From Altererythrobacter sp. C41 (GTDB taxonomy: Bacteria; Pseudomonadota; Alphaproteobacteria; Sphingomonadales; Sphingomonadaceae), in assembly GCF_016803135.1 (NCBI RefSeq), contig NZ_JAEVFE010000004.1, positions 260,501 through 324,500 on the forward strand: DNA of 64,000 nucleotides, given 5' to 3'. Position numbers and translations under genes: made by a program. Position 1 is the first letter of the stretch; every line of letters begins with the position of its first letter. The notes below the pieces were generated by a model. The model made no database searches. It was given only the letters and a program-made list of their open reading frames with translations, and was not told where the DNA came from. Positions 1-64,000 of this stretch are shown here, in pieces.

Positions 1-340
1 ACACGCGCACCGGCTCCGGCCCGCTGCGGTCGAGCAGGGCGGGGATCTTGCTGTTGGGGTTCACGCCGACGAAGCCGCTGGTGAACTGGTCGCCGTCCGA
101 GATCTCGATGGTCCAGGCGTCGTATTCCGCGGCGTGACCTGCCTCGAGCAATTCCTCGAGCATGACGCCGGCCTTCACCCCGTTGGGCGTGGCGAGCGAG
201 TAGAGCTGGAACGGATGCTCGCCGACCGGCAGATCGCGCTCCTCGCGCGCACCGGCGGTCGGGCGGTTGATGCCGGCGAACTTCCCGCCGTTCTCGGTAT
301 AGGTCCAGACTTCGGGCGGGATGTAGGTCGGATCGGCCAT
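1..340 (-). CDS. yghU: Glutathione S-transferase, YghU type (N-terminal part, cut by window edge)
   Basis: The visible N-terminal 113 residues read MADPTYIPPEVWTYTENGG, then INRPTAG, LPVGEHPFQLYSLATPNGVK and VNPNSKIPAL. These match the thioredoxin-like glutathione-binding domain of the YghU/YfcG class of glutathione transferases, which reduce organic peroxides and disulfides in the cytoplasm. The start ATG is at 340, 84 bases from the divergent topoisomerase gene, so both promoters must lie in that short gap. The C-terminal helical domain is outside the window, so integrity cannot be judged. Confidence 0.88.
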   Translation of the reverse strand, partial: MADPTYIPPEVWTYTENGGKFAGINRPTAGAREERDLPVGEHPFQLYSLATPNGVKAGVMLEELLEAGHAAEYDAWTIEISDGDQFTSGFVGVNPNSKIPALLDRSGPEPVRV

Positions 341-424
341 CGCGGGCTCCCTGTTTGTGCGTCGAGCACACGAAATGGGTCGGGACGCCCGGAACCGCAA
401 GCGGGAAGCGCGGTTCCTTGTCCC

Positions 425-1438
425 ATGGCCACCCGCGCGCCCAAGCTCATCTATGTCGACGACGAGCTGCCGGGCATCACCCGCAAGCGGGCGGGGAAGG
501 GCTGGGCCTACTACGACGTGCATGGCAAGCTGATCCGCGACCCCGCAGAGCGCAAGCGCCTGAACGCGGTCGCCCTGCCGCCCGCCTATACCGATGCCTG
601 GTTCTGCCCCGCGCCGAACGGCCATATCCTGGCGACCGGGACCGATGCGAAGGGACGCAAGCAGTATCGCTATCACCCGGATTTCCGAACGGCTCGCGAG
701 GGAGAGAAATTCGACGGCTGCCTCGTTTTCGGCAATCTCCTCCCGCTGGTGCGGAAGCGCGTCGAGGAGGACCTCTCCGGCCGCACGCTCACCCGGGAGC
801 ACGCGATCGCGAGCGTCGTGCGCCTGCTCGATCTCGGTGCGATGCGGATCGGGAACGAGGGCTATGCCAAGGCGAACCGCAGCTACGGTGCGACCACGCT
901 GCGCCAACGCCATGCGGAGGTGACCGGGCGGACCCTGCGGCTGCGCTACAAGGGCAAATCGGGCAAGCTGCGCGAGGTCTCGCTGACCGACGGCGCCCTG
1001 GCGCGCGTCGTGCGCATGATGCAGGATCTGCCCGGGCAGCACGTGTTCCAGTACATCGATGACGAGGGCGACCTGCACGCGGTCGGTTCGCAGGATGTGA
1101 ACCAGTACTTGTGCGAGACCATGGGCGAGCATTTCACCGCCAAGAACTTCCGTACCTGGCACGCGAGCGTGCTCGGATTCCAGATGCTGGCCGAAGCGTC
1201 GGAACGGCTGCCGCTCAAGGCCATGCTCGACGTCGTCGCGGAGCATCTCGGCAACACGCCTGCGGTGACGCGCAAGAGCTATGTCCACCCGGCCGTGATC
1301 GATCTGGTGGAACGGCAGGAGGAGTGGCGCGCCACCCTGCGGCTGCCGCGCGCGACCCAGTGGCTGACCCGCGAGGAACGGGGGCTGATCGAATTGCTCG
1401 AGCAGGCGCCCGGCGCCGAGGAGTTGCTTGCCGCGTGA
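425..1438 (+). CDS. DNA topoisomerase IB (poxvirus/bacterial type)
   Basis: A 337-residue type IB topoisomerase, which relaxes supercoils by a transient 3'-phosphotyrosine nick. The family signatures are visible: an N-terminal domain with GWAYYDVHGK, the catalytic-domain motif RIGNEGYAKANRSYG near residues 141-154, FRTWHAS near 242-248, and a C-terminal RKSYVHP carrying the presumed nucleophile Tyr286. The reading frame is open back to position 134, but ATG at 425 is preferred because similarity begins with APKLIYVDDELPGI. The stop overlaps the next start (GTGA), implying translational coupling with pncC. Confidence 0.92.
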   Translation: MATRAPKLIYVDDELPGITRKRAGKGWAYYDVHGKLIRDPAERKRLNAVALPPAYTDAWFCPAPNGHILATGTDAKGRKQYRYHPDFRTAREGEKFDGCLVFGNLLPLVRKRVEEDLSGRTLTREHAIASVVRLLDLGAMRIGNEGYAKANRSYGATTLRQRHAEVTGRTLRLRYKGKSGKLREVSLTDGALARVVRMMQDLPGQHVFQYIDDEGDLHAVGSQDVNQYLCETMGEHFTAKNFRTWHASVLGFQMLAEASERLPLKAMLDVVAEHLGNTPAVTRKSYVHPAVIDLVERQEEWRATLRLPRATQWLTREERGLIELLEQAPGAEELLAA

Positions 1439-1946
1439 CGAAGACCGAAACCCTGGACCCGATCCTGCCCGAAGACCTGTCGGAAAAGGCCTGCGCCGTG
1501 CTCGAACGCGCAGCCGAACGCGAGATTCCGCTGATAACGGCGGAGAGCTGCACCGGTGGCATGCTCGCGGCGCTGCTGACCGACGTGCCGGGGTGCAGCC
1601 ATATCTTCGAGCGCGGCTTCGTCGTCTATTCGGACGATGCCAAGTGCGACCTGCTGGGGGTTGACCGCGGCGACCTGGAGCGGTGCGGGGCGGTGAGCCG
1701 CGAGATCGCGGTCGCTATGGTGAAGGGCGCGCTCGACCGCTCGCGCAAGGGCATCGGTGTGGCGATCACCGGCTTCGCGGGGCCGGGCGACGACGATGAC
1801 GAGGAAGGCCTGGTCCACTTCGCCTGCGGTGCTCACGGCGGGGAGATCGCGCACCGCGAGGAGCACTTCGGTGCGATCGGTCGCGACGGCGTGCGCATCG
1901 CCGCGCTTGCAGTCGCGCTGGACATGGTGGACAATGCGCTTCGCGC

Positions 1947-1950
<4 letters not shown>
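1435..1950 (+). CDS. pncC: Nicotinamide-nucleotide amidohydrolase (CinA C-terminal family)
   Basis: A 171-residue stand-alone CinA C-terminal domain. It carries the signature TAESCTGG (residues 35-42, presumed nucleophile Ser38), YSDDAK and ITGFAGPG. The family deamidates nicotinamide mononucleotide to nicotinate mononucleotide, recycling the product of NAD-consuming enzymes. It starts with GTG overlapping the topoisomerase stop, and its TGA overlaps the nadE ATG. There is no N-terminal CinA domain, so this is the short PncC form. An acidic stretch GDDDDEEG follows the GFAGP motif where other members have a short glycine-rich loop. Confidence 0.9.
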
Positions 1951-4010
<2,060 letters not shown>

Positions 4011-4020
4011 GCCCAGCCAA

Positions 4021-4172
4021 GATCCTCCCCATTTTTCCGCAGGACAAATGGGGAGGGGGACCGCGAGACGCGTAAGCGGCTCGTGGTGGAGGGGTAATGT
4101 TAAAGACCCCTCCGTCACCCGCCTGCGGCGGGCGCCACCTCCCCATTTGGCTGCGCAAAAATGGGGAGGATC
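4021..4172. repeat. Long dispersed inverted repeat, copy 1 (CTCCCCATTT family)
   Basis: A 152-base element bounded by GATCCTCCCCATTTTT and AAAAATGGGGAGGATC, which are reverse complements. Inside are a second CTCCCCATTTG box and GTGGTGGAGGGGTAA facing CCCCTCCGTCA, so it folds into a long nested hairpin. It fills the gap between the converging nadE and ilvE genes. A second copy with the same architecture is at 43961-44128. No ORF is inside. Confidence 0.85.
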
Positions 4173-4182
4173 AATTTTGCGA

Positions 4183-5262
4183 CTAAAGCCGCATCACCCA
4201 GCCGTGGCTGTCTTCCACCCGGCCGCGCTGGATGCCGACGAGCTTGTCGCGCAGCTTGCTGGTGATCTGGCCCGGTCCGCCGCCGCCGATGGTGAACTCC
4301 CCGTCCGGTCCGGCAACCGTGCCAACCGGCGTGACGACCGCGGCGGTGCCGCAGGCCATCGTCTCGACCAGGCGTCCGCTCTGTGCGTCGTCGCGCCACT
4401 GGTCGATGGAGTAGGGCTCCTCGCGCACCGTCAGCCCCTCCTCGCGCAGGAGCTGGATCAGACTGTCGCGCGTTATGCCGGGCAGGATCGTGCCGGTGAG
4501 CGGCGGAGTGACGACGCTCCCGTCGTCGAACACGAAGAACAGGTTCATGCCGCCCAGTTCCTCGATCCACTTGCGCTCGGCGGCGTCGAGGAACACGACC
4601 TGGTCGTAACCCTTCTCGATCGCCTCGGCCTGGGGGACGAGGCTCGCGGCGTAGTTGCCGCCAGTCTTCGCAGCGCCCGTGCCGCCGGGAGCCGCGCGTA
4701 CGTAATCGCGGCTGACCCAGATCTTCACCGCCGGCGCGCCAGACTTGAAGTAATTGCCGGCCGGGCTCGCAATCAGCAGATACTTGTACTGCTTCGCCGG
4801 GCGCACGCCGAGGAATGCCTCGCTCGCGAACATGAAGGGCCGCAGGTAGAGCGATCCGCCTTCGACCGTGGGAAACCAGTCCTTGTCGACCGCGATCAGG
4901 CGGCGGATCGATTCGAGGAACATCTCCTCGGGCAGGTGCGGCATCGCCATGCGGTCGGCCGACTGGTTGAAGCGCCGTGCGTTCGCCTCCGGCCGGAAGA
5001 GCGCGATCCCCCCGTCCTCATGTCGATAGGCCTTGAGCCCTTCGAAGATTTCCTGCGCATAGTGCAGCACCGCCGCCGCCGGATCGAGGCTGATCGGCTG
5101 GCGCGGGCAGACTTTCGCGGCATGCCAGCCGCCCTTGTTCGCGTCGTAGTCGATCTCGACCATGTGATCGGTGAAGAGCGTGCCGAAACCCGGGTTGGCA
5201 AGCGCCTCGTCGCGCGTGGCGGAGGGAACCGGGGCGGCGTGGGGGATGTGTTCGAAATCCAT
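4183..5262 (-). CDS. ilvE: Branched-chain amino acid aminotransferase
   Basis: A 359-residue class IV PLP aminotransferase that makes or breaks down leucine, isoleucine and valine using glutamate/2-oxoglutarate. Lys199 in GAAKTGGNYAAS is the expected PLP-binding lysine, and EIFEGLKAYR and RPFMFASEAFLGV fit the long (BCAT type II) branch. ATG at 5262 (MDFEHIPHA) is chosen; the frame also opens at a TTG at 5298. Neither start has a clear Shine-Dalgarno sequence, in sharp contrast to the leader ORF at 5426-5482 upstream on the same strand. The gene converges on nadE across a long hairpin repeat. Confidence 0.95.
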   Translation of the reverse strand: MDFEHIPHAAPVPSATRDEALANPGFGTLFTDHMVEIDYDANKGGWHAAKVCPRQPISLDPAAAVLHYAQEIFEGLKAYRHEDGGIALFRPEANARRFNQSADRMAMPHLPEEMFLESIRRLIAVDKDWFPTVEGGSLYLRPFMFASEAFLGVRPAKQYKYLLIASPAGNYFKSGAPAVKIWVSRDYVRAAPGGTGAAKTGGNYAASLVPQAEAIEKGYDQVVFLDAAERKWIEELGGMNLFFVFDDGSVVTPPLTGTILPGITRDSLIQLLREEGLTVREEPYSIDQWRDDAQSGRLVETMACGTAAVVTPVGTVAGPDGEFTIGGGGPGQITSKLRDKLVGIQRGRVEDSHGWVMRL

Positions 5263-5330
5263 GCAGCGCCGCGTAATGGGGAGAAGCGGGCAGGGCAAGA
5301 CCGATCGTTTCGCGAAAACGCCTCTGGCCG

Positions 5331-5378
5331 CAAAATGAGAAAGGCCGCTTCGGCCTGAGCCGAAACGACCTTTCGCAT
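5331..5378 (-). terminator. Intrinsic terminator / attenuator hairpin upstream of ilvE
   Basis: On the minus strand, GGTCGTTTCGGC, a TCAG loop and GCCGAAGCGGCC form a 12-bp stem with two G-U pairs, followed by TTTCTCATTTT. It sits about 70 bases before the ilvE start and after the leader ORF. The upstream segment around 5385-5400 contains GGCCGCT, which is complementary to AGCGGCC in the 3' arm of this stem and could act as an antiterminator. Confidence 0.75.
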
Positions 5379-5410
5379 GGTCAGCGGCCGATAGCGCCGC
5401 TCACGAAACC

Positions 5411-5435
5411 TCTATCGCTGTCTGCTCAGCGATAG
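5411..5435 (-). promoter_or_regulatory. Leader hairpin overlapping the leader-ORF stop codon
   Basis: CTATCGCTG, loop AGCAGA and CAGCGATAG form a perfect 9-bp stem on the minus strand. The 5' arm lies in the last codons and stop of the 18-codon leader ORF. A second CTATCG occurs just downstream (about 5389-5394), so the 3' arm CAGCGATAG can pair with either partner, depending on whether a ribosome covers the first. Confidence 0.65.
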
Positions 5436-5482
5436 TGCCTCGCGCGGAAACGTACCGACCTCCCTGCTGAACCATGAGACAT
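5426..5482 (-). CDS. Leader peptide ORF with exceptionally long Shine-Dalgarno sequence
   Basis: An 18-codon ORF reading MSHGSAGRSVRFRARHYR. It is preceded 1 base upstream by GAAAGGAGGTGATCC, fifteen bases that are fully complementary to the conserved 16S rRNA 3' tail; GGAGG is 7 bases from the ATG, an optimal spacing. Ordinary genes in this window show only 4-6 bases of such pairing. The peptide is basic (six Arg, two His) and lacks runs of Leu, Ile or Val codons, so it is not a classical branched-chain leader peptide. An overlapping start at 5474 (24 codons) is less well spaced. Peptide expression is inferred, not proven; the stretch could instead act as RNA. Confidence 0.55.
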   Translation of the reverse strand: MSHGSAGRSVRFRARHYR

Positions 5483-5638
5483 CGGATCACCTCCTTTCGC
5501 GCTATGTAGCCGAACCTGGCGTTTCACCGCCGGGTGAGAGCCGCGCTCGCCGCTGGCCTCACTTGAGAATGTGAGTCAGCGGGCCCGGGAAAACAAGCCT
5601 TGAAAAAAACTTTTCCCACGTCAGAATTGATCGCTGTG

Positions 5639-5662
5639 GCCCGTGTTTCGCGGGCTTTTTTT
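5639..5662 (+). terminator. Orphan intrinsic terminator-like hairpin, plus orientation
   Basis: GCCCG, loop TGTTTCG and CGGGC followed by seven T form a typical intrinsic terminator reading rightward. No annotated rightward gene ends here: ilvE and its leader run left, and the next gene (5683-6243) is also on the minus strand. Either a short rightward RNA is made from 5500-5640, or it limits antisense transcription into the lipoprotein gene. Confidence 0.5.
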
Positions 5663-5682
5663 GTTGCCGCGATCACGTGAAT

Positions 5683-6243
5683 TTACCGGCAATCCTCGAT
5701 CACCCGCGTCACTTCGGGCCAGCTCGGGATATAGAGCGTCGCGAGGCCCTGGGTCTCGACCGCGAACCGCCCCTTGGAGAAGGCCATCGCGGCCAGCAGA
5801 GGATCCGCCGCGGGCAGCGTGGCGGCGAGCATGGAGAGCCCGGTGCCCGCCTGCTGTGCGGGAACTGCGCGGTCGCTGGTTTCGGTGCGGATGTTCATCG
5901 CCGTTGCTCCGGCTGCACTGCCGGCGCGGGTCATCGTGATCGTGCGCGCGGCGCGATCGCAGGTGAGCGCGAAGATCGCCTCGCTGTTTGCCGGGCCGAA
6001 CACTGCCTGCGATCCGCCCGCCGTGCTGCGGAAGTACCAGTCGCCCGGGGTAGCCGGCGCATCCATCCAGTTGTCGTAGGCCGGCGGCGCCACCGGCGGC
6101 GGGGCGGGCGCGGGCGCCGGCTCGGGTGCGGGAGGGGGCGGGGCCGGCTCCGGCGCCGGGGTGACGCAGGAGGCGAGCGCGAGGCAGGTGGTGGCAACGG
6201 CAAGGGCGCGGCGGTAGTTCAAGCGAATCTCCCGGTTTCTCAA
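5683..6243 (-). CDS. Proline-rich lipoprotein of unknown function
   Basis: A 186-residue protein with a signal peptide ending in the lipobox LALASC (Cys26), followed by an extended Pro/Ala/Glu-rich linker (residues about 27-55) that could span the periplasm. The C-terminal globular part contains two more cysteines (FALTCDRAAR and VIEDCR), possibly disulfide-bonded. No family is recognised. It lies divergently 32 bases from tlyA. Confidence 0.8.
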   Translation of the reverse strand: MRNREIRLNYRRALAVATTCLALASCVTPAPEPAPPPPAPEPAPAPAPPPVAPPAYDNWMDAPATPGDWYFRSTAGGSQAVFGPANSEAIFALTCDRAARTITMTRAGSAAGATAMNIRTETSDRAVPAQQAGTGLSMLAATLPAADPLLAAMAFSKGRFAVETQGLATLYIPSWPEVTRVIEDCR

Positions 6244-6275
6244 AGCGACAATGACCGTTAACGGGGTTCGGGTCC

Positions 6276-7013
6276 ATGCCTGCCAAACAGCGCCTCGATC
6301 AGTTGCTCGTCGCCCGCGGCCTCGCGGAAAGCCGAACCCGTGCGCAGGCGCTGGTGATGGCAGGCCTCGTGTTCTCGGGCGAAACCAAGCTCGCCAAGGC
6401 CGGCCAGCAACTGGCGGAAGATGCGCCGCTGGAGGTGCGCGGGCGCGATCACCCGTGGGTTTCGCGCGGCGGGATCAAGCTGGCGCACGCGCTGGAGCAC
6501 TTCGCGCTCGATCCGGCGGGCGCAGTGGCGATGGACATCGGCAGCTCGACCGGCGGCTTCACCGACGTGCTGTTGCAGAACGGTGCCGAACACGTCTTCG
6601 CGGTCGATTCAGGAACCAACCAGCTCGCATGGAAGCTGCGCCAGGATCCGCGCATCACCGTGCTCGAACAGACCAGCGCGCGCATTCTCACGCGCGCGCA
6701 GATCGATCGGGCGTGCGACTGGATCGTTTGCGACGCTTCCTTCATTTCACTCGCCAAGGTGTTGGAAAGACCTCTGGAACTGGCTGCGCGTGAGTGCCGG
6801 CTGGTGGCGCTGATCAAGCCGCAGTTCGAAGTCGGGCGGGATGAAGTCGGCAAGGGCGGGGTCGTGCGCGATCCGGCGCTGCATGCGCGCGTCTGCGACG
6901 AAGTGCGCGAATGGCTCGAAGGGCTGGGCTGGGCGGTGCAGGGGATCGTCGAGAGCCCCATCACCGGGCCGGAGGGCAACGTCGAGTTCCTGATCTCGGC
7001 AGCGCGAAATTGA
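6276..7013 (+). CDS. tlyA: TlyA family rRNA 2'-O-methyltransferase / hemolysin-like protein
   Basis: A 245-residue protein with an N-terminal S4 RNA-binding domain (RLDQLLVARGLAESRTRAQA) joined to an FtsJ-like Rossmann methyltransferase domain (MDIGSSTGGFTDVLL is the S-adenosylmethionine site; KPQFEVGRDEVGKGGVVRD is a TlyA-family signature). In mycobacteria TlyA methylates 16S and 23S rRNA and sets capreomycin sensitivity; the exact target here is not known. The start has MPAKQRLDQLL directly at the S4 domain. Confidence 0.93.
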   Translation: MPAKQRLDQLLVARGLAESRTRAQALVMAGLVFSGETKLAKAGQQLAEDAPLEVRGRDHPWVSRGGIKLAHALEHFALDPAGAVAMDIGSSTGGFTDVLLQNGAEHVFAVDSGTNQLAWKLRQDPRITVLEQTSARILTRAQIDRACDWIVCDASFISLAKVLERPLELAARECRLVALIKPQFEVGRDEVGKGGVVRDPALHARVCDEVREWLEGLGWAVQGIVESPITGPEGNVEFLISAARN

Positions 7014-7116
7014 GCGCCATCCCGCACTGGCACGCCGCGGGGAGGCTTGCTTGTGCGGCCGAAGGAGTCCCGCCAGTATTCGCAACGGCCGAATCGCCGG
7101 TCCTCGGGGAGATTCA

Positions 7117-7674
7117 ATGACCGCACTTGCCTCGCGTGGACAGTTGCGCGCCAGCGTCATGCGCTGGGCGCTGTTCACCGTTCCCGCCTGCATGCTGCTC
7201 GGCTTCCTTGCGGGCAATCTCGCGCAGAGCGGCCCCGAGAACGCCTGGTTCGCCGGTCTGATCAAGCCCGCCATATTCCCGCCGCCGATCTGGTTCGGGA
7301 TCGTGTGGACGATCCTCTATGCGGTCATGGGCTTCGCGCTCGCACTCGTCTGTGCCGCCTGGGGTGCGCGCGGGCGGACGGCGGCGGTCGCGCTCTTCGG
7401 CCTGCAGTTCGTGGTCAATCTCGCCTGGACGCCGGTGTTCTTCGGCATGCACCAGATGACTGCGGCGCTCGGCATCCTGCTGGCGCTCGACGTGCTGGTG
7501 ATCGCGACGATCGTGCTGTTCTGGCGGGTGCGCCGGCCGGCCGCGCTGCTCCTGCTGCCCTACCTCGCGTGGATTTTGTTCGCCACGCTGCTCAACTGCG
7601 AGTTCCTGCGCCTCAATCCCGAGGCGGACGGGGCGGACCAGAGCCGCGGCGCCGTCCAGCGGATCGAAATTTGA
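7117..7674 (+). CDS. tspO: TspO/MBR family membrane protein
   Basis: A 185-residue five-helix membrane protein. TspO hallmarks are present: WFAGLIKPAIFPPPIWFGIVW, then NLAWTPVFFGMHQ, then LPYLAWILFATLLN. TspO proteins bind porphyrins and related tetrapyrroles, and regulate pigment or stress responses in photosynthetic alphaproteobacteria. ATG at 7117 with GGGGAG upstream is chosen over earlier in-frame starts from 7051. The N-terminal tail of about 15 residues and a polar C-terminus make it slightly longer than typical members. Confidence 0.93.
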   Translation: MTALASRGQLRASVMRWALFTVPACMLLGFLAGNLAQSGPENAWFAGLIKPAIFPPPIWFGIVWTILYAVMGFALALVCAAWGARGRTAAVALFGLQFVVNLAWTPVFFGMHQMTAALGILLALDVLVIATIVLFWRVRRPAALLLLPYLAWILFATLLNCEFLRLNPEADGADQSRGAVQRIEI

Positions 7675-7710
7675 GTTGAGCTTCGCGCCGCCCGCGCCCA
7701 AATAGCGCGC

Positions 7711-7962
7711 ATGCAGAGCCAGAACCCGATGATCGCCGATTTCGTGAAGCTCCTCAACGGAGCCGCCGGCACGTTTGCCGGCATGACGCGTGAGGCGCGC
7801 GAAAGTGCCCGCGAGCGGGTGAAGGAAGCGATGGGCGGGATGGACTTCGTCAGCCGCGAGGAATTCGACGCGGTCAAGGCCATGGCCGCCCGCGCGCGCG
7901 AGGAAAACGAAGCCCTCGCCGACCGCCTCGCCGCCCTCGAAGCCCGCATCGGCGGCGGGTGA
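7711..7962 (+). CDS. ubiK: UbiK-like accessory protein (BMFP domain)
   Basis: An 83-residue protein with an N-terminal amphipathic segment (ADFVKLLNGAAGTFAGM) and a C-terminal coiled coil beginning DFVSREEFDAVKAMAARAREEN. This is the layout of the membrane-fusogenic BMFP/UbiK family, which assists ubiquinone biosynthesis enzymes in Proteobacteria. The symbol follows family membership only; ubiquinone genes are not nearby. It is followed 13 bases later by recO. Confidence 0.75.
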   Translation: MQSQNPMIADFVKLLNGAAGTFAGMTREARESARERVKEAMGGMDFVSREEFDAVKAMAARAREENEALADRLAALEARIGGG

Positions 7963-7975
7963 TCCGCCGCGCGCG

Positions 7976-8578
7976 ATGAACTTTCGCGCACCCGCCATCC
8001 TCCTCGCCGCGCGGCCGCATGGGGAGACGGCGGTGATCGCGCGGATGCTGACCGAAGAGCATGGGCTCGTCGCCGGCTATGTGGCTGGCGGGCGCGGGCG
8101 GCAGCTTCGGCCGGTGGTGATCCCGGCCAATGTCGTCGAGGTCGACCTGCGCGCGCGATCGGACAGCCAGCTTCCGTTCGCGCGATTGGAACTGACCGAG
8201 AGCCGCGGCCCATGGTTGGCCGAACCGCTTCCGGCCGCGGCGATCGGCTGGGTCACCGCGCTGACCGCCACTGCCTTGCCTGAGCGCAACCCCTATCCCA
8301 ATCTCTACAGCGCCTTGATCGCTCTTCTTGATGCGATCTGTCACGCGCCCTCGGCGCGCGGCTGGCTGCGGGCGCTGGTCGCTTACGAGGCGCTGCTGCT
8401 GCGCGAACTCGGCTACGGGGGCGCACCGCCGCCTGCCGAAGCGGGGCTTGAGTCGCTGCTGGAAATCCTTGCCGCACAGGGGCCTCTGCTGGAGCGCTAC
8501 CTGCTTGCCGACCGCCGGGGCGATGTTATGGCCGCCCGCGCCATGCTGCGCGAGCGGCTGGCGAAAATGGCCGGGTGA
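7976..8578 (+). CDS. recO: DNA repair protein RecO
   Basis: A 200-residue RecO, the single-strand annealing and RecA-loading mediator of the RecFOR pathway. The OB-fold start is typical: [21 protein letters not shown], then [13 protein letters not shown]. The C-terminal helical part ([16 protein letters not shown]) is present, but there is no cysteine zinc-binding cluster. It is shorter than the roughly 230-250 residues common in the family, as often seen in sphingomonads. Confidence 0.9.
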
Positions 8579-8639
8579 AACGGCGCTCCTGGTCGCCTGC
8601 AGTCGCAAATCGCGCGTGAGACGAAGGAAATCCAGCACC

Positions 8640-9698
8640 ATGAAGATCGCAATCTTCCCCGGCGACGGGATCGGCCCCGAAGTCACGCGAGAGGCGGTGC
8701 GCGTGCTTCAGGCGCTCGACCTGCCGGGCATGGTGCTGTTCGAAGGCGACGTCGGCGGTGTGGCCTACCACCGCCACGGCCACCCGCTGCCGGCCGAGAC
8801 GCTCGAGATGGCGCGCGCCGCCGATGCCGTTCTGTTCGGCGCGGTGGGCGATCCGGCCTGCGACGGGCTGGAGCGGCATTTGCGACCCGAACAGGCGATC
8901 CTCGGGCTCCGGGCAGAGCTCGGCCTCTTCGCGAACCTGCGGCCAGCCACGACTTTCCCCGGCCTTGAAGCCATGTCCGCGCTGCGGCCTGAGATCGCCC
9001 GCGCGATCGATCTGCTGATCGTGCGCGAGCTCAACGGCGATGTCTATTTCGGCGAGAAGGGCATGCGAACGCTCGACGATGGCCGGCGGCAGGGCTGGGA
9101 CATGATGGCCTACGCCGAGGACGAGGTACGCCGCATCGCGCACGTCGCATTCCGCGCGGCGCGGGGGCGCGACCGGCGGCTGGTCAGCGTCGACAAGGCC
9201 AACGTGCTCGAAACGAGCCAACTCTGGCGCGAGGTCGTGAACGACGTCGCCGCCCAATATCCTGACGTTGCGCTCGAGCACATGTACGTCGACAATGCCG
9301 CGATGCAGCTTGTGCGCGATCCGGGCCGGTTCGACGTGGTCGTGACCGGCAATCTGTTCGGCGACATCCTTTCCGATCAGGCGAGCATGTGCGTCGGCTC
9401 GATCGGCCTGCTTGCCAGCGCCTCGCTTGGCGAGCGGCAAACCGCGCACGGCACGTTCGGACTCTACGAGCCGATCCACGGCAGCGCGCCCGACATCGCC
9501 GGGCAGGGCAAGGCCAACCCGATGGCGACGATCCTCTCCGCCGCCATGATGCTGCGCCACAGCTTCGGCCGCGAGGCGGAAGCGACGCGGATCGAAGCGG
9601 CCGTGGCGAAGGCGCTTGCCGACGGGGTGCGCGGCGCGGACCTCGGCGGCGATGCGGGCACCGAAGCCGTAGGCGATGCGGTGCTGGAGCGGCTTTGA
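8640..9698 (+). CDS. leuB: 3-isopropylmalate dehydrogenase
   Basis: A 352-residue NAD-dependent dehydrogenase catalysing the third step of leucine synthesis. Visible signatures are the N-terminal [11 protein letters not shown], the substrate segment [38 protein letters not shown], and the NAD-binding [23 protein letters not shown] at 8640 is the natural start even though the frame is open back to 8328 across the recO end. leuA, leuC and leuD are not in the window, although ilvE lies about 3.4 kb away on the other strand. Confidence 0.96.
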
Positions 9699-9830
9699 AG
9701 CGAGACAGCGTCGAAATTTTCGTCGCCCCCAAGAAGGCAGGCGCCTATCCAGGGCCGATGTTCCGTGTGGCCTCCCATCACGACTTTCATGCCCTCGGCA
9801 TCTTGCTACCGCATCGGCGCTCGCCACGTG

Positions 9831-9866
9831 TCATCTGGATCCCTGCCTCGGCAGGGGCGACGGGCT
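9831..9866. repeat. Half-copy of a dispersed hairpin repeat (GTCATC/CCCTGCC type)
   Basis: GTCATCTGGATCCCTGCCTC followed by GGCAGGGGCGAC contains the perfect hairpin CCCTGCC-TC-GGCAGGG. It resembles one arm of the two-armed repeat at 48319-48446. The rest of the leuB-glycosyltransferase gap (9699-9872) shows nothing else recognisable. Confidence 0.55.
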
Positions 9867-9872
9867 AATAAT

Positions 9873-10973
9873 ATGGCACCCCCGTCACCGATTCTCGCCA
9901 TCGTCCTCCCCACGCTCGAAGAGCGCGAGAACCTCGCGCCCCTGATCGCGCGGATCGACGCGGCGCTCGGGCCCCAGGGGTGGGAAGCGATCGTGGTCGA
10001 CGACGTCAGTCCCGACGGCACGGCGGAAGAAGCGCGGCGCCTCGCGCGTGCAGATGCACGGGTGCGAGTGATCGAGCGGATCGGACGGCGCGGGCTCGCC
10101 TCGGCCGCGGTCGAGGGCATCTGTGCCACCGCCGCCCCGTTCGTCGCCGTGATGGACGCCGACCACCAGCACGATCCTGCGCTGCTCCCTGCCATGCTCG
10201 GCGCCGTGGAGCGCGGCGAATGCGAGGTGGCGGTGGCCAGCCGCTTCGTCGACGGTGCCAGCCTCGATGGGCTCCCGAGCGCACGCCGGGAGAAGGGCTC
10301 CCGTCTGGCCAACCGCCTCGCGCGCCGGATCGCCGGGGTCGAGCTGACCGACCCGATGAGCGGCTACTTCCTGATGGAGACTGCCAGAGCGCGCGCGCTC
10401 GCGCCGCGTCTATCGGGCATCGGCTTCAAGATCCTGCTCGATCTGCTCGCGAGCGCCCCCGCGCCGCTGCGGGTGAAGGAGTTTCCGCTGCAGTTCGGCG
10501 AGCGTCGCAGCGGCACCAGCAAGCTCGACCGCGCGATCGCGTTCGACTTCCTGGTCGGCCTCTACGACAAGGGCTTCGGCCGCGTGGTTCCGACCCGCTT
10601 CGCGCTGTTCGGCACCGTCGGCGGGCTCGGCGTGCTGGTCCACCTCGTGGTGCTGGCGCTGCTCTACCGCGCATTCGGGACGGCGTTCCTGACGGCGCAG
10701 GCGGCGGCGACTTTCGCAGCGATGACGTTCAACTTCTGGCTCAACAACTGGCTCACCTACCGCGACCGCCGGCTGACGGGCGGTGGCGCGTTCCTGCGCG
10801 GCTGGGCGGCCTTCTGCGCCACCTGCGCCGTGGGTGCGGTCGCGAACGTGGCGGTCGCGGGACTCCTGAAGCAGCAAGACCTCCACTGGCTCCTCGCTGC
10901 GGGAGCAGGTATCTTGGTCGGGGCGGTGTGGAATTACGCCCTGTCGAGCCGCTTCGTCTGGCGCCGCAGGTGA
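9873..10973 (+). CDS. Dolichol/polyprenyl-phosphate mannosyltransferase-like GT2 fused to GtrA
   Basis: A 366-residue protein. Residues about 1-230 form a family 2 glycosyltransferase (IVLPTLEERENL, VVDDVSPDGT, and the metal-site VMDADHQHDP) of the polyprenol-phosphate mannose/glucose synthase type. Residues about 235-366 form a GtrA-like domain of four membrane helices (RFALFGTVGGLGVL, FNFWLNNWLTYRDR, NYALSSRFVW). Such fusions make and probably flip a polyprenyl-phosphate sugar used by membrane glycosyltransferases. The gene facing it at 10993-12264 encodes exactly that kind of acceptor enzyme. Confidence 0.9.
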   Translation: MAPPSPILAIVLPTLEERENLAPLIARIDAALGPQGWEAIVVDDVSPDGTAEEARRLARADARVRVIERIGRRGLASAAVEGICATAAPFVAVMDADHQHDPALLPAMLGAVERGECEVAVASRFVDGASLDGLPSARREKGSRLANRLARRIAGVELTDPMSGYFLMETARARALAPRLSGIGFKILLDLLASAPAPLRVKEFPLQFGERRSGTSKLDRAIAFDFLVGLYDKGFGRVVPTRFALFGTVGGLGVLVHLVVLALLYRAFGTAFLTAQAAATFAAMTFNFWLNNWLTYRDRRLTGGGAFLRGWAAFCATCAVGAVANVAVAGLLKQQDLHWLLAAGAGILVGAVWNYALSSRFVWRRR

Positions 10974-10992
10974 CCTTCGCCCGAGGTCGACG

Positions 10993-12264
10993 TCACCGCC
11001 ACCCGTCGAGCCACATCCAGAACGCGAAGCTGTGCTCCCCGACGAGCGGCGCGGCGCTCAGGATCGGGTAGAACCAGACGAACAGCGCCACGCTCGCGAG
11101 GAGCGTTGCCGTCGTCGATCGCCGCCAGCCGCGCTGCCGAAGCTCGGCCAGCGCCAGCGCGAGCGCGGCGAGCAGGAAGCAACTCGGCAGGAAGTAGTGA
11201 TAGTAGAACTGGACCGGCTTGTTCACGACCATCCAGAAACCGAGGCTTACTGCGTAGAGCACCGCGACCGACAGCGCCGCGCGGTCGCCCCCGGCGCCTC
11301 TCCAGATCACCCAGACCATCGCCGGCAGCCCGAGCAGCATGGTCAGCGGATTGCCGATCAGCAGGATCCCGCGCTGCGCGCCGTCGACCGGCTCGTAGAG
11401 ATACCAGATCGCGCGCAGGTTGAAGATCCATTCGGGCCAGCGCGATTGGTACGGGTGCGGTTCGACCACGCTTTCCTGCAGCGCGACGATCTGGCGGTGC
11501 AGTTCGATCAGCCCGCCGGGCTGGAGCGCGCCCTTGTCGAAGCCGTAAGTCGGCAGGAAGGTCGCCGCGTAGACTGCCAGCGGCACGAGGCCGAGCCACA
11601 GTGCGGCTTCGAGCAGCGACACGCCGGGCACCGGAATACCCCTGCGACTGGTGAAGAGTCGTCGCCGTCCCGCCGCCAGCCGCGCGGCGAAGAAGGCGAG
11701 GCCCGGCACGACCGCCAGCGGCACCGCGTTCCACTTCGCGGCCATCGCCAGCCCGATCGCCACGCCGGCGATCGCGAGCCGGCGCCGCCCGGTCTCGGGC
11801 TCGCGTACAGCGGCGGCGCATTGCCAGAGCGCAAGCGCGAGGAAAGCGACGAAGAACACGTCGAGCATCGCGATGCGGCTGTGCACGAACAGCGCGAACC
11901 CGCTCGCCAGCAGCGCGCCGTAGGCGACCGCGGCGAAGCGCGAGAGGCTGGCGAACCATAGCGCGCGCGTGAATGCGTAGAGCGCACCCGTACCTGCCAG
12001 CGCCGGGAACAGGCGCCAGCCCCAGGGGTTGTCACCCAGCAGCGCAATGCCCAGCGCGAGTATCTCCTTGCCTAGCAGGGGGTGCTCGCGATTGAGGTAT
12101 TCGCTTCCGTCGAGCAACGCCCGTGCCGCGGGCAGGTAATGGATTTCGTCGAAATAGGGGGTGCCCGGGATGCCGATTCGCACGAGGCAGAGCACGAAGA
12201 AGACGACGGCGATCGCGGCGCTCCACCTGGCCGGGTCGCGCGGATGATCGGGCGCCTCGTTCAT
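10993..12264 (-). CDS. Membrane glycosyltransferase, protein O-mannosyltransferase (GT39-like)
   Basis: A 423-residue polytopic membrane protein. The first periplasmic loop has YFDEIHYLPAARALL and NREHPLLGKE, the acidic and His-containing motifs of the PMT/ArnT superfamily, which move a sugar from a polyprenyl-phosphate donor to protein or lipid. About ten hydrophobic segments follow. ATG at 12264 (MNEAPDHPRD) is chosen over an extension to 12423 that is not hydrophobic and not family-like. It converges with the GT2-GtrA gene, ending 19 bases from it. Confidence 0.85.
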   Translation of the reverse strand: MNEAPDHPRDPARWSAAIAVVFFVLCLVRIGIPGTPYFDEIHYLPAARALLDGSEYLNREHPLLGKEILALGIALLGDNPWGWRLFPALAGTGALYAFTRALWFASLSRFAAVAYGALLASGFALFVHSRIAMLDVFFVAFLALALWQCAAAVREPETGRRRLAIAGVAIGLAMAAKWNAVPLAVVPGLAFFAARLAAGRRRLFTSRRGIPVPGVSLLEAALWLGLVPLAVYAATFLPTYGFDKGALQPGGLIELHRQIVALQESVVEPHPYQSRWPEWIFNLRAIWYLYEPVDGAQRGILLIGNPLTMLLGLPAMVWVIWRGAGGDRAALSVAVLYAVSLGFWMVVNKPVQFYYHYFLPSCFLLAALALALAELRQRGWRRSTTATLLASVALFVWFYPILSAAPLVGEHSFAFWMWLDGWR

Positions 12265-12314
12265 TGACGCGACGGATAGTGCTCGTCCCGCGATGGAGCA
12301 AGTCGAACGGGGCG

Positions 12315-12343
12315 TTACATTAGTTAATAAATCCCTGTATAGA
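12315..12343 (+). promoter_or_regulatory. Candidate promoter for the 65-residue zinc-ribbon-like gene
   Basis: TTACAT and TATAGA are separated by exactly 17 bases in an unusually AT-rich stretch of this GC-rich window. It lies about 80 bases before the ORF at 12426. The -35 match is weak, so this is a candidate only. Confidence 0.35.
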
Positions 12344-12425
12344 GCAACGACCGGACGTTCACACGGGGAGAAGCCGGTCGGAAAGAACAAGTGTCGGGGG
12401 CGCAGAGAAACGGAGTTGCGCAAGA

Positions 12426-12623
12426 ATGGCTCGTCACGTTGTTTGCATGGTCCTCGGCCATCAGGTCAACCGTCGCCGCATACGCCGCGAAGGGCAGATA
12501 TATGTCGGCCGTTGCCGCTGGTGCCGCACGCGGATGTGGCGCGCCGAGGATGGATGGGAAGAAGGGGTTCCGCAGGACCCGATGCACCTGGACGAAGGCG
12601 GATCCCACTTTCACAAAGCGTGA
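12426..12623 (+). CDS. Small Cys/His-rich protein, possible zinc-binding
   Basis: A 65-residue basic protein. Its N-terminal half has the arrangement C-x4-H (CMVLGH) and CRWC with regularly spaced basic residues (RRRIRREGQIYVGRCRWCRT), resembling a short treble-clef or zinc-ribbon motif. The C-terminal half is acidic and ends in His-rich GGSHFHKA. A GGAG lies a little upstream of the ATG. No family name is assigned; a short zinc-binding or nucleic-acid-binding role is a guess. The alternative frame at 12391-12654 has no such pattern. Confidence 0.55.
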   Translation: MARHVVCMVLGHQVNRRRIRREGQIYVGRCRWCRTRMWRAEDGWEEGVPQDPMHLDEGGSHFHKA

Positions 12624-12673
12624 TCTTTGCGCGCCCGGCCGTTGCATTTTCTAAAAAAATTGGGTGACGGCAG

Positions 12674-12698
12674 GGAACGTTTTAGCTTAAAGCCCGTC
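12674..12698 (+). promoter_or_regulatory. Candidate EcfG (general stress sigma factor) promoter
   Basis: GGAAC and CGTC are separated by 16 bases, close to the alphaproteobacterial EcfG consensus GGAAC-N16/17-CGTT. It is about 45 bases upstream of the small secreted protein at 12741. One mismatch in the -10 element keeps confidence moderate. Confidence 0.4.
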
Positions 12699-12740
12699 TC
12701 TCCTCAGGAACTTCGGTCCCGAACGGAAGGGTAATAGTCT

Positions 12741-12965
12741 ATGAAACTTCGCAATCTCCTCCCAGCTATGGCTGCGGCGTCGCTGGTCGCCGCTCCGGTC
12801 GCAGCGCAGGCTCAGATCGCCGACCGCGCTTCCGAGCCCGTGAGCGGAGAATCCAAGCTTGCTGGCCAGATCGGCCCGGCGCTGATCATCGTCGCGATCG
12901 CGGCCGTGGGCATGATCGCCCTGCTCGTGACCGACGACGACGATGAAGATCCGGTGAGCGTCTGA
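12741..12965 (+). CDS. Small exported single-helix membrane protein
   Basis: A 74-residue protein. Residues 1-25 form a signal peptide ending VAAQAQ. A polar segment SEPVSGESKL follows, then a hydrophobic helix GPALIIVAIAAVGMIALLV (about 45-63) and an acidic tail DDDDEDPVSV. Predicted to sit in the inner membrane with the acidic tail exposed. No function is known; a stress-controlled promoter (12674-12698) may drive it. Confidence 0.8.
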   Translation: MKLRNLLPAMAAASLVAAPVAAQAQIADRASEPVSGESKLAGQIGPALIIVAIAAVGMIALLVTDDDDEDPVSV

Positions 12966-13055
12966 TCGCTCCACTGCGTACTGGTAGGCGCGGTTCTATA
13001 ACGGATATTCCTTTTTCATTGCGCCGGGGGCTTCCCCGCCGTTAGAGCGGCCGCG

Positions 13056-14261
13056 ATGAAGAAGACCACCGGAATGAACCGCGCCGCCACACGCACCTGG
13101 CGCCCCGCAACCCGTGCTGTAAGAGGAGGCGCCTGGCGCTCCGAGCACGGCGAAACCAGCGAAGCGCTATTCCTCACCTCCGGCTATAGCTACGACGATG
13201 CGGCCAGCGTTGCCGCGCGTTTTGCTGGCGAAGCCGAGGGGATGACGTATTCCCGCCTGCAGAACCCGACGGTCGCGATGCTCGAGGAGCGGATCGCGCT
13301 GATCGAGGGTGCCGAGGCATGCCGCGCACAGGCCAGCGGCATGGCGGCGATGACTGCGGCTCTCCTCTGCCAGCTTTCGCACGGCGATCATGTCGTGGCC
13401 GCGCGCGCAGCGTTCGGGTCGTGCCGCTGGCTGGTCGACCACCTCTGTCCGCGCTTCGGCATCGAGGCGACCGTGATCGACGGCACCGACGACGCCGCGT
13501 GGGAAGCCGCGATCCGGCCCAACACGAAGGTGTTCTTCTTCGAGACCCCGGCCAATCCGACGCTCGACGTGGTCGATCTCGAATTCGTCTGCGGTCTCGC
13601 CAGGGCCCACGGCATCACCACCGTCGTCGACAACGCCTTCGCCACCGCGGTGCTCCAGCGCCCGATGGAATTCGGCGCCGATGTCGTGGCCTATTCGGCG
13701 ACCAAGCTGATGGATGGGCAGGGCCGGGTGCTCGCAGGTGCCGTATGCGGCACGCGCGAGTTCGTCGATGAGGTCCTGCTGCCGTTCCAGCGCAACACCG
13801 GGCCCAACCTGTCGCCGTTCAATGCCTGGGTCGTGCACAAGGGGCTCGAGACGCTTCCGCTGCGCGCACACCGCCAGAGCGAGACCGCGCTGGAACTCGG
13901 CCGCTTCATCGAAAGCCGGGTGCCCCGCGTGCTCCATCCCGGGCTCGAGAGCCACCCGCGCCATGCCATCGCCGCGAAGCAGATGGATGCCTTCGGCCCG
14001 ATCTTCGCGTTCGATGTCGGAAGCCGCGAGAAGGCCTTCGCGGTGCTCGACGCGCTCGAACTGGTCGATATCTCCAACAATATCGGCGACGCGCGCAGCC
14101 TGATGTGCCACGCTGCGAGTACCACGCACGCCGGCATGACGGCGGAGGCGCGCGCCGAGATGGGCGTGGGTGAGGGGCTTCTGCGGTTCAACGTGGGGCT
14201 CGAGGATCCGGAAGACCTCAAGGAAGATCTCGACCGCGCACTGTCCGCCGCGGGGTTCTGA
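13056..14261 (+). CDS. metZ: O-succinylhomoserine sulfhydrylase
   Basis: A 401-residue Cys/Met-metabolism PLP enzyme. Direct sulfhydrylation of O-succinylhomoserine to homocysteine is the expected reaction from similarity to alphaproteobacterial MetZ. PLP Lys217 lies in YSATKLMDGQGRV, and YSRLQNPTVAMLEERIALIEGA and ETPANPTLDVVDL are family signatures. A second ATG at 13074 (MNRAATRTWRP) is an equally plausible start. No SAM-II riboswitch-like pseudoknot was recognised in the short upstream gap. O-acetyl versus O-succinyl preference cannot be fixed by eye. Confidence 0.9.
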   Translation: MKKTTGMNRAATRTWRPATRAVRGGAWRSEHGETSEALFLTSGYSYDDAASVAARFAGEAEGMTYSRLQNPTVAMLEERIALIEGAEACRAQASGMAAMTAALLCQLSHGDHVVAARAAFGSCRWLVDHLCPRFGIEATVIDGTDDAAWEAAIRPNTKVFFFETPANPTLDVVDLEFVCGLARAHGITTVVDNAFATAVLQRPMEFGADVVAYSATKLMDGQGRVLAGAVCGTREFVDEVLLPFQRNTGPNLSPFNAWVVHKGLETLPLRAHRQSETALELGRFIESRVPRVLHPGLESHPRHAIAAKQMDAFGPIFAFDVGSREKAFAVLDALELVDISNNIGDARSLMCHAASTTHAGMTAEARAEMGVGEGLLRFNVGLEDPEDLKEDLDRALSAAGF

Positions 14262-14296
14262 TTCGGCTCACCGCCGGCGCCGCGTCAGGAGCCGCC

Positions 14297-14372
14297 GTCA
14301 TCCCCACGAAAGCCGGGAAAGCTTTCCAGCGGCGCGCGGGCGGCTAACGATCCCGGCTTTCGCCGGGATGAC
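14297..14372. repeat. Two-armed dispersed hairpin repeat (GTCATCCC type)
   Basis: Arms GTCATCCCCACGAAAGCCGG and CCGGCTTTCGCCGGGATGAC face each other across about 35 bases. The same arm sequence occurs as a tight hairpin at 23328-23355 and in longer form at 24179-24282. It occupies most of the metZ-apaG gap. Confidence 0.7.
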
Positions 14373-14442
14373 GATGAACGCAAAATCACCACAAACGCGC
14401 CCTTTACCGGCCCCGCCCATTGCCTCTATTCTCGCCGACGCA

Positions 14443-14841
14443 ATGAAACAGTTGTTCCAGCACGCCGCGATCACCGAAGGGATCACCGTCCGCGTGGCGG
14501 TGAACTTCCTGCCCGAGCAGTCGCAGCCCGAGGCGGGCAAGTGGTTCTGGGTCTATCACATCCGGATCGAGAACGGCTCCAACGAGCGGGTGCAGCTGAT
14601 CACCCGCCACTGGCGGATCACCGACTCGCGCGGCGGGGTCAATCTGGTCGACGGGGAGGGCGTCGTGGGCGAGATGCCGGTGCTCGCACCGGGGGACAGC
14701 CACGACTACGTGTCCGGCTGCCCGCTCGGGACACCCCACGGATCGATGGAAGGGTTCTACACCTTCCACCGCGCCGACGGCACGCCGCTCGAAGTGCGCA
14801 TCCCCTATTTCCCCCTCGCAGCGCCCGCGACCGCGGACTAG
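14443..14841 (+). CDS. apaG: ApaG protein
   Basis: A 132-residue single-domain protein of immunoglobulin-like fold. Family signatures are VYHIRIENGSNERVQLITRHW, then VVGEMPVLAPGDSHDYVSG, then GSMEGFYTF. ApaG is linked in enterobacteria to Co2+/Mg2+ efflux phenotypes and to diadenosine tetraphosphate hydrolase operons; its biochemical role is unsettled. The frame is open upstream into metZ, but similarity begins at MKQLFQHAAITEGI. Confidence 0.93.
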   Translation: MKQLFQHAAITEGITVRVAVNFLPEQSQPEAGKWFWVYHIRIENGSNERVQLITRHWRITDSRGGVNLVDGEGVVGEMPVLAPGDSHDYVSGCPLGTPHGSMEGFYTFHRADGTPLEVRIPYFPLAAPATAD

Positions 14842-14922
14842 CGCCCTCAACTCATGATGAGCGCGAACGGAAGTGCTGATCATCTCGATGCCACAGTCGG
14901 AGGCGGCGTCCGATAGTGTCCG

Positions 14923-15315
14923 TCAGATCCCAGACGCAGGCGAGCATGACGCGCTGAGCCTGGGCCGGTGTTGCCACAAAGAGGCAGCCGCCACGGAGTA
15001 GCCACCGGCACCGTCTGGCGTGAGAACAATCAGGAAATCGCGGTCATCGCGAATTTGCGCATGAGCTAAGGCTGTCGCCGGGACCAGTCGCCTGTGTTCG
15101 CTACCGCGAACCACCCGCTTGATGTGGATCTGAAGCCGATATGCACTTTGCCAGCCAGGGAGAGGATCGTTGCCTTGGATGGCCGTTTGGTCGAGCGTTT
15201 TTATTCGCCCGACCACGGCAATATCCTCGCATCCGAACTCCAGGTGACGCGCGGGCTCCTTCGTCACACATCCCGCGACGAAGCAGAGCAGAAGAAGCGA
15301 CATCTTTGTGTGCAT
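14923..15315 (-). CDS. Small lipoprotein of unknown function
   Basis: A 130-residue protein with a short signal peptide and lipobox FVAGC (Cys16), then a polar region with LEFGCEDIAVVGRIKTLDQ and a C-terminal SASCSPASG. An internal start at 15303 (MSLLLLCFV) would give a better-proportioned signal peptide. No domain is recognised. It lies isolated between apaG and ppx. Confidence 0.65.
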   Translation of the reverse strand: MHTKMSLLLLCFVAGCVTKEPARHLEFGCEDIAVVGRIKTLDQTAIQGNDPLPGWQSAYRLQIHIKRVVRGSEHRRLVPATALAHAQIRDDRDFLIVLTPDGAGGYSVAAASLWQHRPRLSASCSPASGI

Positions 15316-15387
15316 GGCCGATGCATAATATGCGTGGCAGCCGCCATCGACCAGCGAGGACGATCATGAGTCCACGGCCCGGGTCGC

Positions 15388-16887
15388 TCAATCGCTGACG
15401 CGCAGCTCCGGCGTCAGCCCCAGCCAATCCCCCAGCGCTGCGAGATCGCGCATGACGCCTTCGCCGGCGAGTGCCGCGCGGCTCTGGTCGAGGCGCAGCA
15501 CCAGGCTAGTTCCGTCGCGTTCGAGCGCGCTCGTTGTTACGGATACGCGCGATGTTGCGCTCATGCGGCGGGCGAGGCGCATGGCGAGCCCCCAGCCTAC
15601 CGCCTGTCTGAGATCCGTCTCCGGCGCGAGCGCGGCCACGCGCCTCGGCCAGGAGGTCTTTCCGCAGCTCCCGAGCATCATCGCGGCGAGCATCGCTCGT
15701 CCGTGCGCGTCGAGGCCGATCCACCGCTTGTCGAGCGCCCATTCGACCGCCTGGCTGGTGCGGAAGTTCGGCTCCACCCGGTGCAGCGCCAGCGACAGCA
15801 GCGCGCCGGCGAGCCGCAACCGCTCGCTCTCGCCGCCGCCCGGTTCGGTCACGCCGACCACCCAGGCCGACATCAGCGCCGCGTCGGTGATCGCGCTCTT
15901 CATCGGCGCGGCGAAATCCGCCACCGCGACGATCAGCGGGTCCTTCGCACGCTCCAGCGCATCGAGTCGCCGGAAGAGCAACCCTTCGCGCAGCCCCCAG
16001 CTCGAGAACACCAGCGCCTCCGGCTCGATTTCGGCGAGCATGATCCGCAGCAATGCCGCCGCATCGGGCAGGGAAGGCGCGCGTATTGCGCCGATCCCCT
16101 CGATCTCGACCAGCTTCGCCGGATCGGTGCGGGTCAGGGCGCGCGCGATCCGGTCGGCTTCCGGCACCTCGAGCCGATAGCCGTGCGGGTCGGTCAGCGG
16201 ATGCCGTGCGTCGTGCATCGCGTAGGCGGCGAGCGCGCGCCAGGTTCCGCCGACCAGATAGAGCGGTCCGGCCTGCGCTGCCGCCCCGCCGGCGTTCGCG
16301 AACGCCTTCTTCACCGCGCGCTTGAAGCCCGGCGCTTCCTTCGCGCGCAGGGCGGGCAGGCGCAGGGTGCCGAGCGGCAGGGTCGCGCCGTCGCGGCATG
16401 CGCCATCTTCCACCGCGACCAGTTCGAGGCTGCCCCCGCCGAGGTCGGCGACCGTGCCGCGCGCATCCGGGAAGGCACCGATCACCCCGTAGGCGGCGGC
16501 GATCGCCTCGTCCTCTCCGCTCAGGAGCTGCGGCGCGAGCCCCAGCGCCCGGACTTGTTCCAGGAACTCGGCGCCGTTCTCCGCGTCGCGCGCCGCTGCC
16601 GTGGCGACCGTCTGCACGTCGGTCACGCCCAGCTCGCGCGTCAGCAGCGCGAAGCGGGCGAGGGCGGCGAGCGCCTGCTCGCTCGCTTCGTCCGGGATGC
16701 GGCCGGTCTCGGCAAGATCGCGGCCCAGCCGCGCGACGACCTTCTCGTTCCACATCGTGCGCGGCACGCGCTGGGGACCGTCGTAGACGACCAGCCGCAC
16801 GGTGTTCGACCCGATGTCGATCACCGCCCGGCGATCGGCGGGGGCCACGCGCAGGCCGCGCCAGGCGAAGGCACGCAGGCTGGTCAC
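15388..16887 (-). CDS. ppx: Exopolyphosphatase / pppGpp phosphohydrolase family
   Basis: A 499-residue Ppx/GppA protein that degrades polyphosphate from its ends. The actin-like ATPase motifs are present: AVIDIGSNTVRLVVYDG, AAARDAENG, GTVADLGGGSLELV and LYLVGGTWRA. A C-terminal HD-like helical region follows. The start is GTG at 16887, overlapping the ppk1 stop (GTGA), so synthesis and breakdown of polyphosphate are translationally coupled. Members also hydrolyse pppGpp, and specificity cannot be read from sequence. Confidence 0.93.
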   Translation of the reverse strand: MTSLRAFAWRGLRVAPADRRAVIDIGSNTVRLVVYDGPQRVPRTMWNEKVVARLGRDLAETGRIPDEASEQALAALARFALLTRELGVTDVQTVATAAARDAENGAEFLEQVRALGLAPQLLSGEDEAIAAAYGVIGAFPDARGTVADLGGGSLELVAVEDGACRDGATLPLGTLRLPALRAKEAPGFKRAVKKAFANAGGAAAQAGPLYLVGGTWRALAAYAMHDARHPLTDPHGYRLEVPEADRIARALTRTDPAKLVEIEGIGAIRAPSLPDAAALLRIMLAEIEPEALVFSSWGLREGLLFRRLDALERAKDPLIVAVADFAAPMKSAITDAALMSAWVVGVTEPGGGESERLRLAGALLSLALHRVEPNFRTSQAVEWALDKRWIGLDAHGRAMLAAMMLGSCGKTSWPRRVAALAPETDLRQAVGWGLAMRLARRMSATSRVSVTTSALERDGTSLVLRLDQSRAALAGEGVMRDLAALGDWLGLTPELRVSD

Positions 16888-19040
16888 GCGCCGCTTCCTT
16901 CCAGGCGCAGCTTGGGCACCGCGCCCGCCTTCAGCGCCGCGCCGCGGCCCGAGAGCGAGGGATTGCTCATGAAGTAGTCGTGGCAGTTGAAGCCGCCTTC
17001 GCCCATGCGCATGCGCGCGTACTCCCCGTCCGGCTGCAACTGCCAGCTCTGTTCGGTGTCCAGGATGTTCGCCAGCATGACCTGCTCGAGCACCTGGTCG
17101 TGGACCGTCTTGTTCGCCAGCGGCACCAGCACTTCCACCCGCCGGTCGAGATTGCGGCTCATCGCGTCGGCGGAGGTCAGGTAGACGGCGGCATGCTTGC
17201 TCGGCAGGCGGTGCCCGTTTCCGAAAGCCCAGACGCGGCTGTGTTCGAGAAACCGGCCGATGATCGACTTGACCTCGATGTTCTCTGACAGGCCGGGCAC
17301 GCCCGCGCGCAGGCAGCATATGCCGCGCACCACGAGCTGGATCTCCACTCCCGCCGCGCTCGCGGCGTAGAGCCGGTCGATCAGTTCGCTGTGGGTGATC
17401 GCGTTGAGCTTGGCCCAGATGCCGGCGGGCCGGCCGGCGCGGGCGTTCGCGATCTCGCGGTCGATCAGCTCGAACAGCTTTTCCTTCAGTCCGATCGGAG
17501 AGATCGCCAGGCATTCGGTGCTGCGCGGCTCGACGTAGCCGGTGATGAAGTTGAACAGCTTGGCCGCGTCCCGCCCGAGCGCCTGATCGGCGGTGAAGTA
17601 GCTGAGGTCGGTATAGATCCGCGCGTTGGTGGGGTGATAGTTGCCGGTGCCGAAGTGGCAGTAGGTGCGGTAGCCTTCCTCCTCGCGCCGGACGACCAGG
17701 CTGACCTTGGCGTGGGTCTTCCAGTCCATGAAGCCGTAGATGACCTGCACGCCGGCGCGCTCGAGCTCCGCCGCCCAGTGCAGGTTGCGCTCCTCGTCGA
17801 AGCGGGCCTTGAGCTCGACCACGGCGGTCACTGCCTTGCCCGCCTGTGCCGCATCGATCAGCGCGGCGATCACCGGCGACTGGTCGCCGGCGCGGTAGAG
17901 CGTCTGCTTGATCGAGACGACCGCCGGATCGACCGCCGCCTGGTGGAGGAAGTCGACGACCACCTCGAAGCTCTCGTAAGGGTGCTGGATCACGATGTCC
18001 TTCTCGCGGATGGCGGAGAAGCAGTCGCCGTCGTGCGCCAGGATGCGCTCGGGATAGCGCGAGGCGAAGGGCGCGAACTTGAGGTCCGGGCGCGGTTCGC
18101 CGCAGATCGCGCTCAGGTGGCGCAGGCCGAGCATGCCGGCGGTCTTGGCGACCATCGCCGTATCGACGTCGAACTGCTCGCGCAGCAGCGCCTCGGCCGC
18201 GGGGTCGCAGTTCTCGTCGAGCTCGAGCAGCACCGCGCGTCCGCGCCGCCGCCGCTGGATCGCGGTGCGGAACAGGCGGACGAGGTCCTCGGCTTCCTCC
18301 TCCACCTCGATGTCGCTGTCGCGCAGCACGCGGAACAGGCCGTCGCCGAGAATGCGGAAGCCGGGGAAGAGCTGGTCGGCATAGCGCACGATCAGCTTCT
18401 CGATCGCGACGTAGATTGCCTCCTCACCCGGCACCCGCACGAAGCGCGGGGCGCCGCTGGGGATCAGGACCATCTCGACCAGATCGGGCTGGCGCTTGCC
18501 GCGCTTCAACCGGAACAGCACGCCCATGCCGAGGTTGGCGACGAAGGGGAAGGGGTGTGAGGGATCGATTGCCTGCGGCGTGATCAGCGGCAGGATGTCG
18601 GTCGTGAAGTAGGTCACCAGCCAGGCGCGCTGGCGCTCGTCCAACTGGTCGATCTCCGCGATCAGGATGCCCTCTGCGGCGAGCAGGCCGCGCAGCGTCT
18701 CCAGCGTGCGCTGCTGCCGGCTGTCGAGCGCGAGCACCTGCTCGCGGATCGCGGCGAGCTGCTGGCGCGGATCCAGCCCGTCGATCGCGGTCGTCTCGAT
18801 CCCCCGAGTCGCCTGGCCCTCGAGCCCGGCGATCCGGATCATCGTGAACTCGTCGAGATTGCTGGCCGAGATCGACAGGAAGCGCAGCCGTTCGAGCAGC
18901 GGATAGCGCTCGTTCTCCGCCTCCGCCAGCACCCGCCGGTTGAACGAAAGCCAGGAAAGCTCGCGGTTGACGTACCGCTCCGCCGGCGCCGCGCTGCCGC
19001 CTTCGGCCCGCTCGGCCGCGCCCTGCGTGAGTACGTCCAT
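16884..19040 (-). CDS. ppk1: Polyphosphate kinase 1
   Basis: A 718-residue enzyme that reversibly polymerises the gamma phosphate of ATP into polyphosphate. NRELSWLSFNRRVLAEAEN opens the N domain; DWKTHAKVSLV contains the expected autophosphorylated histidine, His443; HFGTGNYHPTNARIYTDLS and ARPAGIWAKLNAITHSELID mark the phospholipase-D-like C domains. ATG at 19040 (MDVLTQGAAER) is chosen; the frame stays open to 19172. It is divergent from a LysR gene and heads the ppk1-ppx operon. Confidence 0.96.
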   Translation of the reverse strand: MDVLTQGAAERAEGGSAAPAERYVNRELSWLSFNRRVLAEAENERYPLLERLRFLSISASNLDEFTMIRIAGLEGQATRGIETTAIDGLDPRQQLAAIREQVLALDSRQQRTLETLRGLLAAEGILIAEIDQLDERQRAWLVTYFTTDILPLITPQAIDPSHPFPFVANLGMGVLFRLKRGKRQPDLVEMVLIPSGAPRFVRVPGEEAIYVAIEKLIVRYADQLFPGFRILGDGLFRVLRDSDIEVEEEAEDLVRLFRTAIQRRRRGRAVLLELDENCDPAAEALLREQFDVDTAMVAKTAGMLGLRHLSAICGEPRPDLKFAPFASRYPERILAHDGDCFSAIREKDIVIQHPYESFEVVVDFLHQAAVDPAVVSIKQTLYRAGDQSPVIAALIDAAQAGKAVTAVVELKARFDEERNLHWAAELERAGVQVIYGFMDWKTHAKVSLVVRREEEGYRTYCHFGTGNYHPTNARIYTDLSYFTADQALGRDAAKLFNFITGYVEPRSTECLAISPIGLKEKLFELIDREIANARAGRPAGIWAKLNAITHSELIDRLYAASAAGVEIQLVVRGICCLRAGVPGLSENIEVKSIIGRFLEHSRVWAFGNGHRLPSKHAAVYLTSADAMSRNLDRRVEVLVPLANKTVHDQVLEQVMLANILDTEQSWQLQPDGEYARMRMGEGGFNCHDYFMSNPSLSGRGAALKAGAVPKLRLEGSGA

Positions 19041-19079
19041 GGAAGTGCCAAGCCCTCGCAGACCCACTTGCAAGCCGCG

Positions 19080-19098
19080 TGTTACGCTTGTGTGACAC
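19080..19098 (-). promoter_or_regulatory. Possible PhoB box upstream of ppk1
   Basis: On the minus strand TGTCA and CGTAA start 11 bases apart, the periodicity of PhoB direct repeats (consensus CTGTCAT-N4-CTGTCAT). The second half matches poorly. The location, about 45 bases before the ppk1 start in the divergent gap, fits phosphate control but is not proof. Confidence 0.25.
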
Positions 19099-19146
19099 GG
19101 CGCCCGATTGCGGCAGAGGCGGCTTGCCGCTATCCGCACCGGCACG

Positions 19147-19950
19147 ATGAAGCGCACGCACCTGCCCCTCAACGCCCTGCGCGTTTACGACGCCGCCGCG
19201 CGGCACCTCTCCTTCACCCGCGCCGCGGACGAGCTGGCGGTGACGCCGGCCGCCGTCGGCCAGCAGATACGCGCGCTCGAGGATCACCTCGGCACCGTGC
19301 TGTTCCGCCGCACCTCGAAGGGGCTGGAGCTGACCGAGGAAGGGCTCGCCGGGCTCGACGCGCTGCGCGAAGGGTTTCTGAAGTTCGAAGAGTCGGTCCA
19401 GTCGATGCAGGCCGGGCAGGCGAGCGACCGCTACACGATCGCCGCCCCGCGCGAGTTCTACGCCCAGTGGCTCGCCCCGCGCCTGTCCGCCTTCCGCAAG
19501 GCCAACCCCGGCATCCGCTTCCGCTTCGTGGCCGACGAGCATGCCGACTTCACCGAGACCAACCTCGACGTCGCCGTGCGCCTGGTCGACGGGCCGGGCG
19601 AGCTGGAGGGCGTCGAGCTCGCCCCGGCACGCCGCGTGGTCGTCGCCGCCAAGGACGCGCCCGAGGAAGTACTGAGCGCCTGGATCGACTGGCCCGGCGC
19701 CCCGCTGCCCGAAGGCGCCGAGCCGACGGTCGAGGTCGGCAACGCCGGTCAGGCCCTGTCGAGCGCGATCGCCGGGCTGGGCAAGGCGGTGCTCCCGTAC
19801 CTGCTGGTGGAAGACGCGCTGGAGGACGGCCGCCTGACGGTGCTCGAAGGCCCGGACGAAGGGCGCCGTGCGTACTGGCTCGTCGCCCCGCTGCCCCAGT
19901 GGCGGCAGAAGAAGGTCAAGACGCTGGTCGCCTTCCTCACCGCCGCCTAG
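19147..19950 (+). CDS. LysR-family transcriptional regulator (GcvA-like)
   Basis: A 267-residue regulator. The N-terminal winged helix reads LPLNALRVYDAAARHLSFTRAADELAVTPAAVGQQIRALED and LGTVLFRRTSKGLELTEEG, closest in style to GcvA. The effector-binding domain is short compared with the usual ~300-residue length. It is transcribed divergently from ppk1, so it may regulate ppk1-ppx or itself. The stop overlaps the stop of the converging 97-residue gene. Confidence 0.88.
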   Translation: MKRTHLPLNALRVYDAAARHLSFTRAADELAVTPAAVGQQIRALEDHLGTVLFRRTSKGLELTEEGLAGLDALREGFLKFEESVQSMQAGQASDRYTIAAPREFYAQWLAPRLSAFRKANPGIRFRFVADEHADFTETNLDVAVRLVDGPGELEGVELAPARRVVVAAKDAPEEVLSAWIDWPGAPLPEGAEPTVEVGNAGQALSSAIAGLGKAVLPYLLVEDALEDGRLTVLEGPDEGRRAYWLVAPLPQWRQKKVKTLVAFLTAA

Positions 19951-20240
19951 CCGCCCGCGCCGCGCAGCCAGGCGAGCGCGCCCGCTTCCATCCCCTTGAA
20001 CTTGGGCCAGCCCTCCCGCGTGTCGGCGAGGGGCGCAACAAGCAGCGCGGCGCCGGCCGGCAACTGCCGCTTGATCCGGTGGTAGAGCCGCGAGCGGCTC
20101 AGCCAGCTGCGGACCAGCCACAGCGTTTCCGCCAGCGGATGCCCGTCGCCGTGCAGGTCGAGCCCGCCGGGCACCTCCGCCGCCGGATCGATCCACAGCA
20201 GGTAGAGCGCCGCGCCCTCGTCCCCAGCCGAGCCGGCCAT
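19947..20240 (-). CDS. Hypothetical 97-residue protein
   Basis: MAGSAGDEGAALYLLWIDP is followed by a region with ETLWLVRSWLSRSRLYHRIKRQ and GAALLVAPLADTREGWPKFK. It looks like a small soluble alpha/beta protein. No signal peptide or known motif is seen. It starts 2 bases after the upstream 51-residue membrane protein, so the two are probably one transcript. Function unknown. Confidence 0.65.
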   Translation of the reverse strand: MAGSAGDEGAALYLLWIDPAAEVPGGLDLHGDGHPLAETLWLVRSWLSRSRLYHRIKRQLPAGAALLVAPLADTREGWPKFKGMEAGALAWLRGAGG

Positions 20241-20242
20241 CC

Positions 20243-20398
20243 TCAGCCCAGCAGCCGCACGAGGATCGTCAGCACGACGAACGCCGCGAGCCCCGCGATG
20301 AAGATCAGCCGGTTGCGCCGCTTGCGCAGGACGATCTCCGCCCCGCGCGCGTCCTGCGCCTCGATATGGATCGCCTCGTCCCGCTCGGGTTCGCTCAT
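20243..20398 (-). CDS. Small single-pass membrane protein (51 residues)
   Basis: MSEPERDEAIHIEAQDARGA is an acidic cytoplasmic head. RKRRNR is a positive-inside anchor, and LIFIAGLAAFVVLTILVRLLG is one transmembrane helix that ends the protein. This is a tail-anchored layout. GAGGAGACGAGCG directly before the ATG provides a good ribosome binding site. It pairs with the 97-residue gene downstream. Confidence 0.7.
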   Translation of the reverse strand: MSEPERDEAIHIEAQDARGAEIVLRKRRNRLIFIAGLAAFVVLTILVRLLG

Positions 20399-20489
20399 CG
20401 CTCGTCTCCTCACGGGACCAACGGTCGACCCGGTGGGGCGGGTTCCCGTTCGCCCGGCGCCGCAAGGGCCTCGGGCGGGAAGGGGGTGT

Positions 20490-20545
20490 TGACACGAGTG
20501 ACACGGTCCCCGGGGCAAGTGTCACCTTGCATGTCATGTGTAACC
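20490..20545. promoter_or_regulatory. Cluster of GTGACAC/GTGTCAC motifs, possible operator
   Basis: TGACAC (20490-20495) and GTGACAC (20498-20504) face GTGTCAC (20519-20525) around a CCCCGGGG core, followed by ATGTCATGTG at 20531. The GTGACAC/GTGTCAC pair is a perfect inverted repeat with a 14-base spacer. It lies about 100 bases upstream of the 51-residue gene and downstream of the arsenic operon. The remainder of 20399-20822 holds no convincing gene. Confidence 0.4.
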
Positions 20546-20704
20546 TTGCGGCATGGCTGCGAGCCCCTGCGTCCCGGTGTGCCGTGCTGCCGGTAGCGCG
20601 CCGCGACGCTCCGCCCGGGGCTTGCGGGTGGAAGCGAACGACCCCCGGCAGGCCAGGGCCTGCCACGGCGCCGCATGCGGCTCCATCAGCGCTGATTGGG
20701 TTCA

Positions 20705-20728
20705 CGCAAGGACGCGAAGACACGAAGG
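20705..20728 (+). repeat. Three 8-base imperfect direct repeats
   Basis: CGCAAGGA, CGCGAAGA and CACGAAGG follow each other without spacing. They lie in the gene-free stretch between the 51-residue gene and acr3. The meaning is unknown; it may be a fragment of a dispersed repeat. Confidence 0.4.
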
Positions 20729-20822
20729 GGCAGGCGACTCGGTCGGACATAGCCCGCAAGCAGATTGCAAATTTTCGGCGTGTAGGAAAATGGTTTGTGA
20801 GCGAGCGTCGACCGGCCCCGGA

Positions 20823-21905
20823 TCAGCCGTCCGGGAACGCGCCGCGGGTCCGGTTGGCGAGCGCGACCAGCGAGAGCATCACCGGCACTTCCACCAGCAC
20901 GCCCACCACCGTCGCCAGGGCCGCGCCGCTGCCGAGCCCGAACATCCCGATCGCGACCGCCACGGCGAGCTCGAAGAAGTTCGAGGTGCCGATCAGCGCG
21001 CAGGGCGCGGCGATCGCGTGCGGCACGCGCCAGGCCTTCGCCGCGCCATAGGCGATGAGGAAGATGCCGTAGCTCTGGATCACGATCGGCACGGCGATCA
21101 GCGCGACGAGGAGCGGCCGCGCGAGAATGGTTTCGGCCTGGAAGCCGAACAATAGCACCACGGTCACGAGCAGCCCGAGGATCGAGAGCGGCTTGAGGCG
21201 GCCGGTGAAGCGATCCACCGCGCCCGGATCGCCGTGGTGCGCGGCGAGGAGCCGGCGGCGGACGAATGCGCCCGCCGCAAGCGGCACGACGACGTAGAGC
21301 GCGACCGAGAGAAGCAGCGTCTCCCACGGCACGGCGATGTCGGCGACCCCGAGCAGCAGGGCGACGATCGGCGCGAAGGCGACGATCATCACCAGATCGT
21401 TCACCGCCACCTGCACCAGCGTATAGGCCGGATCGCCTTTGGTAAGCTGCGACCAGACGAACACCATGGCGGTGCAGGGCGCGGCGCCAAGCAGGATCAG
21501 CCCCGCGATGTATTCCCTCGCGTCGGCCGGCGCGATCAGATCGGCGAAGACGACTTCGAAGAACAGCACGCCGAGCGCGGCCATGGTGAAGGGCTTGACG
21601 AGCCAGTTCACCACCAGCGTGATGATGAGGCCCCTGGGCTTGTCGCCGACCCGGCGCACGGCCGAGAAATCGACCGCCACCATCATCGGGAAGATCATCG
21701 CCCAGATCAGGACCGCGACCACGAGATTGACCGAGGCATATTCGATCGCGGCGAGCGCGCCGAAGATGTCCGGCGCGAGACTGCCGAGCGCAAGGCCGCA
21801 AAGGATCGCGCCGGCGACCCACAGCGAGAGCCATTTCTCGAACAGGCCCAGGCCCGCGGCGCGGGTGTCGATGGGCGCGGCAGGACTGGCAGCGGATGCG
21901 CTCAT
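20823..21905 (-). CDS. acr3: ACR3-type arsenite efflux permease
   Basis: A 360-residue ten-helix permease that extrudes As(III) using the proton gradient. The essential cysteine motif [13 protein letters not shown] (Cys144) and the conserved [14 protein letters not shown] in the ninth helix are both intact, as is [14 protein letters not shown]. It is the last gene of the ars operon and overlaps arsC by four bases (ATGA). Confidence 0.95.
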
Positions 21906-22402
21906 CGTCCGTCCGCCTCCTGCCCGATCGCGTGCAGCCGTTCGCGCAGCGCGACATCCTCGAGGCTGTCGGCTGGCAGGGCGAGCATCAGATCGATCCG
22001 CCGCTTGAGCATGCGGAACGCATCGAGGAAAGCCGCGGCTTTCTCCGCATCGCTCCCGTCGACTGCCGCAGGATCGGGAATGCCCCAGTGCGCGCTGACC
22101 GGCCGGCCCGGCCAGACGGGGCAGGTTTCCGCCGCCGCGCTGTCGCAGACCGTGAAGATCAGATCGAACTGCGGACCTTGCGCGAACTCGTTCCAGCTTT
22201 TCGAGCGGTATCCATCAGCCGGATAGCCCAGCTTGTCGAGCGTATGGATAGCCCAGGGACTGACCGTTCCGGCCGGATTGCTGCCGGCGCTGAAGGCGCG
22301 GAATCGGCCGTCGCCGTCGCGGTTGAGGATCGCTTCGGCGAGGATCGAGCGAGCGGAATTGCCGGTACAGAGGAACAGCACGTTCAGCGGCTGGGTCGGC
22401 AT
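21902..22402 (-). CDS. arsC: Arsenate reductase, low-molecular-weight phosphatase type
   Basis: A 166-residue enzyme of the LMW protein tyrosine phosphatase fold. The phosphate-binding CX5R loop [11 protein letters not shown] uses Cys12 and Arg18. A second cysteine pair in [17 protein letters not shown] (Cys86, Cys94) can relay the disulfide to a thioredoxin or similar reductant. It converts As(V) to As(III) for export by Acr3. It starts 8 bases after arsI. A tyrosine phosphatase role is less likely given the operon. Confidence 0.92.
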
Positions 22403-22410
22403 CGTGGGTC

Positions 22411-22890
22411 TCAGCAGCAGGACACGGAAGGAGCCGAGGCGTTTGCAGCCTTCGGCACGCAGCAGGCATCGGAGGCCGCATTCGTCGAGGCGAGCTGCGC
22501 AAGGTCGGGATTGCCGCCGTAGGTCGTGCTTTCGCCGTCGGTCAGGAAGGCTTCCCACACGACGCCGTCGGGGTCGGCGATCCAGCTCTTCTCCGACTTC
22601 GCGTAGCAACACGTGGTCGCGCCTTCTTCCAGCACGGGCCGGTCGGCCGCCTTGAGGCGGGCGTAGACTTCGGCGAGCTCGTCGCCGTTCTCCACCTGCA
22701 GCCCGACGTGCTCGATACCCGTCGATGCGCCTTCGCGCAGCGAGACAGCGAAATTGATCCGCGGGTCTTCGAGCATCCACTTGGCGTAGTCGCTCTTCAC
22801 CACGCTCGGCTCAGCACCGAACAGCTTGTTGTAGAAGGCGATCGATCGGTCGAGATCGGTCACGCCGACATGGACATGAAAGCGCTTCAT
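22411..22890 (-). CDS. arsI: ArsI/CadI-family C-As lyase (organoarsenical demethylase)
   Basis: A 159-residue vicinal-oxygen-chelate dioxygenase. The three metal ligands expected for ArsI are in place: His5 (FHVHVGV), His61 (GIEHVGLQV) and Glu113 (VWEAFL). The vicinal cysteine pair Cys94-Cys95 in TTCCYAKSEKSW is the known trivalent-arsenical binding site. Two further pairs (Cys143-144 and Cys158-159) sit in a flexible C-terminal tail. ArsI cleaves the carbon-arsenic bond of trivalent methyl- and aromatic arsenicals. It overlaps arsR (TGATG). Confidence 0.88.
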   Translation of the reverse strand: MKRFHVHVGVTDLDRSIAFYNKLFGAEPSVVKSDYAKWMLEDPRINFAVSLREGASTGIEHVGLQVENGDELAEVYARLKAADRPVLEEGATTCCYAKSEKSWIADPDGVVWEAFLTDGESTTYGGNPDLAQLASTNAASDACCVPKAANASAPSVSCC

Positions 22891-23228
22891 CACGCGGTCC
22901 TTTTCGTTTGGGGAGGGCAGGTGGAGGCATCGTCGGCGCAGGGAACGCCGCCGCAGCAATTCTCGGTCAGGTAGCCCATCAGCGCGTTCATCGCGGCATA
23001 GTCGGCCGAATAGATGATCGATCGGCTTTCGCGCCGCTGGGTCACGAGCCCGGCGTTGGTGAGCTGGGCGAGGTGGAAGCTCATCGACGAAGGCGGAACG
23101 TCGAGACTGTCGGCGAGCGCGCCGGCTGCCATTCCGTCCTCGCCCGCCTGTACCAGCAGGCGAAATGCGGCGAGGCGGTGTTCCTGGGCCAGAGCGGACA
23201 GGGCGCGTATGGTGTCAACCGCTTCCAT
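22890..23228 (-). CDS. arsR: ArsR-family arsenite-responsive repressor
   Basis: A 112-residue winged-helix repressor. SSMSFHLAQLTNAGLVTQRRESRSIIYSADY is the DNA-binding region. There is no CVCDL metal site in the recognition helix; instead cysteines cluster at the C-terminus (Cys91, Cys92, Cys97, Cys104 in ENCCGGVPCADDASTC), as in repressors that sense arsenite through C-terminal thiols. It is the first gene of the operon and lies just downstream of a perfect palindrome at 23244-23261. Confidence 0.92.
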   Translation of the reverse strand: MEAVDTIRALSALAQEHRLAAFRLLVQAGEDGMAAGALADSLDVPPSSMSFHLAQLTNAGLVTQRRESRSIIYSADYAAMNALMGYLTENCCGGVPCADDASTCPPQTKRTA

Positions 23229-23243
23229 GGGGTACTTTCAATG

Positions 23244-23261
23244 ATTCGATAACTATCGAAT
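23244..23261. promoter_or_regulatory. Probable ArsR operator
   Basis: ATTCGATA-AC-TATCGAAT is a perfect 8+8 inverted repeat 15 bases before the arsR start, in an AT-rich promoter stretch. The position and size fit an ArsR-family homodimer site giving autorepression. Confidence 0.8.
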
Positions 23262-23327
23262 TATAGAATTGTGGAAGGTGAGACAAGATGCAATTTTCGT
23301 GATGTCGGGCGTCGCCTCGGTACCCTT

Positions 23328-23355
23328 CGTCATCCCAGCTTTCGCTGGGATGACG
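23328..23355. repeat. Tight palindromic hairpin repeat (GTCATCCC type)
   Basis: CGTCATCCCAGC, loop TTTC and GCTGGGATGACG form a perfect 12-bp stem. The arm sequence recurs at 14297-14372 and 24179-24282. It lies between the ars operon and the str operon promoter, and has no T-tract. Confidence 0.8.
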
Positions 23356-23425
23356 GCGGGGTGTAACGATGTAGTGACTAGAACGCAGCGATCCGACGCC
23401 GGGAAGGGCAGCGGTGCGCCGGTTC

Positions 23426-23454
23426 TTGACCGTGAGCCCGAATCCCCCTAAGGG
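23426..23454 (+). promoter_or_regulatory. Candidate promoter of the str operon
   Basis: TTGACC and TAAGGG are separated by exactly 17 bases; the -35 element is near consensus. It gives a leader of about 325 bases before rpsL that contains a terminator-like hairpin (23527-23556), a second hairpin at 23562-23582 and a two-armed repeat (23645-23723). No other strong promoter is visible before rpsL. Confidence 0.5.
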
Positions 23455-23526
23455 CGCGCTCATCCGAAACGGGGTGCGCTCCGCGTCGGTCAGATAGAGC
23501 TGAACATTGCCGGTCATGTCCCGGAG

Positions 23527-23556
23527 GCCTTGGCGCTGAGCGCTGGAGGCTTTTTT
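23527..23556 (+). terminator. Terminator-like hairpin in the rpsL leader
   Basis: GCCT..GCGC..GCGC..AGGC forms an interrupted hairpin followed by six T. No gene ends upstream on this strand, so it could attenuate the str operon transcript. GAAGCGCC/GGTGCTTC forms a second hairpin immediately after it. Confidence 0.45.
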
Positions 23557-23644
23557 CTATTGAAGCGCCCTTGGGGTGCTTCGGGGCAGCCGTCAAAGTA
23601 ACCCGGTGTCCGTGACCCGGGTGGAGTGTTTCAGGCTCGCTACC

Positions 23645-23723
23645 GAGCTCCCGCGCAGGCGGGAGCCTCAGGCCGCAGGCGGTGCGCCGGTGGCACGAGG
23701 TCCCCGCCTTCGCGGGGACTCAG
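23645..23723. repeat. Two-armed hairpin repeat, family A copy 1 (rpsL leader)
   Basis: The left arm GAGCTCCCGCGCAGGCGGGAG continues into CCTCAG; the right arm GAGGTCCCCGCCTTCGCGGGG continues into ACTCAG. Each arm folds on itself, and the arms are inverted relative to each other across about 30 bases. The same architecture recurs at 28803, 38054, 60046 and 61332. Confidence 0.8.
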
Positions 23724-23786
23724 GGCAGCCCAAATCTCTCCACCCTGGCCCCAGTGTCACCTCCATACGGTGAAGAGAAAGAATCT

Positions 23787-24158
23787 ATGCCGACGATCAA
23801 CCAGTTGGTCCGCCTGGGCCGCGTTCCGCAGAAGGCCAAGTCCAAGGTCCCTGCGATGGAGCAGAATCCGCAGAAGCGCGGTGTCTGCACCCGCGTCTAC
23901 ACCACGACGCCGAAGAAGCCGAACTCCGCTCTGCGCAAGGTGGCCAAGGTCCGCCTGACCAACCAGCGCGAAGTCATCTCCTACATCCCCGGCGAGGGGC
24001 ACAACCTGCAGGAGCACTCCGTGGTGCTGATCCGCGGCGGCCGTGTGCGCGACCTTCCGGGCGTGCGCTACCACGTGCTGCGCGGCGTGCTCGACACGCA
24101 GGGCGTGAAGGACCGCAAGCAGAGCCGTTCGAAGTACGGCGCCAAGCGGCCCAAGTAA
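23787..24158 (+). CDS. rpsL: 30S ribosomal protein S12
   Basis: 123 residues, full length. S12 monitors codon-anticodon pairing in the decoding centre. [17 protein letters not shown] carries the conserved Lys43. In [14 protein letters not shown] the residue at position 88 is Arg, where E. coli and most bacteria have Lys; Lys-to-Arg there is a known streptomycin-resistance change. It is the first gene of the str operon. Confidence 0.98.
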
Positions 24159-24178
24159 GGGGCGCGCAGCTCTTCACC

Positions 24179-24282
24179 CGTCATCCCCGCGCAAGCGGGG
24201 ACCCAGGGCGGGTTCGAAGGGCGGTTTGGTTTTCAGGCGCCGCGCTTTGCCTCCCTGGGCTCCCGCTTTCGCGGGAGTGACG
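24179..24282. repeat. Two-armed hairpin repeat between rpsL and rpsG
   Basis: The left arm CGTCATCCCCGCGCAAGCGG runs into GGACCCAGG; the right arm CCTGGGCTCCCGCTTTCGCG runs into GGAGTGACG. They are inverted across a 45-base spacer. It lies inside the str operon transcript, so it forms RNA structure between two ribosomal genes. Confidence 0.8.
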
Positions 24283-24322
24283 AAGGAGGGAAGGGCAGGG
24301 GCCAAGATAAGGAATACATCCG

Positions 24323-24793
24323 ATGTCACGTCGTCGTCGTCCCGAGAAGCGGGAGATCCTGCCTGATCCGAAGTTCGGAGATCAGGTGCTGTCCAAGTTC
24401 ATGAACAACCTCATGCTCGACGGAAAGAAATCCGTCGCCGAGCGTATCGTCTATGGCGCGCTCGACACCGTCGAGGCGAAGGCCAAGGCCGATCCGATCG
24501 CGCTGTTCCACGACGCGCTGAACAATGTCGCGCCGCAGGTCGAGGTCCGCAGCCGCCGCGTCGGCGGTGCGACCTATCAGGTGCCGGTCGAGGTTCGGCC
24601 CGAGCGTGCCCAGGCGCTGGCGATCCGCTGGCTGATCACCGCCGCCCGCGGGCGTGCGGAAACCACCATGGCGGCGCGTCTGTCGGGCGAGCTGCTCGAT
24701 GCGGCGAACAACCGGGGCAACGCGGTCAAGAAGCGGGAAGACACGCACCGCATGGCCGACGCCAACCGCGCGTTCTCGCACTACCGCTGGTAA
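24323..24793 (+). CDS. rpsG: 30S ribosomal protein S7
   Basis: 156 residues, the standard bacterial length. [20 protein letters not shown] opens the protein, and [23 protein letters not shown] is the rRNA-binding core. S7 nucleates assembly of the 30S head, and in E. coli represses its own operon by binding the rpsL-rpsG intergenic mRNA; here that gap is occupied by a hairpin repeat. Confidence 0.98.
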
Positions 24794-24879
24794 GGCGGGG
24801 ACCGGCGGGGATCGCTCGTCGCAGGGAAGCGGGCCGGGCCGGCGTCTGCCGCAGGCCGGTCCGCTTCCCGCGAGACGTC

Positions 24880-24907
24880 TTCAACCGGTCACAGAGTTAA
24901 CTATATG
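24880..24907 (+). promoter_or_regulatory. Weak candidate internal promoter before fusA
   Basis: TTCAAC and TATATG are 16 bases apart in the rpsG-fusA gap, about 45 bases before the fusA start. The -35 match is partial, so it may only supplement transcription from the rpsL promoter. Confidence 0.28.
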
Positions 24908-24951
24908 GGGCGCGCTTCTCCGCCGCTCCTAACGAACCCGAGGAATTTCCC

Positions 24952-27045
<2,094 letters not shown>

Positions 27046-27139
27046 GGCTGGGCAAGCGTCTAGGGGCGGCGCCTGATTCACCTGGGTGCCGCCCGCGACT
27101 TTGGTGAAATTCAATCTGACAGACAGAGGTTACACGCAA

Positions 27140-28315
27140 ATGGCTAAGGAAAAATTCGAGCGGAACAAGCCGCACTGCAACATCGGCACCATCGGCCACG
27201 TCGACCACGGCAAGACCACGCTGACGGCGGCGATCACCAAGGTGCAGGGCGCCGCGGTCGATTTCGCGAACATCGACAAGGCCCCGGAAGAGCGTGAGCG
27301 CGGCATCACCATCTCGACCGCGCACGTCGAGTACGAGACCGACGCGCGCCACTACGCGCACGTCGACTGCCCGGGCCACGCCGACTACGTGAAGAACATG
27401 ATCACCGGTGCGGCGCAGATGGACGGCGCGATCCTGGTCGTGAACGCTGCCGACGGCCCGATGCCGCAGACCCGCGAGCACATCCTGCTCGCCCGTCAGG
27501 TCGGCGTGCCGGCGCTGGTCGTGTACATGAACAAGGTCGACCAGGTCGACGACGAGGAAATCCTCGAGCTCGTCGAACTGGAAGTGCGTGAGCTCCTGAG
27601 CTCGTACGACTTCGACGGCGACAACATTCCGATCGTCAAGGGTTCGGCTCTGGCCGCGCTCGAAGGCCGCGATCCGGAAATCGGCGAGAACTCCATCAAG
27701 GCTCTGATGGAAGCCGTCGACAACCACATCCCGCAGCCCGACCGTCCGGTCGACAAGCCGTTCCTGATGCCGATCGAAGACGTGTTCTCGATCTCGGGCC
27801 GCGGCACCGTGGTCACCGGCCGCGTCGAGACCGGCAAGGTCAACGTGGGCGACGAAGTCGAGATCGTGGGTATCCGCGACACGCAGAAGACCACCGTCAC
27901 CGGCGTCGAAATGTTCCGCAAGCTGCTCGACAGCGGCGAAGCCGGCGACAACATCGGTGCGCTGCTGCGCGGCACGGGCCGTGACGACGTGGAGCGCGGC
28001 CAGGTTCTCGCGAAGCCGGGTTCGGTCACTCCGCACACCGAGTTCAGCGCGGAAGTCTACGTGCTGTCGAAGGACGAAGGCGGCCGTCACACGCCGTTCT
28101 TCGCCAACTACCGCCCGCAGTTCTACTTCCGCACGACCGACGTGACCGGCGAAGTGATCCTCCCCGAGGGCACCGAGATGGTCATGCCGGGCGACAACGT
28201 GACGATCGGCGTCAAGCTGATCGCGCCGATCGCGATGGACGAAGGTCTTCGCTTCGCCATCCGTGAAGGCGGCCGCACCGTCGGTTCGGGGGTTGTCAGC
28301 AAGATCACGAAGTAA
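27140..28315 (+). CDS. tuf: Elongation factor Tu
   Basis: A 391-residue GTPase that delivers aminoacyl-tRNA. [30 protein letters not shown] and NKVD are the GTP-binding motifs. The frame is open to 27086, but [20 protein letters not shown] at 27140 is the family start. The fusA-tuf gap contains a 7-bp GGGCGGC/GCCGCCC hairpin (27064-27094) without a T-tract. A terminator follows the gene. No second tuf copy is in the window. Confidence 0.98.
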
Positions 28316-28325
28316 TATAGGCGCG

Positions 28326-28364
28326 CGACCGGCGGGGGATTCGTCCCTCGCCGGTCGGATTTTT
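28326..28364 (+). terminator. Intrinsic terminator after tuf
   Basis: CGACCGGCG and CGCCGGTCG form a perfect 9-bp stem with a 14-base loop, followed by GATTTTT. It separates the str operon from the S10 operon, implying that rpsJ has its own promoter in 28365-28477 or depends on readthrough. Confidence 0.8.
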
Positions 28365-28477
28365 CGAAGGGGGCCGCCCCTGACCGGGTTTTCCGGGAGG
28401 CGGGGCTGGCCTTCTTTTTTTGGGGGCGAACGCCGCAACCGGTGGCGCTCCTTGGCTCTTTCGCATCGGTATAGGTA

Positions 28478-28789
28478 ATGGAAGCTCAGAACATCCGCAT
28501 TCGCCTCAAGGCGTTCGACCACCGCGTTCTCGACCAGGCGACTGGTGAAATCGCAGATACCGCGCGTCGTACGGGTGCTCTCATTCGTGGCCCCATTCCC
28601 ATGCCGACGCGGATCGAGAAGTTCACCGTGAACCGCGGCCCGCACATCGACAAGAAGTCGCGCGAGCAGTTCGAGGTGCGCACCTACAAGCGGCTGCTCG
28701 ACATCGTGCAGCCCAACGCCCAGACGGTCGACGCGCTGATGAAGCTCGACCTCGCCGCGGGCGTGAACGTGGAGATCAAATTGGCCTGA
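28478..28789 (+). CDS. rpsJ: 30S ribosomal protein S10 (NusE)
   Basis: 103 residues. [20 protein letters not shown] and the loop [27 protein letters not shown] are typical. S10 is also NusE, a partner of NusB and NusG in transcription-translation coupling. It is the first gene of the S10 operon, preceded by a terminator and 113 bases without an obvious consensus promoter. Confidence 0.98.
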
Positions 28790-28802
28790 GCCGATTTGCC
28801 GC

Positions 28803-28915
28803 GAGCCCCCGCGAAGGCGGGGGTCTCAGTCCTCCTGGTCGGACGTTAAAATGACCGGGCAAGTTTATAGGTCGCCGCAGGCGGCCTGAGGTCCCTGCCT
28901 TCGCAGGGACTCTCG
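28803..28915. repeat. Two-armed hairpin repeat, family A copy 2 (rpsJ-rplC)
   Basis: The left arm GAGCCCCCGCGAAGGCGGGG runs into GTCTCAG; the right arm CTGAGGTCCCTGCCTTCGCA runs into GGGACTCTCG. They are inverted across about 55 bases. Located within the S10 operon between rpsJ and rplC. Confidence 0.8.
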
Positions 28916-29069
28916 ACGACATAGGGATACCTCCGGTTTCAACCGGGCAAGCGTCCCCCGTCTCGCCTTCTTCGGAAGGCATTCAGCCCGGACGGGGCGA
29001 CGCATCATTACCAGGGCTGTCACGCACCTCCGGATGGGCCGGGGGTGCCTCTGTTTTAGGAGTCTTACG

Positions 29070-29969
29070 ATGCGCACCGGCGTTATCGCAAAGAAAGTCG
29101 GGATGACCCGCCTGTTCCAGGAGGATGGCCGGCACGTGCCCGTGACCGTTCTCGCTCTGGAAGACTGCCAGGTCGTTTCGCACCGCACCGCCGATCGCGA
29201 CGGCTACTTCGCGCTTCAGGTCGGTTCGGGCGAGGCCAAGCAGAAGAACGTGAACAAGCCGCAGCGCGAAGCTTTCGCGAAGGCGGAAGTGCCGTTGAAG
29301 ATGAAGGTCGCCGAGTTCCGCGTTGAGAACGAGGAAGGCCTGATGCCGGTCGGCGCGACGATCAGTGCCGAGCACTTCATCGCCGGGCAGAAGGTCGACA
29401 TCACCGGCCACACGCAGGGCAAGGGCTTTGCCGGCGCGATGAAGCGCTGGGGCTTCGGCGGTCTGCGCGCGTCGCACGGCGTTTCGCTCAGCCACCGTTC
29501 GCACGGTTCGACGGGTAATCGCCAGGATCCGGGCCGCGTCTTTAAGAACAAGAAGATGGCGGGCCACATGGGCGACCGTCAGCGCACGCAGCAGAACCTC
29601 GAGATCGTGCGCACCGACGCCGATCGCGGCCTCCTGTTCGTCAAGGGCTCGGTTCCGGGCGCGAAGAACGCCTGGCTGCTCGTTCGCGACGCCGTGAAGT
29701 TGCCGGTTCCCGAAGGCGTGCCGTTCCCCGGCGCGATCCTCGAGAAGAAGGGCACCGCTCCGGCGCACGAGGAAGCTGCCCCGGGTCTGGTCGAGAGCGC
29801 TGCCGAGCACGAAGTGCACGAGCAGGTCGACGCCGAACAGCAGGCGAAGCTGGCCGCAGAACAGCAGGCCGGGGCCGGTGACGACGTCACCCCCGCGGCA
29901 GGCGAAGAGAACAAGGCCGAAGGCGCTGCCAGTGATGGCGGGGCCGACGGCGAGAGCAAGGAGTCCTGA
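29070..29969 (+). CDS. rplC: 50S ribosomal protein L3, with acidic C-terminal extension
   Basis: 299 residues. The L3 core spans about 1-230 ([58 protein letters not shown] with the usually methylated Gln). The remaining ~65 residues form an Ala/Glu/Gln-rich tail ([20 protein letters not shown]) absent from E. coli L3, which has 209 residues. The tail is in frame and keeps the neighbours' codon style, so it is probably real. The function of the tail is unknown. Confidence 0.97.
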
Positions 29970-29971
29970 TC

Positions 29972-30595
29972 GTGAAGGTCAAGGTCCAGAAACTCGACGG
30001 CAAGGCGTCGGGCGACATCGAGCTCAATGACGCCGTGTTCGGCGTCGAGCCGCGCGCCGACATCCTGCACCGCGTCGTCACCTGGCAGCTCGAGAACCGG
30101 CGCGGCACCGCCCGCCCGACTCGCGAGCGGTCCGATGTCGCGCGCACCGGCAAGAAGTTCGGCCGTCAGAAGGGCGGCGGCACGGCTCGTCACGGCGACC
30201 GCGCTGCTCCGATCTTCATCGGCGGCGGCAAGGCGCACGGCGCCCGTCTGCGCGACTTCGACGTCTCGCTGAACAAGAAGATCCGCGCGCTCGGCCTGAA
30301 GATGGCGCTTTCGAGCAAGGCGAAGGACGGCCTCGTGGTCGTCGACAGCCTTGAGCTCAAGGACGCCAAGACCAAGGCCGTCGCCGAAGCGTTCGGCAAG
30401 AACGGTTGGAACGGCAAGGTGCTGGTGATCGACGGCGAGGCCGTGAACGAAGGCTTCAAGAAGGCCGCGGGCAATCTCAAGGGGGTCAACGTGCTCCCCG
30501 CGATCGGCGCCAACGTCTACGACATCCTGAAGCACGACACGCTGGTCCTGACCAAGGACGCGGTCGAAAAGCTGGAGGCGCGCTTCAATGGCTAA
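29972..30595 (+). CDS. rplD: 50S ribosomal protein L4
   Basis: 207 residues, GTG start at 29972, two bases after the rplC stop. [35 protein letters not shown] is the extended loop lining the exit tunnel. In E. coli L4 represses the S10 operon; no comparable leader is visible here. Its end overlaps rplW by eight bases. Confidence 0.97.
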
Positions 30596-30896
30596 GAAGC
30601 AGGAAATCGATGCGCGTCACTACGACGTGATCCTCAGCCCCCACATCACCGAGAAGTCGACCCTGCTTTCGGAGCAGAACGGCGTCGTCTTCAAGGTGGC
30701 GAACGATGCGACCAAGCCGCAGATCAAGGAAGCGGTGGAAGCGCTGTTCGACGTGAAGGTGAAGGGCGTGAATACGATCGTCGTCAAGGGCAAGACGAAG
30801 CGCTGGAAGGGCAAGCCCTACAAGCGCAGCGACCTGAAGAAGGCGGTGGTGACGCTGGCGGAAGGTGACTCGATCGACGTCACCGGCGGAATCTGA
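30588..30896 (+). CDS. rplW: 50S ribosomal protein L23
   Basis: 102 residues. [21 protein letters not shown] and [21 protein letters not shown] are typical. L23 sits at the tunnel exit and docks trigger factor and SRP. It starts inside the 3' end of rplD and ends 11 bases before rplB. Confidence 0.97.
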
Positions 30897-30907
30897 GGGC
30901 AGGACAG

Positions 30908-31744
30908 ATGGCACTCAAGAACTACAAACCGACGAGCCCCGCGCGCCGCGGCCTCATCCTCGTCGACAAGTCCGGCCTGTACAAGGGCAAGCCGGTCAAG
31001 TCGCTGACGGAAGGCAAGCGCAAGACGGGCGGCCGCAACAACAAGGGCCATGTCACCTCGCGCGGCATGGGCGGCGGTCACAAGCAGAAGTACCGCTTCA
31101 TCGACTTCAAGCGTCGCAAGTGGGACGTCGAGGGCACCGTGGAGCGGATCGAGTACGATCCCAACCGCACGGCCTTCATCGCGCTGATCAAGTATGCCGA
31201 TGGCGAGCTGACCTACATCCTGGCGCCGCAGCGTCTGGCCGTGGGCGACAAGGTCGTCGCCGGCGAGAAGACCGACACCAAACCGGGCAACGCCATGCTG
31301 CTCGGCCAGATGCCGGTCGGCACGATCTGCCACAACGTCGAGATGAAGCCGGGCAAGGGCGGCCAGATCGCCCGTTCGGCGGGCGCCTACGTCCAGCTCG
31401 TCGGTCGTGACCGCGGCCTGGTGATCGTTCGCCTCAATTCGGGCGAGCAGCGTTACCTGCGGGCGGACTGCATGGGTACGGTTGGCGCGGTGTCGAACCC
31501 CGACAACCAGAACCAGAACCTGGGCAAGGCCGGTCGCCGCCGCTGGATGGGCATCAAGCCGCTCACCCGCGGTGTCGCCAAGAACCCGGTCGACCACCCG
31601 CACGGCGGCGGTGAAGGCCGCACCTCGGGCGGCCGTCACCCGGTCACCCCGTGGGGCAAGCCGACCAAGGGCGCCCGGACCCGCAAGAACAAGGCGACGG
31701 ACAAGATGATCATCCGTTCGCGCCACGCGAAGAAGAAGAGGTAA
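30908..31744 (+). CDS. rplB: 50S ribosomal protein L2
   Basis: 278 residues, the full family length. [20 protein letters not shown] opens the protein, and [17 protein letters not shown] contains the conserved histidine near the peptidyl transferase centre. Needed for subunit association and peptide bond formation. Followed 6 bases later by rpsS. Confidence 0.98.
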
Positions 31745-31750
31745 TCGGAC

Positions 31751-32026
31751 ATGGCTCGTTCCGTCTGGAAAGGTCCGTTCGTCGAGCTCAGCCTTCTCAA
31801 GAAGGCTGAGGACGCACAGGAAGCCGGTGGCCGTGCGCCGATCAAGACCTGGTCGCGTCGCAGCACGATCCTGCCGCAGTTCGTCGGCCTGACGTTCAAC
31901 GTCTACAATGGCCAGAAGTTCATCCCGGTCTCCGTTTCGGAAGACATGGTCGGCCACAAGCTCGGCGAGTTCGCGCCCACGCGCAACTTCCCGGGCCACG
32001 CTGCCGACAAGAAGGGTAAGCGCTAA
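31751..32026 (+). CDS. rpsS: 30S ribosomal protein S19
   Basis: 91 residues. [20 protein letters not shown] and [22 protein letters not shown] are standard; S19 forms a head complex with S13. The stop TAA shares its last base with the rplV ATG. Confidence 0.97.
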
Positions 32027-32403
32027 TGGGCAAGCAGAAAGCTCCCCGCCGCGTTGCGGACAACGAGGCGCTGGCCGTCGGCACCACGATCCGTGGTTCG
32101 GCGCAGAAGCTGAACCTCGTCGCCGAGCTGATCCGCGGCAAGAAGGCCGAGGACGCGATGAGCATCCTCGCCTTCTCGAAGAAGGCGATGGCGCGCGACG
32201 CGCAGAAGGTGCTCGCCTCGGCGATCGCCAATGCCGAGAACAACCACGACCTGGACGTCGACGCGCTGGTGGTTGCGGAAGCTTCCGTCGGCAAGTCGAT
32301 CACCATGAAGCGCTTCCACACGCGCGGACGGGGCAAGAGCACCCGCATCCTCAAGCCGTTCAGCCGGCTGCGCATCGTGGTTCGCGAGCAGGAAGAGGCG
32401 TAA
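32026..32403 (+). CDS. rplV: 50S ribosomal protein L22
   Basis: 125 residues. The core [25 protein letters not shown] is followed by the beta hairpin [19 protein letters not shown], which reaches into the exit tunnel and is the site of macrolide resistance changes elsewhere. No deletion is seen in this loop. Confidence 0.97.
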
Positions 32404-32404
32404 G

Positions 32405-33100
32405 ATGGGCCAGAAGAGCAATCCGATCGGTCTGCGCCTGCAGATCAACCGCACCTGGGACAGCCGCTGGTACGCCGAAGGGCGCGACTATGCGCGGCTG
32501 CTCAAGGAAGACATCGAGATCCGCAAGTACATCATCGAGAACCTGCCGCAGGCGGCGATCTCGAAGGTGGTGATCGAGCGTCCGGCCAAGCTGTGCCGGG
32601 TCTCGATCTATGCGGCCCGTCCCGGCGTCATCATCGGCAAGAAGGGCGCGGACATCGAGAAGCTGCGCTCCAAGCTGTCGACCATGACCGAGAGCGAGGT
32701 GAAGCTGAACATCGTCGAGATCCGCAAGCCGGAAGTCGATGCCAAGCTCGTCGCGCAGGGCATTGCCGACCAGCTCGTGCGCCGCGTGGCATTCCGCCGG
32801 GCGATGAAGCGCGCGATGCAGTCCGCCATGCGTCTGGGTGCCGAAGGCATCAAGATCGTCTGCGGCGGCCGCCTCGGCGGTGCGGAAATCGCCCGTGTCG
32901 AGCAGTACCGCGAAGGCCGCGTGCCGCTGCACACGCTGCGCGCCAACATCGACTATGCCGAGGCCGAGGCGCTGACCGCCTACGGCATCATCGGCATCAA
33001 GGTGTGGGTCTTCAAGGGCGAGATCCTCGGCCATGATCCGACGGCGCAGGACCGTCTGATGATGGAATCGCAGACCTCCGGCGTCCGTCCGGCTCGCTGA
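32405..33100 (+). CDS. rpsC: 30S ribosomal protein S3
   Basis: 231 residues. [20 protein letters not shown], the KH-domain motif [18 protein letters not shown] and VKIWVFKGEI-like VWVFKGEIL are present. S3 lines the mRNA entry tunnel and has helicase activity with S4 and S5. It begins one base after rplV. Confidence 0.98.
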
Positions 33101-33115
33101 GATTAGGTAAGAGCA

Positions 33116-33547
33116 ATGCTGCAACCGAAGAAAACCAAGTTCCGCAAGGCCTTCAAGGGCCGGATCAAGGGCGACGCCAAGGGCGGCACCGCGCTGAACT
33201 TCGGCTCGTACGGCCTCAAGGCCATGGAGCCGGAGCGGATCACCGCACGCCAGATCGAGGCTGCGCGCCGTGCGATCACGCGCCACATCAAGCGCCAGGG
33301 GCGCCTGTGGATCCGCGTGTTCCCCGACGTGCCGGTGTCGAAGAAGCCTGCCGAAGTCCGTCAGGGTAAGGGCAAGGGTTCGGTCGAATACTGGGCCGCC
33401 CGCGTGAAGCCCGGCCGCATCCTGTTCGAGCTCGACGGCGTCGCCGGCCCGCTCGCCGCCGAAGCGTTCGAGCGCGCGGCGATGAAGCTGCCGATCAAGA
33501 CCAAGGTCGTCGCCCGTCTCGGCGACACCTCGCATCTGGAGGGTTGA
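33116..33547 (+). CDS. rplP: 50S ribosomal protein L16
   Basis: 143 residues. [19 protein letters not shown] and [29 protein letters not shown] are conserved; the Arg in [10 protein letters not shown] is hydroxylated in some bacteria. It organises the A-site of the large subunit. The TGA is 2 bases before the rpmC ATG. Confidence 0.97.
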
Positions 33548-33549
33548 TC

Positions 33550-33759
33550 ATGACCAAGATTGAAGACCTCCGGACGAAGACCGACGACCAGCTCGACGCG
33601 CAGCTCACCGAGCTCAAGCGCGAGCAGTTCAACCTCCGCTTCCAGGCGGCGACCAACCAGTTGGAAGCCCCGGCGCGGATCCGCCAGGTTCGCCGCTCGA
33701 TCGCGCAGATCAAGACTCTGCAGAACGAGCGCGCCGCCGCGGCGGCAGCCAAGGCTTGA
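33550..33759 (+). CDS. rpmC: 50S ribosomal protein L29
   Basis: 69 residues of two helices: [20 protein letters not shown] and [20 protein letters not shown], with an Ala-rich end. ATG at 33550 is preferred to an in-frame TTG at 33544 that overlaps rplP. It lies next to L23 at the tunnel exit. Confidence 0.96.
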
Positions 33760-33770
33760 GGAGCTAGACA

Positions 33771-34046
33771 ATGCCGAAGCGTATCCTGATCGGGACTGTC
33801 ACCTCCGACAAGACCGACAAGACCGTCACCGTGCTGGTCGAGCGTAAGGTGAAGCACCCGCTCTACGGGAAGATCATCCGCCGCTCGAAGAAGTACCACG
33901 CGCACGACGAGAGCAACGAGTACAAGCTGGGCGACACCGTCCGGATCGAGGAGACCAAGCCGATCTCCAAGACCAAGACCTGGAAGGTGATCGACCGCGT
34001 TGTCGCGGGCGGCGTGCAGGCGATCGAGGCCGATCTCGAGGCCTGA
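33771..34046 (+). CDS. rpsQ: 30S ribosomal protein S17
   Basis: 91 residues. [20 protein letters not shown] is followed by the OB-fold motif [21 protein letters not shown] primary 16S-binding protein. A 98-base gap without a recognisable signal follows before rplN. Confidence 0.97.
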
Positions 34047-34144
34047 CCGCCGAAGTGATTTCAACCGATCCTCGGCTTCGAGGACAGGCGTTTTTGGAAC
34101 TGCCGGACGGGTTCCGGCAAGCCAGGTAAGAAGGAACCGCATCG

Positions 34145-34513
34145 ATGATTCAGATGCAATCGAACCTAGACGTCGCGGACAACAGCGGCGCGAAGCGCGT
34201 CCAGTGCATCAAGGTGCTGGGCGGGTCGAAGCGCCGCACCGCGAGCGTCGGCGACGTGATCGTCGTTTCCGTGAAGGAAGCGCAGCCGCGTGCCCGCGTG
34301 AAGAAGGGCGACGTTCACCGCGCGGTGATCGTTCGCACGAAGAAGGACGTTCGCCGCCCCGACGGCAGCGTGATCCGCTTCGATTCGAACGCCGCGGTCC
34401 TCGTCAACAAGAACGAGGAACCGATCGGCACACGTATCTTCGGCCCCGTCGTGCGCGAACTGCGCGGGCGCGGGTTCATGAAGATCATCTCGCTCGCTCC
34501 GGAGGTGCTGTAA
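34145..34513 (+). CDS. rplN: 50S ribosomal protein L14
   Basis: 122 residues, the canonical length. [20 protein letters not shown] and [20 protein letters not shown] mark both ends. It forms an intersubunit bridge and is the RsfS silencing-factor site. Its TAA overlaps the rplX ATG (TAATG). Confidence 0.98.
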
Positions 34514-34833
34514 TGGCCGCCGCCAAGATCAAGAAGGGCGACAACGTCGTCGTGCTCTCGGGCAAGGACAAGGGCCGCACCGGCACCGTCCAGAAGGTCA
34601 TGCCGAAGGAAGGCAAGATCGTCGTCGAGGGCGTGAACGTCGCTGCCCGTCACCGCAAGCCGAGCCAGGCCAACCCGCAGGGTGGCATCGACCGCTTCGA
34701 AGCGCCGATGTCGATTTCCAAGGTTGCCGTGGCCGATCCCAAGGACGGCAAGCCGACCCGCGTCCGCTTCGAGGAGCGCGACGGGAAGAAGGTCCGCGTC
34801 GCCGTCAAGTCCGGGGAGACCATCGATGGCTGA
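34513..34833 (+). CDS. rplX: 50S ribosomal protein L24
   Basis: 106 residues. The KOW motif is in [34 protein letters not shown]. An assembly initiator for the large subunit. The frame is open far upstream (34000), but that part is a shadow of rplN. It overlaps rplE by eight bases. Confidence 0.97.
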
Positions 34834-35410
34834 CAAGTACATCCCGCGTCTGAAGACCAGCTACGACGAGCAGATCGTCAAGGCGATGACCGAGAAGTTC
34901 GGTTACAAGAACCGGCTCGAAGTCCCGCGGCTCGAGAAGATCACGCTCAACATGGGCGTGGGCGAGGCGAGCCAGGACAAGAAGAAGGTCCAGACCGCGG
35001 CCGAGGAAATGGCCCTGATCGCCGGCCAGAAGCCGGTCATCACCAAGGCCAAGAAGTCGATCGCGCAGTTCAAGCTGCGCGAGGGCATGCCGATCGGCTG
35101 CAAGGTCACCCTGCGCCGTGAACGCATGTACGAGTTCCTCGACCGCCTGGTGACCGTCGCGATGCCGCGCATCCGCGACTTCCGCGGACTGAACCCGAAG
35201 AGCTTCGACGGGCACGGCAACTATGCGATGGGCCTGAAGGAACAGATCATCTTCCCGGAAATCTCGTACGACAAGATCGAGAAGGTCCGGGGCATGGATA
35301 TCATCGTGACCACGACGGCGAAGACCGACGAGGAAGCCCGCGAACTGCTGCGTCTGTTCGGTTTCCCGTTCCCTGCCGAGCAGGGCGCCGAAGAGAAGGA
35401 GGCCGCGTGA
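34826..35410 (+). CDS. rplE: 50S ribosomal protein L5
   Basis: 194 residues. [23 protein letters not shown] and [25 protein letters not shown] are typical; it binds 5S rRNA with L18. A short acidic tail ([10 protein letters not shown]) extends beyond the E. coli end. A 43-base gap follows. Confidence 0.97.
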
Positions 35411-35453
35411 GCGGCCCCCTGAACGCTAGGAAAGCAAAGAGAGCTTAAGTCCA

Positions 35454-35759
35454 ATGGCGAAACTGAGTTCCATCAACAAGAACGAGCGTCGCAAGAAGCT
35501 CGTGAAGAAGTACGCTGCGAAGTACGCCAAGCTGAAGGCGATCGCGGACGACGAGTCGCTCGACGAGGGCGAACGTCTGATCGCGCGCCTGAAGATGGCG
35601 GAGATTCCGCGCAACGGAAACCCGACACGTGTGCGCAACCGCTGCACCACCACCGGCCGCCCGCGCGGCTATTACCGCAAGTTCGGCCTCAACCGCATCG
35701 AACTGCGCGATCTCGGCAACAAGGGCCTGATTCCGGGCCTGACCAAGTCGAGCTGGTGA
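35454..35759 (+). CDS. rpsN: 30S ribosomal protein S14 (zinc-independent form)
   Basis: 101 residues. [20 protein letters not shown] and [25 protein letters not shown] are the markers. The zinc-binding CxxC pairs of the short S14 form are absent, so this is the long C-minus type. Confidence 0.97.
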
Positions 35760-35770
35760 GGATCTGACAG

Positions 35771-36166
35771 ATGGCTATGACCGATCCCCTGGGTGATATG
35801 CTCACCCGTATCCGCAACGGGCAGCAGGCGAAGAAGGACAGCGTCCTTTCGCCGGCGTCCAAGCTGCGTGCGAACGTGCTCGAAGTGCTCCAGCGTGAAG
35901 GCTACATCCGTGGCTACAGCGAGGACACGACCGGCAAGCACCCCGCGCTGCGGATCGAACTGAAGTACTTCGAGGGCGAACCTGCGATCAAGCACGTCGC
36001 CCGCGTCTCCAAGCCCGGCCGCCGGATCTACTCGGGTTCCAAGGAACTCCCGACCGTCCGCAACGGCCTCGGCATCACCATCGTCTCGACGCCCCGCGGC
36101 GTGCTTTCCGATGCGGAAGCCCGTTCGCAGAACGTCGGCGGCGAAGTGCTGGCGGAGGTGTTCTGA
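35771..36166 (+). CDS. rpsH: 30S ribosomal protein S8
   Basis: 131 residues. [22 protein letters not shown] and [32 protein letters not shown] are standard. In E. coli S8 is the translational repressor of the spc operon. The stop overlaps the rplF start (TGATG). Confidence 0.97.
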
Positions 36167-36699
36167 TGAGCCGCATCGGCAAGAAGCCGGTGGCGATCCC
36201 GAGCGGGGTCACCGCCACGATCGATAACGGCACGCTGACCGTGAAGGGGCCCAAGGGCACCCTTTCGCTGGGGCTGGCCGACGAGGTCGAGTACAAGCTC
36301 GAGGGCGACGAGATCAGCGTCAAGCCGGCGAACGACACCCGTCGCAGCCGCGACTTCTGGGGCATGCAGCGTACGCTCGTGTCCAACCTGGTCGAAGGCG
36401 TGACCGAAGGCTACACCAAGGTCCTCGAGATCTCGGGCGTCGGCTACCGTGCGCAGGCGCAGGGCAAGAAGCTCAAGCTTCAGCTCGGCTACAGCCACGA
36501 CGTCGACCTGGACGTGCCCGAAGGCCTGGAAGTGAAGACCCCGGATCAGACCACGGTCGAGATCAGCGGGATCGACAAGCAGGCCGTGGGCCAGTTCGCC
36601 GCCGAAGTCCGCCGCTGGCGCAAGCCCGAACCCTACAAGGGCAAGGGCATCAAGTACCGCGGCGAGTACATCTTCCGCAAGGAAGGGAAGAAGAAGTAA
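36166..36699 (+). CDS. rplF: 50S ribosomal protein L6
   Basis: 177 residues with the duplicated L6 fold. [20 protein letters not shown] opens the protein; [20 protein letters not shown] is the C-terminal signature. It lies near the sarcin-ricin loop. Confidence 0.98.
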
Positions 36700-36700
36700 G

Positions 36701-37045
36701 ATGGCCAAGCTTTCCCTTTTCGAACGCCGCCGTCGCCGTGTCCGCACGGCCCTGCGCAGCCGCGCCGGCGATCGCCCCCGTCTGTCGGTGCACCGCACCG
36801 GCAAGCACATCTACGCCCAGATCATCGACGATGCCGGGGGCAAGACGATTGCCGCCGCCTCGACGCTGGGCGGGAAGACCTCGGGTGCCAATGTCGAAGC
36901 TGCCAAGCAGGTCGGCACGGACATCGCCGCGGCCGCCAAGAAGGCGGGCGTGACCACCGTCGTCTTCGATCGCGGTGGCTTCCTGTTCCACGGCCGCGTC
37001 AAGGCGCTGGCCGACGCCGCCCGCGAAGGCGGGCTGGAGTTCTGA
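36701..37045 (+). CDS. rplR: 50S ribosomal protein L18
   Basis: 114 residues. [34 protein letters not shown] and [26 protein letters not shown] are typical of the 5S rRNA-binding protein. It starts one base after rplF; its stop overlaps rpsE by one base. Confidence 0.97.
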
Positions 37046-37857
37046 TGATGGCTGAAGAAAACAACACCGAGAACACCGAAAACACCGGGGCCGAGATCCA
37101 GGCCGCCGCTGCGACGGAGCAGCCGACCACCGGCACCGAAGGTGCGGAGACGGCGACGACCGAGGCTGCGGACAACCAGTCGGCCGAAAGCGGCGATGCC
37201 ACGCAGCAGCGCGGCCGTGGCCGCGGCGGGCGCGACGGTGGTGACCGGGGCGGGCGCGAAGGCGGACGGGGCCGTGGCCGCGGCCGCGACGACCGCCGCG
37301 GCAACCGCCGCGAGGAAGAAGACGACGGGATCATCGAGAAGCTCGTCCACATCAACCGCGTCTCGAAGACGGTGAAGGGCGGCAAGCGCTTCGGCTTCGC
37401 GGCGCTGGTCGTGGTCGGCGACGGCTCGGGCCGCGTGGGCTTCGGCCACGGCAAGGCCCGCGAGGTGCCCGAGGCGATCTCCAAGGCGACCGCTTCGGCG
37501 CGCAAGAAGATGATCCGCGTTCCGCTCAAGGAAGGCCGCACGCTGCACCACGACGGCAAGGGCCGTTTCGGTGCCGGCAAGGTCACCGTGCGCACCGCGC
37601 CTCCGGGTACCGGCATCATCGCCGGCGGTCCGATGCGCGCCGTGTTCGAGAGCCTGGGCGTGGCCGACGTGGTGACCAAGTCGGTCGGCACGTCCAACCC
37701 CTACAACATGATCCGCGCCACGTTCGACGCGCTGACCGACCAGACTTCGCCGAAGTCGGTCGCGCAGCGCCGGGGCAAGAAGGTCGCCGACCTTCTCGGT
37801 CGCGGTGGCGCCAGCGAGGCCGAGGCTGAAGCCGACGCCGCAGCTATCGTGGAGTAA
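37045..37857 (+). CDS. rpsE: 30S ribosomal protein S5 with long N-terminal extension
   Basis: 270 residues against 167 in E. coli. Residues 1-55 are Glu/Asn/Thr/Ala-rich and low complexity; 56-90 form an Arg-Gly-rich box ([27 protein letters not shown]). The S5 core starts near [20 protein letters not shown] and is intact ([13 protein letters not shown]). The start is ATGATG, either codon possible. The extension stays in frame between tightly packed neighbours, so it is genuine. Its role is unknown; RNA contact at the mRNA entry side is a reasonable guess. Confidence 0.97.
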
Positions 37858-37862
37858 TCGAG

Positions 37863-38048
37863 ATGGCGAACAACAAGACCATCAAGATCAAGCAGATCGG
37901 TTCGCCGATCCGCCGCCCGGAAAGCCAGCGCAAGATCCTCGTCGGTCTGGGCCTCGACAAGATGCACAAGGTCGTCGAGCGTCAGGACACCCCCGAGGTG
38001 CGCGGCGCGATCGCCAAGATCCCGCATCTGGTGGCGATCCTCGATTGA
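37863..38048 (+). CDS. rpmD: 50S ribosomal protein L30
   Basis: 61 residues. [22 protein letters not shown] and [20 protein letters not shown] are conserved. It begins 5 bases after rpsE and is followed by a family A hairpin repeat. Confidence 0.97.
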
Positions 38049-38053
38049 CATGC

Positions 38054-38133
38054 GAGCCCCCGCGAAGGCGGGGGCCTCAGTCCGCAGGCGATGCGCCAGT
38101 GGCACGAGGTCCCCGCCTTCGCGGGGACTCACG
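38054..38133. repeat. Two-armed hairpin repeat, family A copy 3 (rpmD-rplO)
   Basis: The left arm GAGCCCCCGCGAAGGCGGGG runs into GCCTCAG; the right arm GAGGTCCCCGCCTTCGCGGG runs into GACTCACG. They are inverted across about 30 bases. The spacer (CCGCAGGCGATGCGCCAGTG) closely matches the spacer of the copy at 23645-23723. Confidence 0.85.
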
Positions 38134-38171
38134 ATTTTTAGCGCGAACAAAGCGAAAGCGAGTGCAAGACC

Positions 38172-38696
38172 ATGAAACTGACAGACATCCGTGACAACCC
38201 CGGCGCCCGCAAGGGCCGCATCCGCATCGGACGCGGCATCGGTTCGGGCAAGGGCAAGACCGGCGGCCGCGGCCAGAAGGGCCAGAAGAGCCGTTCGGGC
38301 GTCGCCGTGAAGGGTTTCGAAGGCGGCCAGATGCCGCTCCACATGCGCTTGCCGAAGCGCGGGTTCAACAACCCGTTCGGCAAGGACTTTGCCGAAGTGA
38401 ACATCGGCATGGTGCAGAAGTTCATCGACGCCAAGAAGCTCGACGCCGGCAAGGTCGTCGACGACGAGGCGCTGCGGGCCGCCGGCCTCGCGCGCGGCGG
38501 CAAGGACGGCATCCGTCTGCTGGGCAAGGGCGAGCTGAAGACCAAGGTTCAGTTCAAGGTCGCCGGCGCCAGCAAGGGCGCGATCGAGGCGGTCGAGAAG
38601 GCCGGCGGTTCGGTCGAACTGCCTGCGGCGAAGACGCCCGAGCACGAGAAGAAGGCCGCCCGGCGCGAAGCCAACAAGGCCGCCAAAGCCAAGTAA
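38172..38696 (+). CDS. rplO: 50S ribosomal protein L15
   Basis: 174 residues. [20 protein letters not shown] and [34 protein letters not shown] are the L15 signature. A Lys/Ala-rich C-terminal tail ([15 protein letters not shown]) makes it longer than E. coli L15 (144). Confidence 0.97.
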
Positions 38697-38718
38697 CGGC
38701 AAAAATAGGGGTGGGGGG

Positions 38719-38748
38719 TTCGACATCGTGCCTCCCGCACCCTATCTA
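38719..38748 (+). promoter_or_regulatory. Candidate internal promoter before secY
   Basis: TTCGAC and TATCTA are 18 bases apart, about 50 bases before the secY start, in a 104-base gap. It would allow secY-adk transcription separate from the ribosomal genes. Moderate match only. Confidence 0.33.
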
Positions 38749-38800
38749 GCCTTTCCGAGCCGGGAGGGTCCGGCGCCGAGTTAGGGCACAAGCATTTCTC

Positions 38801-40165
38801 ATGGCATCACGCGCCGACAATATCGCGAGCAACCTCAGTCTCGCCAACTTCTCGAAAGCGACCGAGCTCAAGAATCGTATCTGGTTCACGATCGGCGCGC
38901 TGATCGTCTTCCGGTTCCTGAGCTTCATTCCGCTTCCCGGCGTCAATCCGCTGGTGCTGCAGGACCTCTACGATACCGCGCGTGGCGGCATCCTCGATCT
39001 CTTCAACACTTTCTCGGGCGGCAGCCTGGAGCGCATGAGTCTCATCGCGCTCGGCGTCATGCCCTACATCACCGCCTCGATCGTCATCCAGCTTGCCGCG
39101 GCGCTGCATCCCTCGCTCGCCGCGCTCAAGAAGGAAGGTGCGAGCGGGCGGCAGAAGCTCAACCAGTACACGCGCTACGGCACCGTGTTCCTGTGCGCGA
39201 TCCAGGGCTGGTTCCTCGCCTCGGGCCTCGAAGCCTACGGCGCGCAGAGCGGGCTGCAGGCGGTCGTCCAGCCCGGCGTGATGTTCCGCATCGGTGCGGT
39301 CATCAGCCTCGTCGGCGGCACGATGTTCCTTCTCTGGCTGGGTGAGCAGATCACCAGCCGCGGGATCGGCAACGGCGTCTCGCTGATCATCATGGCCGGT
39401 ATCGTCGCCCAGTTCCCGAGCTTCGCCACGAACCTGTTCGAAGGCGGCCGCAGCGGTTCGATCTCGCCGGTCCTCATCATCGGCTTCCTGGCGATGATCG
39501 TGATCCTGGTGCTGTTCATCTGCTTCATGGAGCGCGCGCAGCGGCGATTGCTGATCCAGTATCCCAAGCGAGCGACCCAGCGCGGGGTGATGCAGGCCGA
39601 CCGCAGCCACCTGCCGCTCAAGCTCAACACCGCCAACGTGATCCCGCCGATCTTCGCCAGCTCGCTGCTGCTGCTGCCGCTGACGATCAGCCAGTTCGCC
39701 GGCAACCAGGTCGATACCGAGAGCACGTTCGGCAGCGTGATCGTGTGGCTCAACCAGTATCTCGCGCACGGGCAGCCGATCTACATGGCGCTCTATGCCG
39801 CGGGCATCATCTTCTTCACGTTCTTCTATACCGCCGTGGTCTTCAACCCGGAGGAAACGGCCGAGAACCTGAAGAAGAACGGCGGCTTCATCCCGGGTAT
39901 CCGCCCGGGCAAGCGCACGACCGAATATCTCGACTACGTGCTCACGCGCATCACCGTGATCGGCGCGATCTACCTGACCCTGGTCTGCGTGATCCCCGAA
40001 TACATGATCGCGCAGACGGGCATTCCGCTGTTCCTGGGCGGCACCAGCCTGCTGATCGTGGTCAACGTCACGGTCGACACGATCACGCAGATCCAGTCGC
40101 ACCTGCTGGCGCACCAGTACGGCGACCTGATCAAGAAGGCGAAGCTCAAGGGCCGCATGCGCTGA
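38801..40165 (+). CDS. secY: Preprotein translocase subunit SecY
   Basis: 454 residues and ten membrane helices forming the protein-conducting channel. RIWFTIGALIVFRFLSFIPLPGVN, ALGVMPYITASIVIQL, the plug region and GIRPGKRTTEYLDYVL-like IRPGKRTTEYLDYVLTRITV are conserved. It lies in its usual place after rplO. Confidence 0.98.
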   Translation: MASRADNIASNLSLANFSKATELKNRIWFTIGALIVFRFLSFIPLPGVNPLVLQDLYDTARGGILDLFNTFSGGSLERMSLIALGVMPYITASIVIQLAAALHPSLAALKKEGASGRQKLNQYTRYGTVFLCAIQGWFLASGLEAYGAQSGLQAVVQPGVMFRIGAVISLVGGTMFLLWLGEQITSRGIGNGVSLIIMAGIVAQFPSFATNLFEGGRSGSISPVLIIGFLAMIVILVLFICFMERAQRRLLIQYPKRATQRGVMQADRSHLPLKLNTANVIPPIFASSLLLLPLTISQFAGNQVDTESTFGSVIVWLNQYLAHGQPIYMALYAAGIIFFTFFYTAVVFNPEETAENLKKNGGFIPGIRPGKRTTEYLDYVLTRITVIGAIYLTLVCVIPEYMIAQTGIPLFLGGTSLLIVVNVTVDTITQIQSHLLAHQYGDLIKKAKLKGRMR

Positions 40166-40198
40166 TCGCGATGGTTTCGGAACGTTAGGGGAAGCGGG

Positions 40199-40843
40199 TT
40201 GGACATCATCCTCTTGGGCCCTCCGGGGGCAGGCAAGGGCACGCAGGCTCAGCGCCTCGAGCAGAAGCACGGCATGCGCCAGCTTTCGACCGGCGACATG
40301 CTGCGCGCCGCCGTCAAGCAGGGCACGCCGGTCGGCCTCAAGGCCAAGGAAGTGATGGACCGCGGCGAGCTCGTGTCGGACGAGATCGTCTCCGAACTGA
40401 TCGACGCCGAACTGACCGCGATGGGCAAGGACGTCGGCGCGATCTTCGACGGCTATCCGCGTACCGCCGGCCAGGCCGAGTCGCTCGACCGCATCCTCGC
40501 CAGCCACGGCCGCGGGCTCGATCACGTGATCGAGCTCGAGGTCGACGAGGACGCGCTGGTCGAACGCATCACCGGCCGTTTCACCTGCGCCCGGTGCGGC
40601 ACGGGTTATCACGACACCTTCAAGCAGCCCGAGGTCCCGGGCGTGTGCGACAAGTGCGGCAGCACCGAGTTCAAGCGCCGTCCCGACGACAACGAGGAAA
40701 CCGTCCGCACCCGCATGGCCGAATACCGCGCCAAGACCGCGCCGATCCTGCCGATCTACGAGGAACGCGGGATCGTCAGCCGGGTCGACGGCATGGCCGG
40801 CATCGAGGACGTGACGCGCGCGATCGACGCGGTCCTCGGCTGA
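40199..40843 (+). CDS. adk: Adenylate kinase
   Basis: 214 residues. The P-loop is LLGPPGAGKGTQAQ; IFDGYPRTAGQAESLD is the AMP/ATP region. The LID domain carries four cysteines (CARCGTGYH and CDKCGSTEFKRR), so it is the zinc-binding form. The start is TTG at 40199. It interconverts ATP, AMP and ADP. Confidence 0.97.
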   Translation: MDIILLGPPGAGKGTQAQRLEQKHGMRQLSTGDMLRAAVKQGTPVGLKAKEVMDRGELVSDEIVSELIDAELTAMGKDVGAIFDGYPRTAGQAESLDRILASHGRGLDHVIELEVDEDALVERITGRFTCARCGTGYHDTFKQPEVPGVCDKCGSTEFKRRPDDNEETVRTRMAEYRAKTAPILPIYEERGIVSRVDGMAGIEDVTRAIDAVLG

Positions 40844-40922
40844 CCGCCATTCCCCTCGCACCGGGCGGGCCTTTGCGCGCGCCACAAGCTGTGGAATAGC
40901 TGCGCGGGAAGGGGGACTGCCG

Positions 40923-41612
40923 ATGCCGAAGATTCGCACTGCCGTGCTGCTGGTCGCGGTTGCCGCCGCGGCGCTGGCGCCCGCCGCCGTCTCCGCGAAA
41001 GTCGTGAAGCAGGATGCGGCGGGTTTCGTCACTCGCGACACCGTGGTGGTCGAGAGCACCCCGCGCGAGACGTGGATGGCACTGATATCGCCGGCGAAGT
41101 GGTGGAACGAGGCGCACACCTGGTCGGGCGATCCGGCGAACCTTTCGCTCGCCCCGCAGGCCGGCGGCTGCTTCTGCGAGCGCATTCCCGAAGTCGAGAC
41201 CCGGGCGGACGTCGGCCTCGCGGGCAGCGCGCAGCACATGACCGTCGTCCACGCCGCTCCCGACAAGGCGCTGCGGATGCGCGGCGCCCTCGGACCGCTG
41301 CAGAGCGAGGCCGTGACAGGCGTGCTCACCATCGCGCTCGCCGAAGTGGAGCAGGGCACCGCGATCACCTTCGAATATGTCGTCGGCGGCTACATGCGGT
41401 ACGAGATGCCCCCGATCGCGGAGGCGGTCGACGGCGTGATGAGCCAGCAGCTCGCCGGCCTTGCCGCGCTGCTCGGCCCGGTCGGTGCACCGTCCGAGGA
41501 GAAGGGCGAGGAGAAGGCCCCGGACGAATCCACCGGGAACGACGCCGATGTGCCGCCCGAGAAGAAGCCGAGCGTCGAGGAGGCGTTCGGCGACCTCTCG
41601 GACGACGAATAA
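40923..41612 (+). CDS. Exported SRPBCC (START-like) domain protein
   Basis: A 229-residue protein with a signal peptide (residues 1-25, ending AAVSA-K), then an SRPBCC-type hydrophobic-ligand domain (VVVESTPRETWMALISPAKWWNEAHTWSGD, LAGSAQHMTVVHAAPDKALRMRGALGPLQ, ITFEYVVGGYMR). A Glu/Lys/Pro-rich acidic tail of about 40 residues ends the protein. The ligand is unknown. It sits between adk and rpsM, where most alphaproteobacteria have no extra gene. Confidence 0.82.
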   Translation: MPKIRTAVLLVAVAAAALAPAAVSAKVVKQDAAGFVTRDTVVVESTPRETWMALISPAKWWNEAHTWSGDPANLSLAPQAGGCFCERIPEVETRADVGLAGSAQHMTVVHAAPDKALRMRGALGPLQSEAVTGVLTIALAEVEQGTAITFEYVVGGYMRYEMPPIAEAVDGVMSQQLAGLAALLGPVGAPSEEKGEEKAPDESTGNDADVPPEKKPSVEEAFGDLSDDE

Positions 41613-41670
41613 CCGCTGCCGGAACGCCCGCGCAGAACGCCCGCATCGTGGTAAACGGGCCGGAAGGCTT

Positions 41671-41697
41671 TTGACCTGAGGCGCAAGCTGCTATAGC
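41671..41697 (+). promoter_or_regulatory. Candidate promoter of the rpsM-rpsK-rpoA operon
   Basis: TTGACC and TATAGC are 15 bases apart, a short spacer. It would give a leader of about 280 bases before rpsM containing a CCGCCC/GGGCGG hairpin (41721-41737). The rest of the 372-base gap 41613-41984 shows no gene. Confidence 0.4.
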
Positions 41698-41984
41698 GCA
41701 GGCTTGCATTCTCCAGCGGCCCGCCCATATCGGGCGGCGTGCTCGTATGCGCGCGCATAGCGGTTGACGTGCGCAGCGAATCACCCTAAGCGCGCCGTTC
41801 ATTCGGCATTTCGGGACAGTTGGGCGGACAAGTCTGGCAGGCGGCAGCCTTCGTAGCGCGCCATCCGGACTTTTTGCCATTCCGGCTCCGGCCATGCCGA
41901 TGAACGACAGCGTTGAGATAGGGGGTCGCCACCAGTTCGCTTGCGGACCGGCCGGCCGGGTCCCTGTGGAGCATGGAGAAGTAA

Positions 41985-42353
41985 GTGGCTCGTATTGCCG
42001 GGGTAAACATCCCCACCAACAAGCGCGTGATCATCGCGCTCACCTACATTCACGGTATCGGCCGCACCACGGCCGTGCAGATCGCCGACAAGCTGGGCAT
42101 CGATCACTCCCGCCGCGTGCAGGATCTGAGCGATGCGGAAGTCCTGCAGATCCGCGAGACGATCGACAGCGACTACACCGTCGAGGGCGACCTGCGCCGC
42201 AACACCGCGATGAACATCAAGCGGCTGATGGACCTCCGGTCCTATCGCGGCCTGCGTCACCGCAACCAGTTGCCGGTCCGCGGTCAGCGCACGCACACCA
42301 ACGCCCGCACCCGCAAGGGCAAGGCGAAGCCCATCGCGGGCAAGAAGAAGTAA
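41985..42353 (+). CDS. rpsM: 30S ribosomal protein S13
   Basis: 122 residues with a GTG start at 41985 after [35 protein letters not shown] and [24 protein letters not shown] mark the ends. It contacts the P-site tRNA and forms intersubunit bridges. Confidence 0.98.
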
Positions 42354-42412
42354 GCGAACGCTTTCGCAGCTTCGCTTTCATCACTTCTTTTTAGGAACAG
42401 GATACTCAGCCC

Positions 42413-42802
42413 ATGGCACGCGAACCAGGCCGGATCAGGCGGCGCGACAAGAAGAACATTTCGAGCGGCGTCGCGCACATCAACGCCAGCTTCAACAACA
42501 CCATGATCACCATCACCGATGCGCAGGGCAATGCGATCAGCTGGTCCAGCGCCGGCATGATGGGTTTCAAGGGCAGCCGCAAGTCGACTCCCTACGCCGC
42601 CCAGGTCGCCGCGGACGACGCGGGCAAGAAGGCCGCCGAGCACGGCGTGCGCACCCTCGAGGTCGAAGTGAAGGGTCCCGGTTCGGGCCGTGAGAGCGCG
42701 CTGCGCGGTCTCGCCGCCGTCGGGTTCACGATCACCTCGATCCGTGACGTCACTCCGATCCCGCACAACGGGGTGAGGCCGTCGAAGCGCCGTCGCGTCT
42801 GA
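42413..42802 (+). CDS. rpsK: 30S ribosomal protein S11
   Basis: 129 residues. [26 protein letters not shown] and [33 protein letters not shown] are conserved. It forms part of the mRNA exit platform. Confidence 0.98.
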
Positions 42803-42902
42803 TCCGTACCTGCCCGGCGGTGTCATGCCGCCGACCCTAACGGACCGGACGCGCCCACCAGCGCAGCCGGTCCTGCCCGTATTTGAACCCTAGGGGAAAT
42901 CC

Positions 42903-43955
42903 ATGGCCGTCAACACCAAGAACTGGCAGGAACTCAAGAAACCCAACAGCCTCGAGATCAAGGCCGGCGGCAAGTCGCGTGCGGCCACGTTCGTCGCGGA
43001 ACCGCTCGAGCGCGGCTTCGGCCTGACGCTCGGCAACGCGCTGCGCCGGGTGCTCCTCTCCAGCCTCCAGGGCGCTGCGATCACCTCGATCAAGATCGAG
43101 AACGTGCTGCACGAGTTCTCCTCGCTCGCCGGCGTGCGCGAGGACGTGACCGACATCGTGCTCAACGTGAAGCAGATCGCGCTCAAGATGGAAGGCGAGG
43201 GTCCCAAGCGCCTGCAGCTTTCGAAGACCGGCCCCGGCGCGGTGACCGCGGGCGACATCGCCGTCTCGGGCGATATCGAGGTGATGAACAAGGATCTCGT
43301 GATCTGCCACCTCGACGAAGGCGCCACGTTCAACGTCGAACTGACCGCCGACACCGGCAAGGGCTACGTTCCCGCCGTGCAGAACCGCCCGGCCGATGCG
43401 CCGATCGGTCTGATCCCGGTCGACTCGCTCTACTCGCCGGTCCGCCAGGTCAGCTACAAGGTTGAGAACGCCCGCGTCGGGCAGGAGCTCGACTACGACA
43501 AGCTGAGCCTGACGATCGAGACCGACGGCACCGTGACCCCGGAAGACGCCGTGGCCTATGCCGCGCGCATCCTGCAGGATCAGCTCACACTGTTCGTCCA
43601 CTTCGAGGAAGGCATTCCGCAGCCGAGCTCGGCCATGATCGGCCACGCCGCGCAGCCGGAAGAGAGCGACGCCAACCAGCTCAACCGTTACCTGCTCAAG
43701 AAGGTTGACGAGCTCGAGCTGTCGGTCCGTTCGGCCAACTGCCTCAAGAACGACAACATCATCTACATCGGCGACCTGGTCCAGAAGACCGAGGCCGAGA
43801 TGCTCCGCACGCCGAACTTCGGCCGCAAGAGCCTCAACGAGATCAAGGAAGTCCTGAGCTCGATGGGCCTGCGCCTCGGCATGGACATCCCTGGCTGGCC
43901 GCCGGAGAACATCGAGGAAATGGCCAAGAAGCTCGAACAGGAACTGCTTGGTTAA
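42903..43955 (+). CDS. rpoA: RNA polymerase alpha subunit
   Basis: 350 residues. The N-terminal dimerisation domain has [30 protein letters not shown]; the C-terminal DNA-binding domain has [22 protein letters not shown] and [17 protein letters not shown]. No rpsD gene precedes it, unlike E. coli. Confidence 0.98.
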
Positions 43956-43960
43956 GACAT

Positions 43961-44128
43961 GATCCTCCCCATTTTTTGCCGCAGGCACAAATGGGGAGGG
44001 GGACCGCCGAGCCGCAGGCTCGGTGGTGGAGGGGTAAGGCACAACAGCCCCTCCGTCATCGAGCGCTGACGCGCTCGCTGCCACCTCCCCATTTGCCCTT
44101 CGCAAGCTCAGGGAAAATGGGGAGGATC
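43961..44128. repeat. Long dispersed inverted repeat, copy 2 (CTCCCCATTT family)
   Basis: 168 bases bounded by GATCCTCCCCATTTTTT and GAAAATGGGGAGGATC, with internal ACAAATGGGGAGGGGGACCG, GGTGGTGGAGGGGTAAGG, CCCCTCCGTCA and GCCACCTCCCCATTTG. These boxes occur in the same order in copy 1 at 4021-4172, while the loops between them differ. It lies between rpoA and rplQ, within an otherwise continuous operon. Confidence 0.85.
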
Positions 44129-44209
44129 GAACAGGGCAAACGGCCGACCCTCAATTCGGCCAGGACCGGGCTACCTCACACGGGCCCCTTACGAACGGAG
44201 TAACGAGAA

Positions 44210-44632
44210 ATGCGTCACGGAATTCACGGCCGCAAGCTGCAGCGCAAGACCGGCCACCGCAAGGCCCTGTTCCGCAACATGGCCGCCGCGCTGATCAAGC
44301 ACGAGCAGATCATGACCACGGCCCCCAAGGCCAAGGAACTGCGCCCCTACGTCGAGAAGCTGATCACGCTTGCCAAGCGCGGCGGCCTCAGCAACCGGCG
44401 CCTGGCGATGAGCCGTCTCGGTGACGAGACCCAGCTCAAGAAGCTGTTCGACGTCCTCGCCGAGCGCTACGGCGACCGCGACGGTGGCTACACCCGCGTG
44501 ATCAAGGCCGGCTACCGCGCCAGCGACGCCGCGCAGATGGCGGTGATCGAGCTGGTCGACCGCGATGTCGAGGCGAAGGGTCAGGACTCCGGCCCCGTCA
44601 TGAATGACGAGGAAGAGTTCGAGGAAGCCTGA
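44210..44632 (+). CDS. rplQ: 50S ribosomal protein L17
   Basis: 140 residues. [20 protein letters not shown] and [29 protein letters not shown] are the family start; a short acidic tail (NDEEEFEEA) ends it. Last gene of the ribosomal cluster, followed by a strong terminator. Confidence 0.98.
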
Positions 44633-44657
44633 TCGGCACCAAGATAGGTGTGAGCAC

Positions 44658-44693
44658 GAAGGCCGCGGGGGAAACTCCGCGGCCCTTTCGTTT
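44658..44693 (+). terminator. Intrinsic terminator after rplQ
   Basis: GGCCGCGG, loop GGGAAACT and CCGCGGCC form a perfect 8-bp stem followed by CTTTCGTTT. It closes the alpha operon before the serine hydrolase gene. Confidence 0.85.
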
Positions 44694-44726
44694 GACTGCG
44701 CGCGAACGCGTGGCACAACGCGGCCC

Positions 44727-46082
44727 ATGATCCGCCATCTCATCGCCGCCGCCGCGCTCCTCGCGCCCGTTCCCGCCATCGCGCAAAGCCAGCAGGAGAC
44801 GCTCGACGCCCGCTACGACCGCGCGCTCGCGGCGGGGTACAAGGCGCTGTTCCTGTGCAGCGCGATCGCCAACGCCGAACGCGCCGGGGCGGAGCGGACG
44901 CCCGAAAGCGTGATGCAGTGGGAACTCACCGGCATTCAGGCGCCGCTGGACGAGATCGTTGGCGAACTGCCCTACGAGATCGTTCGGGCGGATGAGGGCG
45001 GGGCTCAGGTACGCCACGTCTCCGTCGGCTGGGCGGAGGATATGCCGCCGCGCTACGCGGTGCACGACACGGACAAGGGATGCGCGCTGCTCCCGATCGG
45101 TGGCGAACCGTCGACCGGCAAGGTTGCGGCCCGGCAGGAGTCCCTCCCCTCCGCTCCGGTTGCCCAGCCCAAGGCCGCGACCCTGGCCACCGCGCTCGAT
45201 CGTGGCTTCTCCCCTTCCTACGGTGAGGGCGCGCGCACGACGGCCGTTCTGGTCCGGCGCGGCGGAGACACGCTCGGCGAGCGCTATGTCGAGGGTTTTG
45301 GCCCGGATATGCCGCAGCGGACCTGGTCGGTCGCCAAGAGCATCGCTGCGACCCTGATCGGCGCGGCCGTAGAGCGCCGAGACATCGACGTGGCATCCCC
45401 GGCCGGTCTGGGCCTGACCGACACCGACCCGCGCCGGGCGATCACGGTCGATCACCTCCTGCGCATGGCCTCGGGCCGTTATTCCGATACGCCCGGCAAC
45501 CGCACCGATCCGCTCTATTTCGGCGGCGCGGCGGTCGGCGAGCGCGCGGCGGTCTGGCCGCTGGTCCACCCGCCGGGCACTGTCTTCCGCTACGCCAACA
45601 ACGACACGCTGATGGCGGTGAAGGCGATCGAGGATACGTTCGGGCAGCATCCGCCCGCCGAGCTGCTCGCCACTCTTGGCATGCACGACACCGTCGCGGA
45701 GACCGACTGGCAGGGGAACTACATCCTCTCCAGCCAAGTCTGGTCGACGGCGCGCGATCTCGCGGCGCTCGGCCAGCTCTATCTCGACGGCGGCGTGTGG
45801 AACGGCGAACGCCTTCTGCCCGAGGACTGGGCGGCTTACGTCTCCCGCCCGAGCGGCCCGCAGCCGGATGGCGACTTCGGCTATGGCGCCGGCTTCTGGC
45901 TGTTCAACAGGTCCGAAGGGGTGCCGCCCGACACCTTCGCCGCCATGGGCAACCGCGGGCAATATGTCGTGATCGTGCCCAGCCGCGAGGTCGTCATCGT
46001 CCGCCGCGGCGAGGATCCGCCCGGCGGCGGCTTCGACATCGCCGCTTTCACACGCGACGTGCTCGCCGCGCTGGACAACTGA
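44727..46082 (+). CDS. Secreted serine hydrolase (class C beta-lactamase-like) with extra N-terminal domain
   Basis: 451 residues. A signal peptide (1-20, PAIAQ) is followed by an unassigned region (about 21-145). The beta-lactamase/transpeptidase-like domain has SVAK (Ser201-Lys204) in RTWSVAKSIAATLIG, YAN (Tyr289) in FRYANNDT, and GNRGQYVVIVPS in the KTG position. Family members include esterases, D-aminopeptidases and penicillin-binding-like proteins. Whether it hydrolyses beta-lactams cannot be told. Confidence 0.88.
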   Translation: MIRHLIAAAALLAPVPAIAQSQQETLDARYDRALAAGYKALFLCSAIANAERAGAERTPESVMQWELTGIQAPLDEIVGELPYEIVRADEGGAQVRHVSVGWAEDMPPRYAVHDTDKGCALLPIGGEPSTGKVAARQESLPSAPVAQPKAATLATALDRGFSPSYGEGARTTAVLVRRGGDTLGERYVEGFGPDMPQRTWSVAKSIAATLIGAAVERRDIDVASPAGLGLTDTDPRRAITVDHLLRMASGRYSDTPGNRTDPLYFGGAAVGERAAVWPLVHPPGTVFRYANNDTLMAVKAIEDTFGQHPPAELLATLGMHDTVAETDWQGNYILSSQVWSTARDLAALGQLYLDGGVWNGERLLPEDWAAYVSRPSGPQPDGDFGYGAGFWLFNRSEGVPPDTFAAMGNRGQYVVIVPSREVVIVRRGEDPPGGGFDIAAFTRDVLAALDN

Positions 46083-46157
46083 TCTCTCACGGATTGCAAA
46101 GCCGCGTCAGGCGGTTACATCGGCAACCAGTCTGGACTGGCCCTTCGGGAGATTACA

Positions 46158-48314
<2,157 letters not shown>

Positions 48315-48318
48315 CGCC

Positions 48319-48446
48319 CGTCGCCCTGCGCAGGCAGGGGCTCATAACTCCCGCGAATATGCGGTCGGGTGTCGCTGGCGCTTTGCCGGTGGCACTCGAC
48401 CGCGCAAGGCTGACATCAGCCAGGCCCTGCCTGCGCAGGGGCGACG
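48319..48446. repeat. Two-armed inverted repeat (CGTCGCCC type)
   Basis: The arms CGTCGCCCTGCGCAGGCAGG and CCTGCCTGCGCAGGGGCGAC are inverted across about 80 bases with one base of length difference. The arm resembles the half-copy at 9831-9866. It begins 5 bases after the prolyl oligopeptidase stop. A further CCGGGAGC/GCTCCCGG hairpin (48540-48561) stands just before the next gene. Confidence 0.75.
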
Positions 48447-48579
48447 AGACGTTCATAATTTGAAGCTCTTTTCTGAATATCGCCTGTCGCGGCAATTCAG
48501 CCTCGTCTCACTGCGGATGACCTAAAAGGGCATTCGTAGCCGGGAGCAGTTCCGCTCCCGGGAGAGCGAGGAATGCACC

Positions 48580-49092
48580 ATGAAGACCATTTCCAAAGCC
48601 CTGGTCGGAACCGTCGCCGCAGGTGCGATGGCGATGACTTCAGCCGCGCCCGCCATGGCGCGCGATTACTACGATCGTGACGACGGTATCGATGTCGGCG
48701 ACGTGATCGCCGGCGCAGTGATCATCGGCGGCATCGCCGCGCTCGCCGGCGCCTTCGATGGCGACGACGACCGCTATCGCGACCGCTACCGCGGCTACAA
48801 CTACGGCCCGCGCGGCGCGATCGAACGCTGCGTCGCCGCGGTCGAGAACAACGCCCGCCGCTATGGCTACCGCTATGCCGACGTCACCGAAATCCGCGAC
48901 GTCGACGGCCGCCGCGGCGATCTGCGCGTGAAGGGCCGCATGACGGTCGACGGGCGCTACGATCGCTACAACCGCTACGGCTACGACCGCTACGATCGCG
49001 GCCGCGGCTACGACAGCGGCAAGTTCACCTGCCGCATCGACCGCGGGCGGGTCTATGACATCGACTACGACGGCATCCGCGGCCTGAGCTAA
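48580..49092 (+). CDS. Exported Gly/Tyr/Arg-rich protein, tandem paralogue 1
   Basis: 170 residues. A signal peptide (1-27, PAMA-R) is followed by DDGIDVGDVIAGAVIIGGIAALAGAF (hydrophobic, glycine-zipper-like), a region with repeated Tyr/Arg/Asp (YDRYNRYGYDRYDRGRGYD), and the end GKFTCRIDRGRVYDIDYDG. Two cysteines (IERCVAAVE and FTCRI) match the positions in the next gene. The family is unassigned; an envelope role is inferred from the signal and zipper. Confidence 0.82.
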   Translation: MKTISKALVGTVAAGAMAMTSAAPAMARDYYDRDDGIDVGDVIAGAVIIGGIAALAGAFDGDDDRYRDRYRGYNYGPRGAIERCVAAVENNARRYGYRYADVTEIRDVDGRRGDLRVKGRMTVDGRYDRYNRYGYDRYDRGRGYDSGKFTCRIDRGRVYDIDYDGIRGLS

Positions 49093-49118
49093 GGCCGACA
49101 GGAAAACCACGACGGACG

Positions 49119-49160
49119 GGCGGTTCAGGATGTCGAAATCCTGGACCGCCTAGTCTTTTC
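49119..49160 (+). terminator. Intrinsic terminator between the tandem paralogues
   Basis: GGCGGTTCAGGAT, loop GTCGAA and ATCCTGGACCGCC pair over 13 bp with one G-U, followed by TAGTCTTTTC. It implies that the second paralogue has its own promoter in the short gap or inside the terminator region. Confidence 0.8.
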
Positions 49161-49205
49161 TGCAATCGAGCGGCAGAATGCCGCCGTTTGGAAGGCACCT
49201 GGCTC

Positions 49206-49880
49206 ATGAGCCGTATTTCGAAGATCTCCACCATGCTCGCGAGCGCCGCTGCGCTCGCGATGGCTGCGACGCCCGCCGCCGCGGCCGAACTGCCTGCGCG
49301 CGGCCCTGCCGTCGTGGAAAATGCGCTGGCCGTCTGGAGCGCCGAAAACGTCGCCGCCGAGCGTTCGCGCTGGCGCCACCGGCACCGCCACTGGCGGGAC
49401 CGCGACAACGGAATCGACGCTGGCGACGTGATCGCCGGCGCCGTCCTCATCGGCGGTATCGCCGCGCTTGCGGGTGCCTTCGACAACGATCGCGACGAAC
49501 CGCGCGCCGACTATCGCTATCCCCGGCAGAGCTACCGGAGCGACGGTCTCGACCGCGCGGCCGAGATGTGCGTCGCCGAAATAGAGCGCGACGTGCGCGT
49601 GGCCTCGGTCGACGGCGTGGACCGCGCGGCCGGGGGCTGGCGCGTCAACGGCTCGCTCTACGACGGGGAGGGTTTCACCTGCCGGATCGGCAACGACGGG
49701 CGCATCTCCGACATCGACTACGGCGAAGGCGGGGTGCGTTACATCACCGAGGCGCGTGGCAACCAGTGGGACGACGAGACTTATGCGGCCGCCTGGGATC
49801 GTGTCGATGGTGGCGCGGCGTCGCCGCAGCCGGCCTATCCGGGCGGCCCGCTGCCGGGCGAGACCTACGAAGGCTACTGA
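49206..49880 (+). CDS. Exported protein, tandem paralogue 2
   Basis: 224 residues from ATG 49206. A signal peptide (1-26, ATPAAAA) is followed by a His/Arg-rich stretch RWRHRHRHWRDRDNG, then GIDAGDVIAGAVLIGGIAALAGAF nearly identical to paralogue 1. RAAEMCVAEIERDVR and EGFTCRIGNDGRISDIDYGEG parallel the C-terminal part of paralogue 1. An extra Pro/Gly tail is present. Duplication followed by divergence is the simplest explanation. Confidence 0.82.
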   Translation: MSRISKISTMLASAAALAMAATPAAAAELPARGPAVVENALAVWSAENVAAERSRWRHRHRHWRDRDNGIDAGDVIAGAVLIGGIAALAGAFDNDRDEPRADYRYPRQSYRSDGLDRAAEMCVAEIERDVRVASVDGVDRAAGGWRVNGSLYDGEGFTCRIGNDGRISDIDYGEGGVRYITEARGNQWDDETYAAAWDRVDGGAASPQPAYPGGPLPGETYEGY

Positions 49881-49898
49881 GGCCCCGCGGCGGGGGCA

Positions 49899-50552
49899 TC
49901 AGCGCTCCGCCTCCGCTTCCTCCTTCTTCCGCCGCTCGCGTTCGCGGTAGCTGGGCAGGGCGATCTGCCAGCGGATCGCCGCGCCGCGCAGCGCGAAGCC
50001 GGCCGCCCAGGCCGTGGTCCACGCCGCCGCGTCGGGCAGACCGGCGACGGTGCCGACCACCGTCAGGCTCGCCGAGAGCGCCGCGGCGGTGACGTAGAGC
50101 TCGGGCCGCATGATGATCGACGGGACACCGGCGATCACATCGCGCACCACGCCGCCCGCGCAGCCGGTGATGATGCCGAGAACGGCGGCGGGAAACGGGT
50201 CGACGCCATAGGCCAGCGCCTTGGCCGCGCCGAGCACGGCGAAGGCCGCCATCCCCGCCGCATCGGCCCATTCGAGCAGGCTCCCCTCCCACCAGCGGCG
50301 CGGCGTGAACCAGGCGATCAGCGCCGTCACGAAGATCACCAGGGCCACCCACGGATCGCGCAGCCAGAAGGCGGGTGCGCCGATCAGCATGTCGCGCACG
50401 GACCCGCCGCCCACGCCCGTCACCAGCGCGAAGAACGCCATGGTGACGAAGGTCTGCTGCAGCCGCGCCGCAAGCAGCGCACCCGTGAGCGCGAAGACCG
50501 CGGTGCCGGCAAGATCGAGCGCCGGGGGGAGGGCAGGGGCGTCCGGAAACAT
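49899..50552 (-). CDS. TRIC-family cation channel (UPF0126)
   Basis: 217 residues, seven hydrophobic segments in two related halves. Each half has the glycine motif: VTGVGGGSVRDMLIGAPAFWL and ITGCAGGVVRDVIAGVPSII. Bacterial homologues form trimeric cation channels. The Lys/Glu/Arg-rich C-terminus is cytoplasmic. It converges with paralogue 2, and a perfect palindrome lies 67 bases upstream. Confidence 0.9.
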   Translation of the reverse strand: MFPDAPALPPALDLAGTAVFALTGALLAARLQQTFVTMAFFALVTGVGGGSVRDMLIGAPAFWLRDPWVALVIFVTALIAWFTPRRWWEGSLLEWADAAGMAAFAVLGAAKALAYGVDPFPAAVLGIITGCAGGVVRDVIAGVPSIIMRPELYVTAAALSASLTVVGTVAGLPDAAAWTTAWAAGFALRGAAIRWQIALPSYRERERRKKEEAEAER

Positions 50553-50618
50553 GATGCCATTCCTAGGCCCGTTTCTCGTGCGAGGGAACGGGCGGTGTGT
50601 GTTCCCCCCGGAGAGTAA

Positions 50619-50638
50619 ACTTCAACTCGAGTTGAAGT
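50619..50638. promoter_or_regulatory. Perfect 20-bp palindrome, MerR-type operator candidate
   Basis: ACTTCAACTC-GAGTTGAAGT is a perfect dyad in the gap between the TRIC gene and the converging side of the YbaY-like gene. Its length and composition resemble sites of MerR-family activators. No merR gene is in the window. Confidence 0.5.
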
Positions 50639-50698
50639 ATCCGGTCACGAGCCCGATCCCGGCGACAGCGCTGCCACCGCGCTCGCCCCCCATCGCGC

Positions 50699-51121
50699 TT
50701 AGCGTTGCACCCGCACGAGCATCAGGTTTGCCGGCGTCCCCGGTGCGGGGAGCGCGAACCGGGTGTCGGTGATCCACAGCAGTGTGCCCGAAGCGTCGGT
50801 GATCCGGGCCGAGACGGCATAGCTGCGGCCCGGTACGATCCGTGCCGGATCATACTCGAGAGCGAAGGGGATCGGTACTTGCCTTCCTGCCGTCTCGATC
50901 TCGGTTTCCGCGATGACCGTAGCCGGAGCATCCGCCAGGCTTACGTCCGAAATCGCGACCCTGAGCCGCGCATCGGGCGGCAGGGCTATGCGCTCACGAT
51001 AAGCAGCGGTTCCGTCGAGAGTCACGCGGGCCGCCGCGGTTTCGGACGCCGCAGACGAGGTATCGGTGGTTTCGCAGGCGGCGAGCGCCGCAAGGATCGG
51101 CAGCAACAGTAGAAGACGCAT
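50699..51121 (-). CDS. YbaY-like lipoprotein (YscW-type domain)
   Basis: 140 residues. The lipobox is LAALAAC (Cys15). The beta-sandwich domain reads AAYRERIALPPDARLRVAISDVSLADAPA, VPIPFALEYDPARIVPGRSYAVSARITD and LLWITDTRFAL, typical of the YbaY/YscW family. Function is poorly known. It starts about 50 bases before the amidase end, same strand. Confidence 0.82.
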   Translation of the reverse strand: MRLLLLLPILAALAACETTDTSSAASETAAARVTLDGTAAYRERIALPPDARLRVAISDVSLADAPATVIAETEIETAGRQVPIPFALEYDPARIVPGRSYAVSARITDASGTLLWITDTRFALPAPGTPANLMLVRVQR

Positions 51122-51170
51122 CGTCGTTTCTCCCGATGGATTTGCCCGGTGTAGCGCCATTAGGCGGCCA

Positions 51171-52502
51171 TCACCCGTGCAAAATCTCCCCGATCGCCTT
51201 TGCCGCGGCGATGCAGTCGAGGTCGGCCCAGCGCGGGCCGATCACCTGCATGCCGCAGGGCAGGCCGTCGGTCGCGCCGACCGGCAGCACGGTGGAGGGC
51301 AGGTTGGGGAAGGTCGCGATCCCGGCCCAGGCGAGCCCGGCGGCCGCGCTTTCCTCGCGCCCGTTGATCGTCAGCGTGCCGTCGAACACACGCCCCTCGC
51401 GGTGCGGCATGGCGAGCACCGGCGCCGGCGGCGCGAGGACGAAGTCGTAGGTTTCGAACAGCGCGTGCCACGCCGCTTCGGTGCGGGCCTGTGCGTCGAG
51501 CAGGTCGAACCAGTCGGTCGCGGTGGCGCGCTTGCCGTCGGGCGCGGGCATCCCGCGCGCCATGGCGACGTTGAGCATCTTCATATAGTCCTGCTGCTGC
51601 CGCGCGAGATCGGGCAGCAGGTCGGTCGTGCGCTCCACCCGCACGCCGGCGTCCTCCAGCGCCGCGACCGCCGCCTCGATCGGGCCGAGCACCGCCGCGT
51701 CGACCGGGCTCCCCGGATAGTCGGTCACCAGCAGCAGCCGGCAATCGGCGAGCCGCCTGCCGCTCGCGTGCATCGGGATCGACGCGGTCAACTGCAGCAG
51801 GAGCGCAAGATCGTCGGCATTGCGCGCGAGCGGTCCGGCTATCGAGAGCGCTCCGTCGTGCGCGTCGCTGCCGGCCATCATCGGATGATCGTGGCCGTGC
51901 TTCGAGATAAGGCCCCAGCTCGTCTTGTGGCCCCAGACGCCGCAGAAGTGCGCGGGCACACGGACCGATCCACCGATGTCGGTGCCGTATTCGCACGGTA
52001 CCATGCCGCTCGCGACCGCCGCCGCCGATCCGCCCGAGGAGCCGCCCGGGCTGCGCGAGGTGTCGTGGGGGTTGCGGGTGCGGCCGTAGACCGGGTTGCG
52101 CGACTGCCAGTCGGCCAGATCGGGCGGCACGTTGGTCTTGCCGATGAAGATCACGCCGGCCGCCTTCAGCTTCTGCACGATCCGCGCGTCGCGCCTGGCG
52201 ATGTTCCCGGCGAACTGCTCGTGCCCCCAGGTGGTCGGCAGGCCGGCGATGTCGAAGCTTTCCTTGATCGTCATCGGCACGCCGAACAGCGGGCGGTCTT
52301 CCCCGGGCGTCTGACCGTCGAGCGCCGCGGCCGTCTCGCGGGCGCGCTCGAAATCGCAGACCACGACCGCGTCGATCTGCATGTCCCGATCCTCGATCCG
52401 GGCGATCGCCGCATCGACCGCCTCGAGCGGCGACAGCGCCCCGCTGCGGATCTGCGCCGCGAGCGCGATCGCGCCCGGCTGGTCGGTCAATGTCGGAATC
52501 AT
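51171..52502 (-). CDS. Amidase signature family enzyme
   Basis: 443 residues. The Ser-cisSer-Lys triad is visible as Lys80 (GVPMTIKESF), Ser155 (SPGGSSGGSAAAVASG) and Ser179 (YGTDIGGSVRVPAHFCG). The enzyme hydrolyses amide bonds of unknown substrates. No gatB or gatC neighbours are present, so it is unlikely to be the tRNA amidotransferase subunit GatA. Confidence 0.93.
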   Translation of the reverse strand: MIPTLTDQPGAIALAAQIRSGALSPLEAVDAAIARIEDRDMQIDAVVVCDFERARETAAALDGQTPGEDRPLFGVPMTIKESFDIAGLPTTWGHEQFAGNIARRDARIVQKLKAAGVIFIGKTNVPPDLADWQSRNPVYGRTRNPHDTSRSPGGSSGGSAAAVASGMVPCEYGTDIGGSVRVPAHFCGVWGHKTSWGLISKHGHDHPMMAGSDAHDGALSIAGPLARNADDLALLLQLTASIPMHASGRRLADCRLLLVTDYPGSPVDAAVLGPIEAAVAALEDAGVRVERTTDLLPDLARQQQDYMKMLNVAMARGMPAPDGKRATATDWFDLLDAQARTEAAWHALFETYDFVLAPPAPVLAMPHREGRVFDGTLTINGREESAAAGLAWAGIATFPNLPSTVLPVGATDGLPCGMQVIGPRWADLDCIAAAKAIGEILHG

Positions 52503-52566
52503 TCGATCGTATCTCCCGTTCGCCGCCGCAGCATGGGCAAACGGGCCTGATTTGCAAGCGCGGAGG

Positions 52567-54057
52567 TCAACGCGGGGCGAGGGTGATCGACGCCGTTCCC
52601 GTGCCGCGGACCGGCAGGTAGAGCCCTTGTCCCGCCGCGGTGAGGCGGCCGGTCTGCACGTCCTCGATCCGCGCCCGGATCAGCAGGTCGCCTTCGGGCT
52701 TGCTCTCGATCGCCCGCCCGATCTTCGCCAGGAGTTCGTCGTAGTCGTTCTCGAAGTTCTGGGCGAGCGCCAGCGCGATCGTCTGCGAGAAGCCGGGCGA
52801 GTTGGCGAGATCGAGCAGCAGATCCGCGCCCGTGCGGTTCGTATCGCCGGTGACTTCGAGATCGCGGAACGAAACCTCGCGCGAGTTCTCCGCGTTGACT
52901 GGCCTGGCCGTCAGCCAGACGGTGCCGCTGGCGGCGCCGAGCGCGCGGTCGCGCGGCGTGGCGGTGAAGGTGACACCCACCGCCAGCCGGCCGCCGATGG
53001 TGCCATAGGCCTCGACCTCGCCGAACCGCGCGTCCACCGCGCCGATGCCGGGGAGGGCGAAGGGCCGCTGCGCACGCTTTGCCAGGGCCTCCGCGATCAC
53101 CGGTTCGAGCTGGGCGTAGTCGGCGATCACCGGGATGAAGAACACCAGCTTGCCCGGCTCCTCGTCCAGTTCCTCGAGCGGGGGAAGCGGCGTGGCGGCC
53201 GGATCGGCGGGCCGGTCGCCGACGAAAGTCTCGGTGCGCGCCTTCATGCCGAGTTGCAGCTCGATCCGTTTGCCCGAGAGCGTGAAGCCGCCGTACTGCA
53301 GTTCCTGCGGAGTGATGCGCATCCACACCGGCGGGTTCGATTCGTTGAGCTGGAGCGAGGTGAAGGCCTTGCTCCACAGCCGTTCGACCTCGCCGCGGAG
53401 TTGCACTTTGGCGATCTCGCGCGGCAGCGTGCGCTCCAGCCGCGCCACCACGCCTTTGAGCTTGGCGTCCGCCTTGCTGGTGAATTCGATGCGCTGGCCG
53501 AGGAAGTCGACGTGCGGGGCATCGGTCCAGTCGTACTGGATGTCGACCGTGCCGCGCGGGCTCCAGTCGCGGTTGAGCGCGATGTCGACCACCGCGCGCA
53601 CCTGTGCGTCGCCGGTCGCGGTCTCCTGCTTGAACACGCCGGCGATGTCCTTGGCGCGCACCTCGGCGTGGATCGGCATGGTGACCACGATCCGCTGCCC
53701 GCGCCCCTCGAAGGTCAGCCGCCCGCGCGTCACCGTGCCGACGATGTCGCACTCGATCCGCGGCGTCTTGAGCTTGACGAAGGCGACCTCGATCCGCTCG
53801 GAGGCGACGCAGGTTTCGCCCTTGCGGTCGATCGTCCATAGCGTGCGCGGCACCTCCCGTTCGAGCGCGGCGCCGAGCGCGGACAGGTCGGCCGTGACCG
53901 GCACGGCGATGACGGAGGACTGCGGCGGCACCTGGATCGTGCCCTGCGCCCGCGGGGGAGGGCCGGCGGGCGCATCCTTCTTGCAGCCCGTCAGTGCGAA
54001 TGCGGCCACGAGGGCCGCCAATGCGGCAATTCGACCGATCGCCATGGATCGCTGCAT
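52567..54057 (-). CDS. DUF4403 family lipoprotein
   Basis: 496 residues. A signal peptide with lipobox FALTGC (Cys25) is followed by two related repeats typical of DUF4403: SSVIAVPVTADLSALGAALEREVPRTLW near residue 48 and GKLVFFIPVIADYAQLEPVIAEALAKR near 310. The fold resembles lipid-binding beta domains; the function is unknown. It stands alone between the amidase and lpd. Confidence 0.87.
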   Translation of the reverse strand: MQRSMAIGRIAALAALVAAFALTGCKKDAPAGPPPRAQGTIQVPPQSSVIAVPVTADLSALGAALEREVPRTLWTIDRKGETCVASERIEVAFVKLKTPRIECDIVGTVTRGRLTFEGRGQRIVVTMPIHAEVRAKDIAGVFKQETATGDAQVRAVVDIALNRDWSPRGTVDIQYDWTDAPHVDFLGQRIEFTSKADAKLKGVVARLERTLPREIAKVQLRGEVERLWSKAFTSLQLNESNPPVWMRITPQELQYGGFTLSGKRIELQLGMKARTETFVGDRPADPAATPLPPLEELDEEPGKLVFFIPVIADYAQLEPVIAEALAKRAQRPFALPGIGAVDARFGEVEAYGTIGGRLAVGVTFTATPRDRALGAASGTVWLTARPVNAENSREVSFRDLEVTGDTNRTGADLLLDLANSPGFSQTIALALAQNFENDYDELLAKIGRAIESKPEGDLLIRARIEDVQTGRLTAAGQGLYLPVRGTGTASITLAPR

Positions 54058-54141
54058 CCTGTTGCCCTGGATGCAGATATACCCGGGCCGGCGATCGGTT
54101 CCAGCGCGAAAGAGCCTCGCGCGCCGGAACCGGGCCGCTGC

Positions 54142-55560
54142 TTACATGTGGATCGGCTTGCCGGTCACCGCCATCGCCGCTTCCTTGATCGCTTCGCTGT
54201 GCGTCGGGTGGGCGTGGCAGGTGTAGGCGATGTCCTCGCTGGTGGCGCCGAATTCCATGGCCTGGGCCGCCTGCGCGATCATCGTGCCGGCGACGCTGGC
54301 GATGCACCAGACGCCGAGCACGCGGTCGGTTTCGGCATCGGCGATCACCTTCACGAAGCCCTCGGGCTCGTGGTTGGTCTTGGCGCGGGAGTTGGCGAGC
54401 ATCGGGAACTTGCCGACCTTGACCTCGCCCTTTTCCTTCGCCTGCTCTTCGGTCAGGCCGACGCCGGCGATTTCGGGCCAGGTGTAGACGACGCTCGGGA
54501 TCACGGCGTGGTTCACGATGCCGGTCTGGCCGGCGATGTTCTCCGCGACCGCGATGCCCTCGTCCTCGGCCTTGTGCGCCAGCATCGGGCCGGGGATCAC
54601 GTCGCCGATCGCCCAGACGCCCCCGTGTTCTGTGGCGACCTTCGTGCGGAAATCGTGATCGGTCTCGATCTGGCCGCGCTGGTTCGGCTCCAGCCCGATC
54701 GCATCGAGCCCGAGCCCTTCGGTATTCGGCCGCCGCCCGATCGAGACGAGCACGCAGTCCGCCTCCAGCGTCTCGCTCTCGCCGCCGCTGGCGGGTTCGA
54801 GCGTCAGCGTCGCCTTCTTGCCCTTGACCGTGCAGGCGGTGACCTTGGTCGAGAGGCGCAGTTCCATGCCCTGCTTCTTGAAAATCTTGGCCGCTTCCTT
54901 GCGCACGTCGCCGTCCATGCCGGGGAGGAGCTGGTCGAGAAATTCGACCACCGTCACTTCCGCTCCGAGCCGCCGCCAGACCGAGCCGAGCTCCAGCCCG
55001 ATCACGCCGCCGCCGATCACGACCATCTTCTTCGGCACTGCGGCGAGCTCGAGCGCGCCGGTGCTGTCGACCACCACGCCCTTGGCATTGTCGACCTCGA
55101 CGCCCTTGAGCTGGGTCACGGAGGAACCGGTGGCGATGACGACGTTCTTCGCCGTCACCGTCTCGTTGCCGACCTTGACCGTATGCGCATCCTCGAACGC
55201 GGCGCGGCCCTTGAGCCAGGTGACCTTGTTCTTCTTGAACAGGAACTCGATCCCGCCGGTGAGCTGCTTGATCGCGTCGAGCCGCTGGCCGTGCATCGCC
55301 TCGAGGTTGAGCTTGGGACTGACCTCGACACCCATCTTCGCCATCGCGCCGTTCGCGGCGGCGTCGAAATACTCGCTCGCGTGGAGCATCGCCTTAGAGG
55401 GGATGCAGCCGACGTTGAGGCAGGTGCCGCCGAGCGTGTCGCGGCTTTCCGCGCAGGCCGTCTTCAGCCCGAGCTGCGCCGCGCGGATCGCCGCGACGTA
55501 ACCGCCGGGGCCGGCACCGATGACGAGGACGTCGTAGTCGTAGTTCTGGTCAGCCACCAA
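54142..55560 (-). CDS. lpd: Dihydrolipoamide dehydrogenase (E3)
   Basis: 472 residues. FAD site VIGAGPGGYVAAIRAAQLG, redox disulfide GGTCLNVGCIPSKAM, NAD site VIGGGVIGLELGSVWRRLG, and the catalytic His-Glu in CHAHPTHSEAIKEA are intact. It reoxidises dihydrolipoyl groups of the 2-oxoglutarate complex encoded just upstream, and perhaps of other complexes. The start overlaps the end of the upstream lipoprotein by 11 bases. Confidence 0.97.
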   Translation of the reverse strand: MVADQNYDYDVLVIGAGPGGYVAAIRAAQLGLKTACAESRDTLGGTCLNVGCIPSKAMLHASEYFDAAANGAMAKMGVEVSPKLNLEAMHGQRLDAIKQLTGGIEFLFKKNKVTWLKGRAAFEDAHTVKVGNETVTAKNVVIATGSSVTQLKGVEVDNAKGVVVDSTGALELAAVPKKMVVIGGGVIGLELGSVWRRLGAEVTVVEFLDQLLPGMDGDVRKEAAKIFKKQGMELRLSTKVTACTVKGKKATLTLEPASGGESETLEADCVLVSIGRRPNTEGLGLDAIGLEPNQRGQIETDHDFRTKVATEHGGVWAIGDVIPGPMLAHKAEDEGIAVAENIAGQTGIVNHAVIPSVVYTWPEIAGVGLTEEQAKEKGEVKVGKFPMLANSRAKTNHEPEGFVKVIADAETDRVLGVWCIASVAGTMIAQAAQAMEFGATSEDIAYTCHAHPTHSEAIKEAAMAVTGKPIHM

Positions 55561-55885
55561 TATTCTCCGCTGTCATGGTGTCGGCCGCATTGCCGGTCGC
55601 CCCAGCCGTGCGCGTGGCGCAGTCGTTGACGATCCCCTCAATGCGCTCAGGGGTCGCATCCTCGAGCGTCAGGTCGGGATCGGCCATGAAGGTATCCGCG
55701 CTGCACTGGCATACTTCGGCGACCCGCGCGCCCACGATGCCGGCGCTCCCGGCCATCTGCGCGCACTGGGCTGCGACGGCGTTGCGCACCTCGCCTTCGA
55801 CGGCGTCGCCGGCGATCTGCGTCGCCGCATCGCAGCCCGCGAGCGATCCCGCGACGAGCAGAAGGGCGACCGTTTTCCCGAGCAT
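55550..55885 (-). CDS. Small lipoprotein inserted in the 2-oxoglutarate dehydrogenase operon
   Basis: 111 residues from ATG 55885 (MLGKTVALLLVAGSLAGC; lipobox Cys18), with AGAGGAAACAG just upstream. An alternative ATG at 55903 overlaps the odhB stop (TGATG). The mature part has three more cysteines in QCAQMAG and VCQCSADTF, plus NDCATRT. It has no known family. Both ends overlap or abut TCA genes, so it is co-expressed with them although it must leave the cytoplasm. Confidence 0.8.
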   Translation of the reverse strand: MLGKTVALLLVAGSLAGCDAATQIAGDAVEGEVRNAVAAQCAQMAGSAGIVGARVAEVCQCSADTFMADPDLTLEDATPERIEGIVNDCATRTAGATGNAADTMTAENIGG

Positions 55886-55902
55886 CTGTTTCCTCTGTTC
55901 CA

Positions 55903-57174
55903 TCAAAGATCGATCAGCATCCGCGTCGGATCCTCGATCGCCTCCTTCATGATCTTCAGCGCGGTCACCGCCTCGCGGCCGTCGATCAGGCGATGGTCGT
56001 AGGAGAGCGCGATGTACATCATCGGGCGCACCACGATCTCGCCGTCGACCACGACCGGGCGGTCCTCGATCCGGTGCAGGCCGAGCACCGCGCTCTGCGG
56101 CGGGTTGATGATCGGGGTCGACATCAGGCTGCCGAATACGCCGCCGTTGGAGATCGTGAAGGTGCCGCCCTTCATGTCCTCCATCGTCAGCGTGCCCTCG
56201 CGGGCGCGCTTGCCGAAGTCCGCGATGTCCTTCTCGATCTGGGCGAAGCTCTTGCGGTCCGCATCGCGCACCACCGGCACCACCAGCCCGTTGGGCGCGC
56301 TGACCGCGACCGAGATGTCGACGAAGTCGTGATAGACGATCTCGTCGCCCTCGATATACGCGTTGGCCGAGGGCACGTCCTTCAGCGCGAGGCAGGCGGC
56401 CTTGGCGAAGAAGCCCATGAAGCCGAGCTTGATGTCGTGCTTCTTGGCGAACAGGTCCTTGTACTTCTCGCGTGCCTCGATCACCGCGCTCATGTCGCAG
56501 TCGTTGAAGGTGGTGAGCAGCGCGGCATTCTCCTGCGCGCTCTTGAGACGCTTGGCGATCGTCTGGCGCATGCGCGTCATCTTGACGCGTTCCTCGCGCC
56601 GCGCGCCTTCGGCGGCGGGGGCAGGGATGTCGATCTTCGCCTGCGCTGGCGCGGCGTCGTCGATCGTGTCCGCGCCGCCCTTCTTGGCCTCGGCGGCGGC
56701 GAGCACGTCTTCCTTGGTCAGGCGGCCGTCCTTGCCGGTGCCCTTGATCGTCGTCGGGTCGACCCCGTGCTCCAGCACCGCGCGGCGCACCGCGGGGGAC
56801 AGCGTCTGGGTGTCGACCGGGGCGGCTTCCTTGGCGGCGGCGGGCGCGGGGGCCGGCTTGTCCGCCTTCTCCTCCGCCGGCTGCTCGGGGGCCTTCTCCT
56901 GCCGCGGCTCGACCTTGGTGCTTTCGCCCGCGGCCACATCGTCCTCGATCACGGCGATCACCGCACCGACCTCGACCGTGTCGCCCACGGCGAACTTCTG
57001 CTCGCTCAGCACGCCGCCAACGGGCGAGGGGACTTCCACCGCGACCTTGTCGGTCTCGAGGCTGACGATCGGCTCGTCGACCTTCACCGCGTCGCCGGGC
57101 TTCTTCAGCCACTCGCCGATCGTGCCTTCGGTGACCGATTCACCGAGTGTGGGGACTTTGACTTCGCTGGCCAT
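55903..57174 (-). CDS. odhB: 2-oxoglutarate dehydrogenase E2, dihydrolipoamide succinyltransferase
   Basis: 423 residues. One lipoyl domain (SLETDKVAVEVPSPVGG), an Ala/Pro/Lys linker, the E1/E3-binding domain (LSPAVRRAVLEHGVDPTTIKGTGKDGRLTKEDV), and the acyltransferase core ending in YDHRLIDGREAVTALK with the catalytic His. ATG at 57174 (MASEVKVPTLGES) is the family start. 11 bases after sucA. Confidence 0.97.
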   Translation of the reverse strand: MASEVKVPTLGESVTEGTIGEWLKKPGDAVKVDEPIVSLETDKVAVEVPSPVGGVLSEQKFAVGDTVEVGAVIAVIEDDVAAGESTKVEPRQEKAPEQPAEEKADKPAPAPAAAKEAAPVDTQTLSPAVRRAVLEHGVDPTTIKGTGKDGRLTKEDVLAAAEAKKGGADTIDDAAPAQAKIDIPAPAAEGARREERVKMTRMRQTIAKRLKSAQENAALLTTFNDCDMSAVIEAREKYKDLFAKKHDIKLGFMGFFAKAACLALKDVPSANAYIEGDEIVYHDFVDISVAVSAPNGLVVPVVRDADRKSFAQIEKDIADFGKRAREGTLTMEDMKGGTFTISNGGVFGSLMSTPIINPPQSAVLGLHRIEDRPVVVDGEIVVRPMMYIALSYDHRLIDGREAVTALKIMKEAIEDPTRMLIDL

Positions 57175-57185
57175 ATTCGCGTTCC

Positions 57186-60035
57186 TCAAGCCTTCTTCTT
57201 GCCGGCAGTCTTGCCATTGCGCGCGGCCTCGCCGCCATCGTTCAGTCCGAGCGCCATCGAGACGAGGCAGCGCTGCTGCTCCTCATGCCGCTTGGCGAGC
57301 CCGGTTGCGGGGGAGGCCGCGACCTCGCGTCCGGCATAGCGCGGCCGCATGCCCTGATGCCCGGCAGATGCGAGCGCTTCCTCGATCTGGCTCTCGACGA
57401 AGAACCAGGCGCCGTTGTTCTTCGGTTCTTCCTGGCACCAGATCACCTCCTCGAGGTTCACCATGCGGCCGAGGCGCAGCGCGAGCGCTTCGCCGGGGAA
57501 GGGATAGAGCTGCTCGATTCGCACGATCGACACATCGTCCAGTCCTTCCTCGTCGCGCTTCTCGATCAGGTCGTAGGCGACCTTGCCCGAACATAGCACG
57601 AGGCGGCGCATTGTCTCGTCGGCGATGTCGGCCGTGTCGCTGACGATGCGGCGGAAGTGGCTTTCGCCCAGGAACTCGTCCGCGCTGCTCTTGGCCATCG
57701 GATGCCGCAACAGCGACTTGGGGGTCATGATGACCAGCGGCTTGCGGAACGAGCGCTTCATCTGCCGGCGCAGGACGTGGAAGTAGTTCGCCGGCACGGT
57801 GATGTTGCACACCTGGATGTTGTCGTTCGCGCAGAGCTGCAGGAACCGTTCCAGGCGGGCGGACGAGTGCTCCGGCCCCTGGCCTTCGTAGCCATGCGGC
57901 AACAGCAGGACGAGACCGTTCGCGCGCAGCCACTTGACCTCGCCCGCGGCGATATACTGGTCGATCATGATCTGCGCGCCGTTCGCGAAGTCGCCGAACT
58001 GCGCCTCCCACAGCACCAGCGTCTTCGGATCGGCAGAGGCGAACCCGTATTCGAAGCCGAGCACGCCGTATTCGCTCAGCGGGCTGTCGTAGACCTCGAA
58101 CTTGCCGTGCGGGAGCTGGGTGAGCGGGATGTACTTGTGCTCGTCGGTCTGATCGACCCAGACCGCGTGGCGCTGGCTGAACGTGCCGCGGCCCGAATCC
58201 TGGCCCGACAGGCGCACGCCGAAGCCTTCGGTCACGAGGCTGCCGAAGGCGAGAGCCTCGGCCGTCGCCCAGTCGAAGCCTTCGCCGCTTTCGAACATCT
58301 TGCGCTTGGCGTCCAGCACGCGGCCCAGCGTCTTGTGGATCGTCAGGCCCTCGGGCACGCCGGTGAGCGTGCGGCCGAGGCTGTCGAACAGCTTGCGCTC
58401 TACGCCGGTGTCGATGTTGCGGCGCGCGGTTTCGGGATCGGCCGGCTTGTTGAGCCCGGTCCAGCGGCCGCCGAACCAGTCCGCCTCGTTGGGCTTGTAG
58501 CTCTTCGCCGCTTCGAACTCCTGCTCCAGCGTGTCGACGAATTCGGCGCAGAGCTTGTCGCGCTCGCCTTCGTCGATCACGCCCTGCTCGACCAGCCGCG
58601 CCGCGTAGATCTCGCTGACCTTGGGATGGTTCTTGATCGCCTCGTACATCAGCGGCTGGGTGAACTTGGGCTCGTCACCCTCGTTGTGGCCGAAGCGGCG
58701 ATAGCACCACATGTCGATCACGATGTCCCGGCCGAACCGCTGACGGTATTCCATCGCCAGCTTGCAGGCGAACGTCACCGCTTCCGGATCGTCGCCGTTG
58801 ACGTGCAGGATCGGCGCCTGGACGCCCTTGGCGACATCGGAGGGGTAGGGGGACGATCTGGCGAACTTGGGGCTCGTCGTAAAACCGATCTGGTTATTGA
58901 TGACGAAGTGGATGCAGCCGCCGGTGTTGTAGCCGGCTACCCCGGAGAAGCCGAAGCATTCCCACACGATGCCCTGGCCGGCGAAGGCCGCGTCGCCGTG
59001 GATCAGCACGGGCAGGACCTGCTCGTGCTTCTTCAGATCGTCGCGGATCGCCTGCTGGGCACGGGTCTTGCCGAGCACGACCGGGTCCACCGCCTCGAGG
59101 TGCGAGGGGTTGGGCACGAGGCTCATGTGCACGTCGATCCCGTCGAACTCGCGGTCGGTGCTGGTGCCGAGGTGGTACTTCACGTCGCCCGACCCGCCGA
59201 CGTCCTCCGGATTGGCGCTGCCGCCGGAGAATTCGTGGAAGATCACCTTGTAGGGCTTGCCCATGACGTTCGCGAGCACGTTCAGCCGGCCGCGGTGGGC
59301 CATGCCGTAGATGATCTCGCGCACGCCCGACTGGCCGCCGTACTTGATCACCGCCTCGAGCGCGGGGATCATCGACTCGCCGCCGTCGAGGCCGAAGCGC
59401 TTGGTGCCGACGTACTTCTTGGCGAGGAACGCTTCGTACTGCTCGCCGCGGATGACCGCGGCGAGGATCGCGCGCTTGCCCTCCGGCGTGAACTGGATGA
59501 CGTCTTCCGGCCCTTCGAACTTCTCCTGCAGGAAGCGCCGTTCCTCGACGTCCGCGATATGCATGTATTCGAGGCCGACCTTGCCGCAGTAGCTCGAGCG
59601 CAGAATCTCGGCGAGCTCGCCGACCTTCAGCCAGTCGCGGCCCATCAGCCCGCCGACGTAGACTTCCTTGTCGTCCTGTCCGGCGAAGCCGTGCCACTCG
59701 ATCCGCAGATCCTCGGGCAGCTCGCGGTTGCTGAGGCCGAGCGGATCGAGATCGGCCGCCAGGTGCCCGCGCACGCGGTAGAGCCGGATCAGCAGCATGG
59801 CGCGGATCGAATCCGCCGCGGCTTCCTCGATCGCCCTGGGATCGGTCGGCTTGCCCGCCTTCTCGGCCGCGGCCTTGACCGCGATCTTCATCGTCGTCGG
59901 GTCGAGCGCCTGGGTCAGGTCGCTCTCGGCATCGATCCCGGTCAGCGGCCAGCGGGGGTTGTCCCAGCTCGGCCCCGGCTGCGGCCCTCCCTGATCGGAA
60001 AGTTCGGGGAGGAAATCGTGGCTCTCGTTACCCAT
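57186..60035 (-). CDS. sucA: 2-oxoglutarate dehydrogenase E1
   Basis: 949 residues, the usual size. It decarboxylates 2-oxoglutarate with thiamine diphosphate. HRGRLNVLANVMGKPYKVIFHEF, the cofactor site GDAAFAGQGIVWECFGFSG (near residue 345) through NNQIGFTTSP, and LLLPHGYEGQGPEHSSARLERFLQ are conserved. It sits between odhB and a repeat-embedded GIY-YIG gene. Confidence 0.97.
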   Translation of the reverse strand: MGNESHDFLPELSDQGGPQPGPSWDNPRWPLTGIDAESDLTQALDPTTMKIAVKAAAEKAGKPTDPRAIEEAAADSIRAMLLIRLYRVRGHLAADLDPLGLSNRELPEDLRIEWHGFAGQDDKEVYVGGLMGRDWLKVGELAEILRSSYCGKVGLEYMHIADVEERRFLQEKFEGPEDVIQFTPEGKRAILAAVIRGEQYEAFLAKKYVGTKRFGLDGGESMIPALEAVIKYGGQSGVREIIYGMAHRGRLNVLANVMGKPYKVIFHEFSGGSANPEDVGGSGDVKYHLGTSTDREFDGIDVHMSLVPNPSHLEAVDPVVLGKTRAQQAIRDDLKKHEQVLPVLIHGDAAFAGQGIVWECFGFSGVAGYNTGGCIHFVINNQIGFTTSPKFARSSPYPSDVAKGVQAPILHVNGDDPEAVTFACKLAMEYRQRFGRDIVIDMWCYRRFGHNEGDEPKFTQPLMYEAIKNHPKVSEIYAARLVEQGVIDEGERDKLCAEFVDTLEQEFEAAKSYKPNEADWFGGRWTGLNKPADPETARRNIDTGVERKLFDSLGRTLTGVPEGLTIHKTLGRVLDAKRKMFESGEGFDWATAEALAFGSLVTEGFGVRLSGQDSGRGTFSQRHAVWVDQTDEHKYIPLTQLPHGKFEVYDSPLSEYGVLGFEYGFASADPKTLVLWEAQFGDFANGAQIMIDQYIAAGEVKWLRANGLVLLLPHGYEGQGPEHSSARLERFLQLCANDNIQVCNITVPANYFHVLRRQMKRSFRKPLVIMTPKSLLRHPMAKSSADEFLGESHFRRIVSDTADIADETMRRLVLCSGKVAYDLIEKRDEEGLDDVSIVRIEQLYPFPGEALALRLGRMVNLEEVIWCQEEPKNNGAWFFVESQIEEALASAGHQGMRPRYAGREVAASPATGLAKRHEEQQRCLVSMALGLNDGGEAARNGKTAGKKKA

Positions 60036-60045
60036 TTCTATCTCC

Positions 60046-60418
60046 GAGCCCCCGCGAAGGCGGGGGCCTCAGGCCGCTGCCGCATGATTACAATTCGTCC
60101 GCAAGGTCCTGCCACTCCGGGTTCATTTCGACGATCCGAGCCACTTTCCATGAGCGGTTCCATTTTTTCATTTGCCGTTCGAACGAACGGGCATCGTGAA
60201 TGTTCTCGAATTCCGCGAACCAGACCAGTCGGTGGCAATTGTACTGTTTCGAAAAACTCGACACTGCGCCCGAGCGATGCTGCTCGACACGCTTCGCCAG
60301 ATCGTCGGTGACTCCGATGTAAAGGACGCCCATCGGCTTGTTGGTGAGAATGTAGACATAGCCTGCTCTCATGCGTCGTCCGGGCGGCCTGAGGTCCCCG
60401 CCTTCGCGGGGACACACC
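60046..60418. mobile_element. Family A hairpin repeat carrying a GIY-YIG nuclease gene between its arms
   Basis: The left arm (60046-60077) reads GAGCCCCCGCGAAGGCGGGG then GCCTCAGGCCGC. The right arm (60384-60418) reads GCGGCCTGAGGTCCCCGCCT then TCGCGGGGACACACC. These are the arms of the repeat seen at 23645, 28803, 38054 and 61332, but here separated by 306 bases that hold a nuclease gene instead of the usual 25-55-base spacer. The arms are inverted and share GCGGCCTGAG/CTCAGGCCGC at the inner edges. The whole unit fills the sucD-sucA gap exactly. Mobility is inferred, not shown. Confidence 0.6.
60088..60372 (-). CDS. GIY-YIG endonuclease family protein (UvrC/YhbQ-like single domain)
   Basis: 94 residues: MRAGYVYILTNKPMGVLYIG contains the GIY (GYVYIL) and YIG (LYIGVT) motifs. 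DDLAKRVEQHRSGAVSSFSKQY supplies the conserved Arg and His, and ERQMKKWNRSWKVARIVEMNPEWQDLADEL the conserved Glu and tail. ATG at 60372 is chosen; an in-frame ATG at 60417 would add residues encoded by the repeat arm (CPREGGDLRPPG) and is unlikely. Such small nucleases are often multicopy in alphaproteobacteria. The catalytic residues appear intact. Confidence 0.9.
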   Translation of the reverse strand: MRAGYVYILTNKPMGVLYIGVTDDLAKRVEQHRSGAVSSFSKQYNCHRLVWFAEFENIHDARSFERQMKKWNRSWKVARIVEMNPEWQDLADEL

Positions 60419-60423
60419 GATAG

Positions 60424-61314
60424 CTAGGCCAGTTCCTTCAGCATGGCGTCGAGCGTCGTGCCGAGTTCGCTGGGCGAGGGCGAGACGCGGATGCCGGCGG
60501 CTTCCATCGCGGTGATCTTGTCCTCGGCGCCGCCCTGGCCGCCGCTGACGATCGCGCCCGCGTGGCCCATGCGGCGGCCCGGAGGAGCCGTGCGGCCGGC
60601 GATGAAGCCGACCATCGGCTTCTTGCGGCCCTTCTTCGCCTGGTCCTTGATGAACTCGGCCGCTTCTTCCTCGGCCGAGCCGCCGATCTCGCCGATCATG
60701 ATGATCGACTTGGTCGCGTCGTCGCTGAGGAACAGGTCGAGCACGTCGATGAAGTTGGTGCCGTTGACCGGGTCGCCGCCGATGCCGACCGCGGTGGTCT
60801 GGCCCAGGCCGACCTGCGTGGTCTGGTGCACGGCTTCGTACGTCAGCGTGCCCGAGCGGCTGACCACGCCGACCGAACCCTTCTGGAAGATCGAACCGGG
60901 CATGATGCCGATCTTGCACTCGCCGGGGGTCAGCACGCCAGGGCAGTTGGGGCCGATCAGGCGCGACTTCGAACCGTCGAGCGCGCGCTTCACGCGGACC
61001 ATGTCGAGCACCGGAATGCCCTCGGTGATCGCGACGATCAGCTCGATCTCGGCGTCGATCGCCTCGAGGATCGAGTCCGCGGCGAACGGCGGCGGCACGT
61101 AGATGCAGCTCGCGGTCGCGCCGGTCGCGGCCTTCGCTTCGGCGACGGTGTTGTAGACCGGCAGGCCGATATGCTCGGTGCCGCCTTTGCCCGGCGTCAC
61201 GCCCGCAACCATCTGCGTCCCGTAATCGAGCGCCTGCTGCGTGTGGAACGTGCCGGTGTCACCGGTCATGCCCTGGGTGATGACCTTGGTGTTCTTGTCG
61301 ACGAGGATGGACAT
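60424..61314 (-). CDS. sucD: Succinyl-CoA synthetase alpha subunit
   Basis: 296 residues. [21 protein letters not shown], the CoA-binding domain and [18 protein letters not shown] with the phosphorylated His251 are present. The beta subunit gene sucC, normally adjacent, is absent: the upstream neighbour is mdh. ATG at 61314 is the family start; the frame extends into the repeat upstream. Confidence 0.96.
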
Positions 61315-61331
61315 TCTTCTTTTCCCTTTCC

Positions 61332-61408
61332 GATCCCCCGCGAAGGCGGGGGTCTCAGGCAGATTGGCGCTGGGCCGACTGAGGTCCCCGCCTCCGCGGG
61401 GACTCACG
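61332..61408. repeat. Two-armed hairpin repeat, family A copy 5 (mdh-sucD)
   Basis: The left arm GATCCCCCGCGAAGGCGGGG runs into GTCTCAG; the right arm CTGAGGTCCCCGCCTCCGCG runs into GGGACTCACG. They are inverted across about 25 bases. It fills the gap between mdh and sucD, two gaps away from the nuclease-bearing copy. Confidence 0.85.
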
Positions 61409-61410
61409 AA

Positions 61411-62526
<1,116 letters not shown>

Positions 62527-62533
62527 CTATCTT

Positions 62534-62548
62534 TGCGATTGGTTCGCA
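62534..62548. promoter_or_regulatory. Inverted repeat upstream of mdh
   Basis: TGCGA-TTGGT-TCGCA is a 5+5 inverted repeat in an AT-richer stretch about 160 bases before mdh. Half-sites TGC-A/T-GCA recall alphaproteobacterial Fur/Mur boxes but match weakly. The rest of 62374-62654 shows no gene. Confidence 0.28.
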
Positions 62549-62654
62549 TTTGCAATAAATAGTTGTAACGGGACGATAACTGCGGGCTCGCGGGCTATCG
62601 GATAAGAAATCGATCGTTGCGCATCGGGTTCCCCGCTCGCGCTCGCGAAGGCCG

Positions 62655-64000
62655 TCAGGAGGCGGTTCTGCGCAGCAGGTCCTCGTCGCGCTCCTGCGCC
62701 AGCAGCATGGCCGCGAGATAGTCGGGCACGGCACGGCTGAAGTAGTAGCCCTGGCCGAGCGTGCAGCCCGCGTCGCGCACGGCGGTGACCTGCTCGATCG
62801 TCTCCAGCCCTTCGGCGACGATCTCCATGTCGAGCTGCGCGCCCATTTCGGCGACCGCACGGATGATCGCCTCGGTCCGCCGGGACACCTCGGGGCCGGA
62901 CACGAAGCTCCGGTCGACCTTGATCTTCCGGAACGGATACTTGTTGACGTAGGCGAGCGAGGAGTAGCCGGTGCCGAAATCGTCGAGCGCGAAGCGCACG
63001 CCGCGTTCCGACAGCTCGCGGATGAACGCATCGGTCGCCTCGCTGTCGTCGAGGAACAGGCTCTCGGTCACTTCCAGCTCCAGCCGGGCGGGATCGAGCC
63101 CCGCCTCGCGCAGCGCGTTGATGATCCCCAGCGCCGCGCCCGGCGCCTTGATCTGTAGCGGCGAGAGGTTGACCGCCAGCGTCACGTCCGCCGGCCACTG
63201 CGCCGCGGCGCGGGCCGCCTGCGCAGTGATCCAGTTGCCGAGCGTGACGATCACCCCGGTCTCTTCCGCCACCGGAATGAACTCGTCGGGCCGCATCTCG
63301 CCCTTCTTCGGGTGGAACCAGCGCACCAGCGCCTCGAACGTGCGGATGCGCCCGGTCGAAAGGTCGACGATCGGCTGGAAGAAGATCGACAACTCGTTCT
63401 TCTGGATCGCGCCGCGCAGCTCCGCCTCGACTTCGCGGCGGCGCGCGAGATCGCGGCTCATCGCGGCATCGAAGAAGCAGGTCTGGCGCCGGCCGTTGAC
63501 CTTGGCGTGATAGAGCGCGAGGTCGGCGGCCTGCATCACGCTGTCGGCATCGGCGCCGTCCTCGGGCAGCACGGCGACGCCGAGCGAGGCGCCGATCTCC
63601 AGCCGCTCGCCGTCGATCCGCACCGGGCGCATGATCTCGGCATGGACTTCGCTCGCCAGCCGCATGCAGTCGGCCCGGCTTTCGACCGCGCAGAAGACGA
63701 TGAACTCGTCCCCGCCGAAGCGCGCGACGGTGGTTCCGGGGGGCGTGATCTCCTGCAGTCGCTTCGCCACGGTCTGCAGCAGGCGGTCGCCGACCGGGTG
63801 CCCGAGCAGGTCGTTCACTTCCTTGAACCGGTCGAGGTCGATCCAGATCATGCCCATCATCTGCCCGTCGGGCAGGTCCATCAGCGTCTCGACCATGGCG
63901 TGGTTGAGCCCCGCGCGATTGGCGAGGCCGGTCACCGCGTCGGTCCGGGCGAGTTGCTGCATCTTCTCCGCCAGGCGGGCGCTGGTTTCGGCCGCGGCGA
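62655..64000 (-). CDS. GGDEF-EAL cyclic di-GMP protein (N-terminus beyond window)
   Basis: At least 448 residues, cut by the right edge. A coiled-coil-like linker (ETSARLAEKMQQLARTD) leads into a diguanylate cyclase domain with an intact GGDEF signature (VARFGGDEF), then an EAL phosphodiesterase domain with FEALVRWFHP, NLSPLQ, EVTES, DDFGTGYSSLAY and AEGLET intact. No RxxD inhibitory site precedes GGDEF (PPGT occupies it). The sensory domain would be upstream, outside the window. Confidence 0.93.
   Translation of the reverse strand, partial: AAAETSARLAEKMQQLARTDAVTGLANRAGLNHAMVETLMDLPDGQMMGMIWIDLDRFKEVNDLLGHPVGDRLLQTVAKRLQEITPPGTTVARFGGDEFIVFCAVESRADCMRLASEVHAEIMRPVRIDGERLEIGASLGVAVLPEDGADADSVMQAADLALYHAKVNGRRQTCFFDAAMSRDLARRREVEAELRGAIQKNELSIFFQPIVDLSTGRIRTFEALVRWFHPKKGEMRPDEFIPVAEETGVIVTLGNWITAQAARAAAQWPADVTLAVNLSPLQIKAPGAALGIINALREAGLDPARLELEVTESLFLDDSEATDAFIRELSERGVRFALDDFGTGYSSLAYVNKYPFRKIKVDRSFVSGPEVSRRTEAIIRAVAEMGAQLDMEIVAEGLETIEQVTAVRDAGCTLGQGYYFSRAVPDYLAAMLLAQERDEDLLRRTAS

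Follow-up and report, generated by a model that had tools for sequence, protein, structure and literature searches.

The window, that is, the whole 64,000-nt stretch of Altererythrobacter sp. C41 DNA that we analysed, carries on its minus strand, at 5331-5498, a small RNA gene of about 165 nt. It probably specifies an autonomous, translated small RNA, belonging to an alphaproteobacterial family that includes the Caulobacter sRNA CC2171, with a fold gated by the ribosome and an output in trans. Sequence comparisons support its autonomy, its family relationship, the constraint on its ORF, and the helices P1, P2, and H0. From these we infer that the RNA is made and translated in Altererythrobacter sp. 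C41 and that translation gates its fold in cells as its function, a ribosome-gated regulatory RNA being our best reading of the element. Its parts and its neighbours are as follows.

5498-5484, minus strand: 15-nt Shine-Dalgarno (SD) sequence GAAAGGAGGTGATCC, read directly; complement of the free 16S rRNA 3' tail.
5426-5482, minus strand: 18-codon ORF, from ATG (5482-5480) to TGA (5428-5426), translated as MSHGSAGRSVRFRARHYR; frame and stop position conserved.
5435-5427, minus strand: segment A of the first-pass annotation, CTATCGCTG, read directly.
5420-5412, minus strand: segment B of the same annotation, CAGCGATAG, read directly.
5389-5383, minus strand: segment C of the same annotation, GGCCGCT, read directly.
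5466-5476, minus strand: 5' arm of P1a, CATGGTTCAGC, codons 3-6 (RNAalifold, window fold, swap test across types, pair counts).
5376-5385, minus strand: 3' arm of P1a, GCTGACCATG, directly before the terminator (same basis as the 5' arm).
5455-5460, minus strand: GGTCGG, codons 8-9, 5' arm of P1b or, alternatively, 3' arm of the SD-sequestering helix (RNAalifold, shuffles, fold).
5386-5391, minus strand: 3' arm of P1b, TCGGCC in the window and mostly CCGGCC in relatives (RNAalifold, sphingomonad sequences).
5446-5459, minus strand: anti-SD mimic (helix H0), GTCGG with CCGAT at 5485-5481 and CGTTTCC with GGAGGTG at 5494-5488 (fold, shuffles).
5393-5452, minus strand: P2 hairpin, stop codon close to the apex, containing the A:B pairing (swap test on 121 sphingomonad sequences).
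5331-5374, minus strand: intrinsic terminator, stem 5374-5339 (16 pairs), then a T-rich tail (terminator scan and fold).
4183-5262, minus strand: ilvE, class IV aminotransferase (Pfam PF01063), downstream neighbour outside the RNA.
5683-6243, minus strand: upstream neighbour; by eye a small protein resembling a lipoprotein, with a proline-rich linker; no Pfam match.

As for the overall layout, the SD, the ORF, the A:B hairpin, and the terminator that the first-pass annotation had singled out are all present at or next to the minus-strand places it gave, the terminator having a stem of 16 pairs instead of the 12 bp proposed. The leader peptide indeed contains no Leu/Ile/Val codon run. The SD is separated from the ATG by 1 nt (5484 versus 5482), and the 15-mer occurs only once in the 3.2-Mb genome, even with one mismatch allowed. 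The 16S tail that it complements was taken from two relatives (the 16S pattern matched 2 of 40 genomes) and not from the window's own genome; their 3' ends, GGATCACCTCCTTTCT, are covered by the 15-nt complement. A 16S rRNA antisense or pseudogene was rejected, the match being confined to the 15-nt tail, with flanks that differ from the two 16S ends. A conserved segment, TCGGCCGCTGACCATG, lies at 5391-5376 between the stop-codon hairpin and the terminator, and its helix with codons 3-9 is absent from the first-pass annotation. The whole element folds with -89.5 kcal/mol (z -7.0), a value that none of 200 shuffles reached.

Searching Rfam at the gathering threshold returned no match within the window. 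A permissive search aligned the element to RF01867 (Caulobacter sRNA CC2171, Rfam type Gene; sRNA) over model positions 1-159 of 159, with 47.7 bits and an E-value of 3.1e-9, which does not reach the curated cut-off of 75 bits. Judged by sequence, the window RNA is therefore a divergent relative of CC2171 and not a member of the family by Rfam's own cut-off. The two RNAs share the 5' block CAAC..GAAAGGAGGUGAUCC, the start codon, UCUCAU, the P1 helix, the position of the terminator, and a consensus ORF, the Rfam consensus itself reading as a 22-codon ORF with a P1 duplex. The helix of RF01867 between its UCUCAUUGUC segment and the GACAAUG before the terminator has its counterpart in the window, where CATGGTTCAGC pairs with GCTGACCATG. 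In contrast to CC2171, the window RNA has ATG rather than GTG, 18 codons rather than the 22 of the consensus, and other inner helices. When the RF01867 model was run against the class, 49 of 240 genomes matched, the window's own among them, 7 of them above the cut-off. Separately, the relative L270 scored 96.1 bits. Among 14 control genomes, Caulobacter vibrioides was the sole match.

The distribution of the RNA is broad within the alphaproteobacteria. A DNA search with 331 nt matched 28 of 59 genomes, the window's own included, and a 28-nt core was found in at least 119 stretches of named contigs, most of the 80 matches listed being from Sphingomonadales. With one mismatch allowed, the SD-start pattern AAAGGAGGTGATCNNDTGTC was present in 97 of 385 alphaproteobacterial genomes, the reversed control pattern yielding one match. 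In a draw across the phylum, it was found in 78 of 135 alphaproteobacteria, all complete genomes, versus 8 of 263 other Pseudomonadota. A 20-nt version occurs in 57 of 64 genomes of the window's family and in none of the 83 genomes searched from other families of the order. In all motif searches, as in the locating script, the SD, the start codon (ATG, GTG, or TTG), and the spacing are fixed and hence conserved by construction; only the 331-nt and RF01867 searches found loci without relying on the SD-start motif, and these were then placed with the motif too. One copy per genome is usual, and the class motif search finds the RNA in distant lineages. The first-pass annotation had named an independent small RNA as an alternative to its main proposal, and the whole-length, motif, and RF01867 searches all speak for it.

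The SD-start signature is present twice in three genomes of one sphingomonad genus (G070, G1099, G1106). G070 combines a sphingomonad-type copy (L248) with a copy of the SHC type seen in other orders (L161), a pairing suggestive of duplication or transfer. The 8 non-alphaproteobacterial matches each have one mismatch. In four of them the match is to the beginning of a long, conserved protein-coding gene, which we take to be a 2-oxoacid oxidoreductase subunit; two look unrelated, and two resemble the RNA (L271 and L272, in genomes G453 and G682 of one family). These last two have the same layout, with 18-codon ORFs, CTCGGAAAGCCGC or CACGGAAAGCCGC before the terminator, and the SD TAAGGAGGTGATCA, which fits the gammaproteobacterial 16S tail; they gave no Rfam match to E 0.1. 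In their family, 3 of 59 genomes match the pattern at two mismatches or fewer, the third poorly, and a wider search of the class of G453 matched 1 of 185 genomes, G453 itself.

For the comparisons below, we distinguished two sets. Of 148 sphingomonad-type loci, 136 have a hairpin at the place of the terminator, followed in 118 by at least 4 T within 10 nt; the other 12, of which 4 were too short and 8 had no 3' anchor motif, were dropped, and near-identical sequences were thinned to leave 123. The second set consists of 90 other-type loci, obtained from 95 distinct class loci by removing 5 with a sphingomonad-like start (L169, L190, L193, L247, L248). They are nearly all from other orders, L161 being from the window's own family.

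The ORF is constrained in its frame. All 144 sphingomonad-type loci examined have a frame-0 stop at codons 15-21, in 129 cases at codon 18, with all three stop codons in use (TAA 80, TGA 49, TAG 15), and stops in the other frames are spread over codons 4 to 93 or absent. The other-type loci start with ATG (49), GTG (34), or TTG (7), and 87 of the 90 have ORFs of 14-36 codons, versus 27 and 20 in the other two frames; the exceptions are L261, L262, and L218, which is cut by the end of its contig. L261 and L262, together with L190 and L193, have ORFs of 55-58 codons that probably encode ordinary secreted proteins. Only the stop position counts as evidence for translation, since the start codon and the spacing are part of the search motif. 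By this measure, in two sets of loci, the reading frame is under constraint, as expected of a dual-function or coding sRNA, and on that comparative evidence the RNA is probably translated.

These counts are also what a plain small mRNA would predict, in which the peptide of 14-36 residues is the product and the structures merely tune its translation. We regard this as unlikely, because the peptide itself drifts. Comparing 110 sphingomonad ORFs in 1158 close pairs gives a pN/pS of 1.47, and it is not at third positions that the ORFs vary most. These pairs are not independent, and RNA structure constrains both silent and replacement sites; the result shows no sign of purifying selection on the peptide, which is absence of evidence rather than proof that there is none. 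Save for a start such as MSH, MSS, or MSN, peptides differ between lineages, and motifs that recur, TWI and EQP among them, fall on the anti-SD nucleotides. That the frame is conserved while the peptide drifts suggests selection for translation itself rather than for its product.

The codons of the ORF are also arms of helices. In an RNAalifold consensus of the 123 thinned sphingomonad sequences, CATGGTTCAG and the GGTCGG of the ORF pair with CCGGCCGCTGACCATG before the terminator, with P2 inside; in the window this closed rod (5476-5376) has -52.9 kcal/mol. We examined P1 by a swap test, in which each 5' arm is paired with its own partner or with those of other loci. P1a hardly varies in sphingomonads, and this test concerns other types. 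In 60 loci (59 other-type and one sphingomonad-type), own partners gave -16.6 kcal/mol versus -10.7 for swapped ones, none of 20,000 permutations being as good in a test that does not preserve relatedness, and the own arm was among the best tenth in 36. Left out of this test were 30 of the 90 other-type loci in which the script found no clear terminator. The 3' arm of P1a is identical in 121 of 122 sphingomonad sequences, a set pre-filtered for the motif at two mismatches or fewer, with 8 loci dropped. P1 rests mainly on the swap test, since only 1 of the 7 P1a pairs shows changes on both sides in 20 other-type sequences. P1a is within the minimum-energy fold of 68 of 122 sphingomonad sequences; the P1 fold and the fold with a free P1 3' arm are at most 5 kcal/mol apart in 93 of the 122, the P1 fold being the lower in 101. 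In four long, Sphingomonas-type forms (L033, L036, L092, L113), an extra hairpin of the type GGGGGGTATCCTCCCCC lies between the ORF and the P1 3' arm, and looks like an SD/anti-SD pair of its own.

P2 contains the A:B hairpin proposed by the first-pass annotation, and its arms change together in sphingomonads. In 121 sequences, own partners gave -26.2 kcal/mol versus -19.6 for swapped partners (0 of 5000 permutations), and versus -21.7 for length-matched swapped partners. Outside sphingomonads, the stop codon is at the apex in 16 of 59 other-type loci and the swap test is weak (102 of 5000). A stop codon at the apex was thus rejected as a general rule; in 45 of the 59 other-type loci an apex is located about 20 nt before the stop.

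The SD is itself predicted to be sequestered by an anti-SD mimic within the ORF, in the helix that we call H0. H0 folds in the window with -19.4 kcal/mol, 3 of 200 shuffles being as good. In an alignment of 20 other-type sequences (A1), columns 21-27, comprising the 3' half of the SD, the spacer, and the first base of the start codon, pair with columns 68-74 of the ORF, and these pairs are H0. Considering H0, P1a, and the terminator together, 94.3% of cells in A1 are paired and 23 cells are changed on both sides, versus 6.1 in shuffles (0 of 500 as good) and 8 in the best slid version, for sequences that were hand-picked and a structure that was drawn on one member of the alignment. Pairs changed on both sides number 5 of 7 in H0, 3 in the terminator, and 1 in P1a. 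The covariation thus concerns the equivalent of H0 in 20 other-type sequences, the sphingomonad equivalent being weaker. The anti-SD segment beats 95% of shuffles, for which about 1 in 20 is expected, in 13 of 27 SHC-type, 11 of 43 SS/SN-type, and 9 of 18 other sequences; the corresponding figures are 38 of 123 for sphingomonad sequences, a modest enrichment, and 0 of 3 for sphingomonad-type sequences from the class set. The SD region pairs with the ORF in the minimum-energy fold of 74 of 122 sphingomonad sequences. Since H0 crosses P1, the two must form a pseudoknot or be mutually exclusive.

These structures bear on the possibility, which we judge quite improbable, that the element is a ribosome sink or decoy whose 15-nt SD serves chiefly to occupy 30S subunits or to capture RNAs with an anti-SD motif. 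Such a function would explain why the complement spans the free 16S tail of the two relatives and why loci recovered with the full 331-nt query retain the 15-nt SD, but it would require neither a fixed stop codon nor an internal anti-SD nor a long-range helix.

Toxin mRNAs such as hok are closed by long-range pairing. The Helicobacter type I toxin mRNA aapA3 has, like the window RNA, an SD-sequestering hairpin inside its ORF, as described in the accessible text of PMC6733600. It is nevertheless hardly credible that the RNA is a type I toxin-like mRNA kept inactive by folding back on itself, as no toxin-like peptide was seen: in sphingomonads the peptides are Arg-rich rather than hydrophobic (by eye) and drift freely. 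In addition, a consensus scan of 5100-5800, in this one window, found no promoter-like site antisense to the RNA, the RNA is usually single-copy and shared by distant lineages, and collections of plasmids (near mode) and phages (distant mode) gave no match. A mobile element was also rejected as the nature of the RNA, no plasmid or phage record having matched; six viral contigs do carry the SD-start motif. Three RNAs on contigs classed as viral (L180, L181, L183) are of the VSY..KRCHLAGIA type, and a locus from an alphaproteobacterial family with large genomes (L236) has a similar ORF; these viral-contig RNAs may be host flank or prophage cargo.

The first-pass annotation had proposed a translation-gated transcription attenuator of ilvE. 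In attenuators of amino-acid operons, such as the ilv and trp leaders, a leader ORF is followed by a terminator, as in the window RNA, and in the window the SD, ORF, and terminator are indeed real, with ilvE following on their strand at 237 nt from where the SD begins. However, the window RNA has no regulatory codon run, in particular none of Leu/Ile/Val codons, no conserved anti-terminator, and no conserved downstream gene. Of 175 oriented loci, 59 have ilvE downstream, in every case on the strand of the RNA, at a distance from the SD that varies from 201 to 934 nt and is once 2,967. Among the 127 sphingomonad-type loci for which 1000 nt or more of downstream DNA was available, 57 have it; it was seen in 0 of 27 other-type loci within the downstream DNA fetched, and, among the 80 matches listed, in none of the contigs whose title names Sphingomonas or Sphingobium. 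The C:E pairing proposed to open the terminator, 7 bp long in the window, is not conserved, the longest helix averaging 5.60 bp with own and 5.71 bp with swapped partners (122 sequences). An ilvE attenuator is thus very improbable and largely refuted. What persists of the proposal is a coupling of translation and structure, in that conserved helices take their 5' arms from the codons and the stop stays in its place; relatives conserve the frame and stop of the ORF, the terminator and, in sphingomonads, the P2 helix that contains A:B, but neither C:E nor the linkage to ilvE.

Other downstream genes are varied. The longest downstream ORF of other-type loci is on the same strand in 33 of 83 cases and on the opposite strand in 50, not all of these being real genes; of 28 that were tested, a Pfam family was found for 9 of 13 on the same strand and 6 of 15 on the opposite one. 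The latter are IlvD, a methionine-synthase-like protein, an integrase, a lysozyme, and two acyl-CoA dehydrogenases. Since these genes are varied and on both strands, a cis-acting leader cannot explain the RNA. The stable neighbour in sphingomonads is the uncharacterised upstream gene, which adjoins the RNA in 128 of 175 loci.

How might a ribosome-gated RNA work? The SD would pair with the whole free 16S tail and drive translation of a short ORF ending at a fixed place. The codons of this ORF would be arms of two competing folds, the SD-sequestering H0 and the long P1/P2 rod, whose 3' arm is just before the terminator. A 30S subunit on the SD would remove H0, and a ribosome moving to the stop codon would open P1 (plus P2 in sphingomonads), making the pre-terminator segment single-stranded; in the absence of ribosomes the RNA would close. 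Because codons pair in P1, and later codons with the SD, translation and folding should exclude each other, and because ribosome binding and transit must open these helices, the RNA should have a folded, ribosome-free form and an opened, ribosome-occupied form. As neither a downstream gene nor the peptide sequence is conserved, the output is probably in trans, probably via pairing, stability, or occupancy of the opened 3' strand. The extreme SD would make sense if the 16S tail must compete with an internal copy of the anti-SD.

More tentatively, and only as a possibility, the RNA could be a ribosome sensor in many alphaproteobacteria, where the anti-SD copy competes with the real 16S tail, the fold reports the number of free 30S subunits, and passage of a ribosome to the fixed stop exposes a trans-acting 3' strand, the peptide being a by-product. 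If true, this would offer a natural model in which to study the sensing of free ribosomes by cells.

Several published observations relate to these findings. The dual-function attenuator sRNA rnTrpL/peTrpL of Sinorhizobium meliloti is likewise a short RNA with a translated ORF of few codons, according to the accessible text of PMC10117765, in which one third of 54 newly found translated ORFs in Sinorhizobium are on annotated sRNAs. However, rnTrpL is leaderless and corresponds to the trpE attenuator, whereas the window RNA has a very strong SD and no conserved downstream gene. In Caulobacter, two ncRNAs described earlier are in fact translated (Schrader 2014, PMC4117421, accessible portion). 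A survey of Mesorhizobium huakuii lists MH_s33 as CC2171, and 34 of its 35 predicted sRNAs (all but MH_s6) have RNA-seq products (PMC5596092, accessible portion), while the available text on Rfam 15 names RF01867 among the families whose structure R-scape improved. The ORF, the anti-SD helix, and the class-wide spread of the CC2171 RNA are not described in the accessible text of the literature searched, most subscription journals lying outside it, and the same literature yielded nothing on full complementarity to the 16S tail. What is new here is the constrained frame, a peptide without purifying selection, the P1 arms that change together, and the anti-SD mimic with covariation. Across many alphaproteobacteria, a family filed as an sRNA gene looks translated; it combines a full-length SD with an internal copy of the anti-SD and a long-range helix that translation would have to open.

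As for the promoter, scanning 5100-5800 revealed none on the minus strand, the sole promoter-like site there being on the plus strand at 5600-5627 and pointing away from the RNA. In the Erythrobacter/Novosphingobium branch, a conserved upstream block, CCCCCGGTGAAACG...TTGGCT, is present with no obvious promoter (by eye), and it differs from what is found in other-type loci. Many of these, including L155 and L156, show by eye a CTTG...TATA-like promoter upstream, and in L155, L156, and further other-type loci a conserved TTCAACAA lies directly 5' of the SD.
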